This document shows positions 1 to 64,000 of a stretch of DNA of 64,000 bases, in pieces. The stretch is taken from the NCBI GenBank assembly GCA_026225275.1, contig JAMFSL010000061.1, forward strand, positions 1-64,000, in the 5' to 3' direction. The translations under genes and the position numbers were made by a program. Under the pieces are notes generated by a model. The model was not told the DNA's origin. It ran no database searches and saw only the letters and a list, made by a program, of their open reading frames with translations. Source of the DNA: Puia dinghuensis (GTDB taxonomy: Bacteria > Bacteroidota > Bacteroidia > Chitinophagales > Chitinophagaceae). Each line of letters begins with the position of its first letter. The stretch's first letter is position 1.

Positions 1-1
1 A

Positions 2-637
2 GTCCTATCGAGCAATGGTCACTCGCTCACGCTGGGCGATACAACGGCGGCCGATCAAGTGGGATTGCCTAACGGGCTCAACAATGCGCCCGACACCTTC
101 CATATCGCCGACTATTCTGTCATGAACCCCCTGACCTTCACGAGTACCGTACCCGATATCATCCTGAGCTATGCGGAAGTGGAATTCCTGAAAGCGGAAG
201 CGGAAGCCAGGGGCTGGGTCACCGGTAACGCAGCCACAGATTATGCGATGGGCCAGCAGGCCGCCCTGCAGCAAATGTCCTCTTTCAATGCTGCGTTCAC
301 ACCTGCCGCGGCGGCGGTCACCAACTATCAGGCTGCCAGCCCTTACCCGACTTCCGGCCTGAATGCCCAGGTTAACGCCATTCAAACCGAACTGTGGCTG
401 TTATGGGGTTGTACTTATAATGGCTATGAGGCCTGGGCCAGTTATCGGCGAACGAACTATCCTATCTTGAACCCGGTGAACTATCCCGGCAACAATACCG
501 GCGGTACCATTCCTGCCCGCCTGCAGTATCCTGTCGAAGAAATAAGCCTGGATCCTGTCGGCTATCAGGCCGCTATCGGCCGGATGGGCCCTGACCTGCT
601 GACGACCAAGGTTTGGTGGGCTGGCGGTAAGGACTAA
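2..637 (+). CDS. SusD-like outer-membrane lipoprotein, 3' part
   Basis: This is the C-terminal part of a SusD/RagB-type nutrient-binding lipoprotein. The frame is open from base 2, so the gene starts before the window. The visible 211 residues carry the AEVEFLKAEAEARGW segment and, near the C-terminus, NGYEAWASYRRTNYP. Both are typical of the SusD-like_2 subfamily (PF12771). Such proteins sit on the outer surface and form a lid over a SusC TonB-dependent transporter. The partner susC is expected just upstream, outside the window. The gene stops at 637, and a hairpin lies between it and the FG-GAP gene. Family assignment is firm; the substrate cannot be told. Confidence 0.88.
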   Translation, partial: VLSSNGHSLTLGDTTAADQVGLPNGLNNAPDTFHIADYSVMNPLTFTSTVPDIILSYAEVEFLKAEAEARGWVTGNAATDYAMGQQAALQQMSSFNAAFTPAAAAVTNYQAASPYPTSGLNAQVNAIQTELWLLWGCTYNGYEAWASYRRTNYPILNPVNYPGNNTGGTIPARLQYPVEEISLDPVGYQAAIGRMGPDLLTTKVWWAGGKD

Positions 638-665
638 AATGTGTATTCTTTAGGATCGACAATAA

Positions 666-703
666 AAGAGGAAAGGTAATTTTTATTAATTATCTTTCCT
701 CTT
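666..703 (+). terminator. 15-bp hairpin after the SusD-like gene
   Basis: Positions 666-680 and 689-703 are inverted repeats with one G-T pair and an 8-base loop. The hairpin sits 29 bp after the SusD-like stop and 24 bp before the next start. The 3' side is not a clean T-run, so it may slow or partly stop transcription, or stabilise the upstream mRNA end, rather than fully terminate. Confidence 0.55.
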
Positions 704-726
704 ACTCTATAGATAGATTGGTGCAT

Positions 727-3700
727 ATGAAAATCACCTCGCTTTTGCTGCTGTTTTTACCCTGCCTGGTAAATGCACAGCCATTATTTACCCTCGTGCC
801 ACCCGACAGTTCGGGCATACACTTTCAGAATAACATCGTCGAATCACCCGGTCATAACGTCCTCGCCTATGAGTACTACTATAACGGCGGCGGAGTAGCC
901 GCGGGCGACCTCAACAATGATGGTCTGCCGGACCTGGTCTTTACGTCCAATATGGAGCAGCCGAAGATCTATCTCAATAAAGGTCACTTCCGGTTCGAGG
1001 ATGTGACTGCAAAATCCAAAGTACGGGCCGATGGCTGGAAGACTGGCGTCACCCTGGCCGATGTCAATGGCGATGGCTGGCTGGATATCTTTATCTGCAG
1101 GTCCGGCAACGGCGACGAGAGTACCCGCCGCAATCTGCTATTCATCAATCAAAAGAACGGTACGTTCAAGGAAGAAGCTGAAGAATATGGTCTTGGCATC
1201 GTGGGCAATACCACCCAGGCCGTATTTTTCGACTATGATAACGACGGTTATCCCGACCTTTTCCTGCTGCGGCATTCCATCCAGCGGAGAAAGAATTTCA
1301 ATGTAGCCCAAATAAAAATGGCTTATGATTCCCTTGCCGGCGACAAGCTGTTCCACAACGACGGCAACGGTCATTTCACCGATGTATCCGGCAAGGCGAA
1401 CATCATCGGCAATCCGATCTGTTTCGGACTTGGCGTCGCCGTGGCCGACTTTAACGGGGATGGATGGCCAGACCTTTATGTCACCAACGATTACGACGAG
1501 GAGGATTATCTCTATATCAATCAAAAGGACGGAACCTTCCGGGAATCCATCCGGTCCTACATGGGGCACGCCTCGAAGTCCTCGATGGGCTGCGATGTGG
1601 CGGATGTCAACAATGACGGGATGTCCGACCTGCTGACACTGGATATGGAGCCGGAGGACAATCATCGGCAGAAGCTGCTGAAGGGGCCTGACGGGTATGA
1701 ACATTTCCAGGCGTTGATCAACAGCGGGTACTATTACCAGTATATGCGCAACATGCTGCATGTCGCTACCTGCAGTGCCGACCACATCCGGTACCGGGAG
1801 GTCGGCCAACTGGCGGGCATTTCCAATACTGACTGGAGCTGGTCGGCATTGTTTGGTGATTTCGACCTGGATGGCTGGCAGGATCTTTTCATCACCAATG
1901 GGTATATTCGGGATTATACGGATATGGATTTCCTGAAATTCACCTATCCCCAACAGATGCGGATAGCGCTGGAAGCTGGTCAGAAACCCGACCTCTATGA
2001 AATGGTGAAGAAGATGCCGACAACGGAAACAAAGAGCTACCTGTTCAGGAATAAGGGCAATGCTCAATTCGACAACGTCAGCACGGATTGGGGAATGGGT
2101 ACCATCCCGTCTTTTTCCAACGGAGCGGCATATGCTGATCTGGATAATGATGGGGACTGGGACCTGATCGTGAATAATATCAATCAGCCTGCTTTCATCT
2201 GGCAGAATCACGCGGAAAAATTAGGGAACAACTATTTGAAACTACGTTTTACCGGAGCAAAGAAGAATACATTCGGCATTGGCGCCAAGGCTATTATCAC
2301 TGCTGCAGATGGATTCAAACAAATTCAGCAGCTGGAGTGGGTACATGGGTTTCAATCCTCATCGGAGCCCTGTCTGATCTTTGGTCTCGGCAAACGGTCG
2401 TCGGTGGATATCACCGTCAGCTGGCCCGACGGAACCACCCAGATCCTACGGGACCAGGCGGTAAACCGGACCATCATGGTCAATCAGCGCGACGCGACAC
2501 TTGAGCCGGTGAAGGAAGAGACGCCTCGCCGTTATTTTACCGAGATGAAAGCCGACAGTCTGCGTTTTCGCCATGAAGAGGACCTTTATAACGATTTCAA
2601 AAAGGAGTCGTTGCTACCACACCAATATTCCAAAATGGGGCCGGCATTTGCCGTGGCTGACGTCAACGGCGACGGGAAAAAGGACTTTTTTATTGGTGGC
2701 GCCAGGGGACAGGCCGGGGTCATCTATCTCAATGAAGGGGATGGGAAGTTTGTGCCGGTAAAGACACCAGCGCTGGAGCAGGCGACGGAATTCGAACAGG
2801 TGCAGGCCATGTTTGCCGATCTGGACGGGGATGGTCATCCCGATCTGTATGTCGTCAGTGGCGGCAACCAGGATGATTTTGTAGATCACATTTACTGGAA
2901 TGACGGAAAAGGAAATTTTACCAGCCGGGCGGACAGTCTTCCGCCTACTTTGTCTTCTGGCGGCCCTGTCGTGGCTTTTGACCTGGATGGGGATGGTGAC
3001 CTCGATATATTCAGAGGCGGCCAGGTTTCTACGGGCGACTATCCTACCGCGCCGCTCAGCTATTTATTCCGTAATGACCACGGAAAGTTCGTCGATATCA
3101 CACCGGCTTTCCTGCAGCATATCGGGATGGTCAATACTGCTTTTGCCGCAGACATCAATAAAGATGGGATACCGGACCTGGTATTGGCGGGAGAGTTCAT
3201 GCCCATTACTATTTTATACGGTCAGCGCAAGCCGCCATATTTTTCGGCTGACCGGCAGCAGATCATTCCGCATTCATCGGGTTGGTGGAACTGTCTGAAG
3301 GTGGCGGATATCAATGGAGATGGTGATCCGGATATCATTGCCGGCAATGAAGGGCTCAACAATCAGCTGCGGCCTACGACTACCCAGCCGGTGACCGTGG
3401 ATGCCACGGACATCGACAACAATGGTTCCATGGATGCGATCCTCAGCTATTATATTCAGGGGAAGAGCTATCCGGCAACCTCAAGGGACGGGTTGATCGA
3501 ACAGATCCCTTTGATGAAGAATAAGTTCCCTACCTATGCCGCCAATGCGGATGCGACGGTAAAAGATATCATCCCGCCGGAAGAATGGGCCGGGGCCATT
3601 CACTTGGCTGCGGAAGAATTTCGGTCGGGGGTGTTCATCAATAAAGGCGGCGTTTTCACCTTCAGCCCTTTCCTTAACGAGGCCCAGGCTTTTCCGGTGA

Positions 3701-3963
3701 GGGATCTGTTGATCGACGATTTCAACCACGATGGCCGGCCTGATCTTCTGATGACAGGTAACAATTACGCCAACAGGGCGGAGTGGGGCAGGGAGGATGC
3801 GGGAAAAGGCTTACTACTGATCCAGCAGCCCGATGGTAGCTTTACCGCGCCGCCTTGCACCGGTCTTGAAACCGATAAGGACGCCCGGCGGATAGTCCGG
3901 ATCGATAACTACATTTTAGTTGCCAATAACAATGACATCCTTCAGGTATTCCGGATCGATTGA
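727..3963 (+). CDS. Secreted FG-GAP/VCBS repeat protein with ASPIC/UnbV domain (CRTAC1-like)
   Basis: A secreted beta-propeller-type protein of about 1078 residues. The ATG at 727 is preferred over upstream TTG and GTG codons because it opens a clear signal peptide (MKITSLLLLFLPCLVNA, then Q). At least thirteen calcium-binding-like repeats of the form D-x-N/D-x-DG-x-x-DL are visible, for example DLNNDGLPDL, DVNGDGWLDI and DFNGDGWPDL. They fall in two blocks separated by an ASPIC/UnbV domain, whose conserved part reads VSWPDGTTQIL. Proteins of this build are common in Bacteroidota next to SusC/SusD genes and are thought to act outside the cell in binding or handling glycans. It follows the SusD-like gene in the same direction. 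The exact substrate is unknown. Confidence 0.88.
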   Translation: MKITSLLLLFLPCLVNAQPLFTLVPPDSSGIHFQNNIVESPGHNVLAYEYYYNGGGVAAGDLNNDGLPDLVFTSNMEQPKIYLNKGHFRFEDVTAKSKVRADGWKTGVTLADVNGDGWLDIFICRSGNGDESTRRNLLFINQKNGTFKEEAEEYGLGIVGNTTQAVFFDYDNDGYPDLFLLRHSIQRRKNFNVAQIKMAYDSLAGDKLFHNDGNGHFTDVSGKANIIGNPICFGLGVAVADFNGDGWPDLYVTNDYDEEDYLYINQKDGTFRESIRSYMGHASKSSMGCDVADVNNDGMSDLLTLDMEPEDNHRQKLLKGPDGYEHFQALINSGYYYQYMRNMLHVATCSADHIRYREVGQLAGISNTDWSWSALFGDFDLDGWQDLFITNGYIRDYTDMDFLKFTYPQQMRIALEAGQKPDLYEMVKKMPTTETKSYLFRNKGNAQFDNVSTDWGMGTIPSFSNGAAYADLDNDGDWDLIVNNINQPAFIWQNHAEKLGNNYLKLRFTGAKKNTFGIGAKAIITAADGFKQIQQLEWVHGFQSSSEPCLIFGLGKRSSVDITVSWPDGTTQILRDQAVNRTIMVNQRDATLEPVKEETPRRYFTEMKADSLRFRHEEDLYNDFKKESLLPHQYSKMGPAFAVADVNGDGKKDFFIGGARGQAGVIYLNEGDGKFVPVKTPALEQATEFEQVQAMFADLDGDGHPDLYVVSGGNQDDFVDHIYWNDGKGNFTSRADSLPPTLSSGGPVVAFDLDGDGDLDIFRGGQVSTGDYPTAPLSYLFRNDHGKFVDITPAFLQHIGMVNTAFAADINKDGIPDLVLAGEFMPITILYGQRKPPYFSADRQQIIPHSSGWWNCLKVADINGDGDPDIIAGNEGLNNQLRPTTTQPVTVDATDIDNNGSMDAILSYYIQGKSYPATSRDGLIEQIPLMKNKFPTYAANADATVKDIIPPEEWAGAIHLAAEEFRSGVFINKGGVFTFSPFLNEAQAFPVRDLLIDDFNHDGRPDLLMTGNNYANRAEWGREDAGKGLLLIQQPDGSFTAPPCTGLETDKDARRIVRIDNYILVANNNDILQVFRID

Positions 3964-3981
3964 TGGTGGTGGTTTGTTTGC

Positions 3982-5214
3982 CTAATGATTTTTTCCCGCC
4001 AGAAATTTCTTTGTACTTGCCGCATAGATGGCTATCCGGTGGGTCCTGATCAGGTCCGGTCTCGATCGGGTGCTGTCAAACAGCTGCATGAAGATCTTCT
4101 GCGAGGGAAGGAGCGGCATGTGACAATCTATGCAGTTGCCCGTCAGCTGAGACTTCACGACTTCCGGCATCGTGCAGAAAGGATGGTCTTTCCCGTTATG
4201 ACAATTCATGCATCGCTGTGAAAACAACTGTGGGTTATTCGCTTCGTACACATGTACATTATGGCAGGAAGAGCAATCCATCTGATCGGATTTTTGAAAA
4301 CATTTGCTGGACACCAGCAGACCGTATTGGTTGCCGTGGACATCCAGGTTCGACAGACTGTCCATGCTGTACGCCGGGGTCGAAAATCGATCCAGGGTGT
4401 CGCCGGTTTGAAAGCTAAAGGCGGGTTTGATTTCTTTGCGGGCGCCCGAATGGCATAGTGCGCAGGCGTCGAGCCGTTGTTGCCTGCTCATGAGCTTTGC
4501 ATTGAGGATATATTTTCCCGTTTTTTCTCCGGGATGGTTCGCATGCCAGGTGACATGCTCCGCGCCGGGCCCGTGACAGCGTTCGCAGTCCACCCCATAC
4601 ATGATCTCCCGGCCAGGATATCGTGTTCCTGAGTCGGGGATCACTTCCGCGCGGGCATAGGTGCCGTGGCATTCCAGGCAATGCGCGGGTATCTGTCGGG
4701 TGAATAAGGGAAAAGTTTTGGGATAGCCGGGACTGTTACCCCATTCGTTGAGTGGTACATAGTAAGATACCGGCAGCTGGTAAAGGTAGTCTCCGTTCCA
4801 ATAGAGATAGGTCTGCCCATTTTTGCCCGACCCGACGACAATGTCGAACCGGCAGGATTGCAGCGGAGTGCCACCCAAATATGCGGTCTGCCAGAATCCG
4901 TCCTCTTTGCTTTCCATGTGGACTTCGGCAAGCTTGTTATAAACGAATTTATTTTTACCGGGCTTAAAGCTGCCTTTGATGCTGGTCGCAGATGCAGGCT
5001 GCGAAGTGCGGTAGTGAGCCGTCAGGAGATGACTTTCCACGATGTCCTTATGACAGGAAAGACATGCGGCAGAGCCCACATATTGGTTGTCCTGTTGGCG
5101 GCCGGACAGGGGCGGCATGACGACCCGTGGCACAGTTTTGCTGCCCAGGTAGATCAGCCCGGTCAGCACAAGCAATACGTAATGGTAGTTTTTGATTTTT
5201 CGGATCGGAGGCAC
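3982..5214 (-). CDS. Multihaem c-type cytochrome, seven CxxCH motifs
   Basis: Seven haem-binding CxxCH motifs are visible in order: CLSCH, CLECH, CERCH, CALCH, CSSCH, CMNCH and CIDCH. They fit a cytochrome c554/c-prime-like protein. The N-terminus has one hydrophobic segment (YVLLVLTGLIYLG), so it is probably anchored in the inner membrane with the haems in the periplasm. The start is uncertain. The frame reaches an ATG at 5295, but that would overlap the start of the divergent gene at 5294 and adds a non-signal-like extension. I chose the GTG at 5214, which gives about 410 residues and leaves an 80-bp divergent promoter region. It is convergent with the FG-GAP gene, 18 bp apart. Electron-transfer partner unknown. 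Confidence 0.85.
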   Translation of the reverse strand: MPPIRKIKNYHYVLLVLTGLIYLGSKTVPRVVMPPLSGRQQDNQYVGSAACLSCHKDIVESHLLTAHYRTSQPASATSIKGSFKPGKNKFVYNKLAEVHMESKEDGFWQTAYLGGTPLQSCRFDIVVGSGKNGQTYLYWNGDYLYQLPVSYYVPLNEWGNSPGYPKTFPLFTRQIPAHCLECHGTYARAEVIPDSGTRYPGREIMYGVDCERCHGPGAEHVTWHANHPGEKTGKYILNAKLMSRQQRLDACALCHSGARKEIKPAFSFQTGDTLDRFSTPAYSMDSLSNLDVHGNQYGLLVSSKCFQKSDQMDCSSCHNVHVYEANNPQLFSQRCMNCHNGKDHPFCTMPEVVKSQLTGNCIDCHMPLLPSQKIFMQLFDSTRSRPDLIRTHRIAIYAASTKKFLAGKNH

Positions 5215-5293
5215 CCCTGAATTTACAAGGATAAAATCAAGTCGCGAAATTTTATTGGCATCTTTTTTGGTAATTTGCGGCAAATACATATAC

Positions 5294-6838
5294 ATGGTAG
5301 CTGGTAAGAGAGTGATTTATGTCATGTTTTTTCTTTCTCTTTGCTATCTCACTTTCCTGGTCTCTACAAGTCGTACCGGTGTTTTCTATTCTTCCGATGG
5401 CGGGATCAAATACATGGTGGTAAAGCAATTAGCAGAAGGCCATGGGTTCAAGTATCTGTACCTGCCGCAACCGCAGTGGGTGCATGACATTTGGGACAAC
5501 GGTTTCTTTCCGCTCAGGCCGCCTTTCCTTTATCCGACGCCGGGAGGGTATCTTTTCGTTTTTCCGCCGGCCTTACAGATCATCAGTACGTTCTTTTATT
5601 CCACATTCGGCTATCCGGGACTATATATTATCCCGATTGCCAGCACCCTATTATTCTGGTTGTGTATAGTGATGTTGTTAAGGCGGTGCGGATTGGCGCC
5701 GTCGTCCGTCGCGGCAGGACTATTCGTGCTGGTATTTTGTTCGCCGCTGACCATTTATGGCGCCACTTACTGGGAGCATATGCCGGCCATCCTGCTATTA
5801 GTGGCCGGATTGGCCTTTGTTGTCCGGCCTCCTGCCGGTCTGGCGGCAGCGGCGGCGATGGGATTTCTCAGCGGGCTGGCAGCCTGGTTCAGGCCCGAGG
5901 CGATGATGATGAATGTTATGTATGCCCTGGCGGCGGTCTTCCTATATATTTATGCGCGGCGGCGGGCTACTCATGGGAAGGAGGATACGATGCGGGGACA
6001 GTCGGCCATACCTGCTTTCCTGGTGGGTATGGGGATCGGCATCGGCAGTTTTCTGGTATTTAATAAACTGGAATTCGACTCCTTTTTCGGCGTTCATGGC
6101 TACCAGGTGCTGCACGACAAGGTAGAGGAGGGAGTGGGTCACAGGATCTTCAATAACCTGGTGATGAACAATTTCATTTCCATTCATCATTACCTGTTCA
6201 TCCTGCTGTTATTACCCGCCATCTATGTGATGGTGAAATATAAAAAACGGCTGGATATCCGGACGATCCTGCTGATCGGCATTGCGCTGGTGTATTGTGT
6301 CGCCACGCCGCTGATGGTACCCAATGTTGGCGGCAAGGAATGGGGAGCGCGTTATTTTTTGCCGATGATCCCTGTCGTGCTGGTCGCGTTGCTGCTGATC
6401 GGAAAAGAATGGAATCTGACCGGGGCCCGGTCGATGCCGGTTTGGCTGACCGTCGTTGTTGTCGTTTTCACGGCCTGGTCCTGCTACCGGAATACGTATA
6501 AGGGAGGTGTAAAGGACTTTCCCTGGGAAAATCATCATCGTATTTCGCCTTCGTTGGATTTTATCAGCAGGCAACCCGGAAATGTCGTTGTCGTCTCCGA
6601 CCATTATATCGCCATGGAATTAGGCTATTTGTTCGATTCGAAATATTTTTTTCTGGCGCCCGCGGATTCCGGTCTCAACCGATTGATTCCCCTGTTAAAG
6701 CAACGGGGTATTCATCAATACACCTACATCTCCGATGCCCGTAAGCTGGATACGCGCCCGATGCAATTGAATGACACGACCATCCGTTTTCGCGCTGACG
6801 ATGGGGACTTCAATTTTAAAGCCTGTACCATACCATGA
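5294..6838 (+). CDS. GT-C-like polytopic membrane protein, paralogue 1
   Basis: A membrane protein of 514 residues with about ten or more hydrophobic segments. Early in the chain there is an acidic loop after the first membrane segment (YSSDGGIKYM), and a WFRPEA motif follows in the middle. This layout recalls GT-C glycosyltransferases (PMT/ArnT/GT39 type), which use lipid-linked sugars outside the membrane, but no specific family is certain. The ATG at 5294 is chosen because the paralogue at 9193-10755 starts at the same place relative to the conserved FLSLCY segment; residues upstream of it look non-coding. The two paralogues also share GYPGLYI, SPLTIYG/SPLTVYG and GGKEWGARYFLP/GGRQWGARYFLP. 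Function is inferred from architecture only. Confidence 0.7.
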   Translation: MVAGKRVIYVMFFLSLCYLTFLVSTSRTGVFYSSDGGIKYMVVKQLAEGHGFKYLYLPQPQWVHDIWDNGFFPLRPPFLYPTPGGYLFVFPPALQIISTFFYSTFGYPGLYIIPIASTLLFWLCIVMLLRRCGLAPSSVAAGLFVLVFCSPLTIYGATYWEHMPAILLLVAGLAFVVRPPAGLAAAAAMGFLSGLAAWFRPEAMMMNVMYALAAVFLYIYARRRATHGKEDTMRGQSAIPAFLVGMGIGIGSFLVFNKLEFDSFFGVHGYQVLHDKVEEGVGHRIFNNLVMNNFISIHHYLFILLLLPAIYVMVKYKKRLDIRTILLIGIALVYCVATPLMVPNVGGKEWGARYFLPMIPVVLVALLLIGKEWNLTGARSMPVWLTVVVVVFTAWSCYRNTYKGGVKDFPWENHHRISPSLDFISRQPGNVVVVSDHYIAMELGYLFDSKYFFLAPADSGLNRLIPLLKQRGIHQYTYISDARKLDTRPMQLNDTTIRFRADDGDFNFKACTIP

Positions 6839-6847
6839 TCAGCGGGA

Positions 6848-7246
6848 TCAGGCATGCTGGGGCGACCCGGCCAATACCTTTTCAATCGACGCATGCAACT
6901 GCTGACGCGTAAACGGTTTGCGTAAAAAAAAGTCAGCCCCTGTCGCCAGGGCGGCATCTGCAGCGGCTGCGTCTACGCCAGAGATCATGATCACTTTAAT
7001 GAGCGGATATTGTTTTTTCAGGTAGCTGACAAAATCGATGCCGTAACCATCTGGCAGCCGGTTGTCCAACAAAATGAGAGTAGGTTGTTCTTTTTCCACA
7101 AACGTGCGGGCGTCGGTCAGATTGTGGACATGTTCAAGGTCCATGTGTTCACCGTCCAGCAATAGTTCCAGTAACAATGACATGTCGCCTTCGTCTTCCA
7201 CAATGAGGATCTTCGTCACTTTTTTAACAGGCTTGTTGGCAGTCAT
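6848..7246 (-). CDS. Single-domain response regulator (CheY-like)
   Basis: A 132-residue stand-alone receiver domain without an output domain. The acidic pocket (VEDEGD near residue 17), the phosphoacceptor Asp61 (LILLDNRLPDG), the conserved Ser/Thr region (MISG) and the Lys of RKPF are all present. The ATG at 7246 is preferred because the frame upstream of it encodes unlikely sequence. No histidine kinase lies next to it, so the partner is elsewhere. It is convergent with the GT-C-like gene (10 bp apart) and divergent from the acyl-CoA dehydrogenase. Confidence 0.9.
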   Translation of the reverse strand: MTANKPVKKVTKILIVEDEGDMSLLLELLLDGEHMDLEHVHNLTDARTFVEKEQPTLILLDNRLPDGYGIDFVSYLKKQYPLIKVIMISGVDAAAADAALATGADFFLRKPFTRQQLHASIEKVLAGSPQHA

Positions 7247-7336
7247 ATTGAAATGTTTTCTAGTGTAAAAGTAATGTGAACTTGTGGGAAAGCAATTCCC
7301 ATGCCATGGCACGATTGTTGAATTTATCCCGGATAT

Positions 7337-8533
7337 ATGACACCATCTACCCCCGCCCCATTACCGCCCATCGAAGGTGATTTTTACCACCTGGGTCATT
7401 TGTTGACAGATTCTCAGCGTGCCTTGCAGTTAAAGGTGCGGAATTTCATGGAACAGGAGATCAAGCCTATCGTCAATCGCTATTGGCTGAAGGGTGAATT
7501 CCCTTATGAGATCATTCCCCGGCTGGCGGAGCTGAATATCTGCGGGGTGACCTATGAAGGGTATGGTTGTCCACACCTGCCCTTCTTAATGGAGGGTATT
7601 ATAGCCATGGAGATGGCCCGTATCGACGCCAGCATCGCCACCTTTTTTGGGGTGCAGAGCGGATTGGCCATGGGATCTATTTACCTGCTGGGCAGCGAAG
7701 AGCAACGGCAAGAATGGATGCCCCGCCTGCAAAGTCTGCAGGCCATCGGTGCTTTTGGGCTTACCGAGCCCGAAGTAGGCTCTGCAGTATCAGGGGGGCT
7801 GACTACTACGGCCAGGCGACAAGGAGATCAATGGATACTCAATGGGCAGAAAAAATGGATCGGCAATGCCACTTTCGCGGACGTCATCATTATCTGGGCG
7901 CGTGACCTGGAAGACGGTCAGGTGAAAGGTTTTCTGGTGCGGAAGGGTGCGCCGGGGCTGGATGTGGAAAAAATTGAAGATAAGATGGCTTTACGGATCG
8001 TGCAGAACGCGCTGATCACGTTAAGGGATTGTGCGGTTTCCGAATCCGACAGGTTACAGAAAGCTAATTCTTTCAAAGATACTTCCCGCGTTTTGCGGAT
8101 GACGAGAGCTGGTGTCGCCTGGGAAGCTGTAGGCTGTGCAAGAGGCGCCTATGAGAGCGCTTTGGCGTATACCCGGTCGCGTAAGCAGTTCGGCAAACCG
8201 ATTGCTGCCTTCCAACTGATTCAGAATCATCTGGTGGAAATGCTGTCTAATCTGACGGCCATGCAGACCATGGTGTTCCGGCTATCGCAGTTACAGGACG
8301 AGGATAAATTAACCGACGAGCATGCCTCACTGGCAAAGGTCTTTTGCACCTTACGTACCCGCGACATTGTAGGCCGGGCGCGGGAGGTCATGGGTGGTAA
8401 TGGGATATTGCTGCAATATGATGTCGCGCGTTTTGTCGCCGATGCGGAAGCTATTTACAGCTACGAAGGAACTAAGGAGATCAATTCGCTGATTGTCGGC
8501 CGGGCTATTACGGGAATTTCTGCCTTTGTTTAA
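7337..8533 (+). CDS. Acyl-CoA dehydrogenase, glutaryl-CoA dehydrogenase-like
   Basis: A 398-residue FAD enzyme that oxidises an acyl-CoA to the enoyl-CoA and passes electrons to ETF. The usual signatures are seen: FGLTEPEVGSAV for flavin and substrate contact, KKWIGNA, SRKQFGKPI, and the C-terminal YEGTKEINSLIVGRAITG with the catalytic base expected at Glu377. This C-terminal block and the length match glutaryl-CoA dehydrogenases better than short-chain enzymes. Glutaryl-CoA would link it to lysine or tryptophan breakdown, but no partner genes lie nearby, so the substrate is an inference. A clear terminator follows 12 bp after the stop. Confidence 0.9.
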   Translation: MTPSTPAPLPPIEGDFYHLGHLLTDSQRALQLKVRNFMEQEIKPIVNRYWLKGEFPYEIIPRLAELNICGVTYEGYGCPHLPFLMEGIIAMEMARIDASIATFFGVQSGLAMGSIYLLGSEEQRQEWMPRLQSLQAIGAFGLTEPEVGSAVSGGLTTTARRQGDQWILNGQKKWIGNATFADVIIIWARDLEDGQVKGFLVRKGAPGLDVEKIEDKMALRIVQNALITLRDCAVSESDRLQKANSFKDTSRVLRMTRAGVAWEAVGCARGAYESALAYTRSRKQFGKPIAAFQLIQNHLVEMLSNLTAMQTMVFRLSQLQDEDKLTDEHASLAKVFCTLRTRDIVGRAREVMGGNGILLQYDVARFVADAEAIYSYEGTKEINSLIVGRAITGISAFV

Positions 8534-8544
8534 AAGATAAAAAT

Positions 8545-8582
8545 AAAGAGGCTGTCTACTTTGATTTGAAGACGGCCTCTTT
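8545..8582 (+). terminator. Rho-independent terminator after acyl-CoA dehydrogenase
   Basis: Arms 8545-8556 and 8571-8582 pair over 12 bases with one G-T pair around a 14-base loop, with A-rich sequence before and T-rich sequence after. It may work in both directions. Confidence 0.75.
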
Positions 8583-8595
8583 ATGTGGTTTGTTA

Positions 8596-8627
8596 TTAGT
8601 TGTTCTATTTTTTAGTTGTTCTATTTT
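8596..8627 (+). repeat. Tandem 16-bp direct repeat in a gene-free stretch
   Basis: TTAGTTGTTCTATTTT occurs twice head to tail at 8596-8611 and 8612-8627. The stretch from 8583 to 8900 holds no convincing gene; a 65-codon minus-strand frame at 8643-8840 has no recognisable features. Apart from this repeat I see nothing else there. Confidence 0.6.
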
Positions 8628-8900
8628 TCTGATGGCTCCATACTAGCCTGTCTGTTGGCCGTCTGTTCGGCTATTATTTTTTCTTCTCGTTTGGAAGAGA
8701 AGTCGCAGGCGGGTGAGGAGGAACTTGCAATTCCTCATTCCAGGAATAGATAAAGGCGTTTGTTTTGTGGTTGACTGATTGGGGACGGTCGGGAGTTTTT
8801 CCGCTTTGCGGCATTGATATAAGAGCGTATCCTGCAGCATGTTCCATACATTAATTTTTTAAGTATAAATAAATATTGCGAGCGGATAGAGTGTAGGTGG

Positions 8901-9107
8901 TTAATTTTCTACGCTGGTGGTGTGGGATAAGGTCCGGCCGGGCAGGAGCCAGATTCCCGTGAAGAAGAGGATTGTACCGGCGATGCCTCCTGCCAGCAAC
9001 ATGTTGACCTGGCTGGAGGTAACGATTCCATTGATACCGATCAGTGTAATGATCAGGGCTGCAAGGCCCAGCACAGACAGCGATATACCCAAGATCTTTC
9101 CTTTCAT
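8901..9107 (-). CDS. Small two-helix membrane protein
   Basis: A 68-residue protein that I do not recognise. It starts MKGKILGISLS and has two hydrophobic helices, roughly residues 5-25 and 34-54, followed by a short polar tail. The ATG at 9107 is chosen because the upstream frame encodes unlikely sequence. It lies downstream of, and on the same strand as, the second GT-C-like gene, with 85 bp between them, and could be co-transcribed with it. Confidence 0.55.
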   Translation of the reverse strand: MKGKILGISLSVLGLAALIITLIGINGIVTSSQVNMLLAGGIAGTILFFTGIWLLPGRTLSHTTSVEN

Positions 9108-9192
9108 AACTTCTGATTTTATTGAGTAAGACCATTCAATAATCATTCCATGGGGAGATAATGGGGTATGTCGCCTGCATAACTGGGGAAAA

Positions 9193-10755
9193 TCATTCAA
9201 TGGTGAAATTGGTCGCCAGCAACTCGTCCTTTACATTAATTTCTTTGACGGCTGTATCCAATTGTTTCACAATGACGGGGTCTCGCATCGTCGTTGGCCG
9301 GCTGTGAGGATTTTTGGGATCGCTGATATAAGTATATTCATGGATGCCCTGAGCCTTGAGGATGAGCAGCAGTCTGTGCAGGCTGTCGTCGCCCGGAGCG
9401 AGAAAGAAATAGTCTTTGTTGAACAAAGCCCCCAATTCATAGGCCATATAAGGGGCGAATATGACCACTACATGGCCGGGTTGGCTGCCGATCGTATTCA
9501 GGGATGGGACTATCCGCTGGGTGTAGGAATAGTGAAGGTCTTTTATCCCTCCTTTATAGGCGTTGTGTTCAAAAGAATACAGGGTGATGATAAGAATGAA
9601 GGCCGTCAGCCATACGGGCATTTTCCATGTTTTCAACAGCATTAGCTGCTGATCGGCCAGGCACAAGGCAACGATAACAATCGGGATCAGAGGAAGGAAA
9701 TAGCGGGCTCCCCATTGTCTGCCACCGTCATTAGGCAATATAAAAGGCGCGGCGAGGCTAAATGCAAAGACAATAGTGGCGAGAAGACCGGGCCGGGGAT
9801 CACGATCCTTCGGGAAGGCGAACAGGCGCCAGGCGATGGGTAACAATAGCAGGGTGTATAAAAAATTCCGGATGGACAAATAGTTGTTGCGCCATAGATT
9901 AAGCAAGATATGTCCGGCAGTTATCCTGGTGTCGTATTCATTGTTGCTCACGAGCTGTTGACCGTGAAGGCCCAACATGGAGCCATATTCGATTATATTA
10001 AATGCAAAATAGCATAGTATGTTAATAAACAGACATGTCAGGAAGGCGATATAGACCGGGCGTTTTTCCCTGAAATACAGAACAATGGCGGCCAGTGCAT
10101 ATAAGAAATTCATCAGGATGGCTTCGGGCCGTAGCCAGATGGCCAATCCACTGATCAGTCCCAGGACGATGGCAGGGAGGATACGGGTCGGCGTTTTGGC
10201 AATAAAGACAATGCCTGCGAACAGGAGCAGGACCGCGGGAGCATGTTCCCAATACATCGTCCCATACACTGTCAGCGGCGAGCACAATGCCAGCACAAAA
10301 AGAGCGAGGGCAATTTTCGAAGGACTGATTCCGCAGCTTTTCAGGAGCAGGATAGTACATATCCAGATCAACACGATGCTTAACACCGGGAGGATATACA
10401 AGCCTGGATATCCTAATTTGGAATAAAAAAAGGAATTGATAATTTGGAAAGCCGGCGGAAAGACAAACATATAGCCATTGGCTGAGGGATAAACGAAGGG
10501 GGGCTTCAAAGGGAAGAATCCTTTCTGCCAGATCGATTGTACCCAGGAAGGCTGGTCGAGATGCAAATATTTGAATCCATAGCCGTTGCTAAGCTGTCGT
10601 ATCGTCATAGATTTGACGCCTCCATCGGCGGAATAGAATACTTCGTTGTGAATGAAGCTGATCAACAGCGCGAAATAACAAAGCGAGAGAAAAAGTACAG
10701 CGTAAACGATCAAATTATTCCTATCCAATCTTTGCAAAAAAGCAGGTCGGGTCAT
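9193..10755 (-). CDS. GT-C-like polytopic membrane protein, paralogue 2
   Basis: A 520-residue paralogue of the protein at 5294-6838 with the same plan: a first membrane helix, an acidic YSADGGVKSM loop, YPGLYILP, SPLTVYGTMYWEHAP, a WLRPEA motif and GGRQWGARYFLP. Conservation of the DGG loop and the RPE motif between the copies marks them as candidate functional residues. A GT-C-type glycosyltransferase role in the cytoplasmic membrane is inferred, with an unknown acceptor. The ATG at 10755 is preferred to a TTG two codons upstream. The paralogues lie on opposite strands about 2.4 kb apart, so this is not a simple tandem duplication. Confidence 0.7.
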   Translation of the reverse strand: MTRPAFLQRLDRNNLIVYAVLFLSLCYFALLISFIHNEVFYSADGGVKSMTIRQLSNGYGFKYLHLDQPSWVQSIWQKGFFPLKPPFVYPSANGYMFVFPPAFQIINSFFYSKLGYPGLYILPVLSIVLIWICTILLLKSCGISPSKIALALFVLALCSPLTVYGTMYWEHAPAVLLLFAGIVFIAKTPTRILPAIVLGLISGLAIWLRPEAILMNFLYALAAIVLYFREKRPVYIAFLTCLFINILCYFAFNIIEYGSMLGLHGQQLVSNNEYDTRITAGHILLNLWRNNYLSIRNFLYTLLLLPIAWRLFAFPKDRDPRPGLLATIVFAFSLAAPFILPNDGGRQWGARYFLPLIPIVIVALCLADQQLMLLKTWKMPVWLTAFILIITLYSFEHNAYKGGIKDLHYSYTQRIVPSLNTIGSQPGHVVVIFAPYMAYELGALFNKDYFFLAPGDDSLHRLLLILKAQGIHEYTYISDPKNPHSRPTTMRDPVIVKQLDTAVKEINVKDELLATNFTIE

Positions 10756-10904
10756 TGACAATTGTTTTAATGGTTACAGGCGGGCAAACAAACAATAATC
10801 AATCGGGTCGCTTGCTTTCGAATCAGGATATTGGAAATGATCACCAAAAATATGCAATAATTACACCAGTTTAGATGGAAAGAAATGATTGAAATATTCA
10901 CGGC

Positions 10905-12332
<1,428 letters not shown>

Positions 12333-12393
12333 TGTCAACTGGGTTTGGGGCAAAGGTATTGGCTTTTGGGGTGTGACCGGATAAAGAAGGGAC

Positions 12394-12423
12394 AAAAAAA
12401 GCCCCGGAAGGTATCCAGGGGCT
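12394..12423 (-). terminator. Rho-independent terminator or attenuator before sdaA
   Basis: Read on the minus strand, AGCCCC-T-GGA and TCC-GGGGCT pair with a single bulge around a 5-base loop and are followed by seven T. It lies about 150 bp after the stop of the upstream gene and about 60 bp before the likely sdaA start. It could end upstream transcription or act as an attenuator for sdaA. Confidence 0.72.
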
Positions 12424-12572
12424 GTTAGCAGGTAGTTCATGGTTACTGCACATCAAGCAGATATGTATCAAAAATCAGGAAAAGAAGCAGGAATAAGTGT
12501 TAGGTGGTGTAATAAATAGACAGCCGGGCGTTCCAGATTGCTGCAAGGAAATTAAAAAAAATTCACTTTTTT

Positions 12573-13127
12573 TTAATTTTTGCCTGTTTTTTGCTCCATA
12601 TCCTCACTGGGAGAGGGATTGGGGGCGTCCGGGGAGGGGGGCTGAGAGGCATGGAGCCCATCGGGGGAGGGGGAGAGGCCGTTCGATGAAGAGGACGCGG
12701 GAGCGTCCGATACTAGAAGGGGGAGCTCCGTGTGAGGGTTGGAAGGAGTACCGGCCGAACTTAGAAGCGGAGGCTCTGTGGGAGGGATGGAAGGGATGCC
12801 GGAAGGGAGGGCATTTTCCCGGGTTTCGCGGGCCAGGAGTTCCCGGTATCGCTGTTCATACTGATCCCATTGATGCCGTTGATAAAAAATAGCCGTGAAA
12901 CCCACGATCAGCAGGAGCGCGACAAGAAGGACTCCCGGATTGAAATCCTGGTTATTGGCTTCCATCTGGGCTCTTTTGTACCAACCGGAGACAAAATTGA
13001 TGACGATAGGTATCGTAAAGGCCAGGCCAATGGGGATTCCGACTAAAAACTGGGTAACGACTTTTTTACGACGGAGCCGGTTAGCCGCCCAATACTGAAT
13101 GAAGTCTTTTTCCTGCTGTGTCAGCAT
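12573..13127 (-). CDS. Small membrane protein with proline-rich tail
   Basis: A 184-residue protein of unknown function. After a charged N-terminus (MLTQQEKDFIQYWAANRLRRKK) there are two hydrophobic helices, roughly residues 26-46 and 65-82. A charged, possibly helical segment (YQRHQWDQYEQRYRELLARET) and a long Pro/Ser-rich low-complexity tail follow. Orientation suggests a soluble tail, but the side of the membrane cannot be told. It is divergent from the HU/SPOR gene, with 54 bp between them. I do not recognise a family with confidence. Confidence 0.65.
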   Translation of the reverse strand: MLTQQEKDFIQYWAANRLRRKKVVTQFLVGIPIGLAFTIPIVINFVSGWYKRAQMEANNQDFNPGVLLVALLLIVGFTAIFYQRHQWDQYEQRYRELLARETRENALPSGIPSIPPTEPPLLSSAGTPSNPHTELPLLVSDAPASSSSNGLSPSPDGLHASQPPSPDAPNPSPSEDMEQKTGKN

Positions 13128-13181
13128 GAGGCCAAATTACGAAGAAGTTGATTACCTTTAACCCACTCAAAATCTGATAGT

Positions 13182-14186
13182 TTGAAATTACCACAACTAT
13201 TGTCGCAGTATCTGTATCAGACCAGGAAACTTGATCTAACTGGTATTGGCATCTTTATCCTGGATGCTGAGGCAGTTATTCCCCAGGAGACAGACAAGGT
13301 CGGGCAGATGCCTGCCACGGGGATTCAGTTCAAGAATGTCAACGTTGCGACCCCCGACGATGCGCTGATCAATTTTATCAAAGAGCATACGGGTAAAATG
13401 AAGTCACTGGCCGCATCGGATCTCGATTTTTTCTTAACGACCGGACGTCAGTTGCTGAATATCGGCAAGCCTTTTTATCTGGAAGGGATCGGTACGCTGG
13501 TTAAGAACAAGGATGGGCGGCTGGACTTTACACCCGGGGAATATATGGTCGCCCGGATAGACAGCCCCGGATATCAGGGGCATCAGACAGCGGAAAGAAA
13601 TGTGACCGACGAGGGCCCGCGGGGGCGGGAGCCCCGCAGCAGTTCCGATCGGCAGGCGTTGCTGTTGATTGCTATAGTCGTCGGCCTTCTCATCATCGGT
13701 GTTGGTGGTTACTACCTGTATAAGCGGAATAGTTTGCCGGAACCTGCTGCTGAAAAACAGGCTGTCGTTATTCCGGATACGACTGCTGTCAAAGATACTT
13801 CGACGACTGTAAACCCGTCCTCTGCCGATACTGCTGCCGCATCGAAAGCAGCTGCCAGCCAGTCAACAGTTGCTCATCCCCCTGCTCCGACGCCGGCCGC
13901 ACCAGCGCCATCCGTGCCAACGCCCACCGCGACGACCGCGAATGTGCCGGTACCACCGGGATCCACTCTCTATCATTTCGTTATCCTGGCCACGGACAAC
14001 AAACATCGTGCGCTGAAACGATACAATCAATTACTCGGGTATCAACTGAATATCAAGATGGACCAGAAAGATTCTGCCTGGTTCAAACTATATTTCCCCA
14101 TAGCAGCGCTGACCAGGGATACGACCTATATCAAAGATTCCCTGTCCGACACCTATGCTGCGCCTCATGTATTTATAGAACATTGA
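13182..14186 (+). CDS. CCDC81-type HU domain and SPOR-like membrane protein
   Basis: A 334-residue protein with the architecture known in Bacteroidota. Two CCDC81-like prokaryotic HU domains come first (MKLPQLLSQYLYQ through VNVATPDDALINFI and PFYLEGIGTL). A single membrane helix follows near residues 161-183, then a Pro/Ala/Thr-rich linker and a C-terminal SPOR-like segment (YHFVILATDN and onward). SPOR domains bind denuded peptidoglycan glycan strands, so a role at the cell envelope or division site is likely. Translation appears to start at a TTG at 13182, because the family-typical N-terminus begins exactly there. The cupin gene follows 12 bp later on the same strand. Confidence 0.82.
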   Translation: MKLPQLLSQYLYQTRKLDLTGIGIFILDAEAVIPQETDKVGQMPATGIQFKNVNVATPDDALINFIKEHTGKMKSLAASDLDFFLTTGRQLLNIGKPFYLEGIGTLVKNKDGRLDFTPGEYMVARIDSPGYQGHQTAERNVTDEGPRGREPRSSSDRQALLLIAIVVGLLIIGVGGYYLYKRNSLPEPAAEKQAVVIPDTTAVKDTSTTVNPSSADTAAASKAAASQSTVAHPPAPTPAAPAPSVPTPTATTANVPVPPGSTLYHFVILATDNKHRALKRYNQLLGYQLNIKMDQKDSAWFKLYFPIAALTRDTTYIKDSLSDTYAAPHVFIEH

Positions 14187-14198
14187 TGCTGACCGCCT

Positions 14199-14702
14199 AT
14201 GCGACCCAACGCCGCCTATTGGCTTGATAAATTGCAACTGACCCATCATGTGGAGGGAGGTTCTTTTCGCGAGGTCTACCGGTCCGAGCTGGTCATTCCC
14301 CGCAAATCCCTGCCACTGTTCTTTCAGGGTGACCGCACCGCCAGTACACATATTTATTTCCTGCTGGCTGAAGGTCAATTCTCTGCCTTTCACCGGATCG
14401 CTGCCGATGAGCATTGGCATTTTTATTCCGGCGACCCGCTGATCGTGTATGAGATCAACCACAACGGCCGTCTGCTGACGCACCGGTTAGGGAATGATCC
14501 CTTGAAAGAGGAGTCGTTTCATGCTGTCATCAAGGCTGGAAGCTGGTTTGCTTCGGTGCCTGCCGAAGGCAGCGAATACGCTCTGGTGGGTTGTACGGTA
14601 GCGCCCGGTTTCGATTTTGCCGATTTTGAACTGGCGGACAAAGAAACGCTGGCGGGGCAATATCCGCAACATGCGGCGTTGATCCGGCGGCTGACGCGCT
14701 GA
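14199..14702 (+). CDS. DUF985 (Cupin_5) family protein
   Basis: A 167-residue single-domain cupin of the DUF985/Cupin_5 family (PF06172). The conserved HHVEGGSFREVYRS start, STHIYFLL, FHRIAADEHWHFYSGDPL and WFASVPAEGSEYALVGCTVAPGFDFADFELAD are all visible, and the length is typical. The His residues near the cupin motif could bind a metal. No reaction is established for this family in bacteria as far as I know. Probably co-transcribed with the HU/SPOR gene; convergent with the amidohydrolase. Confidence 0.9.
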   Translation: MRPNAAYWLDKLQLTHHVEGGSFREVYRSELVIPRKSLPLFFQGDRTASTHIYFLLAEGQFSAFHRIAADEHWHFYSGDPLIVYEINHNGRLLTHRLGNDPLKEESFHAVIKAGSWFASVPAEGSEYALVGCTVAPGFDFADFELADKETLAGQYPQHAALIRRLTR

Positions 14703-14715
14703 GAGAACTTTACAG

Positions 14716-16068
14716 TTAGTTGCCCGCCGCGGTTGGATGATAGATGGCTCCATCCTTCATGACCCATCTGACCTTACGCACTTGCGAAATATTGGCGGAC
14801 GGATCGCCGTCGACGACGAGGATATCCGCCCACAGCCCTGGTTTGATGCGGCCGACATGATTGTTGATCCCGAATACGTCGGCGTTGACGGAGGTGGCGG
14901 ACCTCAGCACATCCAGGGGCTTCATTCCATAGTCGGCCATCGCCTCCATCTCACGGGCATTGTCGCCATGTGCATATACGCCTACATCACCGCCCATGCA
15001 GATCGTGACGCCTGATGCCAGCGCCTGGCGGAAATTCTCCCTTTTCTTCCGGATGCGTTCAGGTTCCGGATCGATGCCTTTTCTCCAACCGCCGTATTGA
15101 GCAATAGCGTCGCCGGCGGCCAGGGTCGGGCAGAGTGCGATGCCCCTGGCCTTCATGGCTGCAAATAGCTCGGGCGTACCGCCTTCGCCATGCTCGATAG
15201 TCGAAACACCGGCTTCGATGGCCCGCCGCAGACCTTCGGTAGTAGAAGTGTGTACGGCTACTTCCCGGCCACTGCTGCCGGCGACTTCCACCACCTTTTT
15301 CAATTCTTCCACGGTGAAGGTCGGTTCAGCGTGATGGTCAGGGCCCCAACCGTAATCCGCATAGACCTTGATGAGATCCGCTCCCTTCCCAATTTGTGTC
15401 CGTACTTCCTTTGTCAATCCTTCGACGCCATCCGCCTCTGCTGCTCCATGGGGGGACTCGACATCATAGCTGAGTTCTTTGGGGCCGTAGCTGCCTGTGG
15501 CGACTATGGCGCGTGTGGCACATAAGATATGTGGTCCCGGAATGACGCCTTTGTCTATAGCTTGTTTGAGTCCTACATCGTCGTAACCTGCTCCTTCCGT
15601 ACCGAGGTCGCGGGTTGTGGTGAATCCTGCCAGTAATGTTGCACGGGCATGGACAGTCGCTCTGGCTACTCTTTCGGCCCTGGATTCCTTCAGTACCTGG
15701 TCGTTCCAGGATACTTCATTATATGGATGGAGAAAAAGATGGCTATGGCCTTCGATCAGTCCGGGAAGGAGGGTAGCGCCTTTGAGATCCATGACGACAG
15801 TACCGGCCGGGGATTTGATCGAACCGGCAGGACCTGCAGCTTCAATGAGCCGGCCATGGACCAGTACCTGCCAGCCCTCATGCATTTGTTCTCCATCGAA
15901 GACCCGGTCAGGGCGCAGGAGATAAAAACTATCGGGGGCGACCATTGGTCCGACCGGGTGAGCGCCCGTGCTAGCATGCGCGTCGCCAGATTGAGCGGTG
16001 GCCTGTCCGGCGGTGGCAAAAAAGGCAGCCAGCCAGCAGCACTGCACCAGGTATGCAATTGTTCTCAT
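14716..16068 (-). CDS. Exported amidohydrolase, imidazolonepropionase-like
   Basis: A metal-dependent hydrolase of the amidohydrolase superfamily, 450 residues, with an N-terminal signal peptide (MRTIAYLV through GQATAQS), so it acts in the periplasm. The metal ligands His108 and His110 (EGHSH), later His residues in VAVHTS and TIEHGEGG, and the Asp of MGGDVG are present. The GLWADILVVDGDP block near the C-terminus is typical of this superfamily. Its ATG at 16068 overlaps the permease stop by four bases (ATGA), which implies translational coupling. Together with the permease and Rieske oxygenase it may process an amide or cyclic nitrogen compound; the substrate is not shown by the sequence. 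Confidence 0.88.
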   Translation of the reverse strand: MRTIAYLVQCCWLAAFFATAGQATAQSGDAHASTGAHPVGPMVAPDSFYLLRPDRVFDGEQMHEGWQVLVHGRLIEAAGPAGSIKSPAGTVVMDLKGATLLPGLIEGHSHLFLHPYNEVSWNDQVLKESRAERVARATVHARATLLAGFTTTRDLGTEGAGYDDVGLKQAIDKGVIPGPHILCATRAIVATGSYGPKELSYDVESPHGAAEADGVEGLTKEVRTQIGKGADLIKVYADYGWGPDHHAEPTFTVEELKKVVEVAGSSGREVAVHTSTTEGLRRAIEAGVSTIEHGEGGTPELFAAMKARGIALCPTLAAGDAIAQYGGWRKGIDPEPERIRKKRENFRQALASGVTICMGGDVGVYAHGDNAREMEAMADYGMKPLDVLRSATSVNADVFGINNHVGRIKPGLWADILVVDGDPSANISQVRKVRWVMKDGAIYHPTAAGN

Positions 16069-17498
16069 GTTTTTGTTTTCCGCTTTTGGTGTTGAAAATA
16101 CCAATAAAAAGGGATACCCGTAGCAGTCAGCAGCAGCCCCAGCACCGAATTAATGACAGGCGACTTACCACTGCTATAGGCGGTAATGTCGTTGTACAGC
16201 GTAGTTCCGAGATAGAACAGAGTAAAAATGATAAAAGCCAGCGGCGCCCAGGGATATCCCCAGGCTTTATATGGGCGGGATACGTCGGGTCTTTTCCAGC
16301 GAAGAATGAAGAGCCCAATGGCGGTGAGTCCATAGAAGACCCAGGCCATGAATACGAAGATATCTGCCAGGATGTCGAACGAGCCGCTGAGTACGAACAG
16401 AATACTCCAAACCCCCATCACGATCATCGAATTGCCCGGGGTGCCCCATCGTGGATGGACCCGGCCCGTCCAGGAAAAGAAGGCGCGTCCTTCGCCCATG
16501 GCAAAGACGATGCGGGCATTGGTCAGCAGATTGTTTTGCGTGGCGCCGAAAGCACTGACGATGATTAACCCAGCCACCACTCCGGCACCGGACACTCCCA
16601 ACGCTTTCTCCATGGCATCGGCTGCCACCATCGACGATCCGGCCATCACACCAATAGGCAACACATAGAGATAGGCCAGGTTGACCAGCAGATAAATGGC
16701 AATGCAGGCGCCCAGGCCGATCAACAGGCTCCTGCTGAGATTGCGTTGCGGGTTGATCACCTCGCCAGCCACCATATTGATATTATTCCAGCCGTCGTAC
16801 GAAGAGAATGCGCCTGAAGTGGCCGCCATGACCGCCACGAACATCAAAAAAGCTTGTGCATGGAAGTCCGGGGCGTTGGTCACAAAATTTACTGCGTGCC
16901 CTTTTCCAGACAGCAAGATACCGCCGATGACCAGCACCAGCGCGAGAGCTTTGAGGAGGGTAGCGACGAATTGAATGCCATTACCCCAACGTGTACTGAG
17001 GTAGTTCACTATGGTGAGTACCAGCAGGATCAGGATGGAAAGACTCTTGACGCCGGCATTTTCCAATGGATAGATGTCGGCCAGCCCGGGGATATGCCAC
17101 TTGAAAGCGTGTTCAACCACCGGACTGAAGTGGGGTAGGTGCATGAAATACTCCGCATAGTTGCCGCATACGAAGGCGATGCTGGCGATTCCTGCGGTGT
17201 TGATGACCGCCATCGTCGACCAGCCGTAAATAAAAGCGATGAATTCACCATAGATCTCTTTCAGGTAAACGTAGGGGCCACCCGTCTCCGGGTACATGGC
17301 TCCCAATTCGGCATAGATCATAGCGCCGAAAAGAGAGACGATGCCGCCTATCAGCCAGACGCCCAGCAGCAGCATCGGGCTGCCTAACTGGCCAGCCATG
17401 GTAGCGGGCCGCATGAAAATACCCGAGCCGATCACGCTACCGATCACGAGAGAGACCGCAGACCAGAGGCCGATGCTTTTCTTCAGGGAATGGGGCAT
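16065..17498 (-). CDS. APC-family amino acid/polyamine permease
   Basis: A 477-residue inner-membrane transporter with about 12 hydrophobic segments. The APC start signature is clear: GLWSAVSLVIGSVIGSGIFMRPA, where GSGIF is the unwound part of helix 1 that binds the amino group. It is followed by MYPETGGPYVYLKEIYG. Closest in feel to bacterial and eukaryotic LAT-like exchangers. It starts 15 bp after the Rieske oxygenase stop and overlaps the amidohydrolase start, so the three form one operon. A likely role is uptake of the operon substrate, an amine or amino acid derivative. Confidence 0.9.
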   Translation of the reverse strand: MPHSLKKSIGLWSAVSLVIGSVIGSGIFMRPATMAGQLGSPMLLLGVWLIGGIVSLFGAMIYAELGAMYPETGGPYVYLKEIYGEFIAFIYGWSTMAVINTAGIASIAFVCGNYAEYFMHLPHFSPVVEHAFKWHIPGLADIYPLENAGVKSLSILILLVLTIVNYLSTRWGNGIQFVATLLKALALVLVIGGILLSGKGHAVNFVTNAPDFHAQAFLMFVAVMAATSGAFSSYDGWNNINMVAGEVINPQRNLSRSLLIGLGACIAIYLLVNLAYLYVLPIGVMAGSSMVAADAMEKALGVSGAGVVAGLIIVSAFGATQNNLLTNARIVFAMGEGRAFFSWTGRVHPRWGTPGNSMIVMGVWSILFVLSGSFDILADIFVFMAWVFYGLTAIGLFILRWKRPDVSRPYKAWGYPWAPLAFIIFTLFYLGTTLYNDITAYSSGKSPVINSVLGLLLTATGIPFYWYFQHQKRKTKT

Positions 17499-17513
17499 AA
17501 TGATGATATTATC

Positions 17514-18593
17514 TTAGCCGATCCGATCGGCGATGATGCGGTGAAAATGGTGTGTCCCCTGTTCGCGCGTCACCGAATAGCGGCCATGCGAATAGAAGCG
17601 TGATCGTACCCCCTTCTGTACGGCCTGTACGACTTCTTCATCTTCCATCTCCACGGTATCCAATCCCGATCCGGCGCCTGTATTGAATCTTGAGGCATCA
17701 CTGATGTACGTCAGGAACGATACTTTGGTCTTTTCGAGTCCAAGCGGCCGGACGATGTTGACCGACAATCCCCAGGGATAGAAATTAAACATGGTGTTGG
17801 GAAAGACGAAAAAGTAATATGCGGCGACCTTCTTACCGTAGTCGGGGCTGTCCTGCGGCAGGTCAAAGCAATCTTCGCCCTCTTTGGCAATACCCAGCTG
17901 CAGGCTGGAGTACCGGAATAGCTCAGTGGTATAGTTGCCGAAGTCTATGACGGAATTGAGACCGGCATGGACAAACGGAATGTGGAAACCTTCGAGATAG
18001 TTCTCGCAATAGAGCGCCCAGTGAGCGTCGACGATAAAGTCGCGGGTATATTCCCGATGAAAGACGTAGGTATCGAGGGGAAGCCAGGAAAGTCGTTGCA
18101 TGATCTCCTGCCAATAGCGATCATGTGTGGTATCGCCAAGGGAAGTGAACAGCCAGCTGCCCCACCGGGCCAGCGGTAACTGATGCAGGTCATCAGTCGG
18201 GGAAGGAAAATCCTGTACTTCTTTGAATTCAGGCATGCTCCGGAAGGAACCGTCGAGGTTGAACAACCTGCCGTGATACCGGCAACGCAGGTGGGCCAGC
18301 CGGCAAGGTTCGTTGACAACCAGATTGCCGCGATGCGTGCAGACATTCGACAGCAAACGAAGTGTTCCGTTTTCCTCCCGGGTTAACACCAGCGGTTCGT
18401 CGAGGAATCCTTCGAGCAGTGTGAATGGGTAAGCGTCACCGATGGCGGGGGCCAGACTGATATCGCCAATGAATTGCCAGGAAGGGGTAAATAATTTTTC
18501 TTTGCAGCGTTCGAACAATACCGGATCGGTATAGAGATCTGTGTGTGGGGTCTGTGCAAGGGCTATATCGGGATGAATAAAAAAACGGGGCAT
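17514..18593 (-). CDS. Rieske non-haem iron oxygenase, alpha subunit type
   Basis: A 359-residue oxygenase. The Rieske 2Fe-2S ligands are Cys85/His87 (CTHRG) and Cys104/His107 (CRYHG). The catalytic mononuclear iron site has the expected ENYLEGFHIPFVH pattern, giving His204 and His209. The overall pattern resembles the choline/carnitine monooxygenase branch more than aromatic dioxygenases, but this is a judgement from the motif. A separate reductase is required and none lies nearby. The ATG at 18593 is chosen because the upstream frame overlaps the divergent gene and lacks family features. First gene of the operon with the APC permease and amidohydrolase. Confidence 0.88.
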   Translation of the reverse strand: MPRFFIHPDIALAQTPHTDLYTDPVLFERCKEKLFTPSWQFIGDISLAPAIGDAYPFTLLEGFLDEPLVLTREENGTLRLLSNVCTHRGNLVVNEPCRLAHLRCRYHGRLFNLDGSFRSMPEFKEVQDFPSPTDDLHQLPLARWGSWLFTSLGDTTHDRYWQEIMQRLSWLPLDTYVFHREYTRDFIVDAHWALYCENYLEGFHIPFVHAGLNSVIDFGNYTTELFRYSSLQLGIAKEGEDCFDLPQDSPDYGKKVAAYYFFVFPNTMFNFYPWGLSVNIVRPLGLEKTKVSFLTYISDASRFNTGAGSGLDTVEMEDEEVVQAVQKGVRSRFYSHGRYSVTREQGTHHFHRIIADRIG

Positions 18594-18642
18594 ATAGTGT
18601 AATTTAAGAAAGAGTTTGCAGATGTGTACTACCTTTGCGCCC

Positions 18643-19125
18643 ATGGCAGAAGATCTACAATTGGCGGACGGTAGTAAGACCGACCAGTATCATTCGCTGC
18701 TGCCCCAGATCAGGGCGCTGACCGAAGGGGAGATTGACCGTGTGGCCAACCTGGCCAATGTGGTTGCCGCGCTGAAACAACAGTTCGGTTGGTTATGGGT
18801 AGGATTTTATCTCGTCAAGGATGGGGAACTGGTAGTAGGTCCCTTCCAGGGACCCGTAGCCTGTACGCGAATCAGCAAGGGTAGGGGTGTATGCGGTACG
18901 AGTTGGCAGGAGGGCCGGACCCTGATCGTGCCCGACGTGGAAGCTTTTCCCGGCCATATCGCTTGCAGCAGCCTGTCCCGCTCCGAGATCGTCGTGCCGG
19001 TCTTTCACCAGGGCGAGGTGGTGGGCGTACTGGATGTTGACAGCGCCGCATTGAATGACTTTGATGAGGAAGACCAGCGCTGGCTCGAGGAACTGGTGGC
19101 GGATTGGGGAAACTGGGGCCGATAG
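18643..19125 (+). CDS. msrC: Free methionine-R-sulfoxide reductase (GAF domain)
   Basis: A 160-residue single GAF-domain enzyme that reduces free methionine-(R)-sulfoxide, using thioredoxin as reductant. All three family cysteines are visible: Cys74 (ACTRI), Cys84 (GVCGTS) and Cys108 (IACSS). Their spacing is the same as in characterised fRMsr proteins. The core GWLWVGFYLV and SEIVVPVFHQGEVVGVLDVDS also match. The ATG at 18643 is chosen because the protein core begins soon after; upstream in-frame codons lie in the divergent promoter region. Cytoplasmic, oxidative damage repair. Confidence 0.92.
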   Translation: MAEDLQLADGSKTDQYHSLLPQIRALTEGEIDRVANLANVVAALKQQFGWLWVGFYLVKDGELVVGPFQGPVACTRISKGRGVCGTSWQEGRTLIVPDVEAFPGHIACSSLSRSEIVVPVFHQGEVVGVLDVDSAALNDFDEEDQRWLEELVADWGNWGR

Positions 19126-19218
19126 GTTACCCGTGGCCAGCCGGATATCGAATGATGAGATTCCGGGCGTTATCGGAACGGTTAAAAATAATATCTTATA
19201 AAACCCGTTAATTGCTAT

Positions 19219-20091
19219 ATGATGAAAAATTTTGTCAGTGCAGGATTAGGAATCTTATTTTTTGCGGCGACGGCCTGCGGGTCAGGATCGTCTTCCGGTA
19301 AGAGCGGTAATGCGACGGCATCGACGCCCACCGGCGGCGCCGATACGACGGGGCCTGCCGCTGGTTTGCCCGGAGGTAAGGTGCCTCCGGCTTCCGTGAT
19401 CCGTGGGCGGAAGGAAGTTCCTGTTTTATGCTATCACCAGATCCGTGACTGGAAGCCGACAGATTCCAAGGTATCCAAGGATTATATCATGCCACCGGCC
19501 GATCTGAAAGCGGAATTGAAGATGCTGCATGACAGCGGTTATCATACGATTCTGCCCGATCAGTTGTATGCGTATCTGACGACGGGGGCTACGCTTCCCA
19601 GCAAGCCGATCATGCTGACTTTCGACGATACCGATGAGGACCAATATGAGGTGGCCTGGCCGGAGATGAAGAAATATGGGTTCAGGGGTGTTTTCTTTAT
19701 TATGACAGTATCTCTGGGCCGGTTGCCGCATTATATGAGCAAGGAGCAGGTCAAGGAATTATTCGACGCCGGCAATGTGATCGGCAGCCATACCTGGGAC
19801 CATCACAATGTTCGTAAGTACCAGGGTAATGACTGGGCCATCCAGATCGATAAGCCTACCAAACAGCTGGAGGCGATCACGGGCAAGCCTATCCGTTATT
19901 TTGCCTTTCCCTTCGGGTTGTGGAACCCGCAGGCGCTGCCTGAGTTGCGGAAAAGAAATTTTATCGCGGCTTTTCAACTGGCTGATAAGATGGATCCTAC
20001 CGATCCGTTGATGACTATACGGCGTATTATCGTGGGTGGGGGATGGAGCCTCAAAACCTTCAGTACCGCGATTAATCGGGACTTTCATTAA
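19219..20091 (+). CDS. Polysaccharide deacetylase lipoprotein (CE4/NodB)
   Basis: A 290-residue lipoprotein: the hydrophobic N-terminus ends in FAATAC, with lipid-modified Cys20, and a Ser/Gly/Thr-rich linker follows. The NodB domain shows motif 1 TFDDTDE (Asp136, Asp137) and motif 2 SHTWDHHN (His191, His195 as metal ligands). Such enzymes remove acetyl groups from GlcNAc- or GalNAc-containing polymers or peptidoglycan; which one is not evident. A second ATG one codon later (19222) is equally possible. Its stop overlaps the convergent GH1 stop by four bases. Confidence 0.9.
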   Translation: MMKNFVSAGLGILFFAATACGSGSSSGKSGNATASTPTGGADTTGPAAGLPGGKVPPASVIRGRKEVPVLCYHQIRDWKPTDSKVSKDYIMPPADLKAELKMLHDSGYHTILPDQLYAYLTTGATLPSKPIMLTFDDTDEDQYEVAWPEMKKYGFRGVFFIMTVSLGRLPHYMSKEQVKELFDAGNVIGSHTWDHHNVRKYQGNDWAIQIDKPTKQLEAITGKPIRYFAFPFGLWNPQALPELRKRNFIAAFQLADKMDPTDPLMTIRRIIVGGGWSLKTFSTAINRDFH

Positions 20092-21446
20092 CGGCCATTC
20101 AGCCAGTCCCTAAACCAATACCCTGAGCTTTTGATCGTGCGAAGCTGCGTCTCGAAATCTACGTGGATCAGCCCGAAGCGCGCATTATAGCCATGGGACC
20201 ACTCGAAGTTGTCCGTTAAGGTCCAGGCAAAATAGCCTTTTATATTTACGCCTTCTTTTTTGGCCCGGAGCATGGCCAGCAGGTATTGCTGATAATAGTC
20301 GACGCGGCCCGGATCGTCGACCGTGCCATTGACCAGTTCATCTTTGAAGGCCGCACCGTTCTCGCTGACGATGATCTCTTTTACCCCGCCGTATAGCCAA
20401 AATCGTTTGAGTATCCGGTAGAAGCTGTCGGGATTGATTTCCCAGCCCAGCGCTGTTTGCGGGACCTTACGGGATGATGCCGTGACTTCCGATGCCTGGA
20501 CAATGGGGATGAGGGGATTGTGGCGCACGACGACGGGAAAATAATTTTGGATGCCGATGAAGTCAAAGTTGAACTGCATCCGCTCAGTATACTTCCAACT
20601 GCGATTATGCAGTTCCAACCGTTCCAGGAATTTAAAGTCTTCGCGAGGATAGCCCCGGCCGAGAGCAGGCTCGATGAACAGCCGGTTCATCAGGATATCC
20701 ATCCTTTTGGCCGCCTGGATATCTTCCGGCGAATCTGTATAAGGCAGGACTTCCGAGCAGGAGAAGGTGGTACCGATATGCGCGTTCTTTACCGTTGCCC
20801 GAAGGATGCGTCCGCCTTCGGCCTGGGCCAGGGCGGCATGATGGATAGCGGGCAGGAAGTTGGAGAGCCCCATCCGGCCGGGGGCATGCTTGCCCAGCAT
20901 ATAACCCAGGCTGGTGAAGCCGAAAGGCTCGTTCAGCACGATCCAGTCTTTGACCGTATCGCCATATTCTTCTGCCAGGAGAGAAGCAAAGCGGGTGAAC
21001 CATTTCAACATGAGGTGGCTGGTCCAGCCACCTTCCTTTTCCAGCGCCATGGGCAGGTCCCAGTGATACATGGTGACATAGGGAATGAGGCCTAGTTTGT
21101 GACATTCATCGATCACGCGGTGATAAAAGGCGATACCTTCCTTATTGACGCGTCCCATGCCTTCCGGCAGGATACGGGCCCAGGAAATAGAAAAGCGGAA
21201 GACCGAGAAACCCAGGGCCTTGGCCAGTAAAATGTCATCTTTATAGCGATGATAAAAATCGCATGCGACGGTGGGCTTTGCACCGCCTTTTATCTTTCCC
21301 TGCCGTCGGGAGAAGGCATCCCAGATAGAGGGGCCCTTGCCATAACTGCTCCAGGCGCCTTCATTTTGTACGGCGGCCATTGCCACCCCCCATAAAAAAT
21401 CGTCGCCAAATTCCTTTGCTATCAGCTTATGCAGGTTATTAGCCAC
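20088..21446 (-). CDS. GH1 family beta-glycosidase
   Basis: A 452-residue family 1 glycoside hydrolase with a full TIM-barrel length. The acid/base Glu173 lies in IVLNEPFGF, and the nucleophile Glu362 lies in IIVSENGAAF. FRFSISWARILPEG and YHWDLPMALEKEGGW are also typical. No signal peptide is seen, so it is likely cytoplasmic and acts on imported beta-glucosides or beta-galactosides. It stands alone, convergent with the deacetylase gene, with overlapping stop codons. Confidence 0.93.
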   Translation of the reverse strand: MANNLHKLIAKEFGDDFLWGVAMAAVQNEGAWSSYGKGPSIWDAFSRRQGKIKGGAKPTVACDFYHRYKDDILLAKALGFSVFRFSISWARILPEGMGRVNKEGIAFYHRVIDECHKLGLIPYVTMYHWDLPMALEKEGGWTSHLMLKWFTRFASLLAEEYGDTVKDWIVLNEPFGFTSLGYMLGKHAPGRMGLSNFLPAIHHAALAQAEGGRILRATVKNAHIGTTFSCSEVLPYTDSPEDIQAAKRMDILMNRLFIEPALGRGYPREDFKFLERLELHNRSWKYTERMQFNFDFIGIQNYFPVVVRHNPLIPIVQASEVTASSRKVPQTALGWEINPDSFYRILKRFWLYGGVKEIIVSENGAAFKDELVNGTVDDPGRVDYYQQYLLAMLRAKKEGVNIKGYFAWTLTDNFEWSHGYNARFGLIHVDFETQLRTIKSSGYWFRDWLNGR

Positions 21447-21522
21447 CCGTTGGAAAATTTAAGTTGGAATATTTAGTCGCAAAATTTGGATGAAAGCATG
21501 TTACGATAATATTATTATTTAG

Positions 21523-22464
21523 TTATATTTTACGGCTAGCGGCCTGGGTCAGTGCTTTTTCCGGATCCATCCATTGGACTGAGGGATCTTTTTTAAACCA
21601 GGTTAGCTGTCGTTTGGCATAACGGCGGGTATTGGTTTTTATATTGGCGACAGCCTCGTCGAACGAGCAGGCACCGTCGAGATAGTCGAAGATCTCCTTA
21701 TAGCCGACCGTTTGGAGGGCTTTATGCGTACGATAGGGGAGCAGGTCTTTTACTTCTTCGAGCAATCCCTGTTGTATCATGCTGTCTACACGGTCATGGA
21801 TGCGACGGTGGAGCTCTTCTTTAGGAAGTTCCAGGCCGATCTTACGGATGAGGAAAGGACGTTGCCTGGGTGTTCCGCTGCGAAAAGAAAGGATCGACCG
21901 GCCGGTGGACAACCGGACTTCCAACGCCCGAAGGAGGCGATGGGGGTTGAATGTTTCGCCTTCGGCAAAGAAAATCGGGTCGAGACGGCTGATTTCCTGC
22001 CGGAGCCAGGGGATACCTTCCTGTTGGTATTGTTGATGCAGACGATCGCGCAGGGCGGGGTCGACGGGGGGAATATCGTCCAGTCCGTCAGTAAAGGCTT
22101 TGATATAGAGACCGGTGCCACCTACCATGACAGCGGTGGGTGAATCGCCTGGTGGGAGGACGCTGGCCGGGGATACGCCAGTGGTGTAGTCACGGAAGAT
22201 ATCGGCCGCCCACTGCAGGGCCAGCTGCTCGAAAACGGCGGCATTGACTTCTTCACGGATCGAATGGGAATCAATAAAATAGTGGTGGACTGCCTTTAGC
22301 TCTGCCGCGGAGGGTTTGGCCACGCCGATATTCAATTCGCGATAACACTGGCGGGAATCGGCGGAGATGATTTGCGTTTGCAACTGCTCTGCCAGCCGAA
22401 TGGCTGCCACTGTCTTTCCTACGGCAGTCGGTCCTACGATAATTATAACGGTAGGTGCTTGCAA
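21523..22464 (-). CDS. miaA: tRNA dimethylallyltransferase
   Basis: Adds a dimethylallyl group to N6 of A37 in tRNAs that read UNN codons. The P-loop GPTAVGKT is at residues 11-18, and the ISADSRQCYRELNIGVAKPS segment and MVGGTGLYIKAFTDGLD follow. The C-terminal part has YAKRQLTWF, and the length of 313 residues is normal. It starts 4 bp after the pRiA4b-like gene, so the two are co-transcribed, in a block with cca and a tsaC-type gene, all acting on tRNA. Confidence 0.96.
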   Translation of the reverse strand: MQAPTVIIIVGPTAVGKTVAAIRLAEQLQTQIISADSRQCYRELNIGVAKPSAAELKAVHHYFIDSHSIREEVNAAVFEQLALQWAADIFRDYTTGVSPASVLPPGDSPTAVMVGGTGLYIKAFTDGLDDIPPVDPALRDRLHQQYQQEGIPWLRQEISRLDPIFFAEGETFNPHRLLRALEVRLSTGRSILSFRSGTPRQRPFLIRKIGLELPKEELHRRIHDRVDSMIQQGLLEEVKDLLPYRTHKALQTVGYKEIFDYLDGACSFDEAVANIKTNTRRYAKRQLTWFKKDPSVQWMDPEKALTQAASRKI

Positions 22465-22468
22465 GCGT

Positions 22469-23059
22469 TTAGATTTCGTCTTCTGCCGGGGCGCCCTCTT
22501 CGCCTTCGCCCTCTTCTTTTTCAGCTTCCTCTTCTTCCTCGATGTCTTCGCCCTGGTCGCTTTTTACCCCGAAGCCTTCTGTCCCCTTGGTGAGATCGTA
22601 TTTCTCTTCCATTTCGGTGAGCTTGTCACCAACCAATCCCTTGGTACCGTATTGGGAGGGAGGAATACCTTCCGACTTGATGACGGCGGGGTAATCCAAT
22701 TTTCCGCTTTCTTCTTTGGACACATTGATCAGTTCCACCAGGAAGCCCCAGTTCTTGACGAAATCGTAAACATAAACAAATTTCTGGTTGGGATCACGGA
22801 TCTCCGACCCGACAGTGGTGGCCTCCATCAGCAATGGTTCGGCCTTATAGGGTTTATCATATTTTTCGAGCGTGATCTCACGGCCCCGCTGCCACTGATC
22901 ATTGCTGCGATAGAAGGTGGCCTGGTGCTTACTGTCGAATTCATAAGCCTTCAGGATCACCTGGTGGAGTTGCAAGAAGCTTTGCGTGTGCCTCAGTACC
23001 ACATCCCTGTATATGCTGTCGTCTTCCTCAAAATAGATCCGGAATTTCAAGATCGCCAT
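22469..23059 (-). CDS. pRiA4b ORF-3-like protein with acidic tail
   Basis: A 196-residue protein of the plasmid pRiA4b ORF-3 family (PF07929), which is related to a passenger protein of IS1096. The domain occupies about the first 150 residues (AILKFRIYFEEDDSIYRDVVL through FVYVYDFVKNWGFLVEL). A strongly acidic Glu-rich tail of about 30 residues follows. No transposase lies nearby, and in Bacteroidota this gene is an ordinary chromosomal one. It sits 4 bp before miaA, which hints at a tie to RNA metabolism, but no function is established. Confidence 0.8.
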   Translation of the reverse strand: MAILKFRIYFEEDDSIYRDVVLRHTQSFLQLHQVILKAYEFDSKHQATFYRSNDQWQRGREITLEKYDKPYKAEPLLMEATTVGSEIRDPNQKFVYVYDFVKNWGFLVELINVSKEESGKLDYPAVIKSEGIPPSQYGTKGLVGDKLTEMEEKYDLTKGTEGFGVKSDQGEDIEEEEEAEKEEGEGEEGAPAEDEI

Positions 23060-23137
23060 GGCTTTTTTGCAATTTATAGGTCACAAGATACATAAATTCA
23101 ACAAAAACCAAATTGGGCCGGGTTGTATCCCCAACCC

Positions 23138-24556
23138 CTACTTCACTGCGGTAAGATTCAGGCCGGCAGCTTTTCTCATCATGAAGTCATATGCTGCTTC
23201 GTAATTATTCTCGATGACTCCGTCCAGGATGGCTTCACGAATGGCATTCTTCAGTTCACCCACCGTTCTGCCGGGGGGCAGGCCGAATTTTTCCATGATC
23301 ATTTCTCCGGTGACAGGTGGTTGCCAGTTGCGGATCCGATCTTTTTCCTCGACCTCCTTCAGTCTTTCCCGTACCAGCTCGAAATTATCCAGGAAGCGCC
23401 GGACCTTTTGTTTGTTTTTCGAAGTGATATCCGCTTCGCAAAGGGTCATGAGTGCGTCGATGTCGTCACCGGTATCGAAGAGGAGACGGCGAATGGCCGA
23501 GTCCGTGATATTTTCCTTCGTGAGGCTGATAGGCCGCAGGTGATATTCGACCATTTTCGTCACAAAGCGCATCTTTTCGTTTTGCGGCAATTTGAGCCGG
23601 GCGAATATCTTCGGCACCATGCGAGCACCTACCACTTCGTGACCATGGAAGGTCCAGCCATGGTCTTCTTCAAACTTTTTCGTGGCGGGCTTGCCGATAT
23701 CATGCAGGATGGCGGCCCAACGCAGCCAGAGGTCGTCCGTATTCCGGCTGATGTTATCCAGAACCTGCAAAGTATGATAAAAATTGTCCTTATGACCATG
23801 CCCATCGATATATTCCGCGCCGACGAGGTCTACCATTTGCGGGAAAATAATCTTCAGCAAGCCTGTCCGATAAAGAAGATCCAGCCCGATAGAGGGTTTG
23901 GGGCTGAGGATGATCTTATTCAGTTCGTCGGTGATCCTTTCCTGGGAAACGATCTTTATCCTTGGGGAGTCTGCGGTGATAGCGTTGAGGGTACTGTCGT
24001 CGATAGTAAAGTCCAGCTGCGTGGCAAAGCGGATGGCCCGCATCATGCGTAACGGGTCGTCGCTAAAGGTACGGAGCGGATCCAGCGGGGTGCGGATGAG
24101 TTTTTTTTCCAGGTCTTTTTGACCTTCGAAGGGATCGATCAGACCCCCATAGTCTGCTGTATTAAGGCTGATCGCCATGGCGTTGATGGTAAAATCACGC
24201 CGCAGCTGATCGTCTTCGATCGTGCCCGGTTCTACGTCGGGGTTGCGGGATTCGGCGCGGTAGCTTTCTTTCCGGGCACCGACGAATTCTATTTCCCAGT
24301 CTTCCCATTTGATCTGGGCGGTGCCGAAATTCTTGAAAAAGGAAACGGAAGGCCTGGGCTGTAAGGTAGCGGCTACATTATGCGCCAGTTTGATCCCGTC
24401 GCCGACGCAGACAATGTCGGCGTCTTTTGTAGGGCGACCGATCAGCCGGTCACGGACGAAGCCGCCGATCAGGTAGCAGGGCACGTTCATCGTTGCCGCA
24501 GCCTGGGCGATCTTTTCGAATACGAACAGTTCTTTGTCTGTGCACTGGATATCCAT
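23138..24556 (-). CDS. cca: CCA-adding tRNA nucleotidyltransferase with HD domain
   Basis: Adds or repairs the 3' CCA end of tRNAs without a template. The class II nucleotidyltransferase core is visible: GG at residues 31-32 (LIGGFVRD), the metal-binding DAD at 45-47, and [10 protein letters not shown] at 119-128. A C-terminal HD domain carries His285-Asp286 ([11 protein letters not shown]), which may give phosphatase activity. 472 residues is typical for the Bacteroidota form. The tRNA-Leu in this window lacks an encoded CCA, in line with the need for this enzyme. Downstream of the GT9 gene by 64 bp. Confidence 0.95.
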
Positions 24557-24620
24557 GGTGATGGCGATTCGGCTTATGGCCGGTGGCCGGGGCTGGTTTA
24601 GCCTGCGGCCGGGCGCGAAG

Positions 24621-25688
24621 TTAAAGAATTCTAACGGACGGACTCCTGCCCATCAGGGTTTGCAAAAGTTGAGCCTCCTGAATTTTATAGGCGCAATGAA
24701 AGTGTCCTTTGGGGCAGGCCCGATAGCCGTGCAGGCCGCATGGGCGGCAGTCCAGGGGCTCTTTGATCTCGACGATGAATTTTTCGTCCGAAAGGGGGCC
24801 GAAGCCAAAGGCCGGGATCGTGGAGCAATAGACAGCTGTGACCGGGGCGTTGACGGCCGAGGCAAAGTGCATAGGAGCGGAATCATTGACATAATTCATG
24901 GCGCTGTCCTTCATGAGGGCAGCGGACTGGAGGAAGCTGAGCTGGCCGCTGAGATTGATGATAGCGGCGGGGGCTGCGGCGAGGGTCCGGATCTGGTCGC
25001 ACAGCTCTTTGTCTGAGGGTGCGCCCAGGAGGTATACGGTGTATGATTCCGGCACTTCGCGCAGGAATGCCGCCCATTTTTCGGCTGGGTATTGTTTGGT
25101 GAACCAGACAGAGGCGGGGGAAACTGTGATATAGGGGCGGTTTTTATAAGGCTGGACTTTGTTTAGATCAGTTGCGGAAGGATAGAGCCGGGGTTTGGCC
25201 GGGTGGTCGTCCGTGAAGGCGGCGATCAGCTGTTGGTTGCGGTCGATCTCGTGAAGGGGGCGACCGGGGGCGATTTGTGGCGCTGCCGGGGTGGGCTGCG
25301 GCGTGGCCAGGGCGCTGACGATGTGTGGGAATTTCCGGGTGAACAAAAAGCTTAGGGGGTTCTTGTCGAAACCGATCGTTTCCCGGGCTCCGGAGAAGGC
25401 TGTCAGCAGCCCGGTAGCGGCGAAGCGTTGCACGTTGATCACCTTGTCATATTTCGTCCGGCGGATACGGCGGATGAGGAGCCACAGGTTTTTCAGCTTA
25501 TTTTGTTTTTTATCCCAGATGAGTACTTCGTGCAGATAGGGGTGGTTCGTCAGCAACGCTTCGTTGCCTTTTCTGACGAGGAAATCGATTTGGGCATCGG
25601 GGAAATAGCTGTGTAATTTTTCGAGGAGAGCCGTCGCCAGTACAACATCACCTATAAACGCTGTTTGTATGACCAGGAATTTCTGCAC
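24621..25688 (-). CDS. Glycosyltransferase family 9 (heptosyltransferase-like)
   Basis: A 355-residue GT-B enzyme of family 9. The N-terminus [28 protein letters not shown] and the downstream [24 protein letters not shown] and [22 protein letters not shown] segments are typical. Family 9 enzymes add heptose, or another sugar from a nucleotide donor, to the lipopolysaccharide core in the cytoplasm. A Cys-rich stretch near the C-terminus ([20 protein letters not shown]) is often seen in Bacteroidota members. It sits inside the tRNA-maturation block; the link is probably only operonic. Confidence 0.9.
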
Positions 25689-25708
25689 GGTGGCAAAAAT
25701 ACGCTTTT

Positions 25709-26293
25709 TCAGGGACGGATGACGGTGACGTTGCCGTCAGCCTGCCATTTCAGGATGGCCGAGGATTGTCGTGGGGTATCATCGTCCTGGCGATACAGTA
25801 CGACGTAATCGACTCCCGCTGTGATCCGATGATCGATGTCTTTGAAGGTGGCCGGCGAAGGATCTCCGGATAGATTGGCGGAAGTGGATACGATGGGTTT
25901 GCGAAAACGTTTGATCAGGTGCCGGCAAAATGGTTCGTCTATCAGTCTGATAGCGATCGTTCCGTCCGCATTGATCAGGTTGTCGGCCAGTCCCATGGCG
26001 CCTTCATATATGATAGTAGTGGGTTTGTGCAAAGTGGCCAGGAAATCGAAGACGCGCAAGTCAGGCTGGCTGGTATATTTGAGAATATCCCGCTGATCGG
26101 CCATCAGGACGATGAGACTTTTGGATTCCGCTCTTTGCTTCAACGCATATACTTTTCTCACGGCATCCGGATTGGTTGCATCGCAGCCGATGCCCCAGAT
26201 CGTATCCGTCGGGTAGAGGAGGAGGCCACCTGCCCTCAGGGTGGCGAGGGAGGGATCGATATCCTTGTCGAATGCCTGACTGCTGTTGTCCAT
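25709..26293 (-). CDS. tsaC: L-threonylcarbamoyladenylate synthase (TsaC/Sua5 family)
   Basis: Makes threonylcarbamoyl-AMP from threonine, bicarbonate and ATP, the first step of t6A37 formation in tRNAs that read ANN codons. The YrdC fold is clear from GGLLLYPTDTIWGIGCDA, YALKQRAESKSLIVLM, PTTIIYEG, TIAIRLIDEPFCRHLI and PIVSTSANLSGDPSP. At 194 residues it lacks the extra Sua5 domain, so it is of the short type. The ATG at 26293 is chosen because the upstream frame runs into the divergent dapD promoter. It lies 20 bp before the GT9 gene and probably heads the minus-strand block. Confidence 0.93.
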   Translation of the reverse strand: MDNSSQAFDKDIDPSLATLRAGGLLLYPTDTIWGIGCDATNPDAVRKVYALKQRAESKSLIVLMADQRDILKYTSQPDLRVFDFLATLHKPTTIIYEGAMGLADNLINADGTIAIRLIDEPFCRHLIKRFRKPIVSTSANLSGDPSPATFKDIDHRITAGVDYVVLYRQDDDTPRQSSAILKWQADGNVTVIRP

Positions 26294-26403
26294 GCGGGCA
26301 AAAGTACGAAAGGGCGCCTTTATCCGGGAACGGAATAGCGGCCATCGGATCGTCACGGATGAAATCTGGGCGCCATGTAGTAAGTTTGCCGAAAATTATC
26401 AGG

Positions 26404-27258
26404 ATGGAATTGCAACAAATGATTGCGGAAGCCTTTGGCAACCGTGAGCTGTTAAAAGACGCCCGGTATGCGGATGCAGTAAGGGCGGTGATAGAAGAAG
26501 TAGATAAGGGGCGGCTGCGGGTAGCGAATCCTACGTCTGTTTTGGCGACGTCGTCTGCACCGGATGCGACGGGGGGGAGTTCCCTTTGGACGGTCAACGA
26601 ATGGGTCAAGCAGGCTATCCTGCTCTATTTCGGTATTCAGCCGATGCAGACCTGGGAGATGGCCCCATTCGAATTCTATGATAAAATGCTGTTGAAGAAG
26701 AATTATAAGGAGCTGGGTGTTCGGGCCGTTCCGCATGCGGTAGCCCGCTATGGAGCTTTTCTGGCCAGGAACGTAGTGTTGATGCCCAGCTATGTCAATA
26801 TCGGAGCGTATGTCGACGAGGGCACCATGGTGGATACCTGGGCGACTGTCGGTAGCTGTGCGCAGATCGGGAAAGGAGTGCATCTCAGCGGCGGGGTGGG
26901 GATCGGCGGGGTGCTGGAGCCTCTGCAGGCTTCTCCTGTGATCATCGAAGACGGCGCCTTTCTAGGGAGTCGCAGCATTGTCGTCGAAGGCGTGATCGTG
27001 GAGAAGGAAGCGGTATTGGGTGCCAACGTGGTGTTGACCCAATCGACGAAGATCATAGACGTCAGCGGATCTGAACCGATAGAATATAAGGGGCGGGTGC
27101 CGTCGCGCAGCGTCGTCATCCCCGGAACGTATGCCAAAAAATTTCCGGCAGGGGAATACAACGTCAGCTGTGCGCTGATCATCGGCCGGCGCAAACCCAG
27201 TACGGACCTGAAAACCAGCCTTAACGACGCCCTGAGGGATTTTAACGTGGCGGTGTAA
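26404..27258 (+). CDS. dapD: Tetrahydrodipicolinate N-succinyltransferase
   Basis: Transfers succinyl from succinyl-CoA to tetrahydrodipicolinate in lysine and meso-diaminopimelate synthesis. The 284-residue protein starts MELQQMIAEAFGNRE at the ATG at 26404. The same frame is open far upstream but overlaps the divergent gene and is not coding. The hexapeptide-repeat beta-helix is visible from VLMPSYVNIGAYV through TMVDTWATVGSCAQIG and GVGIGGVLEPLQA. The C-terminal EYNVSCALIIGRRKPSTDLKTSLNDALR is characteristic. Its stop overlaps the next start by one base (TAATG). Confidence 0.96.
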   Translation: MELQQMIAEAFGNRELLKDARYADAVRAVIEEVDKGRLRVANPTSVLATSSAPDATGGSSLWTVNEWVKQAILLYFGIQPMQTWEMAPFEFYDKMLLKKNYKELGVRAVPHAVARYGAFLARNVVLMPSYVNIGAYVDEGTMVDTWATVGSCAQIGKGVHLSGGVGIGGVLEPLQASPVIIEDGAFLGSRSIVVEGVIVEKEAVLGANVVLTQSTKIIDVSGSEPIEYKGRVPSRSVVIPGTYAKKFPAGEYNVSCALIIGRRKPSTDLKTSLNDALRDFNVAV

Positions 27259-28208
27259 TGGAGGCCCGTCAGGCAGGTAAGAACGCCCTTTTAGCCGGCT
27301 TTGCGATCTCTTTTACGGGAGCGATCCTGTTTTCGACCAAGGCCATTCTTGTCAAGCTCGCTTTTCGTTCCACCCATGCCGATGCGCTGACCCTGCTGGC
27401 TTTACGGATGTTACTATCCCTGCCGTTCTATGTAGCGACAGCCTTCTGGGGCAGCCGGCAAGAAGGGAATGTGCATATGAATGGCCGGCAATGGGGGTGG
27501 GTGATTGCATTAGGGTTGCTGGGCTATTATCTGAGTAGTCTTTTCGATTTTATAGGTTTGCAATATATCTCCGCGGGATTGGAGCGGCTAATCCTGTTCC
27601 TTTATCCCAGTTTTGCCGTGCTGATCAATGCCGTGGTATTTCGCCAGCGTATCAGCCGGGTGCAACTCATCGCGCTGGTATTGACATATACCGGCATTGG
27701 CATCGCTTATTTCGGCGAATTGAAGATAGACACCGGCAATCCGAATTTTTGCTGGGGCAGCTTCCTGGTTTTTTTATGTTCGATCACCTATGCCACATAC
27801 TTATCCGGAGCAGGTAGGTTAGTGCCGCTGGTAGGGGCGGCCAAGTTTACGACGTACAGCATGCTGACGGCGACGCTGGGAGTGCTGGTGCATTTCTTCA
27901 TCCGACAGGCCTTCGGCAACCATTCTTCGCTGCCGACGGGCGCGGGCAGTGGTATGCTATGGGGCTATGGTATCATGCTGGCCTTGGTGGCGACGGTGAT
28001 CCCTTCGTTCATGCTGTCGGCGGGGATGAAGCGGATTGGCGCCAATAATGCGGCTATCGTCACCAGTGTGGGTCCGGTGTCGACCATCCTCCAGGCCCAT
28101 TTTTTTCTTGGCGACCCGATTTTTGCCGAGCAGGTCATTGGGACGGCTTTGGTTATTGCCGGGGTGTTGCTGATCGGCTGGAAGGAGAGGAGGGTGGGGG
28201 CCGGATAA
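27258..28208 (+). CDS. EamA/DMT-superfamily transporter
   Basis: A 316-residue inner-membrane protein with about ten hydrophobic helices arranged as two EamA repeats (ISFTGAILFSTKAILVKLAF near the start; MLSAGMKRIGANNAAIVTSVGP in the second half). Members export or import small metabolites, often amino acids. Translational coupling to dapD through the one-base overlap suggests, but does not prove, a tie to lysine or diaminopimelate metabolism. No closer specificity can be given. Confidence 0.88.
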   Translation: MEARQAGKNALLAGFAISFTGAILFSTKAILVKLAFRSTHADALTLLALRMLLSLPFYVATAFWGSRQEGNVHMNGRQWGWVIALGLLGYYLSSLFDFIGLQYISAGLERLILFLYPSFAVLINAVVFRQRISRVQLIALVLTYTGIGIAYFGELKIDTGNPNFCWGSFLVFLCSITYATYLSGAGRLVPLVGAAKFTTYSMLTATLGVLVHFFIRQAFGNHSSLPTGAGSGMLWGYGIMLALVATVIPSFMLSAGMKRIGANNAAIVTSVGPVSTILQAHFFLGDPIFAEQVIGTALVIAGVLLIGWKERRVGAG

Positions 28209-28306
28209 AAAAAGTCCCCTTTTTTGCGCCTGCGATTTTTTCTTTTCCTATATTTGCACCCCCGAACGAAAAGGAACTGCGGTTGGCGGATTTTCGGTTG
28301 GAGAAT

Positions 28307-28390
28307 GCCCAGGTGGCGAAATTGGTAGACGCACTGTGTTCAGGTCGCAGCGTGGGAAACCATGTGATGGTTCGAATCCATTCCTGGGCA
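28307..28390 (+). tRNA. tRNA-Leu (anticodon CAG)
   Basis: An 84-nt tRNA with a long variable arm, as expected for leucine. The acceptor arms GCCCAGG and CCTGGGC pair perfectly. The anticodon stem CTGTG/CGCAG encloses the loop TTCAGGT, giving CAG, and the T arm holds GGTTCGAATCC. The discriminator base is A and no CCA is encoded. The AT-rich, damaged region begins right after it. Confidence 0.95.
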
Positions 28391-28396
28391 CTTGTT

Positions 28397-28432
28397 AAGC
28401 GTTGTAATTCGTAAGAGTTGCAACGCTTTTCT
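28397..28432 (+). terminator. Terminator after tRNA-Leu
   Basis: AAGCGTTG (28397-28404) and CAACGCTT (28421-28428) pair around a 16-base loop and are followed by TT and a T-rich stretch. It lies 6 bp after the tRNA 3' end and fits a rho-independent terminator for it. Confidence 0.75.
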
Positions 28433-28534
28433 ATTTTGCTCCAGGATACTCTATGTTGGGCTCTTGAATCAAAGGCTCACCCCTTAAACTCCGCTTGTTT
28501 CCTCTCATTTTAGGTCAGTTATCCTCTCATAATG

Positions 28535-28555
28535 AGAGCGTAAAACGCTCTTTTT
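28535..28555 (+). terminator. Short perfect hairpin with T-run near the toxin remnant
   Basis: AGAGCGT and ACGCTCT form a perfect 7-bp stem with an AAA loop, followed by TTTT on the plus strand. It overlaps a second small inverted repeat (CTCTCAT and ATGAGAG). It is oriented to stop plus-strand transcription coming from the tRNA side and faces the 3' end of the toxin remnant. Confidence 0.5.
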
Positions 28556-28578
28556 GAGAGGAAATGTAGGTCATGGAA

Positions 28579-28791
28579 CTACTTTCCTTTATTTCTGAGA
28601 CGTCTTTTCATCACAGGGTTGTTTTTGAGCAGCCTGGACTGATGGTGAACGGTAAGAACGCCGATCTTGTTCTCCTTCAATACTTCATAAATAATCCGGT
28701 AGTGGCCGCATAGAAGCTGACGAATTGTGGACAGGCCTATTTCCGGGACTATCCTTCCCCTATACGGGTATGTTTCCAGAGCTTCAGCCAT
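28579..28791 (-). pseudogene. N-terminally truncated RelE/ParE-type toxin
   Basis: A 70-codon frame starting MAEALETYPYRGRIVPEIG matches the C-terminal two thirds of RelE/ParE toxins, including the conserved HYRIIYEV and TVHHQSRLL segments. A whole toxin should be about 95-100 residues, so the first helices are missing. In the same frame upstream of the ATG the DNA still encodes a toxin-like stretch (KEKVEK), inside the antitoxin gene. This points to a deletion that joined the antitoxin to the middle of the toxin gene. Whether the short product is made or active is unknown; I call it a remnant. Confidence 0.7.
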
Positions 28792-28961
28792 TTTTTCAAC
28801 TTTTTCTTTGCCTCGGTCGTGGACAACCCCTTGCCTTCCTTTATTTGCTGGCGGCCTTCCTCCACCTTATTGAAAAGGAGAATCCTGTCAAATAATTGAA
28901 CAGTATCAAAATTATCAGGCATATTTTTAACTGCCGAAAGCACCTGTCTCTTTGTTAACAT
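28749..28961 (-). CDS. Antitoxin of a RelE/ParE-type module, C-terminus altered
   Basis: A 70-residue protein. Residues 1-60 look like a complete Bacteroidota antitoxin (LFDRILLFNKVEEGRQQIKEGKGLSTTEAKKKLKKWLK). Homologues typically end at WLK. Here the frame continues for ten residues (LWKHTRIGEG) read out of frame from toxin DNA, because the native stop codon has been lost. It overlaps the toxin remnant by 43 bp. Such antitoxins normally bind the toxin and repress their own promoter; that may persist. Confidence 0.68.
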   Translation of the reverse strand: MLTKRQVLSAVKNMPDNFDTVQLFDRILLFNKVEEGRQQIKEGKGLSTTEAKKKLKKWLKLWKHTRIGEG

Positions 28962-29283
28962 GGAATATCATTTTTGTTTTGACTTCCCCTTCAGTCACCT
29001 ATCACGTGGCGAATTTAAATCATTTATTCAATGGTAATATAATCAAAATTCTGATAAAATATCGACAACCCTAAGAGGTAAAGCGGCTTGAAGGGCGCTT
29101 GCGGTTCTCCTTTGGCAGTCCAGGTTATGTAAATTGAAAATAAAAGCTATGCAATTTGAAGTTATTACTTGTGTATTTTGCAAATTTCTCCCTTCCTCGT
29201 CCCCTTGCCTGGGAAAAGTACGGTTCAGTAAGAAGAACCAAAGCACGCATTAAGTTTTTCGTATATTCATTAAAAATTGTCAT
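28962..29283 (+). other. AT-rich intergenic stretch with no clear gene
   Basis: This 322-bp stretch between the antitoxin and the H1-like gene holds no convincing coding sequence. A 67-codon minus-strand frame at 29043-29246 has no recognisable features. It should contain the promoters of both neighbours, but I cannot place a reliable box. Confidence 0.5.
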
Positions 29284-29616
29284 ATGAGCAAAGCAAAGAA
29301 GTCAGCGCAACCCGCATCGGCGGCCCATGAAGGAAAAGGATTCTTTGCTCTGGCAGGAGAGGCTTTTGCCGTTTTGGGCGAAGAGATCATCGAGGGTAAG
29401 GATAAGGTCATCGAAGTTACTGCGGCAAAGATCACTGCTGTAAAAAAGGCTATTAAGAAGGTCACTCACAAGAAGCCCGTGAAGAAGGCTCCGGCGAAGA
29501 AAAAGGCCGTGTCGGCACCTAAGAAAGCAACGAAAAAAGTAAAGCCTGCACCAAAGAAATCCGCTCCGGCGCCGAAAAAGGCAGTAAAAAAGAAGGCATC
29601 GTCCCGTAGTAAGTGA
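29284..29616 (+). CDS. Histone H1-like Lys/Ala/Pro-rich DNA-binding protein
   Basis: A 110-residue basic protein. The first half is a moderately charged helix-forming region (GFFALAGEAFAVLGEEIIEGKDKVIEV). The second half is a low-complexity tail of KKAP, KKPV and APKK repeats resembling the C-terminal tail of eukaryotic histone H1 and of bacterial Hc1-like proteins. It likely binds DNA without sequence specificity. A terminator follows 28 bp after the stop. Its position inside the AT-rich region suggests it may have arrived with that DNA, though such genes also occur in core Bacteroidota genomes. Confidence 0.75.
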   Translation: MSKAKKSAQPASAAHEGKGFFALAGEAFAVLGEEIIEGKDKVIEVTAAKITAVKKAIKKVTHKKPVKKAPAKKKAVSAPKKATKKVKPAPKKSAPAPKKAVKKKASSRSK

Positions 29617-29644
29617 TTTCCAAGGGAGACGCTCGTAGAAATGC

Positions 29645-29670
29645 AAAGAGCCCGATAAATCAGGCTCTTT
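29645..29670 (+). terminator. Terminator after the H1-like gene
   Basis: AAAGAGCC (29645-29652) and GGCTCTTT (29663-29670) pair around a 10-base loop, ending in TTT. It can act for the H1-like gene on the plus strand and, with the AAA side, for the DoxX-like gene on the minus strand. Confidence 0.7.
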
Positions 29671-29703
29671 AAGAGGAATAATTAAATTCTGATAGTGGAC
29701 AGC

Positions 29704-30000
29704 CTATAGAACATGTTTGATAGACATAAATAATGACGGATCCATAAGATATGCTGACAGCCAAAGGGAAATAAGAAAAATCGAGGGAAATAACGGGCTG
29801 TCTTCAGAAGATAAATGGATCGCGATGGTCCCACCATACCAACTGCATAATAAAAAAAATCCGATATGGGAAGTAGCCGGGATAAAAAATAAGGCCAACA
29901 GTATTACTTTAGCAAAGCCTGTAAGGAGGAAATTTTTTTTGATGAAACTACCTGTATTTAATTTAGCCATGTTATCCATCACAGGCTTGGCTTTTACCAT
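29704..30000 (-). CDS. DoxX-like membrane protein, N-terminus possibly lost
   Basis: Residues from about 27 onward match DoxX-like proteins (PF13564): FAKVILLALFFIPATSHIGFFLLCSWYGGTIAIHL, then SLWLSAYLMDPSLF. Three hydrophobic helices are visible, against the usual four. The first helix would be encoded by a poorly matching stretch around the ATG at 30000, and the open frame runs upstream into the divergent AraC remnant. The gene is therefore probably truncated or rearranged at its 5' end. The family is linked to redox stress and membrane functions but has no firm reaction. Confidence 0.55.
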   Translation of the reverse strand: MVKAKPVMDNMAKLNTGSFIKKNFLLTGFAKVILLALFFIPATSHIGFFLLCSWYGGTIAIHLSSEDSPLFPSIFLISLWLSAYLMDPSLFMSIKHVL

Positions 30001-30021
30001 GATCAAAATTGCAGGGATAAA

Positions 30022-30967
30022 CTGAACGGCGGGCAGGTAAAGCTTTTGTGCGCCATGGGGATTGGAAATGCCGAAAGATGGATTTTCTCAATTCTGGAGG
30101 GTTCTGAAAGGTGCATGTGTTTTGAAAATCCCTAATGAACCTTTAATACATCTCGATGAAGGTGACTTAGTGTTTATTCCCCACGGTTCAAGCCATTGGA
30201 TAGCTGATCACCCGGACAGTCAACTTATCTCTTCCATAGCGTATGTTAAGGCCATTGAAAATGGCATGCATCTTTTTGATGGTAATGGCGAAAAAACGGT
30301 TTTTGTAGGCGGCCATTTTGAATATGAAAGCGAGCCTTTACATCCTTTTGTCAAGGATTTACCCAGGTATATTCATATCAGCAATTTAAAAACGAAGGAG
30401 CAATACTGGTTAAATCAAGCAGCAGAGCTATTATTTGAAGAGATCAGTAATGAAAGGCCGGGCAGTAAGATCCTTATCGACCGGATGGCAGAAATTCTTT
30501 TTATACATACCATGCGTGCCTATTTAGCACAATCAACGCAGGTAAGCGGATTTTTGTCCGCATTCAAGGATGAGAGGATCAGTAAAGTTTTAAAAAATAT
30601 TCACAATTTTCCCGAAAAACAATGGACGCTGGAACTCATGTCGACCGAAGCGGGTATGTCGCGAACCCTGTTTTTCAACACTTTTAAGACATTAGTTGGC
30701 GAAACTCCATTAAGTTATCTTACTAACTGGCGCATCGGCAAAGCAAAAGAAATATTAGCGGTAAGCAAAGGAAATATAAGAGATGTAGCGGCCCAGGTAG
30801 GCTACCAGTCCGAAGCTGCATTTAACCGTATATTTAAGTTGAAAGTTAATGAAACGCCCGCGTCTTACAGGAGGAATTTCTATACCGCTACCTTTCCCAC
30901 TTCCTCGATCTCCGCCGCCTCATCTGCCAGCCCGTCCCGCCTGACGTCTTCTGCGAAAGCTTCGTAA
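30022..30967 (+). pseudogene. AraC-family regulator, frameshifted and truncated at its 5' end
   Basis: From about 30041 the protein matches AraC regulators with an N-terminal cupin_6 domain: CAPWGLEMP, FSQFWRVLKGACVL, LDEGDLVFIPHGSSHWI and GGHFEY. A C-terminal AraC HTH follows (WTLELMSTEAGMSRTLFFNTFKTLVGETPLSYL; IRDVAAQVGYQSEAAFNRIFK). The conserved CAPWGLE lies upstream of any start codon and just after a TAA at 30038. In another frame, 30022-30045 reads LNGGQVKL, which continues the family N-terminus if one T is removed from the T-run at 30044-30047. The first residues are missing altogether. A short product could start at TTG 30062. The 3' end runs 88 bp into DUF2252, adding about 28 foreign residues. 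Confidence 0.7.
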
Positions 30968-32133
30968 TATTCCTTTACTACCAACGAATACCTTACAGCA
31001 TATTGCAGTACGGCTTCCTGCCAACCTTCCGTCAGGCCAAATTTCTTCAGCTCATCTGTGGTCGCGGAGCCATCCTGCCCCGAGCTTCGCAACTGTGCCG
31101 ATGCTGTCAACATCGCCATGCTGTCAATCACCCAATACATATCCCGGTACCGATCCCGGAGCAAACGGAAATTAATACTATCCTTCGTCGGTTGCATTTC
31201 CTGCATGATAAAAGACTTTTCCCTGAATATGCTAGTGCTTAACAATGCCGGGCAGCGATTTTGCATCCGGCGCTGAGCACTGATCACCCTATCGCCTTCT
31301 GATCGCCAGGAAGGTTGGGGCGTTGTTATATACGGCGATAGGGATGATGGGGCCGCTTCCTTCATATCCAACAGAATATATTTGTATCCGGTTTCATTGA
31401 GGCTTTTAAGCAGGAAGGCGTACCGTTCGATACCTACGCTGCCCGTACCGGCCAGCCGGAAGACGCCATCAACGACCTTGTAATTATACGGACTGTGCTC
31501 GTCTACCTTTAACCATGCCGTTACATGTTCCATCAAGGCTTGCTTTGTCGTTCGTTTTAGCTTAAAATGTTTGGGGTTATCCGTGACTATCTGTACCCGC
31601 CTTTTTCGCAGATTGGCTTTCTTCGCCAATATTATCCGCTGTTTCCTTTTAGCCACCCCCGTCAAAAAATCGGAGATGATCCCGCGGGCCATAGCTGCCT
31701 CTATATAGTCCGCTTTGCCGGTCGCCAGGGCCGCAGCATAAGACTTTAAAAACAGCTTTGCCATCTTCTCCGCTCTACGTTGCTCGATGCCCAGGGACTC
31801 GAAACCGACAAAGATGCTTGTCACCAACCGAACGACTTCCCAGGTAACCGGCGCCAGGATAGCCTCGTCGAAATCGTTCAGGTCAAAGTATACCTGGTCA
31901 TTGTCGCTCCGGTAACTGCCAAAATTCTCCAGGTGCAGGTCGCCGCAAATCCAACCCAGCGGTCCGGCAGGAAATCCGTAAGCCGTCGACAGATCCTCAT
32001 AAAACAAATGACAGGTACCCCGGAAAAACCGGAAAGCGTTCTCGAGCATCAGTCGGTACTTCAGGGGGCGCATTTTCGGCAGTTTCGATTCATTAAAAGC
32101 AACAATCCTCTCTGTTACAGTATTCATACCCAT
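30880..32133 (-). CDS. DUF2252 family protein
   Basis: A 417-residue cytoplasmic protein of the DUF2252 family (PF10009). Visible family segments are FRFFRGTCHLFYEDL, GWICGDLHLENFGSY, VYFDLNDFDEAILAPVTWEVVRL, RLAGTGSVGIERYAFLL and YILLDMKEAAPSSLSPY. The GDLHLENFG and DLNDFDE motifs resemble the catalytic and metal loops of aminoglycoside phosphotransferase/kinase-like folds, so a kinase-like activity is possible. The substrate is unknown. An ATG two codons in (32127) is an equal start candidate. GC content returns to the level of the surrounding genes here, which marks the right edge of the AT-rich segment. Confidence 0.88.
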   Translation of the reverse strand: MGMNTVTERIVAFNESKLPKMRPLKYRLMLENAFRFFRGTCHLFYEDLSTAYGFPAGPLGWICGDLHLENFGSYRSDNDQVYFDLNDFDEAILAPVTWEVVRLVTSIFVGFESLGIEQRRAEKMAKLFLKSYAAALATGKADYIEAAMARGIISDFLTGVAKRKQRIILAKKANLRKRRVQIVTDNPKHFKLKRTTKQALMEHVTAWLKVDEHSPYNYKVVDGVFRLAGTGSVGIERYAFLLKSLNETGYKYILLDMKEAAPSSLSPYITTPQPSWRSEGDRVISAQRRMQNRCPALLSTSIFREKSFIMQEMQPTKDSINFRLLRDRYRDMYWVIDSMAMLTASAQLRSSGQDGSATTDELKKFGLTEGWQEAVLQYAVRYSLVVKEYYEAFAEDVRRDGLADEAAEIEEVGKVAV

Positions 32134-32271
32134 ATAGATAAAAAATCATGCCTGTGCTACTTTTTCTCTACACTTCCCACCTAAATCCCGAAAATTCAGC
32201 TCTGAAAATCTCGCATTTGGGGTTCTCAAGGATTGGCATGCTTATTCATATCCTTAACATAAAACATCACT

Positions 32272-32880
32272 ATGTCTACAACAGCTAATAACAAGAGCAC
32301 CGGCGCCGCTCACAGCCACGCCGCTTCCCCGTCCAAGTCTAACACCGCCACGGGGCGCAACAAATCGGCCGCAGGCAGCAAAGCCGGCGACTCGAAGCTC
32401 GAGGAATTTTTTCATGATGAAATTAAGGACATCTACTGGGCAGAAAAAAAGCTGGTCCAGACCCTTCCCAAAATGGCCAAAGCCGCTACCAGCAGCGAAT
32501 TAAAGAACGCTTTTACCGAGCATCTGGGTCAGACGAAAGAGCACGTCGCCCGGCTCGAACACGTCTTTGAACTTCTGGGCCACAAACCGCAGGCAAAGAA
32601 ATGTGATGCGATGAAAGGTATCACGGAGGAAGGCGCCAGCATTATTGAGGACACAGAAGACGGCACTTCCACAAGAGATGTTGCGTTGATCCTCGCAGGA
32701 CAAAAGGCAGAACACTATGAGATCGCCACCTACGGCGGTCTTGCACAGATAGCCCGCACGCTAGGTCACCAGGACGTCGCCAAGATCCTTGAAACAACAT
32801 TAAAAGAAGAAAAGGAGACCGATCAGACGCTCACCCAACTGGCAGAAACCAGCGTCAATAACGACGCCGGCGCCGAATAA
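32272..32880 (+). CDS. DUF892/YciE ferritin-like protein
   Basis: A 202-residue protein. The first 40 residues are a Ser/Ala/Lys-rich disordered extension. The rest is the DUF892 (YciE-like) four-helix ferritin-like domain: LEEFFHDEIKDIYWAEKKLVQTLPKMAKAA, then EHLGQTKEHVARLEHVFELLG and QKAEHYEIATYGGL. Glu and His residues in these helices fit a di-iron site. Members are stress induced in several bacteria; the precise role is not established. Confidence 0.9.
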   Translation: MSTTANNKSTGAAHSHAASPSKSNTATGRNKSAAGSKAGDSKLEEFFHDEIKDIYWAEKKLVQTLPKMAKAATSSELKNAFTEHLGQTKEHVARLEHVFELLGHKPQAKKCDAMKGITEEGASIIEDTEDGTSTRDVALILAGQKAEHYEIATYGGLAQIARTLGHQDVAKILETTLKEEKETDQTLTQLAETSVNNDAGAE

Positions 32881-32894
32881 TTTTCTATGTACTA

Positions 32895-33055
32895 TTATTT
32901 CATAAAATTAAACATCCAACGGATGCCGAAGCGGTCCAGGCAGGTACCCCAGTAGGCGCCCCAGAACATATCCATCATGGGATCGATGTCCGAGCCGCAG
33001 GCTGAGAGGGCATTGAAGAGGCGGTCGGTCTCCTCCTTGCTGTCCGGTTCCGAGC
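32895..33055 (-). pseudogene. 3' fragment of a PhnB-like VOC gene (duplicate)
   Basis: This stretch copies the last third of the intact VOC gene at 42689-43123. Over about 153 aligned bases I count six mismatches, and roughly the first 95 bases are identical. The fragment still reads in frame (from EPDSKEETDRLFNALSACG to RWMFNFMK and a stop), but homology ends abruptly near 33055 and no start region remains. A strong hairpin follows immediately. The high identity means a recent duplication or conversion event. Confidence 0.9.
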
Positions 33056-33064
33056 CTTTATAAA

Positions 33065-33098
33065 AAAAGCTAACCCTTTTTGTATCGGGTTAGCTTTT
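33065..33098 (+). terminator. Perfect 12-bp bidirectional hairpin
   Basis: AAAAGCTAACCC (33065-33076) and GGGTTAGCTTTT (33087-33098) pair perfectly around a 10-base loop, with an A-run before and T-run after. It abuts the truncated end of the VOC fragment and could terminate transcription in either direction. Confidence 0.7.
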
Positions 33099-33368
33099 GT
33101 GTTCAAAAACCACTTTTGGGTTGAAGCATTTCATAGGTAGGGCGTAAACAAGGGTCGGATCAGCAAGGGTCGATCAACGGTATTGGATTTGGATTTTAAC
33201 GGTTCTTCAGGTACGGATTAACTTCTTCGGATATTGGACTTTCGCTTTGACAATACAAAGATGCGACGGATTCCTGCCGGGAAAAATAGAGCGATCGCTC
33301 AAACGAAAGTCGTAGGGACGAAAACCGGCTGTAGTAACCCCTCTACATGGGGGTGATTCCCTGAATGC
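33099..33368 (+). other. Gene-free stretch with a palindrome and a possible dispersed element
   Basis: No coding sequence is seen here. It contains a perfect 12-bp palindrome GAGCGATCGCTC at 33289-33300. At 33228-33275 there is a sequence similar to 45574-45627 in another gene-free stretch: both hold TTCGGATA, TGGA, then GCTTT and GACA in the same order. Both lie beyond the 3' ends of minus-strand operons. Confidence 0.45.
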
Positions 33369-33400
33369 AAAGAGGCCGGACAACGGTGCCCGGCCTCTTT
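33369..33400 (-). terminator. Terminator after the SusC/SusD operon
   Basis: AAAGAGGCCGG (33369-33379) and CCGGCCTCTTT (33390-33400) form a perfect 11-bp stem with a 10-base loop. It lies 16 bp beyond the SusD stop on the minus strand and ends that operon; the symmetric A/T flanks allow both directions. Confidence 0.8.
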
Positions 33401-33415
33401 CAACTTATATCTTCC

Positions 33416-34972
33416 TTAATTCGGATAGCCCGGGTTCTGCGGCATCTTTGCCGGATTCAGGATATATTCACTATAGGGTATTGGAAAATATTCATCCTTC
33501 GTCGTGAAGTTAGCAATCTGTGCCAAACCGAAATTCGCCTGACTCTTTGAATGCATATACGTCACCAGGTCATTGATGTTAAAGAAGCGCAACAGGTCGA
33601 ACAACCGGTGGTGCTCGAATGCCAGCTCGGATCGTCGTTCATGCAGGATCGCCAATTTAAGCGTGGGAAAATTCTGCATGTATGTCGGGTCGGTCGTGCT
33701 CGATGTTTCATAAGAAGGCAATCCGGCTCTTGCCCGGACCATATCGATATACTGGACGGCCTGCGCAGTATTGCCCTGGTACATATTCACCTCCGCCAGG
33801 TTAAGGATAACGTCCGCATAACGCATTAGGATCCAGTCATTGCCGCCATAGCCATTTACACCAGCTGCGGAGCTGGTATCCCTGAATTTGGAAATATACC
33901 AGTCGTCTGTCGGAGCATGAGGATCATAGGTGATGGAGTAAGCCGCCCTGGGGTCATTCGTCTCGTACTCATTTACCAGGTCATGCGTAACATTATACCC
34001 GACACTGGAACTGGGCTTCTTGGAGTTTGTAAATACACTGTCGGCCTGCGAGTCCGCTGCAATGGCCGAATGATAGGTGGGATCCCCCTGCAGGAAAACG
34101 ATTTGCAGGATCAGCTCAGGGTTGGTAGCCTTGTCTGCTACGCTAAATACATCCGTATAGTTGATGGTTGACAGATCGGTAAAGGTGCGCTGATTATAAC
34201 AGGCCGTCAGGTAGTAGTTGGCGCTATCCAGGTCGGCATTGGGCGCGGTACCATTATTGCCGCCGTCCAAAGTGGCGAAACGGGTGAGATAGACCTGCCC
34301 AAGCAGGAAATTGACCGCCTGCATGGAGGCATGTCCGCGATTGGCAGCCGGCTGTACCACCGGCAGACCACCTTTTGACGCATTGACCAGGTCAGTAATG
34401 ATCTGCTGGTACACCTGTGCCTGCGGTACCCGAAAGGTGGCGGCCTGGATCTCCGCTGTCGTTGTCAGCGGCGTCGTCGACATGGGGATGTCTCCCCATT
34501 GACGCACCATATCGAACAGCAGCATCGCCCGCAGGAATTCTGCCTCAGCGGTATACTGCCCTTTAAGACTGTCCGTAAACGTTACCTGACCAATACCGGA
34601 CAAGACCGAATTGCACTGTGCAATAGCCTGATACATGGCCGACCAGTGATATCCGAGGTATAAATTGGTCGGATCGATGGAATAATTGTTAAACTGAAAA
34701 GGCTGACCGCCATTCGACTGATTGTCATTCGTCCCCGTATCATCACTTCGCTGATCGGTATACAGGTCACTTTCCTCTCCCATGGCATTATTATTCCGCA
34801 TCAGGTTATAGCAGCCGTTGAGCGCCAGCAATACATCCCCTTCGGATGTATATAACTGCGCCGGAGTTACTGTGTAGGGATTCGATTGCTCGAGAAAACC
34901 CTTTGTGCAGGAGCAGAACAGGATCAGCATCATGCACAGCGCTTGTAAGAATTTATATTTCATGACATTCAT
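33416..34972 (-). CDS. SusD/RagB-type outer-membrane lipoprotein
   Basis: A 518-residue SusD homologue. A lipoprotein signal is seen (MKYKFLQALCMMLILFCSC), so the mature protein is anchored in the outer membrane facing out. The TPR-like N-terminal region (VLLALNGCYNLMRNN; YTAEAEFLRAMLLFDMVRQWGDIPM) and the C-terminal block (RYADVILNLAEVNMYQG; AILHERRSELAFEHHRLFDLLRF; YFPIPYSEYILNP) are typical. It caps the SusC channel and binds the ligand. A second ATG at 34963 may be the real start. It follows susC by 15 bp. Confidence 0.95.
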   Translation of the reverse strand: MNVMKYKFLQALCMMLILFCSCTKGFLEQSNPYTVTPAQLYTSEGDVLLALNGCYNLMRNNNAMGEESDLYTDQRSDDTGTNDNQSNGGQPFQFNNYSIDPTNLYLGYHWSAMYQAIAQCNSVLSGIGQVTFTDSLKGQYTAEAEFLRAMLLFDMVRQWGDIPMSTTPLTTTAEIQAATFRVPQAQVYQQIITDLVNASKGGLPVVQPAANRGHASMQAVNFLLGQVYLTRFATLDGGNNGTAPNADLDSANYYLTACYNQRTFTDLSTINYTDVFSVADKATNPELILQIVFLQGDPTYHSAIAADSQADSVFTNSKKPSSSVGYNVTHDLVNEYETNDPRAAYSITYDPHAPTDDWYISKFRDTSSAAGVNGYGGNDWILMRYADVILNLAEVNMYQGNTAQAVQYIDMVRARAGLPSYETSSTTDPTYMQNFPTLKLAILHERRSELAFEHHRLFDLLRFFNINDLVTYMHSKSQANFGLAQIANFTTKDEYFPIPYSEYILNPAKMPQNPGYPN

Positions 34973-34987
34973 TTTTGAAAGTATGAT

Positions 34988-37900
34988 TTAGAAGATGAGA
35001 TGGACGCCCAGGTCGAAAGTCCGGACCAGCGGATAGACACCATAATCGACGCCTGGCGTGAGGTTGGCTGCGGAACTGCTGATACTGTAGTTATAATCCA
35101 CCTCGGGGTTATAACCCTTATACTTCGTTACGGTAAAAGCATTATTCATGGACGCCGATACCCGGATCGCATCTATGCCTGCCTTCTTCAACCCGACCAA
35201 AGAAGGCACGTTATAGCCCAGCCCGATATTAGTACACCGGAAGAAGCTGCCGTCCTGCAGATAGAAGGTCGAAAGCCGAGTGCTGTTGCTCTGGGTTCCT
35301 GCACGGGAAGCACGATAAACATGTCCGTTACCTTGCTGGGTCTCGGACCGCCACCGGTCCGCTACAACCGAATACTGATTGCCCGATCCCTCCATATTGA
35401 ACAGGTAATAATCCTGTCCATCCAACACCTGATTGCCATAAGACCCCGCGAAGGAAGCACTCAGGTCCACCGGACCATAGTTCGCCGACAGGTTGAACCC
35501 ATAAGTGAATTTGGGATAGGGCGTTCCGATAATACCGAGGTCACCGCTGTTGACGACTCCATCCCCGTTCGCGTCCTTAAAATAAAGGTCACCCGGGCGC
35601 AAGGGATTGGTCTGCGCCGTGCTGCGGGGCGGCCCTTTCAGCGCATATCCCTTGGGGAAGGACTGTGTCGTGGCATTATAGTACTGGTTGTCGATGGCGA
35701 TATTGGCCGAATCCTTCTGGTTGACCATCCCGGCCACTTTATACCCGTAGAACATCCCGATCGGCTGTCCCTGCTCGGTGATATGGGTAATATACTGCCG
35801 CTCGGCGCCGTCGCTGATAATAGGTCCCAGCCCACCCATGCTCAGCACCTTATTGCGGTTGACCGAAATGTTACCGGAAAAATTGAGATTGAATTTATTC
35901 GTTCTGACGATCTTGGCATCCACCTGAAAGTCGAAGCCCTTGTTCTGGATCCGCGAATTGCGCAGGTTCGTCAGGATTGTACTGGACCCCGAGACCGCTG
36001 AAATCGGGTCATTTACCAGCAGGTTGAACGTCCGGCTGTCATAATAGTTGGCGATAAGGGAGATCCGGTCATGGAAGAGCCCCAGGTCTGCACCAAAGTT
36101 ATATTGCGATGTCGACTCCCAGCCGAGATGCGCGTCGGCGACATTGCCTAGTTGATAGGAGGATGCGGGGGTGGGGCTATTGCCGAATATCGTACCGACC
36201 GGGCTGTTGAACACCTGCGCCGCCTTGTAGTCCCCGATATTGTTGTTTCCGCTTAATCCCCAGCTGGCCCTGAGCCGCAGTGACGTATTATCTTCGAGCC
36301 AACCCTTGTAGAAATGTTCTTTCGAGATATTCCATCCGGCAGAAACGGAAGGGAAAGTACCCCATTTGTCAGCCGGACCGAATCGGGACGATCCGTCCGT
36401 CCGCAACGAACCCGCCAGGTAATACTTGCCGGCATAGTTGTATTGCACCCTGCCGAAATAAGATTCCAATGTAGTCGTAATATTCTCCGTCGGTAGCGTT
36501 CCCTGGTTAGGCGTGGTGATCGTAGACGTAGGCGTATTCGCAAATATCTGTCCCGTCGTGCCAGCCGTGACCTGAGGAATCAGGTCGTTCTGAAATCCCT
36601 TGACCGTGAAATTATCGACATTGGTATTAGTGTACTGCGTAGAATACCCCGCCAGTACATCGATATGATGTTCGCCGAATTCTTTGCTATACGAAAGGGT
36701 GAACTCCCCCAACTCATCCTGAAAATTTTCATTCTGTGTCTGCGCATAGGCCGCGGCTACCGCCTGCGCGGAATAGGGCGGATAGGTGCTGGTGCTCAGG
36801 CTGGAAGGCAGATAGAAATCGTATTTCTCGCCATAAGTCTGCAAACCGAGATTGGCCTTGAAGATCAGGTGCGGGATCAACTCATAGCTGGCAAAAGCAT
36901 TGTAGGTAGACCGGTTGCCCACACGCTTGATCTGCGTCCGTTCTGCCGTAGCGATCGGATTTTCGATCGATTGATAACCATATGCGGAGGATTCGGCATC
37001 AGCCAGGTAAGTGGCAACACTCCCGTCTGAATTATACGCCGGAAATACCGGCATATAGATCAGGGCGCCGAATACCGGGCTGTGATCCCAGCGGCCTTCC
37101 TGCGTCTCATGATTCGTATTGCCCGTGTAGGAAAGGCTGGCGCCGACCTTGGTCTTCTCATTGATGTCGCCATCGACATTCGCGCGGAAATTCACCCTTG
37201 TCTGACTGGTATTCAACAGTATCCCCGGCTGGTCCTGGTAGTCGCCGCTGATCATATAACGAACAGTCTTGCTGCCGCCTGTAAAAGACAGATTGTGCTT
37301 GACATAGTTGACATGACGAAACACCTGGTTTTGCCAGTCCGTATTGTATTGTGGCTTAATGACGCTCTGCCCCGCAAAATTATAAAGTTCGGGAGGAATG
37401 CTGACGCTCGAAGCATTGCCCACCCTGCCTATGCGTGTGGTATTATTGTCGGAATACATCGCATCATTCCATACCAGCCCTTGGTTCTGTACCAGGTCCT
37501 TGTAGCTATCATTATGGCCGTCCACCGTCAGCTGCGCGAACTGCGGGCCATTTAACAGCTTGACCTTATGGGCCAGGTCGTCGTCCCCATACTGAAAATC
37601 ATATTCCAGTTTGCTTTTCCCTTCCTTTCCCCGCTTCGTGGTGATCAGGACCACCCCGCCGGACGCTCTTGATCCATAGATCGCGGCCGAAGCCGCATCT
37701 TTCAGAATGTCAATGGACTCGACATCCTCCGGATTGATATAAAGATCATTGCCGGCAGGATAGCCATCGATCACGTACAAGGGGTCGGAGCTCGCATTAA
37801 ACGAACCAACCCCCCTTACCCTGATCTTGGGAGAGGCATAGGGTGATCCATCTGTCTGCGACACGACCACACCAGCGACCTTACCCACCAGTGCCTGTCC

Positions 37901-38590
37901 AACGGTGGGCGCGGACACGTTCAGCTCATCTGCCTTCACGCTTGCGATGGCCCCCGTGAAGTCGCTTTTGCGCATTTTCTGGTAACCGATAAATACCACC
38001 TCATTCAACACGTTCGATCCGGGGTGAATCCGAATGTTCAGCGGACTGGCACCCTTCACCGTCACATTCTCTGTGTTATAGCCGATCGAGCTCACCTCGA
38101 GCTGCGTACCCGGCATCACCATAATGGAATAACCCCCATTTTCATTCGTAATAGTCGAATAGTTGCTGCCCTTCACATGTATCGTGGCGCCGATTACCGC
38201 CTGACCATTATCATCGGCAATCACGCCATCGATCTTCAGGGACCCGGGCTCGGGACCTGTTGCCGGTGGCGGCACCGGGACATATTTCAAGGTGACATTC
38301 TTGCCATCCATCAGAAAATGTAGTCCGAACTTGGTTTGCAGCACGTTCAGGGCATCCTGCAAATTGGCCGCCTTCAGCTGAACGTGATCCAGATGAACCT
38401 TTTCCAGCTCTTCCTGGCTGAAGGAAAAATTCGCGGCTGGCGCCTGCTGTTGCAGAACGGCAACTACTCTGGCCAGATCCGTCTCATGCAGATCCAGGCG
38501 GATGTTCTGTGCCTGGCTTCTCTGTCCAATGCACAGCAGGAGGAGCAACAAACCCCACACCGTAAAGTGTCGTTGTAGTTTTCTTGTCAT
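34988..38590 (-). CDS. SusC/RagA-type TonB-dependent transporter with STN domain
   Basis: A 1200-residue outer-membrane transporter. Domains in order are a signal peptide (MTRKLQRHF through QRSQAQ), an STN secretin/TonB N-terminal domain (LHETDLARVVAVLQQ through FLMDGKNVTLKYV), a carboxypeptidase-like regulatory domain (GQAVIGATIHVKGSNYST), a plug with VRGVGSFNASSDPLYVIDGYPAG and ILKDAASAAIYGSRASGGVVLITTKRG, and a 22-strand barrel. The STN domain normally contacts the FecR-like anti-sigma factor, which here is encoded just upstream. The ATG at 38590 is chosen because the frame above it lies between genes and lacks a signal sequence. Substrate unknown. Confidence 0.95.
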   Translation of the reverse strand: MTRKLQRHFTVWGLLLLLLCIGQRSQAQNIRLDLHETDLARVVAVLQQQAPAANFSFSQEELEKVHLDHVQLKAANLQDALNVLQTKFGLHFLMDGKNVTLKYVPVPPPATGPEPGSLKIDGVIADDNGQAVIGATIHVKGSNYSTITNENGGYSIMVMPGTQLEVSSIGYNTENVTVKGASPLNIRIHPGSNVLNEVVFIGYQKMRKSDFTGAIASVKADELNVSAPTVGQALVGKVAGVVVSQTDGSPYASPKIRVRGVGSFNASSDPLYVIDGYPAGNDLYINPEDVESIDILKDAASAAIYGSRASGGVVLITTKRGKEGKSKLEYDFQYGDDDLAHKVKLLNGPQFAQLTVDGHNDSYKDLVQNQGLVWNDAMYSDNNTTRIGRVGNASSVSIPPELYNFAGQSVIKPQYNTDWQNQVFRHVNYVKHNLSFTGGSKTVRYMISGDYQDQPGILLNTSQTRVNFRANVDGDINEKTKVGASLSYTGNTNHETQEGRWDHSPVFGALIYMPVFPAYNSDGSVATYLADAESSAYGYQSIENPIATAERTQIKRVGNRSTYNAFASYELIPHLIFKANLGLQTYGEKYDFYLPSSLSTSTYPPYSAQAVAAAYAQTQNENFQDELGEFTLSYSKEFGEHHIDVLAGYSTQYTNTNVDNFTVKGFQNDLIPQVTAGTTGQIFANTPTSTITTPNQGTLPTENITTTLESYFGRVQYNYAGKYYLAGSLRTDGSSRFGPADKWGTFPSVSAGWNISKEHFYKGWLEDNTSLRLRASWGLSGNNNIGDYKAAQVFNSPVGTIFGNSPTPASSYQLGNVADAHLGWESTSQYNFGADLGLFHDRISLIANYYDSRTFNLLVNDPISAVSGSSTILTNLRNSRIQNKGFDFQVDAKIVRTNKFNLNFSGNISVNRNKVLSMGGLGPIISDGAERQYITHITEQGQPIGMFYGYKVAGMVNQKDSANIAIDNQYYNATTQSFPKGYALKGPPRSTAQTNPLRPGDLYFKDANGDGVVNSGDLGIIGTPYPKFTYGFNLSANYGPVDLSASFAGSYGNQVLDGQDYYLFNMEGSGNQYSVVADRWRSETQQGNGHVYRASRAGTQSNSTRLSTFYLQDGSFFRCTNIGLGYNVPSLVGLKKAGIDAIRVSASMNNAFTVTKYKGYNPEVDYNYSISSSAANLTPGVDYGVYPLVRTFDLGVHLIF

Positions 38591-38639
38591 ACCTTGAGAT
38601 TGTTTGTTTTTTTCGAAATAAATATGCGTCGAAGGGTTT

Positions 38640-39650
38640 TTAACGAGACCGTACCTGCAGGCTGTCGCCGTGCCGGGTGAAATGCAGGTCCCAGCCAAAA
38701 GCCAGTCCCTCCAGTACTTTGTCCAGTGCGGTATTTTCAAACCTTGCAGTGACAGTCTTGGTATTTTTCAATGGGTGCTGATAAACGAAATGCACCCCGT
38801 ACCTGGCCTCTATCTGGGCCAGCGCCTCTTTCAGCGGAGTCTTGTAAAACAATAGCAGGCCGCCAGTCCATACATTCATTTCCGCAGGCGACTGCTTCAT
38901 CACCTGGCCGGTATCGGATTCCCTGTCGAAAACCAATAGCTCACCGGGCTGCAGCACCTTGTCTAATTTGTCGGTCTTGCCCTGGTACACGACTCCCACT
39001 TTGCCACTCTGCAGCGAGATCCGCAGCTGACCCGCATGCGGATAAGCCGAAACATTGAAAGCAGTGCCAAGCACCCATGTCGACGCATTGCCGGCATTTA
39101 CCACAAATGGATGGACCCCGTCGGGAGCCACCTGGAAAAAAGCCTCGCCTACAAGTCTGATCTCCCGGTGACCGGTAAAATCAGGATGGTAGTATAAATG
39201 TGTAGCAGAATTCAACCAAACTACTGAGCTATCCGGCAGCAGCACTTTCCGCACCTGTTCATATCCGGTAGCCACCTCGATGAACGCAGGTTCGACCTGC
39301 TGTATCTTGTGCGAAGATCGCCTGCTCCATTGCAGATATATCCCGCCGCTCAACAACAGGATACCCGCCCAGAGCGCAGCATACCGTAACGCCTTTCGGC
39401 TGTACCTCTCAGGTCTTGTATGATTATCTACCGACCCGCGCTGCTGTGCTTCTCTTTCTGCAATGGCCTTCCATAGCTCGACCACCAGCCGTTCTTCCTC
39501 GGCAGGGCTCAGCATGGGCACAACCGACTTCTCAGTGGTGATCCGACGATACCATTCCTCCAATAAAGCAATCTCCTCTTCGATGCACTCCCCTTTGATA
39601 TATCGCGCTAATAATTCCCTGATCTGATCTTGCGGCTGTTGTAAATTCAT
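38640..39650 (-). CDS. FecR-type anti-sigma factor
   Basis: A 336-residue single-pass membrane protein. The cytoplasmic N-terminal part (LLARYIKGECIEEEIALLEEWYRRI) binds the sigma factor, and a membrane helix lies near residues 90-108 (ALRYAALWAGILLLSGGIYLQW). The periplasmic FecR domain follows (EVATGYEQVRKVLLPDSSVVWLNSATHLYYHPDF; REIRLVGEAFFQVAPDG). A C-terminal DUF4974 region ends the protein (YKTPLKEALAQIEARYGVHFVY). It relays the SusC occupancy signal to the ECF sigma factor encoded 79 bp upstream. Confidence 0.95.
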   Translation of the reverse strand: MNLQQPQDQIRELLARYIKGECIEEEIALLEEWYRRITTEKSVVPMLSPAEEERLVVELWKAIAEREAQQRGSVDNHTRPERYSRKALRYAALWAGILLLSGGIYLQWSRRSSHKIQQVEPAFIEVATGYEQVRKVLLPDSSVVWLNSATHLYYHPDFTGHREIRLVGEAFFQVAPDGVHPFVVNAGNASTWVLGTAFNVSAYPHAGQLRISLQSGKVGVVYQGKTDKLDKVLQPGELLVFDRESDTGQVMKQSPAEMNVWTGGLLLFYKTPLKEALAQIEARYGVHFVYQHPLKNTKTVTARFENTALDKVLEGLAFGWDLHFTRHGDSLQVRSR

Positions 39651-39729
39651 AGCTATATATTAGTCCGCCGATCTGGAAAAAGAACTAGTGAAGAAAAACG
39701 AATTAATACTACGGTAATATTAGGCTGGA

Positions 39730-40305
39730 TTAAAGGAACATCCAGCTCGACATGCGTACGGCCGCATTGCGTAGCCGCTTGCGTATTTTTTGCAAATGGT
39801 TCTTAACCGTATAGGGCGAAACCAGCAGCTCTTCGGATATTTCCCGGATGCTCTTACCTTGCTGAGCGCTCAGCATATATACTTTCTTCATCTGTGCCGG
39901 CAGCTGCTCCAGCTCGGAAGTCACCAAAGCCTCCTGGCTTTCCAGCTCATCCTCCCGGAAGGCAGCAGTCAGCACGGCGTCTTCCTGCATCAGCTGCGTC
40001 CAGGCCTGCACCTGCTTTACCGTCAGCTGTTTCTCCCGCAGGCGGTCGAATATCTTGTATCGGGCAATACTATATAAATAAGAAAAGACCTCATTCTGAA
40101 TTTGGATCTTCGCCCGCTTTTCCCATAGGTCCAAAAAAATTTCCTGTAGGATGTCTTCTACCTCCGCGGCATCATCCGACCATTTGTAAATCGCTGCCAT
40201 CAACGCATGCATGGTACGCCTGTACAGCTGCTCGAACGCAGGCCGGTCATCTTCTTGCGAGATGAGTCGCCAAAGCTCCTTATCGCTGTGCCTATCCGAT
40301 TGCAT
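39730..40305 (-). CDS. ECF RNA polymerase sigma factor
   Basis: A 191-residue sigma-70 family ECF factor. Region 2 is seen as FEQLYRRTMHALMAAIYKWSDDAAEVEDILQEIFLDLWEKR, and region 4 as MKKVYMLSAQQGKSIREISEELLVSPYTVKNHLQKIRKRLR. It is expected to activate the following susC/susD genes when released by the FecR protein. It begins 6 bp after the stop of the secreted propeller-like gene, so transcription may start further upstream. Confidence 0.95.
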   Translation of the reverse strand: MQSDRHSDKELWRLISQEDDRPAFEQLYRRTMHALMAAIYKWSDDAAEVEDILQEIFLDLWEKRAKIQIQNEVFSYLYSIARYKIFDRLREKQLTVKQVQAWTQLMQEDAVLTAAFREDELESQEALVTSELEQLPAQMKKVYMLSAQQGKSIREISEELLVSPYTVKNHLQKIRKRLRNAAVRMSSWMFL

Positions 40306-40311
40306 AACGCC

Positions 40312-41193
40312 TTACCAGTTTATATCTATGAAATTGACGTTGTTCCTTCGGGACGACGTCACTGCTACTCCTTTTGAAAGATCCGATAGAAAATGAAAAC
40401 CCTCCAGCTCATCACCCCTGTCGATAGAATCGACCATCTTTACTACCTCGGCCTTGCCCGACTCCATCGACTTTTGCAGGTCCACATACGTAAACCGCCA
40501 CTTGCGACCCTCGATCTGGTTCTGGATCAGCAACAACAGATGCTTCTCAGGGATCCATTGCATGTTCTGCACCCATGGCCCGCACGTAAACTTTCCTACT
40601 ACTACTCCCTTATCCGTCGTCTTCGCAGCATGCTCCAGCACCGCCGGATCATATAACCGGACTTCATTGGCCCGGTTTCCATAATCAGCCGTCGCCACAT
40701 ACCATTTGTGATTATACTCGACATACTCGGGCCGCGTACCCTGGATACAGGCATCATCTTCAATAACGTTCTTCAGATTCCCTCCATCCAGCGTCGCGGT
40801 TTTCAGCAACCCTTCCCAGTCGATGCAATAGATGACCGCCTTCCATTGATTGGTCGCTTTGTTCAGGATTACGCTGTTGCCCATGAAAACGGGCTCATGC
40901 CCATGGATGGCCAGCCCGGTCGGATGATTGATGACATCCGTGTCATGCATGGTCAGCCGGTATTCATGACCCGTATACAACAAGGAGTCACCCTTCCATT
41001 CAAATTCTCTGATCATCCCCACCTCCCGGTCACCATATAGATAAGCCTTCCCATGCAACCAGGAGATACCCTGACACGCGCCTAAAGAATCGATCGTTAA
41101 AGAATGGGATAGCTGCATCCGGGGGCCGCCAGCCTCGTAGAAGACAGGCAAATTACCAAGTAAGGTTAGCAGCAGCAGGAGTTGAGGTCGCAT
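40312..41193 (-). CDS. Secreted propeller-like protein of unknown function
   Basis: A 293-residue protein with an N-terminal signal-like segment (MRPQLLLLLTLLGNLPVFY). Repeating short blocks such as GISWLHGKAYLYGDREVGMIREFEW, PTGLAIHGHEPVFMGNSV and PEYVEYNHKWYVATADYGNRANEVRLYDP suggest a six-bladed beta-propeller, similar in style to secreted six-bladed propeller lyase/esterase-like proteins. I cannot name a family. It lies 6 bp upstream of the ECF sigma gene on the same strand, so it may belong to the same uptake locus. Confidence 0.7.
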   Translation of the reverse strand: MRPQLLLLLTLLGNLPVFYEAGGPRMQLSHSLTIDSLGACQGISWLHGKAYLYGDREVGMIREFEWKGDSLLYTGHEYRLTMHDTDVINHPTGLAIHGHEPVFMGNSVILNKATNQWKAVIYCIDWEGLLKTATLDGGNLKNVIEDDACIQGTRPEYVEYNHKWYVATADYGNRANEVRLYDPAVLEHAAKTTDKGVVVGKFTCGPWVQNMQWIPEKHLLLLIQNQIEGRKWRFTYVDLQKSMESGKAEVVKMVDSIDRGDELEGFHFLSDLSKGVAVTSSRRNNVNFIDINW

Positions 41194-41343
41194 AAGTATG
41201 CAAGATTAGCACTGTTTTTTCTCTCACCCCGCCTCCGAACCATTATGAATGGATTACTGAATGTTGAAATAATTATTAATTTGTCTAACCCGGATAGTTC
41301 TTTTTCCCTTTTTGCAGACTACTAACAAAATCGCACCTTTTTT

Positions 41344-42624
41344 ATGTCAACTACATACCGGACGTCCCTCCTGATCGTCATCCTTGCCATATGTTCCACG
41401 ATAATATACGCCCAACCCGGCGCTGGCTATCAAAAGAATTACCCGCTGTTGCATTCCGGCCAGATCACTGCCGACAAGAATTTTTACTGGTTCACCGTCA
41501 TCGATCGGACGACAGCCGTAAAACATCTCCTTTCCGCCGACCCGACCCTGAAAGCCCTGCATGACCGGCTGATCACGACACTTAAGGACCATGTCACCGA
41601 CACCTGCTCCTGGGCTGCCACCCTGGTGACCGATTTCCGGCTTACTCCCGAAGTGGAGCAACAGGTCTCCGGCGTCCTCCTGGCGCTTTACCAACAGCAT
41701 CGGGCCGCCTTCGACGACATGATCGACCACCAGCTCCGTCCCTCCGGCTGCTATCAGCAATATATTGGGCTCCCAAACGACAGCCTGCTCCTGCACGCCT
41801 GGATGCAGGCCGCGGCAGGCATTAATTATATTGTCGACCAGTACGGCCTTGGGAAAAGGATGCGCTATCCCCGTATCGACTCCGCCAGCTATGACATCAA
41901 TTCCCGCTATTACCGTACGGCGTTGAAGGACATTTTCGCCTATCTGGGCGAAAAAGATTCTGCCATGTCCCTCTTCTACCATCCCTCCCTGGCCGTCGCC
42001 CTACAGCTGATGGACCTCAATGGCAGGGACGAGCCGGCACGCTTTGAACCGCTGGAAAGCGGGGAAAACCAATTGGCCGTGGAAGCAGTAAAAAAGATTG
42101 ACTGGTCCAAATATCCCTATGCCACCATCCTCATCCCCGGAGAAGGACCGGAGATCGCCTCGGTCGCCCTCGACCCGATGGGCAGGATGCGCTGCGACCT
42201 GGCAGTCGCCCGCTATCATAAGGGGATGGCCCCCTTAATTATCGTCAGCGGCGGATTCGTCCACCCCTTCCATACTCCTTACGCCGAGGCATTCGAAATG
42301 AAAAAATACCTACTCACACAGGGGGTCCCGGCATCCGCCATCATCATGGACCCTCAGGCGCGACATACCACCACAAATGTCCGGAACGCCGATAGGCTGA
42401 TGATCCGCTACGGCATCCCCATCACCAAGCCATCCGATATCGTCAGCACCAAATCCCAGATCGACTATATCGTCATCCCGCAGCAGCATTTCGACGAACG
42501 TAACCTGCGCGAGCTGGGCTATCTGCCCTACCATGACAAGAACAGGGTCTCGACACACGACGTCAGCTTCTATCCGGTCATGGAATCCCTGCAGATAGAT
42601 CCCCTCGATCCGCTGGACCCATGA
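41344..42624 (+). CDS. Exported DUF218 (YdcF/SanA-like) protein
   Basis: A 426-residue protein with a signal peptide (MSTTYRTSLLIVILAICSTIIYAQ). Residues about 1-250 form a region I do not recognise. The C-terminal part is a DUF218 domain: YATILIPGEGPE, RCDLAVARYHKGMAPLIIVSGGFVHPF, EAFEMKKYLLTQGVPASAIIMDPQARHTTTNVRNADRL. The Gly-rich and Asn/Arg motifs match YdcF/SanA proteins, which are implicated in envelope functions and can bind S-adenosylmethionine in one case. It is unusual in having the long N-terminal extension. Confidence 0.8.
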   Translation: MSTTYRTSLLIVILAICSTIIYAQPGAGYQKNYPLLHSGQITADKNFYWFTVIDRTTAVKHLLSADPTLKALHDRLITTLKDHVTDTCSWAATLVTDFRLTPEVEQQVSGVLLALYQQHRAAFDDMIDHQLRPSGCYQQYIGLPNDSLLLHAWMQAAAGINYIVDQYGLGKRMRYPRIDSASYDINSRYYRTALKDIFAYLGEKDSAMSLFYHPSLAVALQLMDLNGRDEPARFEPLESGENQLAVEAVKKIDWSKYPYATILIPGEGPEIASVALDPMGRMRCDLAVARYHKGMAPLIIVSGGFVHPFHTPYAEAFEMKKYLLTQGVPASAIIMDPQARHTTTNVRNADRLMIRYGIPITKPSDIVSTKSQIDYIVIPQQHFDERNLRELGYLPYHDKNRVSTHDVSFYPVMESLQIDPLDPLDP

Positions 42625-42688
42625 GAAGGCTTCGCAAATCCTACTTGGTAACTTCTTGGAACCAAATGAGTAACTATTGCGGAATCTT

Positions 42689-43123
42689 CTATTGTTTCAT
42701 AAAATTAAACATCCAACGGATGCCGAAGCGGTCCAGGCAGGTACCCCAGTAGGCGCCCCAGAACATATCCATCATGGGATTGATATCCGAGCCGCCGGCG
42801 GAGAGGGCATTGAAGAGGCGGTCGGTCTCTTCCCTGCTGTCCGGTTCGAGGCAGATGGTCGTATTGTTGCCGATCTTGCGCGTATGACCCATGGATTCCA
42901 GCATGTCAGTGCCTTGTAAAACGATGCCGGCGAGGATGGGAAGGGACATATGCATAACTGCGTTCTGTTCTTTCTCCGGAATCGCCGGGGTTCCCGGCGG
43001 CATGGGAACTTCTTTCATGCGATAGATGGGTGTGTCGAACTCCGTTTTGAAGACAGACTTGTAAAAATTGAATGCCTCTTCGGTATTGCCGGGGAAATTG
43101 AGGTAGATCGATACTCTTGCCAT
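42689..43123 (-). CDS. PhnB-like VOC/glyoxalase-fold protein
   Basis: A 144-residue protein of the PhnB-like VOC family, with the paired beta-alpha-beta-beta-beta fold. Features are SIYLNFPGNTEEAFNFYKSVF, MHMSLPILAGIVLQGTD, and the C-terminal MMDMFWGAYWGTCLDRFGIRWMFNF. Proteins of this type often bind a metal or small molecule; no reaction is assigned for this subgroup. A near-identical 3' fragment of the gene is present at 32895-33055. Confidence 0.9.
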   Translation of the reverse strand: MARVSIYLNFPGNTEEAFNFYKSVFKTEFDTPIYRMKEVPMPPGTPAIPEKEQNAVMHMSLPILAGIVLQGTDMLESMGHTRKIGNNTTICLEPDSREETDRLFNALSAGGSDINPMMDMFWGAYWGTCLDRFGIRWMFNFMKQ

Positions 43124-43273
43124 GTGATTTGTTTTAGGTGTTTTTCGTTTGAGTTCGTAAAGTTGTCAATTTTTTTTGGAAGTCCGGAGTGGAAAATACG
43201 ACAAGTTGAGGGCGGATTGCGACGTGTGATTCAACGAGTGACGGCATTGTCTTGTCATCCGGGAAATAGCTAT

Positions 43274-43905
43274 ATGAAAAAAGTTCTTTTTTTCATCTCA
43301 TGTTTATTGTCTCTGACTGCGTTTGCACAAATAAAGCTGGAATTGATGGGAGGTTATAACGATGTAAACCTTTCCACGCCGGGGTCGGAGCGGAGATTGG
43401 CTTAGGCAAAAAATGGGCACTGGAACCGGCTTTATTGTACTTCGGGAATGGCGCCCATGAGAATCTGGCTGAACTTAATCCTGGTTTTGCCTACATTGGA
43501 GATGTTAACATTCACCTGTACTATCTACGACTGCCCGTGAATTTGTGGTATAAGATAGTGACGGTGCGATCTTTTTATGTTTTTGCCGGTGCAGGATTGT
43601 ATGCTGCAAGAGGGATCTCGGGTAATGAAAAAGGTGCAGTAGCTACATATGGGCCTATCCCAACGAATGAGCAGCCGGTAGACAATAAGATCAGGTTCGG
43701 CGATCGGTCTTCCGATCAAACTGAACCGACTGCCAGGCGGTATGACGCAGGGTATACCATTTTAGCCGGTATCGGATGGAAAGATCTTCAGTTAAGGCCC
43801 AGCATCAGCAATGGATTGAGCAAGGGTTTCCCGGGGATGTATGCTAATTTGGCGAACAGTTCTTTTGCCGTTTCCCTGGCGTATCAATTCCCCAGGGTTT
43901 TATGA
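43274..43905 (+). pseudogene. Outer-membrane beta-barrel protein (PorT-like) with a frameshift
   Basis: The gene starts at ATG 43274 with a good signal peptide (MKKVLFFISCLLSLTAFAQ) and reads to a TAG at 43403-43405. The same barrel continues in another frame (VGAEIGLGKKWALEPALLYFG, then VRSFYVFAGAGLYAARG, ending FAVSLAYQF). The shift lies near the G-run at about 43380-43386. The part between the signal peptide and VGAEIG is shorter than usual, so a small deletion is also likely. As read it is broken; a sequencing error at the G-run cannot be excluded. Convergent with, and overlapping, the asparaginase gene by 22 bp. Confidence 0.75.
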
Positions 43906-44393
43906 CCATCCCATTCCTCGAATTTCCCCGTGCTGGTATCTTTTCGTACCCTGCCTGCCCGGAAATACCGACCGTTCATGACGACATATACTCCCGTCGG
44001 CAACGCCTGGACGAAAGCCAGTGAGCAGCCCAGGTTAAAGAACCCATCCGAGCTTCCGAAGGTATAGGGGATCATTGCGCCCGTCAGCACGATCGTCTTG
44101 CCCGGTACCTGGTCCTCCAGGGTCTTGGCCGTATCTGCCATCGTATCCGTTCCATGTGTAATGACGATCCGATCTTCCTTTGCATTCCGGCATTCCTCCG
44201 CTATCCTGGCCCGGTCTTTATCGGTCATGAGCAGACTATCCACCATCATCAGGGTCTGCACCGACACGTCCAGCGTGGTCCGGCTGCGGGATAGCATTTC
44301 GGGAAGGTGAGTGTCCCGGAAGAATAGCTGCCCGGTCAATTCATTGTATTCCTTATCAAAAGTGCCCCCCGTTATAAAAATGCGTATCGACAT
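43884..44393 (-). CDS. Short asparaginase-domain protein
   Basis: A 169-residue protein that matches only the N-terminal domain of L-asparaginases. The two catalytic Thr motifs are present: IFITGGTFDKEY and VITHGTDTMADTAK. TIVLTGAMIPYTFGSSDGFFNLG also fits. Full asparaginases have about 330 residues; short stand-alone forms like this are known in several phyla, so the length alone is not evidence of truncation. The ATG at 44393 is preferred to one two codons upstream because MSIRIFITGG leads straight into the fold. Confidence 0.85.
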   Translation of the reverse strand: MSIRIFITGGTFDKEYNELTGQLFFRDTHLPEMLSRSRTTLDVSVQTLMMVDSLLMTDKDRARIAEECRNAKEDRIVITHGTDTMADTAKTLEDQVPGKTIVLTGAMIPYTFGSSDGFFNLGCSLAFVQALPTGVYVVMNGRYFRAGRVRKDTSTGKFEEWDGHKTLGN

Positions 44394-44500
44394 AACCAAC
44401 CGTTTTGTGGGGCGAAAATAAGCTAAAATATTCTTACAAGGGTCTCATGGAACAGTGACCATGTGATCGTACCTTGTTACTCTACCATTAATCACATTAT

Positions 44501-45448
44501 ATGTCAATGTCGAGAAAGCGTTTTTTGGCCACCTCCTTTACAGCTATGGCAGCTTCGCTCGGTTACCCACGGATCGTGAGGGGTGGCAGCGACAACGAGA
44601 TGGGTGGCAGCGAAAAGAAGAAAGGTGAGGCAGGCCTGCAGCTCTATTCGGTGGGGGCTGACATGAACAATGACACTCCCGGTACATTGCAAAAACTGGC
44701 GGAGATGGGCTGGCGGAAAGTAGAACATGCCGGTTATTGGAAAAGGAAATTTTATGGCTATTCTGCAGCTGAGTTCAAAAAACTGCTTGCCGGCCTCGGG
44801 ATCTCCATGGTCAGCGGGCATGTCTTCATCGGACCCGACCATTGGGATGACAGCCGTGGGGAATTCACGGACGAATGGAAATATACGGTAGAAGATGCTG
44901 TCAATGCAGGACAGCTTTACCTGGTGACGCCTTCCATAGCCGATGGCTGGCGCAAAGATTACGATACATTGCTACGGTACCTGGAGGTATTCAATCATTT
45001 TGGAGATTATTGCAGGAAATCGGGGCTTACATTTGGTTATCACAATCACAACATGGAGTTCGAGACCTCCTTCAACGGGATTCTATTATACGATATCATC
45101 TTACAGAAGACGGATCCTGCTTTGGTTGCGCAGCAAATGGATATCGGCAACATGTATGGCGCAGGTGGGCATCCACTGGAATTTCTCATGAAATATCCGG
45201 GCAGATTTCGACTGCTGCATGTACGGGATGAGATCAAGGTTGCTAGCGGGCAGGGAGAAAGGGGTAAAGCATATGAAAGCACTGCTCTGGGTAAAGGCGT
45301 CATGCCGGTCGGGGAGATCGTCAACGCGGCCTTCAGGAAAGGTGGTACGATGGAGTTCATCGTCGAACAGGAGAGTTTTCAGGGTAAACCAACCATCGAA
45401 GCAGCCAGGGAGAATCTGGGGTTCATGAAACAGCTAGGTTTTCTGTAG
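44501..45448 (+). CDS. Tat-exported sugar isomerase/epimerase-like TIM-barrel protein
   Basis: A 315-residue protein of the xylose-isomerase-like TIM-barrel family (AP endonuclease 2 fold). The N-terminus has a twin-arginine-type signal (SRKRFLATSFTAMAASLG), so it is likely exported folded. Family segments include GLQLYSVGADM, GYHNHNMEFE (metal-binding His/Glu), LVAQQMDIGNMYGAG, LLHVRDEI and MEFIVEQESF. Metal ligands and the sugar substrate are not further defined. A second ATG at 44507 is possible. A good terminator follows. Confidence 0.88.
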   Translation: MSMSRKRFLATSFTAMAASLGYPRIVRGGSDNEMGGSEKKKGEAGLQLYSVGADMNNDTPGTLQKLAEMGWRKVEHAGYWKRKFYGYSAAEFKKLLAGLGISMVSGHVFIGPDHWDDSRGEFTDEWKYTVEDAVNAGQLYLVTPSIADGWRKDYDTLLRYLEVFNHFGDYCRKSGLTFGYHNHNMEFETSFNGILLYDIILQKTDPALVAQQMDIGNMYGAGGHPLEFLMKYPGRFRLLHVRDEIKVASGQGERGKAYESTALGKGVMPVGEIVNAAFRKGGTMEFIVEQESFQGKPTIEAARENLGFMKQLGFL

Positions 45449-45457
45449 AATTGAAAA

Positions 45458-45482
45458 AACCCGCCGGGATTAGCGGCGGGTT
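45458..45482 (+). terminator. Terminator after the sugar isomerase-like gene
   Basis: AACCCGCCG (45458-45466) and CGGCGGGTT (45474-45482) form a perfect 9-bp GC-rich stem with a 7-base loop and an A-run on the 5' side. It lies 9 bp beyond the stop; the A-run would also make it a terminator for minus-strand transcription. Confidence 0.72.
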
Positions 45483-45842
45483 CAATGACTTCACTGTATA
45501 GGGCTACAATAAAGAGGCTTTCATAGATTGGATTAATGTTCACGGGTAGGATTCAGGACATTGGACGTTGGACGTTCGGATACTGGATTTTGATACGGAC
45601 ATTTGCTTTTGACACAGTAAAGGTGCAGGCTATCCGCCATTCCACCACGAAAAAGCGCGGTTCGTTTCGGGAGTGGCCGGTAAATTTATCCGCTGGTAAG
45701 CAACAGTATGTAGTGACGAGTATTAGCCGAAGGGCAGCATCGTATCTTTACGATATTTTTTGTACAAAATTGATAGATGCATTTGATACTTATGTATATT
45801 TGTCTTATGACTATGCGTAAGGTCCCTTTTTTTCTCCTTCTT
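45483..45842 (+). other. Gene-free stretch with a possible dispersed element
   Basis: I see no gene in these 360 bp. At 45574-45627 it resembles 33228-33275, and just before that TTGGACGT is followed directly by TGGACGTT. The rest is AT-rich near the LytTR gene 3' end. Confidence 0.45.
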
Positions 45843-46532
45843 TTACAGGTTCTCCAATGTGTCCTTGTAGCCCCGGCCAACGGGAATGATTACTCCATTT
45901 ACCTCGACTTCTTCCGATGAATAAGAATCGATCTTGCTGATGGAGACGATGAAGGATCGGTGCACCCGCTTGAACAGATGAGCGGGAAGGAGAGCCTCCA
46001 TTTCCTGCGTGCTCATTTTTGAAAGATATTCCTTTTTTGTCGTTGTGATTTTGATATACTCCCGTTGGCTTTCGATATAAAGGATTTCCGAGAATAAGAT
46101 CTTCACCTTCTTTTTCTGCATATTCAAAAAGATGAAATCCCTGGTCTCCTGGCTGTCATTCGGTCGCTGGTCTCTTTGTGCGGTTTTGACCTTATTGACG
46201 GCGATTAAAAAACGGTCGAATTCGATCGGCTTTAGCAGATAGTCCGTTACATTCAAACTAAACCCTTCCACGGCGTATTCATGATAAGCAGTCGTAATGA
46301 TGACAGCGGGCGGGTTGACCAACGTTTTTAAAAAGGCCATGCCTTTCAGCTTAGGCAGATGGATATCCAGTAAAATGAGGTCAGTGTTATTGTTCCTCAG
46401 GAAGTCAGTCGCCCTGATAGCGTCTTTGAATGTCCCCTGTAATTCCAGGAAGGGCACCTGCAAAATATAATCCGACAGCACTTTCACCGCTAAGGGTTCA
46501 TCTTCTATAATAATGGATCTGATCTTAGACAT
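45843..46532 (-). CDS. LytTR-type response regulator
   Basis: A 229-residue transcription regulator. The receiver domain has the acidic pocket IIIEDEPLA and phosphoacceptor Asp56 (LILLDIHLPKL), and YLLKPIEFDRF holds the conserved Lys. The C-terminal LytTR DNA-binding domain is clear: FLNMQKKKVKILFSEILYIESQREYIKI through HLFKRVHRSFIVSISKI. Its start overlaps the stop of the sensor kinase gene by 8 bp, so they form a two-gene operon. Targets are not evident. Confidence 0.95.
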   Translation of the reverse strand: MSKIRSIIIEDEPLAVKVLSDYILQVPFLELQGTFKDAIRATDFLRNNNTDLILLDIHLPKLKGMAFLKTLVNPPAVIITTAYHEYAVEGFSLNVTDYLLKPIEFDRFLIAVNKVKTAQRDQRPNDSQETRDFIFLNMQKKKVKILFSEILYIESQREYIKITTTKKEYLSKMSTQEMEALLPAHLFKRVHRSFIVSISKIDSYSSEEVEVNGVIIPVGRGYKDTLENL

Positions 46533-47559
46533 GGCTGGACAGGTTGATTTTTAGAGTGGCTTTGAACACCGATGGCTGCCGTTGAACGGCCAGGGTATAA
46601 TCGGTATATAACAATTCCAGTTGACGCCGGAGGTTGGAGAGACCGATACTTTCCTTTACGGTTGATTCTTCTGCGGGCTCTTCGGTCGAATTAGTCACAA
46701 AAAAAGTCAACTGCCTGTTCTTCACCGACAAATGGATGTCGACAAAGGGCCGGTTTCTCGTTTCGGAAACACCATGTTTGAAGGCGTTTTCAACCAAAGG
46801 GATCAACAGTAAAGGAGGTAAAGCCTGTTTCATATCTTCAATGTCATAATTGAAGTTAATCCGTAAGGAGTCGTCATAACGCAATTTCTCGAGCTCGATA
46901 TAGTCGCCGATGATTTTCAGGTCCTGCTCGATGGCGATGTAAGATCCGCCGGTTTCATATAGCATGTAACGCAGTATTTTCGACAGGCGGAGGATAGATT
47001 CCGGAGCCAGGTCTGACTTATCTCTTGCCAGGGAATAAATGTTGTTTAAAGTGTTGAACAGGAAATGCGGGTTGGTCTGGGACTTGAGATAGCCGAGCTC
47101 CGCGGCCTGCTTCTCGATCCGAAGCTGTTGGGCGGTTTGTCTGAGCCTGATATGTTTAAAGATCAGGCTGCCAAGGCCGAAGAGAATCGTTACCGGCATG
47201 CCGAAGTTCGCTTCTTCATGAAGGTTATGCCGGGTGCCGGGTGGATCGACATAGTCTATATTCAGGTGTAACCAATAGCCGAGTCTTGCCCATAGATGAA
47301 ATCCTTCGGTCAACAGGAAGATATACCAGAATAGCAGGAGGATGCCGATGTAGAATCTCCGCCAACGGAGTCGAGGCACATGGTATTCGTATAAAAAGTA
47401 ATTCACGAGCGTCAACCAGGTGGTCAGCCAAAAACAGTCCAGCACAGCTTGCCCGAATGCTTTATGCCCAGACGTTTCCTGGATGATGCACATGCATACG
47501 ATCGCGAGACCGATCCAGGCATAGGGCTTAAAACGTTGTATGTCGAAAAGAGACTTCAT
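46525..47559 (-). CDS. LytS-type sensor histidine kinase
   Basis: A 344-residue membrane kinase. Four hydrophobic helices occupy about residues 12-135. The His_kinase domain (PF06580) follows with His165 in SQTNPHFLFNTLNNIYSLA. The ATP-binding part shows PPLLLIPLVENAFKHGV and IGLSNLRRQLELLY. It should phosphorylate the LytTR regulator encoded next to it. The signal is unknown; the membrane part is the short type without a known sensor fold. Confidence 0.94.
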   Translation of the reverse strand: MKSLFDIQRFKPYAWIGLAIVCMCIIQETSGHKAFGQAVLDCFWLTTWLTLVNYFLYEYHVPRLRWRRFYIGILLLFWYIFLLTEGFHLWARLGYWLHLNIDYVDPPGTRHNLHEEANFGMPVTILFGLGSLIFKHIRLRQTAQQLRIEKQAAELGYLKSQTNPHFLFNTLNNIYSLARDKSDLAPESILRLSKILRYMLYETGGSYIAIEQDLKIIGDYIELEKLRYDDSLRINFNYDIEDMKQALPPLLLIPLVENAFKHGVSETRNRPFVDIHLSVKNRQLTFFVTNSTEEPAEESTVKESIGLSNLRRQLELLYTDYTLAVQRQPSVFKATLKINLSSHV

Positions 47560-47718
47560 TTTGTGCTTTGCGGATTAAATATCGGCAAATCTTTCCATCC
47601 ATTCTGCAAGGGTCCAACCGTTGACCTAAAGCTGCCGCTGGTAGCCGCCAATCGGTCGTATATAGATGCAACTTTCAGACTTTGAATTAATTAGATAGTA
47701 TTATGAAAAAATGATCCC

Positions 47719-48372
47719 ATGAGTAAAACAATACAATTCGGAGAAGACGTCCCGGGTTATGGCATCCGGGTCTTAAATGAGCGGGAGATCCGGGCGGCAG
47801 CGGGACTGTTGTTCCTGGCAACCTTCGTTTCGCTGATGCTGATCCTTTTCCAGGGGAATTTCGTGCTGGTCAAGTACGTGAGCTCGATCTTCCTGGCGGA
47901 TTTCCTCATCCGGGTGCTGGTGAATCCGCGATTTGCGCCGACGCTGATCCTGGGGCGGCTGATCGTTGGCCGTCAGACACCCGAATATGTGGGTGCGCGG
48001 CAAAAGCGGTTCTCATGGATCATCGGATTGATCTTGTCGGCCACTATGTTTACTTTCCTGGTGATCGTGAATGCCTATAGCCCGATAACGGGAATTACCT
48101 GTCTTGTCTGTTTGCTTTTCCTCTTTTTCGAGTCGGCTTTTGGCATCTGCCTGGGTTGTAAAGTCTATTCCCTGTTCTATAGAGAGAAAGCACAGTACTG
48201 CCCGGGTGAAGTTTGCGAAAGAAAATCCAGGCAGGCTATTCAAAAGACTTCCCTCATTCAACTGCTGATTGTCCTGGCCTTTATAGGCCTGGTTATTTTG
48301 GCAGCCATACTGTTAAAAGATCAATTCAGCAGGCAGCCATACGATCTTTTTGGTTTGAAACGCGCTAAATAA
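47719..48372 (+). CDS. DUF4395 membrane protein
   Basis: A 217-residue membrane protein with four main helices, matching DUF4395: VNEREIRAAAGLLFLATF, FLADFLIRVLVNPRFAPTLILGRLIV, QTPEYVGARQKRFSWIIG and ESAFGICLGCKVYSLFY. Conserved cysteines lie in GICLGC and YCPGEVC. The family is often found next to rhodanese, thioredoxin or sulfur-handling genes. Here it is 7 bp upstream of a cysteine-desulfurase-like gene, which fits a sulfur-related role; this remains an inference. Confidence 0.88.
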   Translation: MSKTIQFGEDVPGYGIRVLNEREIRAAAGLLFLATFVSLMLILFQGNFVLVKYVSSIFLADFLIRVLVNPRFAPTLILGRLIVGRQTPEYVGARQKRFSWIIGLILSATMFTFLVIVNAYSPITGITCLVCLLFLFFESAFGICLGCKVYSLFYREKAQYCPGEVCERKSRQAIQKTSLIQLLIVLAFIGLVILAAILLKDQFSRQPYDLFGLKRAK

Positions 48373-48379
48373 TAATCAT

Positions 48380-49879
48380 ATGCAGGCCCAGACAACTACG
48401 CTGGAAGGTTTTTTCTCTGCCTTCAAAAGGAATATCATCGGTGACCGGCAGCACTTCGATTCTCCATTCGGGAGCAAATCCATCCTCTATGCCGACTGGA
48501 CTGCCAGCGGGAGAGCATACCGGCCCATCGAGGAATGCCTGCAGAAAGAGGTTATGCCATTTCTGGCCAATACCCATACCGAGAGCACCATTACCGCCAC
48601 ATTGATGTCCCGGGCCTATGAAGAAGCTAAATTGATTGTGAAATCACATGTGAATGCGAATCAGGATGACGATGCCGTGGTGTTTTGCGGCAGCGGAATG
48701 ACGGGTGCTGTCAATAAGCTGCAAAGGATATTGGGCTGGCGGATCCCCGAGCGGGTGGGAGAATATCTGAATGAGCCGCTGCATATCAACGAAGAGCTGA
48801 GGCCGGTTGTTTTTGTGACGCATATGGAGCATCACAGCCATCAGATCAGCTGGCTGGAGACCATCGCCACAGTAGAGATCATAGCCGCCGATGAAGAAGG
48901 CAACGTAGATCTGGACTGTTTGAGGTGTTTGCTGGAGCAATATAAGCACCGGACAAACAAGATCGCTGCCGTGACCGCGGCCTCCAACGTGACAGGCATT
49001 CAAACACCTTATCACGAGATCGCCAGGATCATCCATGAATTCGGCGGACTATGCTTTGTCGACTTTGCCGGTTCTGCCCCTTATGTCGATATCGATATGC
49101 ATCCGGCGGAAACGGGCGCTCATATCGATGCGTTGTATTTTTCGCCGCATAAATTTTTAGGCGGCCCGGGAACGCCGGGCGTTTTAATTTTCAATAAGCG
49201 CATTTACAACAATACAATACCCGATCAGCCGGGCGGCGGAACCGTCGTATACAGTAATCCCTGGAAGGTGCACGAATATGTTGCGGCTATTGAACAGCGG
49301 GAAGATGGGGGTACTCCGCCTTTTTTGGGCGCGATAAAAGTGGCGATGTGCATCCGGCTGAAGGAAAAGATGGGTGTGCGGAATATATTACGGCGGGAGG
49401 AAGAGATATTACAGGTGATTTTTGAGCGGTTTGCCGCTATGAAGAATGTTCGGCTATTGGAAGGCGGCATCAAAAAGAGGTTGGGTATAGTGGCCTTTAT
49501 TATTCCGGGGGCGCATTACAATCTGGTCGTCAAAATGTTGAATGACCGGTTTGGGTTACAAACAAGAGGCGGTTGTTCCTGTGCGGGAACCTATGGGCAC
49601 AGACTGCTGCAGGTCGATGAACACCAATCCTATGAAATACTGGATCGGATCCGGCAGGGAGACCTCCTGAGTAAGCCGGGTTGGGTCAGGTTGTCCATCC
49701 ACCCGACCATGACCGATGGGGAAATCGAATTTATGATGGATGCTATTCAACTGACAGCGGCTCACTGGCGAACGTGGGCAATTGATTATCAATGTGATAT
49801 CGTTTCTGGTCAGTATTTTTTTCGCGGACATGCGGGATCCGCGGAAAAAAGCAGGATCGAGGGGTGGTTTACTGTTTAA
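48380..49879 (+). CDS. Class V aminotransferase, cysteine-desulfurase-like
   Basis: A 499-residue PLP enzyme. The PLP lysine is expected at Lys258 (YFSPHKFLGGPGTPGVLIF), and the PLP-binding His and Asp lie in EHHSHQISW and CFVDFAGSAPYVDID. A Cys-containing loop GGCSCAGTYGHRLL (Cys399, Cys401) near the C-terminus is like that of group II cysteine desulfurases, though those usually have one catalytic Cys at about residue 364. Full desulfurases have about 400 residues, so this one is longer. It forms an operon with the DUF4395 gene. Sulfur donor and acceptor unknown. Confidence 0.85.
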   Translation: MQAQTTTLEGFFSAFKRNIIGDRQHFDSPFGSKSILYADWTASGRAYRPIEECLQKEVMPFLANTHTESTITATLMSRAYEEAKLIVKSHVNANQDDDAVVFCGSGMTGAVNKLQRILGWRIPERVGEYLNEPLHINEELRPVVFVTHMEHHSHQISWLETIATVEIIAADEEGNVDLDCLRCLLEQYKHRTNKIAAVTAASNVTGIQTPYHEIARIIHEFGGLCFVDFAGSAPYVDIDMHPAETGAHIDALYFSPHKFLGGPGTPGVLIFNKRIYNNTIPDQPGGGTVVYSNPWKVHEYVAAIEQREDGGTPPFLGAIKVAMCIRLKEKMGVRNILRREEEILQVIFERFAAMKNVRLLEGGIKKRLGIVAFIIPGAHYNLVVKMLNDRFGLQTRGGCSCAGTYGHRLLQVDEHQSYEILDRIRQGDLLSKPGWVRLSIHPTMTDGEIEFMMDAIQLTAAHWRTWAIDYQCDIVSGQYFFRGHAGSAEKSRIEGWFTV

Positions 49880-50236
49880 AAATCCATTCGTCGGGCAAAA
49901 ATCACTTTCGTCGGGCAAAAATGATTGTCGGACGAAAAAGTTTACTTCCGGCCCTCGTTTTTTACATCTTTGTATCAGCAACGAAGCGATAGAATCCAAA
50001 TCCGATGAAAGCGATCCAAATCCGATAAACCACCATAAATCCAACATCTTTAAGAACCAGAATCCGTACCTAAGAAAAACTAAAGCATCATCCAATCCTA
50101 CGAAACCGACAAGATCCTTTAACCGTTGAAAAGCACCAAAAATCCAAATCCAAAAAAAATCGACATCTCAATCCAATCCCTAGCGAAAACCGAATGAAGA
50201 AATAGTTAAACCCTGACGAACGATTAAATGATTTTT
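49880..50236 (+). ncRNA. Candidate non-coding RNA or long 3' UTR, A/C-rich
   Basis: A 357-bp stretch that is rich in A and C and poor in G on the plus strand and has no convincing gene. It holds the direct repeat TTCGTCGGGCAAAAAT (49888 and 49908, approximately) and a second repeat ATCCAAATCCGAT near 49996 and 50019. A weak promoter-like box, CATCTTTG, is at about 49967. The stretch ends in a very strong plus-strand terminator. It may be the 3' UTR of the preceding gene or an independent RNA of about 280 nt. Confidence 0.4.
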
Positions 50237-50266
50237 ACCGCCCCGAACATTCGGGGCGGTTTTTTT
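50237..50266 (+). terminator. Strong rho-independent terminator
   Basis: ACCGCCCCGAA (50237-50247) and TTCGGGGCGGT (50250-50260) form a perfect 11-bp stem with a 2-base gap (part of a tight loop) and are followed by a run of T. It separates the A/C-rich stretch from the phosphoglucomutase gene. Confidence 0.88.
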
Positions 50267-50325
50267 ATTATTTAATGTGTGATTTTCCAAAAGAAACAGA
50301 ACTTAGCAATTATCAAACTCATTTT

Positions 50326-51984
50326 ATGGCTCTAAGTCCCTTTGCCGGGCGTTTGCCCGATCCGTCCATGCTGGTCAATATACCTGCGCTTCTCACGGCC
50401 TATTATACCGGTATACCGGATCCTTCCGATCCCGATCAGCGGATTGCGTTCGGCACTTCCGGCCATCGGGGAGGGTCGTTACGCAATTCTTTCAACGAAT
50501 CGCATATTCTGGCCATCACCCAGGCCATCTGTCTGTACCGGAAACAAAAGGGCATCGACGGGCCCCTTTTTATGGGCATGGATACACATGCCTTGTCTAC
50601 GCCCGCCCATGCCACTGCGCTGGAAGTACTGGCGGCCAACGGCGTGGAGGTTATGATCGCCACTGGGGATGAATATACGCCTACGCCGGCTGTTTCCCAT
50701 GCGATCATCCAGTACAACCTGGGCAAAACGACAGGTCTGGCCGACGGGATCATCATCACGCCTTCCCATAACCCTCCCGATGACGGCGGGTTCAAGTACA
50801 ATCCGCCTAATGGCGGACCGGCAGAATCGGATATTACCAAATGGATAGAAAATACCGCTAACGGACTATTGGAAGATATCGCCCGTGGCGGCGTGGCGTC
50901 TGGTATCAAAAGAATTCCTTTCGAAAGGGCGTTGAAGGCGGGGACCACTCACCGGCATGACTATCTGAATACTTATATCGCCGATCTCGGCAATGTGCTG
51001 GATATGGATGTGATCAGAGGTGGAACGGCGAAACTGGCGGTCGATCCGCTGGGCGGGGCCGGGGTCCATTACTGGGAGCCGCTGGCGGAAAAGTACAAGC
51101 TGAATATTACTGTTGTCAATAAACAGGTCGATCCAACATTCCGCTTTATGACTGTGGATCACGATGGTAAGATCCGGATGGATCCTTCCTCTCCCTATGC
51201 GATGAAGAGTCTGCTCGACCGGAAAGACCAGTTCGATATTGCTTTTGCCTGCGATACCGACCATGACCGGCATGGCATCGTCACTAAGCATGCGGGCCTG
51301 TTGCCGCCGAATCATTATCTATGCGTGTGTATCGACTACCTGTTCCGGAACCGGCCGGGATGGAGTGAAAAGGCGGCTGTGGGAAAGACAGTCGTCAGCA
51401 GTATGCTGATCGACCGGGTGACGGCGAAACTAGGGCGGCGGCTGTACGAAGTGCCGGTAGGGTTTAAGTGGTTCGTGGATGGCCTGGTCGACGGCAGCCT
51501 TGGTTTTGTCGGCGAAGAAAGCGCCGGGGCAGCCTTCCTCCGCCATAATGGAAAGGTCTGGACGACGGATAAAGACGGATTCATCCCGGCGTTGCTATCG
51601 GCTGAGATCATGGCCAAAACGGGCCGCGACCCCGGCGAGATCTATGAGGGGCTGACGGCGGAGATGGGCGCGCCTGTGTATGACCGCATCGATGCTCCGG
51701 CCGGTGCGGAGCAGAAGAAGGCCTTGTCCCAGCTGAATCCGCAGCAGATACAACAGAAAGAGCTGGCTGGGGAGCCAATAAAGTCTATGCTGACCAATGC
51801 TCCGGGTAATGGGGCAGCGATCGGCGGGTTGAAGGTTTCCACGGAAAATGGCTGGTTTGCGGCCCGGCCTTCGGGGACGGAAAACATCTATAAGATCTAT
51901 GCGGAGAGTTTTAACGGAAAGGATCACCTGCAGCGTATCCTCGGCGATGCGCAGACTATCGTAGATAAAGCGATTGGGAAGTAA
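50326..51984 (+). CDS. pgm: Phosphoglucomutase (alpha-D-glucose-1,6-bisphosphate type)
   Basis: Interconverts glucose 1-phosphate and glucose 6-phosphate. The phosphoserine loop is IITPSHNPPDDGG with Ser147. The metal loop is CDTDHDRHG, and the C-terminal phosphate-binding loop is ARPSGTENIYKIYAES. FGTSGHRGG is near residues 42-50. The ATG at 50326 gives 552 residues and the family start MALSPFAGRL. An ATG at 50275 is in frame but lies only nine bases after the terminator, so it would leave no leader. Next to alpha-glucan phosphorylase (29 bp), forming a glycogen-use operon. Confidence 0.94.
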   Translation: MALSPFAGRLPDPSMLVNIPALLTAYYTGIPDPSDPDQRIAFGTSGHRGGSLRNSFNESHILAITQAICLYRKQKGIDGPLFMGMDTHALSTPAHATALEVLAANGVEVMIATGDEYTPTPAVSHAIIQYNLGKTTGLADGIIITPSHNPPDDGGFKYNPPNGGPAESDITKWIENTANGLLEDIARGGVASGIKRIPFERALKAGTTHRHDYLNTYIADLGNVLDMDVIRGGTAKLAVDPLGGAGVHYWEPLAEKYKLNITVVNKQVDPTFRFMTVDHDGKIRMDPSSPYAMKSLLDRKDQFDIAFACDTDHDRHGIVTKHAGLLPPNHYLCVCIDYLFRNRPGWSEKAAVGKTVVSSMLIDRVTAKLGRRLYEVPVGFKWFVDGLVDGSLGFVGEESAGAAFLRHNGKVWTTDKDGFIPALLSAEIMAKTGRDPGEIYEGLTAEMGAPVYDRIDAPAGAEQKKALSQLNPQQIQQKELAGEPIKSMLTNAPGNGAAIGGLKVSTENGWFAARPSGTENIYKIYAESFNGKDHLQRILGDAQTIVDKAIGK

Positions 51985-52013
51985 TCACATCTTTTTATAG
52001 ATAAATAATAGTT

Positions 52014-54509
52014 ATGAGCACGGTAAGCAATCTTTATGGCATTCCCGCCAGTAGCCCGGAAGTAATGAAAATAGATGGATTCGACACATTGGCCTCTTTA
52101 GCGCTGGATATGCGCTGGTCATGGAATCACGATGCTGATGAACTTTGGAAGCAAATGGCGCCGGCCTTGTGGGAACAGACGCATAATCCCTGGCTGGTGG
52201 TGCAGAGTGTCTCGGGGGATGTGGTGAGGCGGTTGTTGTCGTCGCCTGGTTTCAGGGAAAAGCTGGATGCGATCCAGCAGCGGAAAGAGAGTGAGGATGC
52301 GCGGGCCGGGTGGTTCAGGACGACTTATCCCAATGCCGCGCTGAAGCATATAGCTTATTTCAGTATGGAATTCATGTTGGGAGAATCCCTGCCTATCTAT
52401 GTGGGCGGGCTGGGAAATGTGGCGGGTGATCAGCTGAAGTCGGCGAGCGACCTCGATGTTCCGGTGACGGGTATCGGATTGCTTTATCAGCGGGGTTATT
52501 TCAGACAGTCATTCAATGAATGGGGGGATCAGTTGGCCAGCAATCCTTTTAACGATCCGGGGCAGTTGCCGGTGAAGCCGTTGCGGCTTCCCAATGGGGA
52601 GTGGGTGCGGGTAGAGATCAATTTGCTGGGACGGTCTTTGTGGCTGCGGGCCTGGCAGGTTCAGACGGGCAGGGCGAGGCTGTTTTTGCTCGACAGCAAT
52701 GATGCGGCCAATGCGCCCGAGCACCGGGAGATCACCGGAGAGGTGTATGGCGGCGGACAGGAGACACGCATCATGCAGGAGATCGTATTGGGGATCGGCG
52801 GCTGGCAGCTGTTAAAGATAATGGGCATCTCGCCGGAGGTCTGTCATTTGAATGAGGGTCATGCTGCGTTCGTAGTGCTGGAGCGGGCCTATGACCTGAT
52901 GCAGGAGTTGAATGTGACTTTTGAAACAGCGTTGGCCATAACGCGCGCCGGCAATCTGTTTACGACGCATACCGCGGTAGCGGCGGGTTTCGATCATTTC
53001 GATCCCTGGCTGGTGAACAAATATTTTAGCGCTTATGCGGAGAAGCTGAGCATTTCCATGCATGATCTGATGGCGCTGGGGCGGCAGGATCCGGCCAATG
53101 AGCAGGAGCCTTTCAATATGGCCTATTTAGCTACCCATGGCAGCCACGGGATCAATGGGGTGAGTAAACTGCATGGAGAGGTCAGCCGTCATCTTTTCGA
53201 GCCGCTTTTCGACCGGTGGCCGACAGAAGAGATCCCGATCGGGCATGTCACTAACGGGGTACACACGCCGACATGGGAGTCCGAGCCGGCGGATGGGCTT
53301 TGGTCGGCTGCGGTGGGAGTGGACCGGTGGAAGGGGCCGACCGAATCGTTCGAAGACCGTATCCAGAAAGTGGAGGATGCGAAGATCTGGGAGATGCGTA
53401 ATGCTGCGCGTGCGGCTTTGCTGAATTATGTGAAAGAAAGTTCGGGGAATGTCTTTGCACCGGAGACGCTGACAATCGGTTTTGCAAGACGTTTCGTCCC
53501 CTATAAGCGGCCGGATCTTTTGTTGCTGGATGAGGACAGGCTGGTGCGGCTGCTGACTAACCATCATCAACCGGTTCAACTAGTCATTGCGGGCAAGGCG
53601 CCTCCTACGGATGGCGGCGGAAAGGATCTGATCAGGCGATGGATACAATTCATCAGGCGGACAGGGTTGACCCAGAATGTCGTATTCCTGCAAGACTATG
53701 ACATGTTGATGGCGGCGCATTTGGTAGGAGGCATGGATGTCTGGCTGAATACGCCGCAGCGGCCCTGGGAGGCCAGCGGCACGAGTGGCATGAAGGTGTT
53801 GGTGAATGGGGGCGTCAATCTGAGCGAGCTCGATGGCTGGTGGGTGGAAGCCTATAACCCGGAAGTAGGTTGGGCATTGGGAGATGGTCTCGAGCATGGC
53901 TTTGATCCCGCACTGGACAAGCGGGAATCGGAGGCGCTTTTCGATACGCTGGAAAAGCAGGTGATACCGGAATTCTATGATCGCAATGCTGCGGGTATTC
54001 CTGTTACGTGGATCAAGCGGGTGCGCAAGAGCATGGCGACGCTGACGTCGAATTTCTCTTCCGGCCGGACGGTCAGGGAGTACACGGAGAACTATTATCT
54101 GCCGGCGGCAGCGAACTATCTGGCCCGTGCGGCCCAAAGCGGAGAGTTGGGCAAGAAGATCGTGCAATGGAAACATGATGCCGATCTGCATTGGCCGCAT
54201 TTGGCATTCGGGTTATCGGAGGCGAGGACCGAAGACCGCCATATTTACGATGTGCAGGTTTTCCTGGGTGGTATGGATCAACAGTCCGTTGAGGTACAGC
54301 TGTTTGCCAAAGCGTTGCCCAACGGCGAGGTTTTCAAAACGGAGATGAAGGCCGTCGGTCCTGTGGATGGCAAAGAAGCAGGATGGACCTGGTATCATGG
54401 GGAAGCACCCGTGACCCGGCCGGTAGGAGACTTCACTGCCCGGGTCATTCCGCGCAGCGGGGATATCTCCGTCCCGCTGGAATATGGCCGGATATTATGG
54501 CAGCACTAA
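52014..54509 (+). CDS. glgP: Alpha-glucan phosphorylase (GT35, DUF3417 type)
   Basis: Releases glucose 1-phosphate from glycogen or malto-oligosaccharides. The 831-residue protein is the DUF3417-containing form: the N-terminal block LASLALDMRWSWNHDADELWKQ is typical. The catalytic part shows IAYFSMEFMLGESLPIYVGGLG, VCHLNEGHAAFVVLER, TIGFARRFVPYKRPDLLL and EASGTSGMKVLVNGGVNLSELDGWW, which holds the PLP lysine. The product is taken on by the phosphoglucomutase encoded just upstream. Cytoplasmic. Confidence 0.94.
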   Translation: MSTVSNLYGIPASSPEVMKIDGFDTLASLALDMRWSWNHDADELWKQMAPALWEQTHNPWLVVQSVSGDVVRRLLSSPGFREKLDAIQQRKESEDARAGWFRTTYPNAALKHIAYFSMEFMLGESLPIYVGGLGNVAGDQLKSASDLDVPVTGIGLLYQRGYFRQSFNEWGDQLASNPFNDPGQLPVKPLRLPNGEWVRVEINLLGRSLWLRAWQVQTGRARLFLLDSNDAANAPEHREITGEVYGGGQETRIMQEIVLGIGGWQLLKIMGISPEVCHLNEGHAAFVVLERAYDLMQELNVTFETALAITRAGNLFTTHTAVAAGFDHFDPWLVNKYFSAYAEKLSISMHDLMALGRQDPANEQEPFNMAYLATHGSHGINGVSKLHGEVSRHLFEPLFDRWPTEEIPIGHVTNGVHTPTWESEPADGLWSAAVGVDRWKGPTESFEDRIQKVEDAKIWEMRNAARAALLNYVKESSGNVFAPETLTIGFARRFVPYKRPDLLLLDEDRLVRLLTNHHQPVQLVIAGKAPPTDGGGKDLIRRWIQFIRRTGLTQNVVFLQDYDMLMAAHLVGGMDVWLNTPQRPWEASGTSGMKVLVNGGVNLSELDGWWVEAYNPEVGWALGDGLEHGFDPALDKRESEALFDTLEKQVIPEFYDRNAAGIPVTWIKRVRKSMATLTSNFSSGRTVREYTENYYLPAAANYLARAAQSGELGKKIVQWKHDADLHWPHLAFGLSEARTEDRHIYDVQVFLGGMDQQSVEVQLFAKALPNGEVFKTEMKAVGPVDGKEAGWTWYHGEAPVTRPVGDFTARVIPRSGDISVPLEYGRILWQH

Positions 54510-54572
54510 GGGCTGCGGCTGACGCAAGGGGCTTGGGCGCCGGGCCGTGGTATTATATATAATAAGAATATA

Positions 54573-54580
54573 TAAATTTG
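54573..54580 (+). promoter_or_regulatory. Bacteroidota -7 promoter box (TAnnTTTG)
   Basis: TAAATTTG at 54573-54580 matches the Bacteroidota -7 consensus TAnnTTTG. It lies in a very AT-rich stretch in front of the small His/Cys protein gene. Transcription would start near 54587, which argues against the upstream GTG at 54547 being the start codon. No clear -33 TTTG is seen at the ideal distance. Confidence 0.5.
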
Positions 54581-54591
54581 TTAATTTGAAC

Positions 54592-54607
54592 GTTTCAGCG
54601 CTGAAAC
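54592..54607 (+). promoter_or_regulatory. Perfect 16-bp palindrome, candidate operator
   Basis: GTTTCAGCGCTGAAAC is a perfect inverted repeat with no spacer. It lies 11 bp after the -7 box, where a bound repressor would block RNA polymerase. No T-run follows, so it is not a terminator. The binding protein is unknown. Confidence 0.55.
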
Positions 54608-54654
54608 AGGATTCAACAGCGTTGCAATTTTCAAAAAAGGACTATCTTAGCCAT

Positions 54655-55014
54655 GTGAAGTTGCATTGGCACTTATTGTTCAGGAAAATAACAGCGCTTA
54701 TGCTGATGGCATTAATGTTATACATTAATGCTATTAAGCTTTTCCATACCCATCCGGGAGGTTATTCTTTCAACGTCGTTTGTGCTCATGTGTCACCTTC
54801 CGTTTCGCCCGAAAAGCAGGGGCAACATATCGTGCATGGGAATCATTGCGCGATATGCGATTTCCAATTGACGAGAGATGCAAACGTCGCAGCGGTCTGT
54901 ATAGATATTATTCCTATACGGCAGGCCGACGTATATCGTGCTACTGCCTTACAGGCGCATCTGCCTGTCTTTGATATCACTTCATCCGGCCGGGCGCCTC
55001 CTGCCACGGTGTAA
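54655..55014 (+). CDS. Small His/Cys-containing membrane or exported protein
   Basis: About 119 residues from the GTG at 54655. The N-terminal helix is strongly hydrophobic (LLFRKITALMLMALMLYINAI), then come FHTHPGG, HGNHCAICDFQLTRDA and a polar tail. The HTH and HxxHCxxC pattern could bind a metal. The frame is open from a GTG at 54547, but that codon would lie upstream of the promoter and palindrome. It precedes a TonB-dependent receptor gene by 92 bp on the same strand. I do not know a named family for it; similar proteins occur next to TonB receptors in Bacteroidota. Confidence 0.6.
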   Translation: MKLHWHLLFRKITALMLMALMLYINAIKLFHTHPGGYSFNVVCAHVSPSVSPEKQGQHIVHGNHCAICDFQLTRDANVAAVCIDIIPIRQADVYRATALQAHLPVFDITSSGRAPPATV

Positions 55015-55106
55015 ATCTCATTTCTCCTACCTTTCTATTGTTTGCATTGCCATTTTTTCATGATGACGCCGGGTCATTGTTATTTCAAAGTTTGTAAAAA
55101 CGAATA

Positions 55107-57653
55107 ATGCAAAAAATTTGCTTTTTAGTATTGTTGATGATGTCGGGTATTTGTCTGCAGGCTCAGTCTATCAGCGGGAATGTCACCGATTCTTCCAGTC
55201 ACAAGCCATTAGTGGGGGCTTCGGTCTACATTGCTCAGCTGAAAGCGGGCGCGATCACCGATAGTAGGGGGAATTATAAAATAGCCCGCGTGGCCAAAGG
55301 CAGTTATCATGTGGGGCTGGAGATGGTTGGTTATGGTGCGGTAGACAGCCTTGTCACGGTCGATGGGAATGTCACGCTGAATTTTACCACGGGGGTCGTT
55401 TCGGAAGTTCTGAAGGACGCTGTCATTACATCGTTGGGCAACGCTACCAGTCTACGGCGTGCACCGGTTCCGGTGACAGTCGTTTCACATGATATGCTGA
55501 CGCACCAGGCTTCCACCAATGTGATCGATGCCATCGCCACTCAACCGGGCATGGCGGCAGTCACGACCGGCCCGGGCGTTTCCAAACCCGAGATCAACGG
55601 ACTGGGTTATAACCGGGTATTGACCCTGATGGATGGGGAAAGACAAGAAGATTTTCAATGGGGAGATGAGCATGGGATCCTGATCGACCCTTATGCCGTC
55701 TATAGTGCGGAAATCATCAGGGGGCCTGCCTCTCTGCAGTATGGCGCCAATGCCGTTGCGGGAGTAGTGGCCTTCAAATCCGAACCTCTGCCCGAGACTC
55801 CCGGAACGATACAGGGCAGTTATCAGTCCGAGTACCAGACTAATAACGGGTTGATCGGAAATTCGCTGGATCTCTCCGGCAACAATCACGGATTGAAATG
55901 GGATGTAAGAGGCAGCTATGGAGCGGCGCACGCTTACTGGGATCCCAAGGATGGATATGTATGGGGGACTGCTTTTGTCCGGAGCAATGTGAGGGGTTCC
56001 ATCGAGATGGACAGGGATTGGGGGTATAGCCGGTTCTCATTCAGTGCGCTGCACCAGCAGATAGAGATCCCCGACGGTAACCGCGACAGCGCTTCGGGAC
56101 GATTCGAGTTCGACGTACCCCTGGGTGCGCAGTATGTCAATGGAAAGTACGTGCCCGGCAGCGGGAAGATCTACCCCTCCTTATCCAATTTTCTGTCTTA
56201 CAAGCCCAACATAGCGGGTTACCAGGTGCTGGATCATGATGAAGCCTGGTGGCAGAACAGTTTCAATGTCGGCCGCGGAAAGATCGGGGCGGATGTCGGT
56301 TATAGCCAGAGTATACGCCATGAGATAGACACCGGCACTGTAGGGCAGGAAAATATGGTCGTCCATGATATTCCTTACTCTTTCAAATACCAGACTGAAG
56401 GCGGCAACCTGGGCCTGAAGATCACTACAGGTATCAATGGGACTTACGAATTCGAGAACAACTATCCTGAGCCTCCGGCTCCATATGTCGGCGACTACGA
56501 GATCCCGAATTACCATCTTTTCGATGGAGGCGCCTATGGCATTGTGGAAAAAGATTTCCGCAACCTGACGCTCAGCGGCGGCCTGCGCTACGATCTGCGG
56601 ACGATCAAGGGACAGCCGATGTACCTGGCCAATTACGATATGACGAATCAGCAACAGGTTCCGGCGGGAACGCCCGGCGCCTACCAGCAATTCCCGTCGT
56701 TCAGTAACACGTATACAGGATATTCGGGAAGTTTAGGCGCCTCTTATCAGCTACCCGGACATTTCTATTTGAAAGCTAACGTTGCCAAAAGTTATCGGGC
56801 GCCTGCTATCAATGAACTAACCAGTAATGAGCTGGATCCGGCCAATATGTTCAAGCTGGGAGATCCTAACCTGAAGGCAGAAGAGGGATATGAGGTGGAT
56901 GCGGCGGTAGGAATGAATGGGAAGAACGTCGCTTTCGAAGTGGATGGATTTTACAACTACATCAACCATTTCATCTTTGCGGACCGGATCGAAAATGCCA
57001 GTGGCAGTGATTCTGTCCAACTGGGAGCTCCGGTCTACAAATACACCTCCAACAAGGCTATCATCGCAGGGCTTACGGCATTTCTGAAGATACACCCCGA
57101 GTCCGTCAAATGGCTGGAATGGGACAATGGATTCACCTATATCTATTCTTTTCTTCCCGGACAGACCGATTCCACGCAGCGTGTACCCTTTACGCCCGCT
57201 CCGCGGCTGACGTCGGACCTGCACTTCAAATTGGCCGATAGAGGGTCTTCGATACTGAAATCGGCCTATTTTCAGATTGGGCTGGCCCATTACTGGCCGC
57301 AGAATGAGATTTACAGCGCCTTGTATAACGAACTTCCTTCTTTCTCTTATACCTTATTCAATGCAGGGCTGGGAACCAGTTTTGTCAATCCAAAGACCAA
57401 ACGGGTGATCTGTTCGCTGTTTATCAACTGTACCAACCTGACGAATATCGCTTACGTCGATCATACGTCCCGGCCGCAGTATTTTTGGGCGTATAACGGC
57501 GTGGAAAACCCGACGAATTTCGGTTCTACTGCTGCCATCGTGACCAAACAAAGCGAAGGGATCTACAATATGGGAAGGAATATCGGCTTCAAGGTGATCT
57601 TCCCATTCGGCGGCCATTCCGTGTCGGATACCGAAATGCATGGAGCGTTCTGA
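55107..57653 (+). CDS. TonB-dependent receptor, metal-receptor-like plug
   Basis: An 848-residue outer-membrane receptor. Order of parts: a signal peptide (MQKICFLVLLMMSGICLQAQ), a carboxypeptidase-like regulatory domain (SHKPLVGASVYIAQLKAGAITDSRGNYKI), a plug (APVPVTVVSHDMLTHQASTNVIDAIATQPG; NRVLTLMDGERQEDFQWGDEHG; IIRGPASLQYGANAVAGVVAF) and a long barrel ending near the C-terminus. The plug with GDEHG and the IRGPASLQYG block looks more like ZnuD-type zinc or other metal receptors than SusC proteins, and no SusD partner is present. The ligand is inferred, not shown. First large gene of the unit that includes the tandem hydrolase and ceramidase-like genes. Confidence 0.85.
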   Translation: MQKICFLVLLMMSGICLQAQSISGNVTDSSSHKPLVGASVYIAQLKAGAITDSRGNYKIARVAKGSYHVGLEMVGYGAVDSLVTVDGNVTLNFTTGVVSEVLKDAVITSLGNATSLRRAPVPVTVVSHDMLTHQASTNVIDAIATQPGMAAVTTGPGVSKPEINGLGYNRVLTLMDGERQEDFQWGDEHGILIDPYAVYSAEIIRGPASLQYGANAVAGVVAFKSEPLPETPGTIQGSYQSEYQTNNGLIGNSLDLSGNNHGLKWDVRGSYGAAHAYWDPKDGYVWGTAFVRSNVRGSIEMDRDWGYSRFSFSALHQQIEIPDGNRDSASGRFEFDVPLGAQYVNGKYVPGSGKIYPSLSNFLSYKPNIAGYQVLDHDEAWWQNSFNVGRGKIGADVGYSQSIRHEIDTGTVGQENMVVHDIPYSFKYQTEGGNLGLKITTGINGTYEFENNYPEPPAPYVGDYEIPNYHLFDGGAYGIVEKDFRNLTLSGGLRYDLRTIKGQPMYLANYDMTNQQQVPAGTPGAYQQFPSFSNTYTGYSGSLGASYQLPGHFYLKANVAKSYRAPAINELTSNELDPANMFKLGDPNLKAEEGYEVDAAVGMNGKNVAFEVDGFYNYINHFIFADRIENASGSDSVQLGAPVYKYTSNKAIIAGLTAFLKIHPESVKWLEWDNGFTYIYSFLPGQTDSTQRVPFTPAPRLTSDLHFKLADRGSSILKSAYFQIGLAHYWPQNEIYSALYNELPSFSYTLFNAGLGTSFVNPKTKRVICSLFINCTNLTNIAYVDHTSRPQYFWAYNGVENPTNFGSTAAIVTKQSEGIYNMGRNIGFKVIFPFGGHSVSDTEMHGAF

Positions 57654-57677
57654 TGCGTGGGAACGTTTTTTTTGCTA

Positions 57678-57694
57678 CTTAATCCTGGATTAAG
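57678..57694 (+). promoter_or_regulatory. Palindrome between receptor and hydrolase genes
   Basis: CTTAATCC and GGATTAAG pair perfectly around a single T. A further TTAATCC lies at about 57701. The site is in the 86-bp gap between the receptor and the hydrolase genes. No T-run follows, so it may be an operator or an mRNA hairpin that sets the ratio of upstream and downstream products. Confidence 0.45.
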
Positions 57695-57739
57695 AGGTAA
57701 TTAATCCTTCCGTTAACCGGGGAAGGCTTCTTTTGTTGT

Positions 57740-59281
57740 ATGACGAAAAAAGCCATAGGGTTATTGCTTGCCCTTTTCTTCCTTACTATTTCTATTGTCC
57801 GGGCTCAATCACCCGGCTCCGTTTCCGCGCAGGATACCGCCGTGGCCTTCACGGGTGAGAAGACTGCCTGGCATGAAGGTTTCGATCGCTATGATTTCCT
57901 GATGGATGAACAGACGTTTGCCCTTACGCCCATCCGGGCGACGGCAGAGGAGCAGTTTGGAGCGGCTGCCTCGCCCAAAGGGAAAATCCGTTGTATTATC
58001 GTGGTCCCGCATAAACCGGCTCCGGGCAATCCCTGGTCCTGGCGGGGTTGCTATTGGGATCATGAACCTCAGGCGGAGGTCGAGTTGCTGAAGCGAGGGT
58101 TCTATATAGCTTTCATCATGTGCGATCCCGATCAGCATTGGGATGTATGGTATGCCTACCTGACGGGAAAGCACGGCCTCGCTCCCAAGCCTGCATTTTC
58201 CGGGATGAGCAAAGGAGGAGTGAACGAATTTGCCTGGGCGACGAATCATCCGGATAAGGTCTCCTGTATCTATGCAGACAATCCTGCTCTGTACCCGGAA
58301 AGCTTTACTAAACTGGGTGAACTGGCGAGTCATGACGTTCCGCTGCTGCATGTATGCGGCAGCTATGATTTTCTGCTGGAGCATCATACGCTGGTGGTGG
58401 AAGATATTTATCATCGGCTGGGGGGAAGAATCTCCGTGATGATCAAGGAAGGGCCTGGACATCATCCCCATTCGCTAAAAGATCCGGCTCTTATTGCCGG
58501 CTGGGTAGAAGATAATGTAAAGCCGGAAGGCGGAGTTGCCCCTGTGATGGCGGGGTTGACTTTTGAAAAATCTTATTACTACAGTTATAATAATAGCTAC
58601 AGGCTTTGTCAACCGGAAAATACATATGCCACATGTCGGGGACCGCTGTTCACCGATTGTTATGAACGCTATGACGTGAAAACATCTTCTACCTGGGGCA
58701 TTACCGGCATGACCATTATCCTGCCGAAGAAGGCGGCGCCCGGCCGTCCCTGGATATTCAAGGCCGATCGTGTCGGCCGGGAGGCGGAACCCGTAGATCT
58801 TGCTTTGCTGGCGAAAGGATTTACCATCGTAGCAGCGCCTGTCACCGAGCAGGCGGGGCCTGTACGTAAGCAGTGGGACGAGGTTTACCAATTGCTGACC
58901 AGCCAGGGATACTCCTCTAAGCCTGTCATGGAAGGTGAGGGGGCAGGTGGCGGAGAAGCATATTACTGGGCCATCGTTCATCCCGATCAAGTGTCGTGCA
59001 TCTACGCTGTGAATCCTGTGCTGCGGAGTCTGCAGGCAACGGCGCCATTGACCGACAGCCTTGCAGTGCTGGCGAAGGCCCATATTCCGATCCTCCATGT
59101 CTGCGGCAGCCTTGACCCCTGGTATGCTGACAATACCGTGGCAGTGGAGAAAAAATACCGGCAGTCAGGCGGTCACATGAAAGTGCTGGTGAAAGCAGGA
59201 GCGGGACATTTCGATGCGCTGCCGGCCGAACCGGCGCCGATTATAAATTTTATTATAGAGAGCCAAAAACCTGCACCATGA
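57740..59281 (+). CDS. Secreted protein with two tandem alpha/beta-hydrolase domains
   Basis: A 513-residue exported protein (signal peptide MTKKAIGLLLALFFLTISIVRAQ). It is an internal duplication. Domain 1 (about 40-260) has the nucleophile elbow SGMSKGG with Ser157, acid Asp210 (HVCGSYD) and His241. Domain 2 (about 285-510) repeats the fold (WAIVHPDQVSCIYAVNP against WATNHPDKVSCIYADNP; HVCGSLDPWYADNT against HVCGSYDFLLEHHT). Its elbow reads GEGAGG, with Gly401 in place of the Ser, so it is probably non-catalytic. Asp459 and His490 remain. Its stop overlaps the ceramidase-like start (ATGA). Substrate unknown. Confidence 0.72.
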   Translation: MTKKAIGLLLALFFLTISIVRAQSPGSVSAQDTAVAFTGEKTAWHEGFDRYDFLMDEQTFALTPIRATAEEQFGAAASPKGKIRCIIVVPHKPAPGNPWSWRGCYWDHEPQAEVELLKRGFYIAFIMCDPDQHWDVWYAYLTGKHGLAPKPAFSGMSKGGVNEFAWATNHPDKVSCIYADNPALYPESFTKLGELASHDVPLLHVCGSYDFLLEHHTLVVEDIYHRLGGRISVMIKEGPGHHPHSLKDPALIAGWVEDNVKPEGGVAPVMAGLTFEKSYYYSYNNSYRLCQPENTYATCRGPLFTDCYERYDVKTSSTWGITGMTIILPKKAAPGRPWIFKADRVGREAEPVDLALLAKGFTIVAAPVTEQAGPVRKQWDEVYQLLTSQGYSSKPVMEGEGAGGGEAYYWAIVHPDQVSCIYAVNPVLRSLQATAPLTDSLAVLAKAHIPILHVCGSLDPWYADNTVAVEKKYRQSGGHMKVLVKAGAGHFDALPAEPAPIINFIIESQKPAP

Positions 59282-60675
59282 AAATACCGATCCGATTGCT
59301 GTTATTCTTGGCCGGGCTGATCGTTGCGGGGGGGATCCGGGCGCAGCAGCTTCGTAACTCATTGCTGGCGGGCGCCTCTAAAATCAATATTACGCCCCGT
59401 ACGGACGAAGCTATTCATGATTCCATATATGCCCGGGTATTGGTGCTGGATGCGGATGGTATCCGGCTGGCATTCGTCACGGTGGATCTGGCCGTATTCA
59501 CCAGTGACAGGATCGAGAGGGTCTGCAAAGAAAAATACGGGATCACCCAGCTGATCCTTTGTTCCTCGCATAATCACTCCGAGCCGCAGCCCGGCGGGAA
59601 AAGATCGTTTCAGGCCGGTAATCCTTATACGGCCTTTTATGAAGACCAGATCATCAAAGCAGTGGGTGAATCGGTTGCTCATCTTTTTGCCGCCCGCCTT
59701 TCGGCGGGGAGGGCGACATTCCCCCAGTTGGGTTTCAACCGGCTGGTCCCCAGGAAGGATGGGCATGCCCGGGAGTCGTGGTTCGGGGATGACGAATACA
59801 CCAGTGAAAACCCTGAGCGCATACCTTTCGGACCTGTCGATCCGGAAGTGGGGGTATTGAGGATCGATGATGCAACGGGTCAGGCGCGGGCGATCGTGAT
59901 GAACTACGCTTGTCATGCGGACATCGTCTGCTTTAACTATGCTGTCAGCGCGGATTACCCTGGCGTCGCCTGTCGCAAGGTGGAGGAGGCCTTTGGAGGT
60001 GGCGTCAATTGCCTGTTTGTGCAGGGGGCAGGAGGGAATATCGAATCTTTGCAGATCAGCTCGCGCCGTAAAGGGCCGGACGATCCCTTTCAGACTAATT
60101 ATCTGCCGATGGAGAGGACAGGAGAGTTGTTGGCGGATCAGGTGATCAGGCTGGCGAAGAGGCTGGAGATGGGGGCAGAGGCTGCTGCCAGGGCGATGCC
60201 GGGTTGGTCGACACCGGGCGGCGACACTCCGGTGCTGCGGTATATGGAAGATTCGCTGCATTTCACGGGCCGCTTCAACAAAAAGCTGGACCTCAATGTC
60301 CATCTTTCCACGATCATCCTCAATAATACCATAGCTATTGCCGTGTGTCCCGGCGAGTTGTTCGTGCAATTACAGCTTGACTGGAAGCAGAAGATGGACC
60401 TGGCGGGGGTGCAACCTTTTCTATTCGGCTATAGCTGGAGCCAGGGAAACTGGCCGGGATATGTTGCTGACGTGCGGAGCGCTGCATTGGGCGGATATGG
60501 GGCCGATCAGGGTGGTGATTTGATCGAGGTGGGCGCGGGTGAGGCGATCGTGACAAGGCAACTGGCCGATTTTTATCGTCTTAACGGGTTGATGCGGGCT
60601 CAGCCGGGACCTACGGGATTCAAATCCGGCGCGCAATGGATCGTCAGGCCATTTGATCCGGCAAAAGACAAGTAA
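59278..60675 (+). CDS. Neutral/alkaline ceramidase-like hydrolase
   Basis: A 465-residue exported protein (signal peptide MKIPIRLLLFLAGLIVAGGIRAQ). It matches the N-terminal domain of neutral/alkaline non-lysosomal ceramidases: LLAGASKINITPRT, ARVLVLDADGIRLAFVTVDLAVF, and LCSSHNHSEPQPGG with His98 and His100 as likely zinc ligands. Also NYACHADIVCFNYAVSADYPG and CLFVQGAGGNIESL. Ceramidases cleave the amide bond of sphingolipids, which Bacteroidota make, but many members of this fold act on other amides, so the substrate is open. It is translationally coupled to the tandem hydrolase gene. Confidence 0.85.
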   Translation: MKIPIRLLLFLAGLIVAGGIRAQQLRNSLLAGASKINITPRTDEAIHDSIYARVLVLDADGIRLAFVTVDLAVFTSDRIERVCKEKYGITQLILCSSHNHSEPQPGGKRSFQAGNPYTAFYEDQIIKAVGESVAHLFAARLSAGRATFPQLGFNRLVPRKDGHARESWFGDDEYTSENPERIPFGPVDPEVGVLRIDDATGQARAIVMNYACHADIVCFNYAVSADYPGVACRKVEEAFGGGVNCLFVQGAGGNIESLQISSRRKGPDDPFQTNYLPMERTGELLADQVIRLAKRLEMGAEAAARAMPGWSTPGGDTPVLRYMEDSLHFTGRFNKKLDLNVHLSTIILNNTIAIAVCPGELFVQLQLDWKQKMDLAGVQPFLFGYSWSQGNWPGYVADVRSAALGGYGADQGGDLIEVGAGEAIVTRQLADFYRLNGLMRAQPGPTGFKSGAQWIVRPFDPAKDK

Positions 60676-60686
60676 GTTGGCGGGGT

Positions 60687-61412
60687 TTAAGGATTATCCT
60701 GTTTCCAGATTTGCGTGAAATACATGCCGCAGTCTTTGATATATTTGTAGAACTCATAATCGTTCTCACAGTTCCTGATAAAATCGTATGTCGGGCGATA
60801 CTGGCGCATGAAGGCATCGAGAGGGACGCCTTGCAAGCCGGTAATCTTCCGGACGAGGACGTGGTTGAATCTATAATCGACATATTTATCCTGTTCCTCT
60901 TCGATCAGCCGTCGCTGGAGGCTCAGCATCTGGCGGTTACGCCGGGCGCCGAACAGCATGTCCAGGTTTACCCCCACTCCCATGCCGCCACCAGAGGGGC
61001 CAACCAGGCCTTGCGATTCATAGTCGAATACTTTGCGGTATTCATCGCGGTTCTCCGCAGAGTCGTAGCGATAGGCTTTGGGGCGGACAACTACGAGCGG
61101 CAGGCTGTCTACCGTGACGGCGATGCTGATGTCCATTGGGTAATTGGTGGCGATGGTCTTCACCGGAAATTTGACCGTTGCTTTACCCAGGTAGGAAAAA
61201 TAGATGGAGTCTTTTGGGAAGACGCGGATATGATATTGACCGGTGGAATCCGTCATGGTGCCCTGGCCGGACGTCCCCATAACGCTGACGCCAGGCATGG
61301 CGAAGTAGCGTGAGCGATCGTATACCGTTCCATTGACTATTACCTGACCGGATACTTCACTGCTCACTAACGTCAATAAGAACAATGCTATGGGTAATAC
61401 ACCTTTCACCAT
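60687..61412 (-). CDS. Exported carboxypeptidase-like regulatory-domain protein
   Basis: A 241-residue exported protein (signal peptide MVKGVLPIALFLLTLVSSEVSGQ). The first domain is a carboxypeptidase regulatory-like fold (VIVNGTVYDRSRYFAMPGVSVMGTSGQGTMTDSTGQYHIRV). The C-terminal part (RRNRQMLSLQRRLIEEEQDKYVDYRFNHVLVRKITGL) is helical and charged and is of a kind often seen in Bacteroidota, but I cannot assign it. It starts one base after the mqnE stop and is therefore in an operon with it; a functional link is not obvious. Confidence 0.8.
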   Translation of the reverse strand: MVKGVLPIALFLLTLVSSEVSGQVIVNGTVYDRSRYFAMPGVSVMGTSGQGTMTDSTGQYHIRVFPKDSIYFSYLGKATVKFPVKTIATNYPMDISIAVTVDSLPLVVVRPKAYRYDSAENRDEYRKVFDYESQGLVGPSGGGMGVGVNLDMLFGARRNRQMLSLQRRLIEEEQDKYVDYRFNHVLVRKITGLQGVPLDAFMRQYRPTYDFIRNCENDYEFYKYIKDCGMYFTQIWKQDNP

Positions 61413-61413
61413 T

Positions 61414-62589
61414 TTAATTTAACGATGCGTCAGCCCCGATGGCATCCAGATCGACGTCCTTGTAATTGTGGATCTCGTTGTACAGGGTATCGCGCTCTAC
61501 GGGTTCTCTTCCCACCTGGCGGATCAGAGTCACCAGCTGTGCTGTGGAAAGGCTGGGGGTCTGTTCTTCGCTGCCGGCCATGGAATAGATCTTCGTTGTA
61601 TCGTCGATCGTGCCATCCAGGTCATTGACACCGAAAGATAAGGTCAGCTGGGCATTTTGCCGGCCGAGCATTGGCCAGTAAGCCTTGAGGTGCGGGAAAT
61701 TGTCCATGTACAGCCGGGCCACTGCATAGAGCTTCATGTCTTCTATAATCGAAGATTCCGTCACATGACTCATGTCATTGTCCTTGTTGCGGAATTTCAG
61801 CGGGATAAATGTGTTGAAACCACCCGTCGTGTCCTGCAGTTGACGGAGACGTTCCATATGATCGATCCGGTGTGCATAGGTCTCGATATGACCATACAGC
61901 ATGGTCGCATTGGTATGCATGCCTTCGCGGTGGGCGGTTTCATGGATCTTTAGCCAGCCATCCGCATCGACCTTATCGGCGCAGATGACGGTGCGTATAT
62001 CCGGGTGGAAGATCTCCGCACCCCCGCCCGGCATTGAATCCAGGCCGGCAGCGTGTAGCCGCTTCATCCCCTCTTCCACGCTGAGTTTGGCTTTTCGAAA
62101 CATATAGTCCAGCTCTACGGCCGTAAATCCCTTGATATGCAGCCCGGGCCGGTATGCCTTGATCTTTTGCAGCAGCTCAATAAAGAATTCAAGGTTCATT
62201 TTGGGATGAACGCCGCCAACGATATGTACTTCTGTCACCGGCTTGCCGTCATATTTCTTCACGATGTCCAGCATCTGCTGCTGGGTCATCTCCCAGCCTT
62301 CGTCGCGATGGGCATAGACCCGTGAATAAGAACAGAAATTACAGGTAAAGACACAGACATTAGTGGGCTCGATATGGAAATTACGGTTGAAATAGGTTTT
62401 GTTCCCATGGAGCCTTTCCCGGACATGGTTAGCCAGGGCGCCCAGAAAGGGAAGGCTGCCCTTTTCGAACAACAAAACCCCTTCTTCCGGGGTGATGCGT
62501 TGTTTAGCGAGGATCTTTTCTCCGATCTGGCGTAAATCCTTGTCTGCTGTTTCCAAGAGGGCTTCGATGCCGGTCGTCATCGTATCCAT
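61414..62589 (-). CDS. mqnE: Aminofutalosine synthase (radical SAM)
   Basis: Joins 3-enolpyruvylbenzoate-derived carboxyvinyloxybenzoate with S-adenosylmethionine to make 6-amino-6-deoxyfutalosine, a step in the futalosine route to menaquinone. The radical SAM cluster ligands are Cys79, Cys83 and Cys86 (NVCVFTCNFCSYSR). EVHIVGGVHPKMNLEFFIELL, GFTAVELDYM and TNATMLYGHIET also fit. The ATG at 62589 gives 391 residues, the normal size; the frame upstream overlaps the divergent permease gene. Its presence suggests that this organism makes menaquinone by the futalosine pathway rather than the classical Men route. Confidence 0.93.
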   Translation of the reverse strand: MDTMTTGIEALLETADKDLRQIGEKILAKQRITPEEGVLLFEKGSLPFLGALANHVRERLHGNKTYFNRNFHIEPTNVCVFTCNFCSYSRVYAHRDEGWEMTQQQMLDIVKKYDGKPVTEVHIVGGVHPKMNLEFFIELLQKIKAYRPGLHIKGFTAVELDYMFRKAKLSVEEGMKRLHAAGLDSMPGGGAEIFHPDIRTVICADKVDADGWLKIHETAHREGMHTNATMLYGHIETYAHRIDHMERLRQLQDTTGGFNTFIPLKFRNKDNDMSHVTESSIIEDMKLYAVARLYMDNFPHLKAYWPMLGRQNAQLTLSFGVNDLDGTIDDTTKIYSMAGSEEQTPSLSTAQLVTLIRQVGREPVERDTLYNEIHNYKDVDLDAIGADASLN

Positions 62590-62695
62590 AATGCCGAATT
62601 TTTGGGCCGCCACCGGCGGCTCCGGCAAAATTACTGATTGTGCGCTAACTATAATTTCTTTATCTTCCCTATTTGACCATAAAAAAATCAATAAG

Positions 62696-63940
62696 TTGAC
62701 TATCAAGCTCCGCCTGACCGTCATGAATTTCCTTGAATTCTTCGTATGGGGCGCCTGGCTGATCTCCCTGGGAGATTATATGTTCAACGTTCTGCATTTC
62801 ACCGGTCGGGAGGTAGGTAGTGTTTATGGCACCATGGGGGTGGCTTCGATCTTTACGCCCGCCCTCTTTGGCATCGTTGCCGACCGCTGGATGAACGCGG
62901 AGCGGGTACTGGGGCTCTGCCATATCATTGGCGCCGCTATGCTGATATGGGCCGCCAATCTGCATGATTTCGATACGTTTCGCATGGCCATGCTTTTCAA
63001 TTCCTTTTTTTTCATGCCAACAATTGCTCTGAACAATACGGTTTCCTATATCATCCTCGAACGGAGAGGGTTTAACATTGTCAAGGATTTTCCGCCGATC
63101 CGCGTTTGGGGAACAGTCGGTTTTGTCTGCGCTATGTGGGTGGTGGATTTTTGCGGGTGGAAACAAAGTCCTTTTCAATTGTATCTCAGCGCAGGGGCAG
63201 GAATATTCCTCGGGTTTTATGCGTTTACCCTACCATCTTGTTTTCCCGTGCGGACGGGGACGAAACCCAGTCTTTTTTCTTCATTGGGCCTGGATGCCTT
63301 CGTGTTGTTCCGGCGTCGAAAGATGCTCATATTCTTTATTTATTCTATGCTCCTTGGCTTTGCGCTGCAGATCAGCAATGCCTTCGGGGGCGCCTTCATC
63401 AGTGATTTTGCGCATGTGCCGCAATACGCCCATTCCTTTGGGGTGAGACATTCCGTATTACTGATCTCGATCTCCCAGATCTCCGAGACCTTATTTATAT
63501 TGACGATCCCCTTCTTTCTACGCAAATTCGGGATCAAAAGAGTCATTATTATCAGCATCTTCGCCTGGGTATTACGGTTTGGCCTGTTTGGCATCGGTAA
63601 TCCCGGCAGCGGTCTGCCCCTGCTTCTCCTTTCCATGGTCGTCTACGGGATGGCCTTCGACTTCTTTAATATCTCGGGGTCGCTCTTCGTGGAACGCGAG
63701 GCGGAGATTAAGATCAGGGCCAGCGCACAAGGGCTTTTCATGCTGATGACCAACGGCATCGGCGCGTATGTGGGCACCTATTTCAGCGGCTGGGTCGTAG
63801 ACTACTTCACCGCTAACGGGGTCAAAGACTGGCATAGCATCTGGTTCACTTTTGCGGCCTATGCTCTGGTCCTGGGGATCACCTTTCCACTGGTATTCCG
63901 TTATCGTCACAGTGAAACCGATGTTCCGGCTCATTTATAA
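62696..63940 (+). CDS. NupG-like nucleoside permease (MFS)
   Basis: A 414-residue 12-helix transporter of the nucleoside:H+ symporter family. The N-terminus KLRLTVMNFLEFFVWGAWLISLGDYMF is highly characteristic, as are FGIVADRWMNAERVLG, SYIILERRGFNIVKDFPPIRVWGTVGFV and DFFNISGSLFVEREAEIKIRASAQGLFMLMTNGIGAYVG. The likely start is a TTG at 62696, which gives the usual N-terminus; an ATG at 62723 would cut it short. It is divergent from mqnE. As aminofutalosine and its by-products are nucleosides, the neighbourhood is suggestive. Confidence 0.9.
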   Translation: MTIKLRLTVMNFLEFFVWGAWLISLGDYMFNVLHFTGREVGSVYGTMGVASIFTPALFGIVADRWMNAERVLGLCHIIGAAMLIWAANLHDFDTFRMAMLFNSFFFMPTIALNNTVSYIILERRGFNIVKDFPPIRVWGTVGFVCAMWVVDFCGWKQSPFQLYLSAGAGIFLGFYAFTLPSCFPVRTGTKPSLFSSLGLDAFVLFRRRKMLIFFIYSMLLGFALQISNAFGGAFISDFAHVPQYAHSFGVRHSVLLISISQISETLFILTIPFFLRKFGIKRVIIISIFAWVLRFGLFGIGNPGSGLPLLLLSMVVYGMAFDFFNISGSLFVEREAEIKIRASAQGLFMLMTNGIGAYVGTYFSGWVVDYFTANGVKDWHSIWFTFAAYALVLGITFPLVFRYRHSETDVPAHL

Positions 63941-64000
63941 CGCGGCATGTGCTGATCGGCGAAGTCTTTCTCTGCACTGGTCCATTCGTTGATCGTCTGA
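63931..64000 (-). CDS. 3' end of a minus-strand gene (partial)
   Basis: The minus-strand frame reads QTINEWTSAEKDFADQHMPRYK and then stops. It is open to the end of the window, so it would be the C-terminus of a gene that begins outside. It overlaps the permease stop by 10 bp. The fragment is too short to name; the call rests on the open frame and plausible codon use. Confidence 0.4.
   Translation of the reverse strand, partial: QTINEWTSAEKDFADQHMPRYK

Follow-up and report, generated by a model that had tools for sequence, protein, structure and literature searches.

A putative metal-sensing leader ahead of a TonB-dependent receptor and a separate downstream pair of probable carbohydrate enzymes

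Organization of the locus

The window, that is the whole 64-kb stretch of DNA analysed, carries a block of four co-oriented open reading frames (ORFs) encoding a small protein, a TonB-dependent receptor, a tandem alpha/beta hydrolase and a ceramidase-fold protein (Table 1). The gaps are 92 bp between the first two genes and 86 bp between receptor and hydrolase, and the last two genes overlap by ATGA at 59278-59281; the ORF coordinates thus bear out what an earlier note on this DNA had said of orientation, spacing and overlap.

Table 1. Features of the block, in window coordinates
Feature	Position	Strand	Remarks
-7-like element	54573..54580		TAAATTTG
Perfect 16-bp palindrome	54592..54607		GTTTCAGCGCTGAAAC
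Promoter-like stretch, better conserved	54614..54650	+	CAACAGCGTTG (54614-54624) then TATCTTAG (54643-54650)
Module 1	54655..57653	+	leader ORF and TonB-dependent receptor
Putative CruR-type leader	54655..55014	+	119 aa from GTG; frame open from 54547, so start provisional
CAIC codons, candidate metal site	54847..54858	+	leader residues 65-68
RAPP codons	54991..55002	+	leader residues 113-116; ATV then stop
Leader/receptor intergenic region	55015..55106	+	very similar in L066
TonB-dependent receptor	55107..57653	+	CarboxypepD_reg-like N-terminal domain, plug, barrel
Module junction	57654..57739	+	GH3 gene here in L066, between receptor and hydrolase
Module 2	57740..60675	+	tandem alpha/beta hydrolase and ceramidase-fold protein
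Tandem alpha/beta hydrolase	57740..59281	+	two domains, second degenerate
Hydrolase gene start	57740..57811	+	signal peptide by eye; homologous to L066 GH3 gene start
Ceramidase-fold protein	59278..60675	+	zinc-site residues kept, catalytic Ser absent

The perfect palindrome reported in front of the genes is also present. Among 2000 shuffled versions of the 146 bp upstream, 0.65% contained a palindrome of at least 16 bp, but three palindromes of that length occur in the window. When up to 900 nt ahead of each of 92 related receptors were compared, it was found only in the window (exact) and in the nearest relative, L066 (1 mismatch); the next best case has 4 mismatches, so its expected retention at other promoters did not hold beyond these two. 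Even the copy in L066 is weak evidence because the flanking DNA is also largely identical. With one exact copy in the genome and otherwise L066 only, the palindrome was rejected as a conserved operator, which it probably is not. The -7-like element, so called after the Bacteroidota -7 consensus, reads TAAATTTC in L066. The promoter-like stretch has the counterparts TATCTTCG (L066) and TATTTTCG (L136, more distant and compared by eye).

A leader-like first gene

In the small protein CAIC and RAPP are separated by 44 residues, a hydrophobic N-terminal stretch is visible by eye, and PF11162 (DUF2946) is matched with 20.3 bits (E 9.5e-4) against a cut-off of 23.7. Changes relative to L066 number 19, 14 and 43 at the three codon positions, and as most fall on the third, the ORF is translated. 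A structured attenuator in the gap before the receptor gene was rejected, no significant RNA fold being found there (z -0.42), and so was a riboswitch, since an Rfam search returned only one chance match (E 0.48). Neither result lends support to attenuation.

The closest parallel is CruR (bp2923) of Bordetella pertussis, a DUF2946-family protein whose gene opens an operon that also encodes a TonB transporter, and in which the CXXC-RAPP spacing is 45 and the first Cys lies 48 before the motif by the published numbering (PMC9426467). Its arrest was demonstrated in vitro (PMC12992588). Both proteins have a CXXC, a RAPP near the C-terminus, an almost equal spacing (44 vs 45), an N-terminal hydrophobic segment and a position before a TonB-dependent transporter. 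The window leader differs in scoring below the Pfam cut-off, in an intergenic distance of 92 bp as opposed to 162 bp, in being followed by hydrolase and ceramidase-fold genes where PepSY_TM follows in the CruR operon, and in having relatives with a varied metal site.

For 73 of the 92 related receptors (L155 was left out for having too little upstream sequence) an ORF whose last 18 residues include PP lies upstream; the other 19 have none. The control counts were 3 of 92 when taken 400 nt further upstream, 2 of 92 on the other strand further upstream and 1 of 92 on the other strand of the same interval; among SusC-type receptors such an ORF precedes 1 of 13. All 57 leaders with an [RK][AG]PP motif (PP invariant, R nearly so) have a Cys 46-48 residues before it, as against a mean of 4.5 and a maximum of 12 in permutations, which is not to be read as a probability because the rows are related. 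Outside L066 these leaders are 8-39% identical to the window protein, and just 4 of the 57 match DUF2946 at E up to 0.1. Most carry CxC, His-Cys or a lone Cys instead of CxxC, and for this reason the sensed metal may differ. Also, a second leader type ends in PPP (13 of 92 receptors, 166-190 aa with a median of 182 aa), shares the conserved pattern ExWYxGxLYDV...D..E and has no convincing Pfam match, and a further type of 128-130 aa is Cys-rich and ends in HPP. PP near the C-terminus is common to these three dissimilar types. Leader type tracks the receptor tree, with 9 changes compared to at least 17 in 200 shuffles (L152, whose receptor ORF is short, was left out of the tree).

It may be noted that two published catalogues deal with proteins of this general kind. 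The CutF-like proteins of PMC9973294, among them many from Bacteroidota, are likewise small and exported, with a metal site and a C-terminal PP, and lie ahead of metal genes; however, the copper response of CutF runs the opposite way, and the catalogue is restricted to proteins of <150 aa, which the PPP leaders exceed. In the accessible text of PMC12992588, RAPP/RGPP leaders of TonB-related genes are found throughout Gram-negative bacteria and are also small exported proteins with the motif near the end. That survey is motif-based, that text sets out no constant spacing to the metal site, and the search motifs given there do not include PPP, HPP, KGPP or KAPP ends. The long PPP leaders would lie outside both catalogues, as far as the accessible text of the latter goes.

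Judged by its sequence, the first gene looks like a regulatory, metal-sensing arrest-peptide leader of the CruR type that sets the receptor level. The small protein had earlier been taken as a component of the scavenging machinery, and the PP-ending upstream ORFs and the fixed Cys-motif distance are better read as those of a regulatory leader. As proposed here, the 119-aa protein would act as a nascent-chain sensor in the manner of CruR and CutF, with a C-terminal RAPP that stalls the ribosome during leader synthesis. Metal, most likely copper, at CAIC would relieve the stall, upon which Rho would stop transcription before the receptor gene as in CruR, and the receptor would be made under metal scarcity.

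The receptor and the metal probably sensed

The receptor matches 22 NCBIfam models and reaches the cut-off of none. Its best score is with TIGR01785, a model for heme receptors (130 bits, cut-off 317); the ZnuD model NF038289 gives 63 bits (cut-off 950) and the copper receptor model TIGR01778 gives 41.7 bits (cut-off 472). Among solved structures ZnuD is the top match, through the plug region, and the heme receptors PhuR and ShuA are also among the PDB matches. The label ZnuD-like stands for the plug region and falls short at the level of the whole model. The substrate of the receptor is probably a metal, and copper is our preferred candidate for the metal sensed, though the shortfall against the copper receptor model counts against it. 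The genes downstream of 21 receptors, viewed without a domain search, gave no clue to the metal. In the accessible text of PMC12914433 the CrtA copper receptors belong mostly to beta- and gamma-proteobacteria, and in that of PMC4176598 two DUF2946 genes of Caulobacter are among the zinc-regulon expression changes.

Copper has to be weighed against uptake of heme or of a different metal chelate (iron, zinc or nickel) by the receptor, with a leader that senses that metal instead, a view which we hold to be somewhat unlikely. It draws on the TIGR01785 match, on PhuR and ShuA, on the statement in the accessible text of PMC12992588 that RAPP/RGPP leaders of copper-related genes are not found in Bacteroidota, and on the view of the authors of PMC9973294 that nickel or cobalt is the ligand of certain CutF-like proteins. 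However, the TIGR01785 score is far under its cut-off, and the CxxC-RAPP leader worked out by experiment, in one Bordetella operon, senses copper (PMC9426467).

We regard as improbable that the small protein, instead of being a regulatory leader, acts in its mature form as a chaperone that is anchored in the membrane and passes metal on to the receptor or TonB. Such a protein would account for the hydrophobic N-terminal segment, for HTH and CAIC, which could bind metal, and for translation under selection, but the Cys-to-[RK][AG]PP distance that stays fixed at such low identity, and the PP near the end of three dissimilar leader types, fit arrest better.

Two probable modules

The earlier note had expected the four genes to be conserved neighbours. 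We compared 75 enzyme loci (70 from genome contigs and 5 further stretches of family genomes, many of the contigs being short), and among these a close receptor (91%) and leader (74%) were found only in L066, while four others have distant receptor matches (23-25% identity) that lack the leader. Both modules thus occur together only in the window and in L066, which represents one sister MAG, among the loci examined. L066 has the same gene order with a GH3 gene between the modules. Window positions 57733-57811 are 79% identical to the start of this GH3 gene, and homology to the L066 hydrolase begins at 57825, which leaves a deletion scar at the head of the hydrolase gene. The window lineage lost the GH3 gene by a deletion that fused the GH3 signal peptide to the hydrolase, and the two enzyme genes would be the remainder of a GH3-hydrolase-ceramidase-fold cassette behind the receptor in this lineage.

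We consider it likely that the block consists of a metal-sensing leader/receptor module and a separate carbohydrate-enzyme pair read in one direction. A functional link between them is possible because they have the same orientation in two genomes; they may also be co-transcribed. Of the earlier proposal, the metal-linked receptor unit is likely to survive, while a single zinc/amide scavenging operon, in which a metal protein, a ZnuD-like receptor and two periplasmic amidases would cooperate, is very improbable. Co-orientation and short gaps, the gene order kept in L066 with the GH3 gene added, and ZnuD as top structural match agree with such an operon. Yet among the 75 loci the combination recurs only in L066, the receptor stays under the ZnuD cut-off, the enzymes mostly adjoin carbohydrate-enzyme genes and the small protein has the leader signature; we rejected the single operon as its gene neighbourhood is not conserved.

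The enzyme pair

The identification of the fourth protein as ceramidase-like is upheld by its fold, which superposes on Pseudomonas ceramidase 2zws with Z 35.1 (2.7 A over 352 residues). Both His zinc ligands align with those of 2zws and are conserved in 52 of 52 aligned sequences, as are Glu360 and Tyr395, which lie outside the stretch aligned to 2zws and which we take to be the counterparts of the ceramidase zinc ligands Glu and Tyr. The position aligned to the Ser of AGNLSPN in 2zws, presumably the nucleophile, holds Glu in 31 and Ala in 21 of the 52. A true ceramidase acting on sphingolipids is most improbable and was rejected on this replacement: fold, His ligands and a PF04734 match in 52 of 52 (E up to 0.01) speak for it, but the Ser is gone throughout, the window protein scores 24.1 under a cut-off of 32.1 and the neighbourhood is one of carbohydrate enzymes. 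Cleavage of an amide, as first suggested, is disfavoured by the same missing Ser and by neighbours that are mostly carbohydrate-enzyme genes. Compared with neutral ceramidases (2zws, 4wgk; PF04734), whose fold and two His ligands it shares, the protein is shorter, has no catalytic Ser and lies mostly near such genes; we take it to be a probable zinc hydrolase with a mechanism that has dispensed with the ceramidase Ser.

In domain 1 of the hydrolase Ser157, Asp210 and His241/242/244 are conserved in 13 of 13 sequences, the catalytic His being one of the three candidates. The nucleophile-turn position of domain 2 is Gly in 12 and Ala in 1 of the 13 (domains aligned by eye), and L100 has a Ser one position after it. 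This points to a probable carbohydrate esterase in which the second domain has degenerated.

On counting all 70 enzyme loci by tblastn, at least one carbohydrate-enzyme marker gene (GH92, GH95, GH43, GH3 and GH2 types) was found in 56, as opposed to 1 of 20 control stretches, a count in which some marker references were drawn from the enzyme loci themselves and so favour matches there; 10 of the 70 have no marker gene. A hydrolase homologue lies near the ceramidase-fold gene in 17 of 70 loci and in 0 of 20 controls, and in L042 the hydrolase, mid and ceramidase-fold parts are fused in one ORF. SusC/SusD genes are not enriched (20 of 70 loci vs 7 of 20 controls). The two genes recur in carbohydrate loci with genes of these and of GH99-like types, from which the window differs in retaining just two enzyme genes behind a receptor of another type. 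These neighbourhoods suggest a glycan substrate for the pair. Sequence searches of solved structures with each enzyme singly and with the 'mid' protein gave no credible match, and a phylum-wide search at E 1e-60 matched the own genome only among 395, so that the pair appears to be rare. Among the literature matches listed, none by its title concerned a Ser-less ceramidase-fold enzyme of this kind.

Implications

A wider and speculative reading, to which we give a low likelihood, is that several dissimilar nascent-chain sensors of Bacteroidota with C-terminal Pro motifs (CruR-like ones with a rewritten metal site at fixed distance, HPP and PPP ones) serve generally to switch metal-type TonB receptors. 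The switch in the window would have captured glycan-cleaving enzymes, so that copper or another metal bound to polysaccharide is freed and imported under scarcity.

A new activity on carbohydrates may well be found in the Ser-less ceramidase-fold family, whose members pair with or are fused to an esterase-like protein. Leader-like ORFs precede most of the receptors sampled from one family in Chitinophagaceae-type genomes, and because their metal site varies while its spacing to the stall motif stays fixed, the idea that the site sets the metal can be tested directly. The PPP leaders would represent another kind, one too long for the 150-aa ceiling of the CutF-like catalogue.

The four genes as two probable modules

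The ORF map bears out the four co-oriented genes claimed by the earlier note, and Pfam describes them as a small protein with a sub-threshold DUF2946 match, a TonB receptor with a CarboxypepD_reg-like domain, a hydrolase with a weak alpha/beta hydrolase match and a fourth protein with a weak Ceramidase_alk match. We consider it probable that the block as a whole consists of two modules, an arrest-peptide leader with its receptor and a carbohydrate-linked enzyme pair. A short inverted repeat, CTTAATCC-T-GGATTAAG, lies between receptor and hydrolase and is kept in part by L066, the nearest relative.

Positions of the block, its flanks and features at the compared loci
Feature	Position	Strand	Remarks
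Phosphorylase-family gene	window 52014-54509		upstream flank, left out of unit
Leader	window 54655-55014
TonB receptor	window 55107-57653
Inverted repeat	window 57670-57739
Hydrolase	window 57740-59281
Ceramidase-fold protein	window 59278-60675
CarboxypepD_reg-like protein and MqnE		minus	downstream flank, left out of unit
PPP leader	L003:4072-4641	minus	own genome, G000:C143
HPP leader	L002:3947-4333	minus
HPP leader	L137:987-1376
HPP leader	L170:1029-1412
'mid' protein	L073:8603-9958
Fused ORF	L042:7737-11972
Genes around ceramidase-fold gene	L043:522-5341	minus	genome G055

The small protein as a probable leader

The DUF2946 match led to the literature on CruR and CutF, and the small protein is most plausibly a leader. 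It carries CAIC at residues 65-68 and RAPP at 113-116, with 44 residues in between and three residues after the PP. According to PMC9426467, copper is sensed by CruR via a CXXC in the nascent chain, arrest occurs at a RAPP near the C-terminus, and a TonB transporter gene is regulated through Rho termination; the conserved motif spacing of CruR is 45, as against 44 in the window protein. The survey PMC12992588 adds that CruR arrest was demonstrated in vitro and that RAPP/RGPP leaders occur before TonB-related genes throughout Gram-negative bacteria; the catalogue of CutF-like proteins has many members from Bacteroidota, and TonB-like proteins rank among the most frequent neighbours it lists (PMC9973294). 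The first module is probably an arrest-peptide leader plus receptor, a variant of this known arrangement. As its metal we prefer copper, the metal of CruR. Another metal seems unlikely to us; in its favour, the survey found no RAPP/RGPP leaders of copper-related genes in Bacteroidota (PMC12992588), which speaks against copper leaders there.

The perfect palindrome reported ahead of the leader gene was confirmed in the sequence; one of such size arises in 0.65% of shuffles of the upstream stretch and is therefore uncommon. It occurs exactly once in the whole genome, but the window has three palindromes of equal length. Among 92 related receptors it stands upstream only in the window and L066 (1 mismatch), the best match upstream of the others having 4 mismatches. 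Evidence for the palindrome as an operator is weak. CAACAGCGTTG and a TATxTTxG box are also retained at L136, a receptor locus 73% identical.

Leader types across the receptor family

The receptor is present at E 1e-60 in 142 of 195 sampled family genomes. We examined 93 receptor loci, 33 from earlier searches (window included) and 60 taken in order from the family match list, where matches with an internal stop or a short stretch of contig upstream were passed over. The leader count covers the 92 loci whose upstream sequence was long enough. Leader-like ORFs (at least 60 aa, PP within the last 18 residues, stop codon at most 320 nt ahead of the receptor start or 40 nt past it) were found in 73 of the 92, against 3 at 400 nt further upstream, 2 on the other strand further upstream and 1 on the other strand in the same interval. 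The PP criterion holds for 32 of 714 background ORFs, and a leader-like ORF accompanies 1 of 13 SusC-type receptors and 33 of 500 ORFs >250 aa in general. By type, 57 leaders are [RK][AG]PP, 13 PPP and 3 HPP, with none at 19 loci. All 57 [RK][AG]PP leaders have a Cys 46-48 residues ahead of the motif, whereas permutation gave a mean of 4.5 and a maximum of 12/57 in 2000, not to be read as a probability since the rows are related. Their metal site is CxC (20), His-Cys (14), lone Cys (14) or CxxC (9), and their identity to the window leader is 8-39%, L066 excepted. Leader type tracks the receptor tree, with 9 changes versus at least 17 in 200 shuffles (34 labelled rows of 42). In other families of this phylum, such leaders precede the receptor at 5 of 11 loci, with CxxC plus RGPP or RAPP at L235, L240, L241 and L242 and PPP at L230, and are missing at 6.

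The two close receptor paralogues in the own genome have other leader types than the window receptor: the one with 57% identity (L002) follows an HPP leader, the one with 40% (L003) a PPP leader. The PPP type is a second leader-like type ahead of metal-type TonB receptors, found in L003 and 12 other aligned loci; these 13 leaders (166-190 aa, median 182) share a hydrophobic start, PPP close to the end and conserved Asp and Glu positions inside ExWYxGxLYDV...D..E, and Pfam gave nothing convincing for them, only isolated matches to one member each (E 0.02-0.09). Leaders of the third type, HPP, stand before receptors close to the window's; they are 128-130 aa long, contain a stretch rich in Cys with the pattern C-x-G-K/R-C, and have HPP close to the end.

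The enzyme pair

The enzyme pair that makes up the second module is rare and comes from carbohydrate surroundings; it combines a ceramidase fold with an altered active site. The AlphaFold model of the ceramidase-fold protein (mean pLDDT 88.1) matches 2zws with Z 35.1 over 352 residues at 2.7 A. His98, His213, Glu360 and Tyr395 are kept in all 52 aligned sequences, Glu360 and Tyr395 presumably completing the zinc site; the position of the serine in the AGNLSPN of 2zws, which we take to be the nucleophile, is Glu in 31/52 and Ala in 21/52. The hydrolase model (pLDDT 84.0) gave generic alpha/beta hydrolase matches. Its domain 1 retains Ser157, Asp210 and His in 13/13, and the matching turn of domain 2 has Gly in 12 of the 13 sequences and Ala in the other.

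Of the 195 family genomes, 6 (the own one among them) encode close relatives of the ceramidase-fold protein (at least 61% identity), and 2 have a full-length match to the two-domain hydrolase, each adjoining or fused to a ceramidase-fold protein. The contig scan gave 70 enzyme loci, going by record titles mostly from Bacteroidota, with a few from Verrucomicrobia, Planctomycetes and Ignavibacteria. By tblastn against markers for carbohydrate enzymes (GH families, DUF5703, GtaA or AXE1), one or more were found in 56/70 loci versus 1/20 controls and at least two in 41/70 versus 0/20, the references coming from some of these 70 loci themselves and the controls being 20-kb stretches from five enzyme-carrying genomes, as against an enzyme-locus average of <15 kb. 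Hydrolase homologues, single-domain included (17/70 versus 0/20), and the 'mid' protein (15/70 versus 0/20) also accompany the enzyme, and SusC/SusD is not enriched (20/70 versus 7/20). In 10/70 loci no marker at all was seen. The two-domain hydrolase lies immediately upstream of the ceramidase-fold gene in L066, L067, L068, L074, L083, L119 and L132, and in L128 directly upstream fused to 'mid'.

A single 1411-aa ORF in L042 unites both hydrolase domains, 'mid' and the ceramidase-fold domain. The 'mid' protein (L073 and 14 other loci, ~360-450 aa) looks TIM-barrel-like by eye, and its L073 copy has neither a Pfam match nor a credible PDB sequence match. In L043 four co-oriented genes come after the ceramidase-fold gene: the first encodes a small protein with Cys, and one of the other three has an N-terminal CDICGCG motif. 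By eye the group looks metal-related.

How the modules met

Among the 75 enzyme loci checked, leader and receptor join the enzymes as in the window only in L066 (MAG palsa_949; 87% in the ceramidase-fold enzyme, 91% in the receptor). There a GH3 gene sits between receptor and hydrolase. The first ~72 bases of the window hydrolase gene match the start of this GH3 gene at 79%, and from 57825 onward it matches the L066 hydrolase, the trace of a deletion that took out the GH3 body in the window lineage and passed the GH3 signal peptide to the hydrolase. Because the GH3-hydrolase-enzyme order is also present in L068, a loss in the window is favoured over a gain in L066. A functional link between the two modules is possible in the window lineage.
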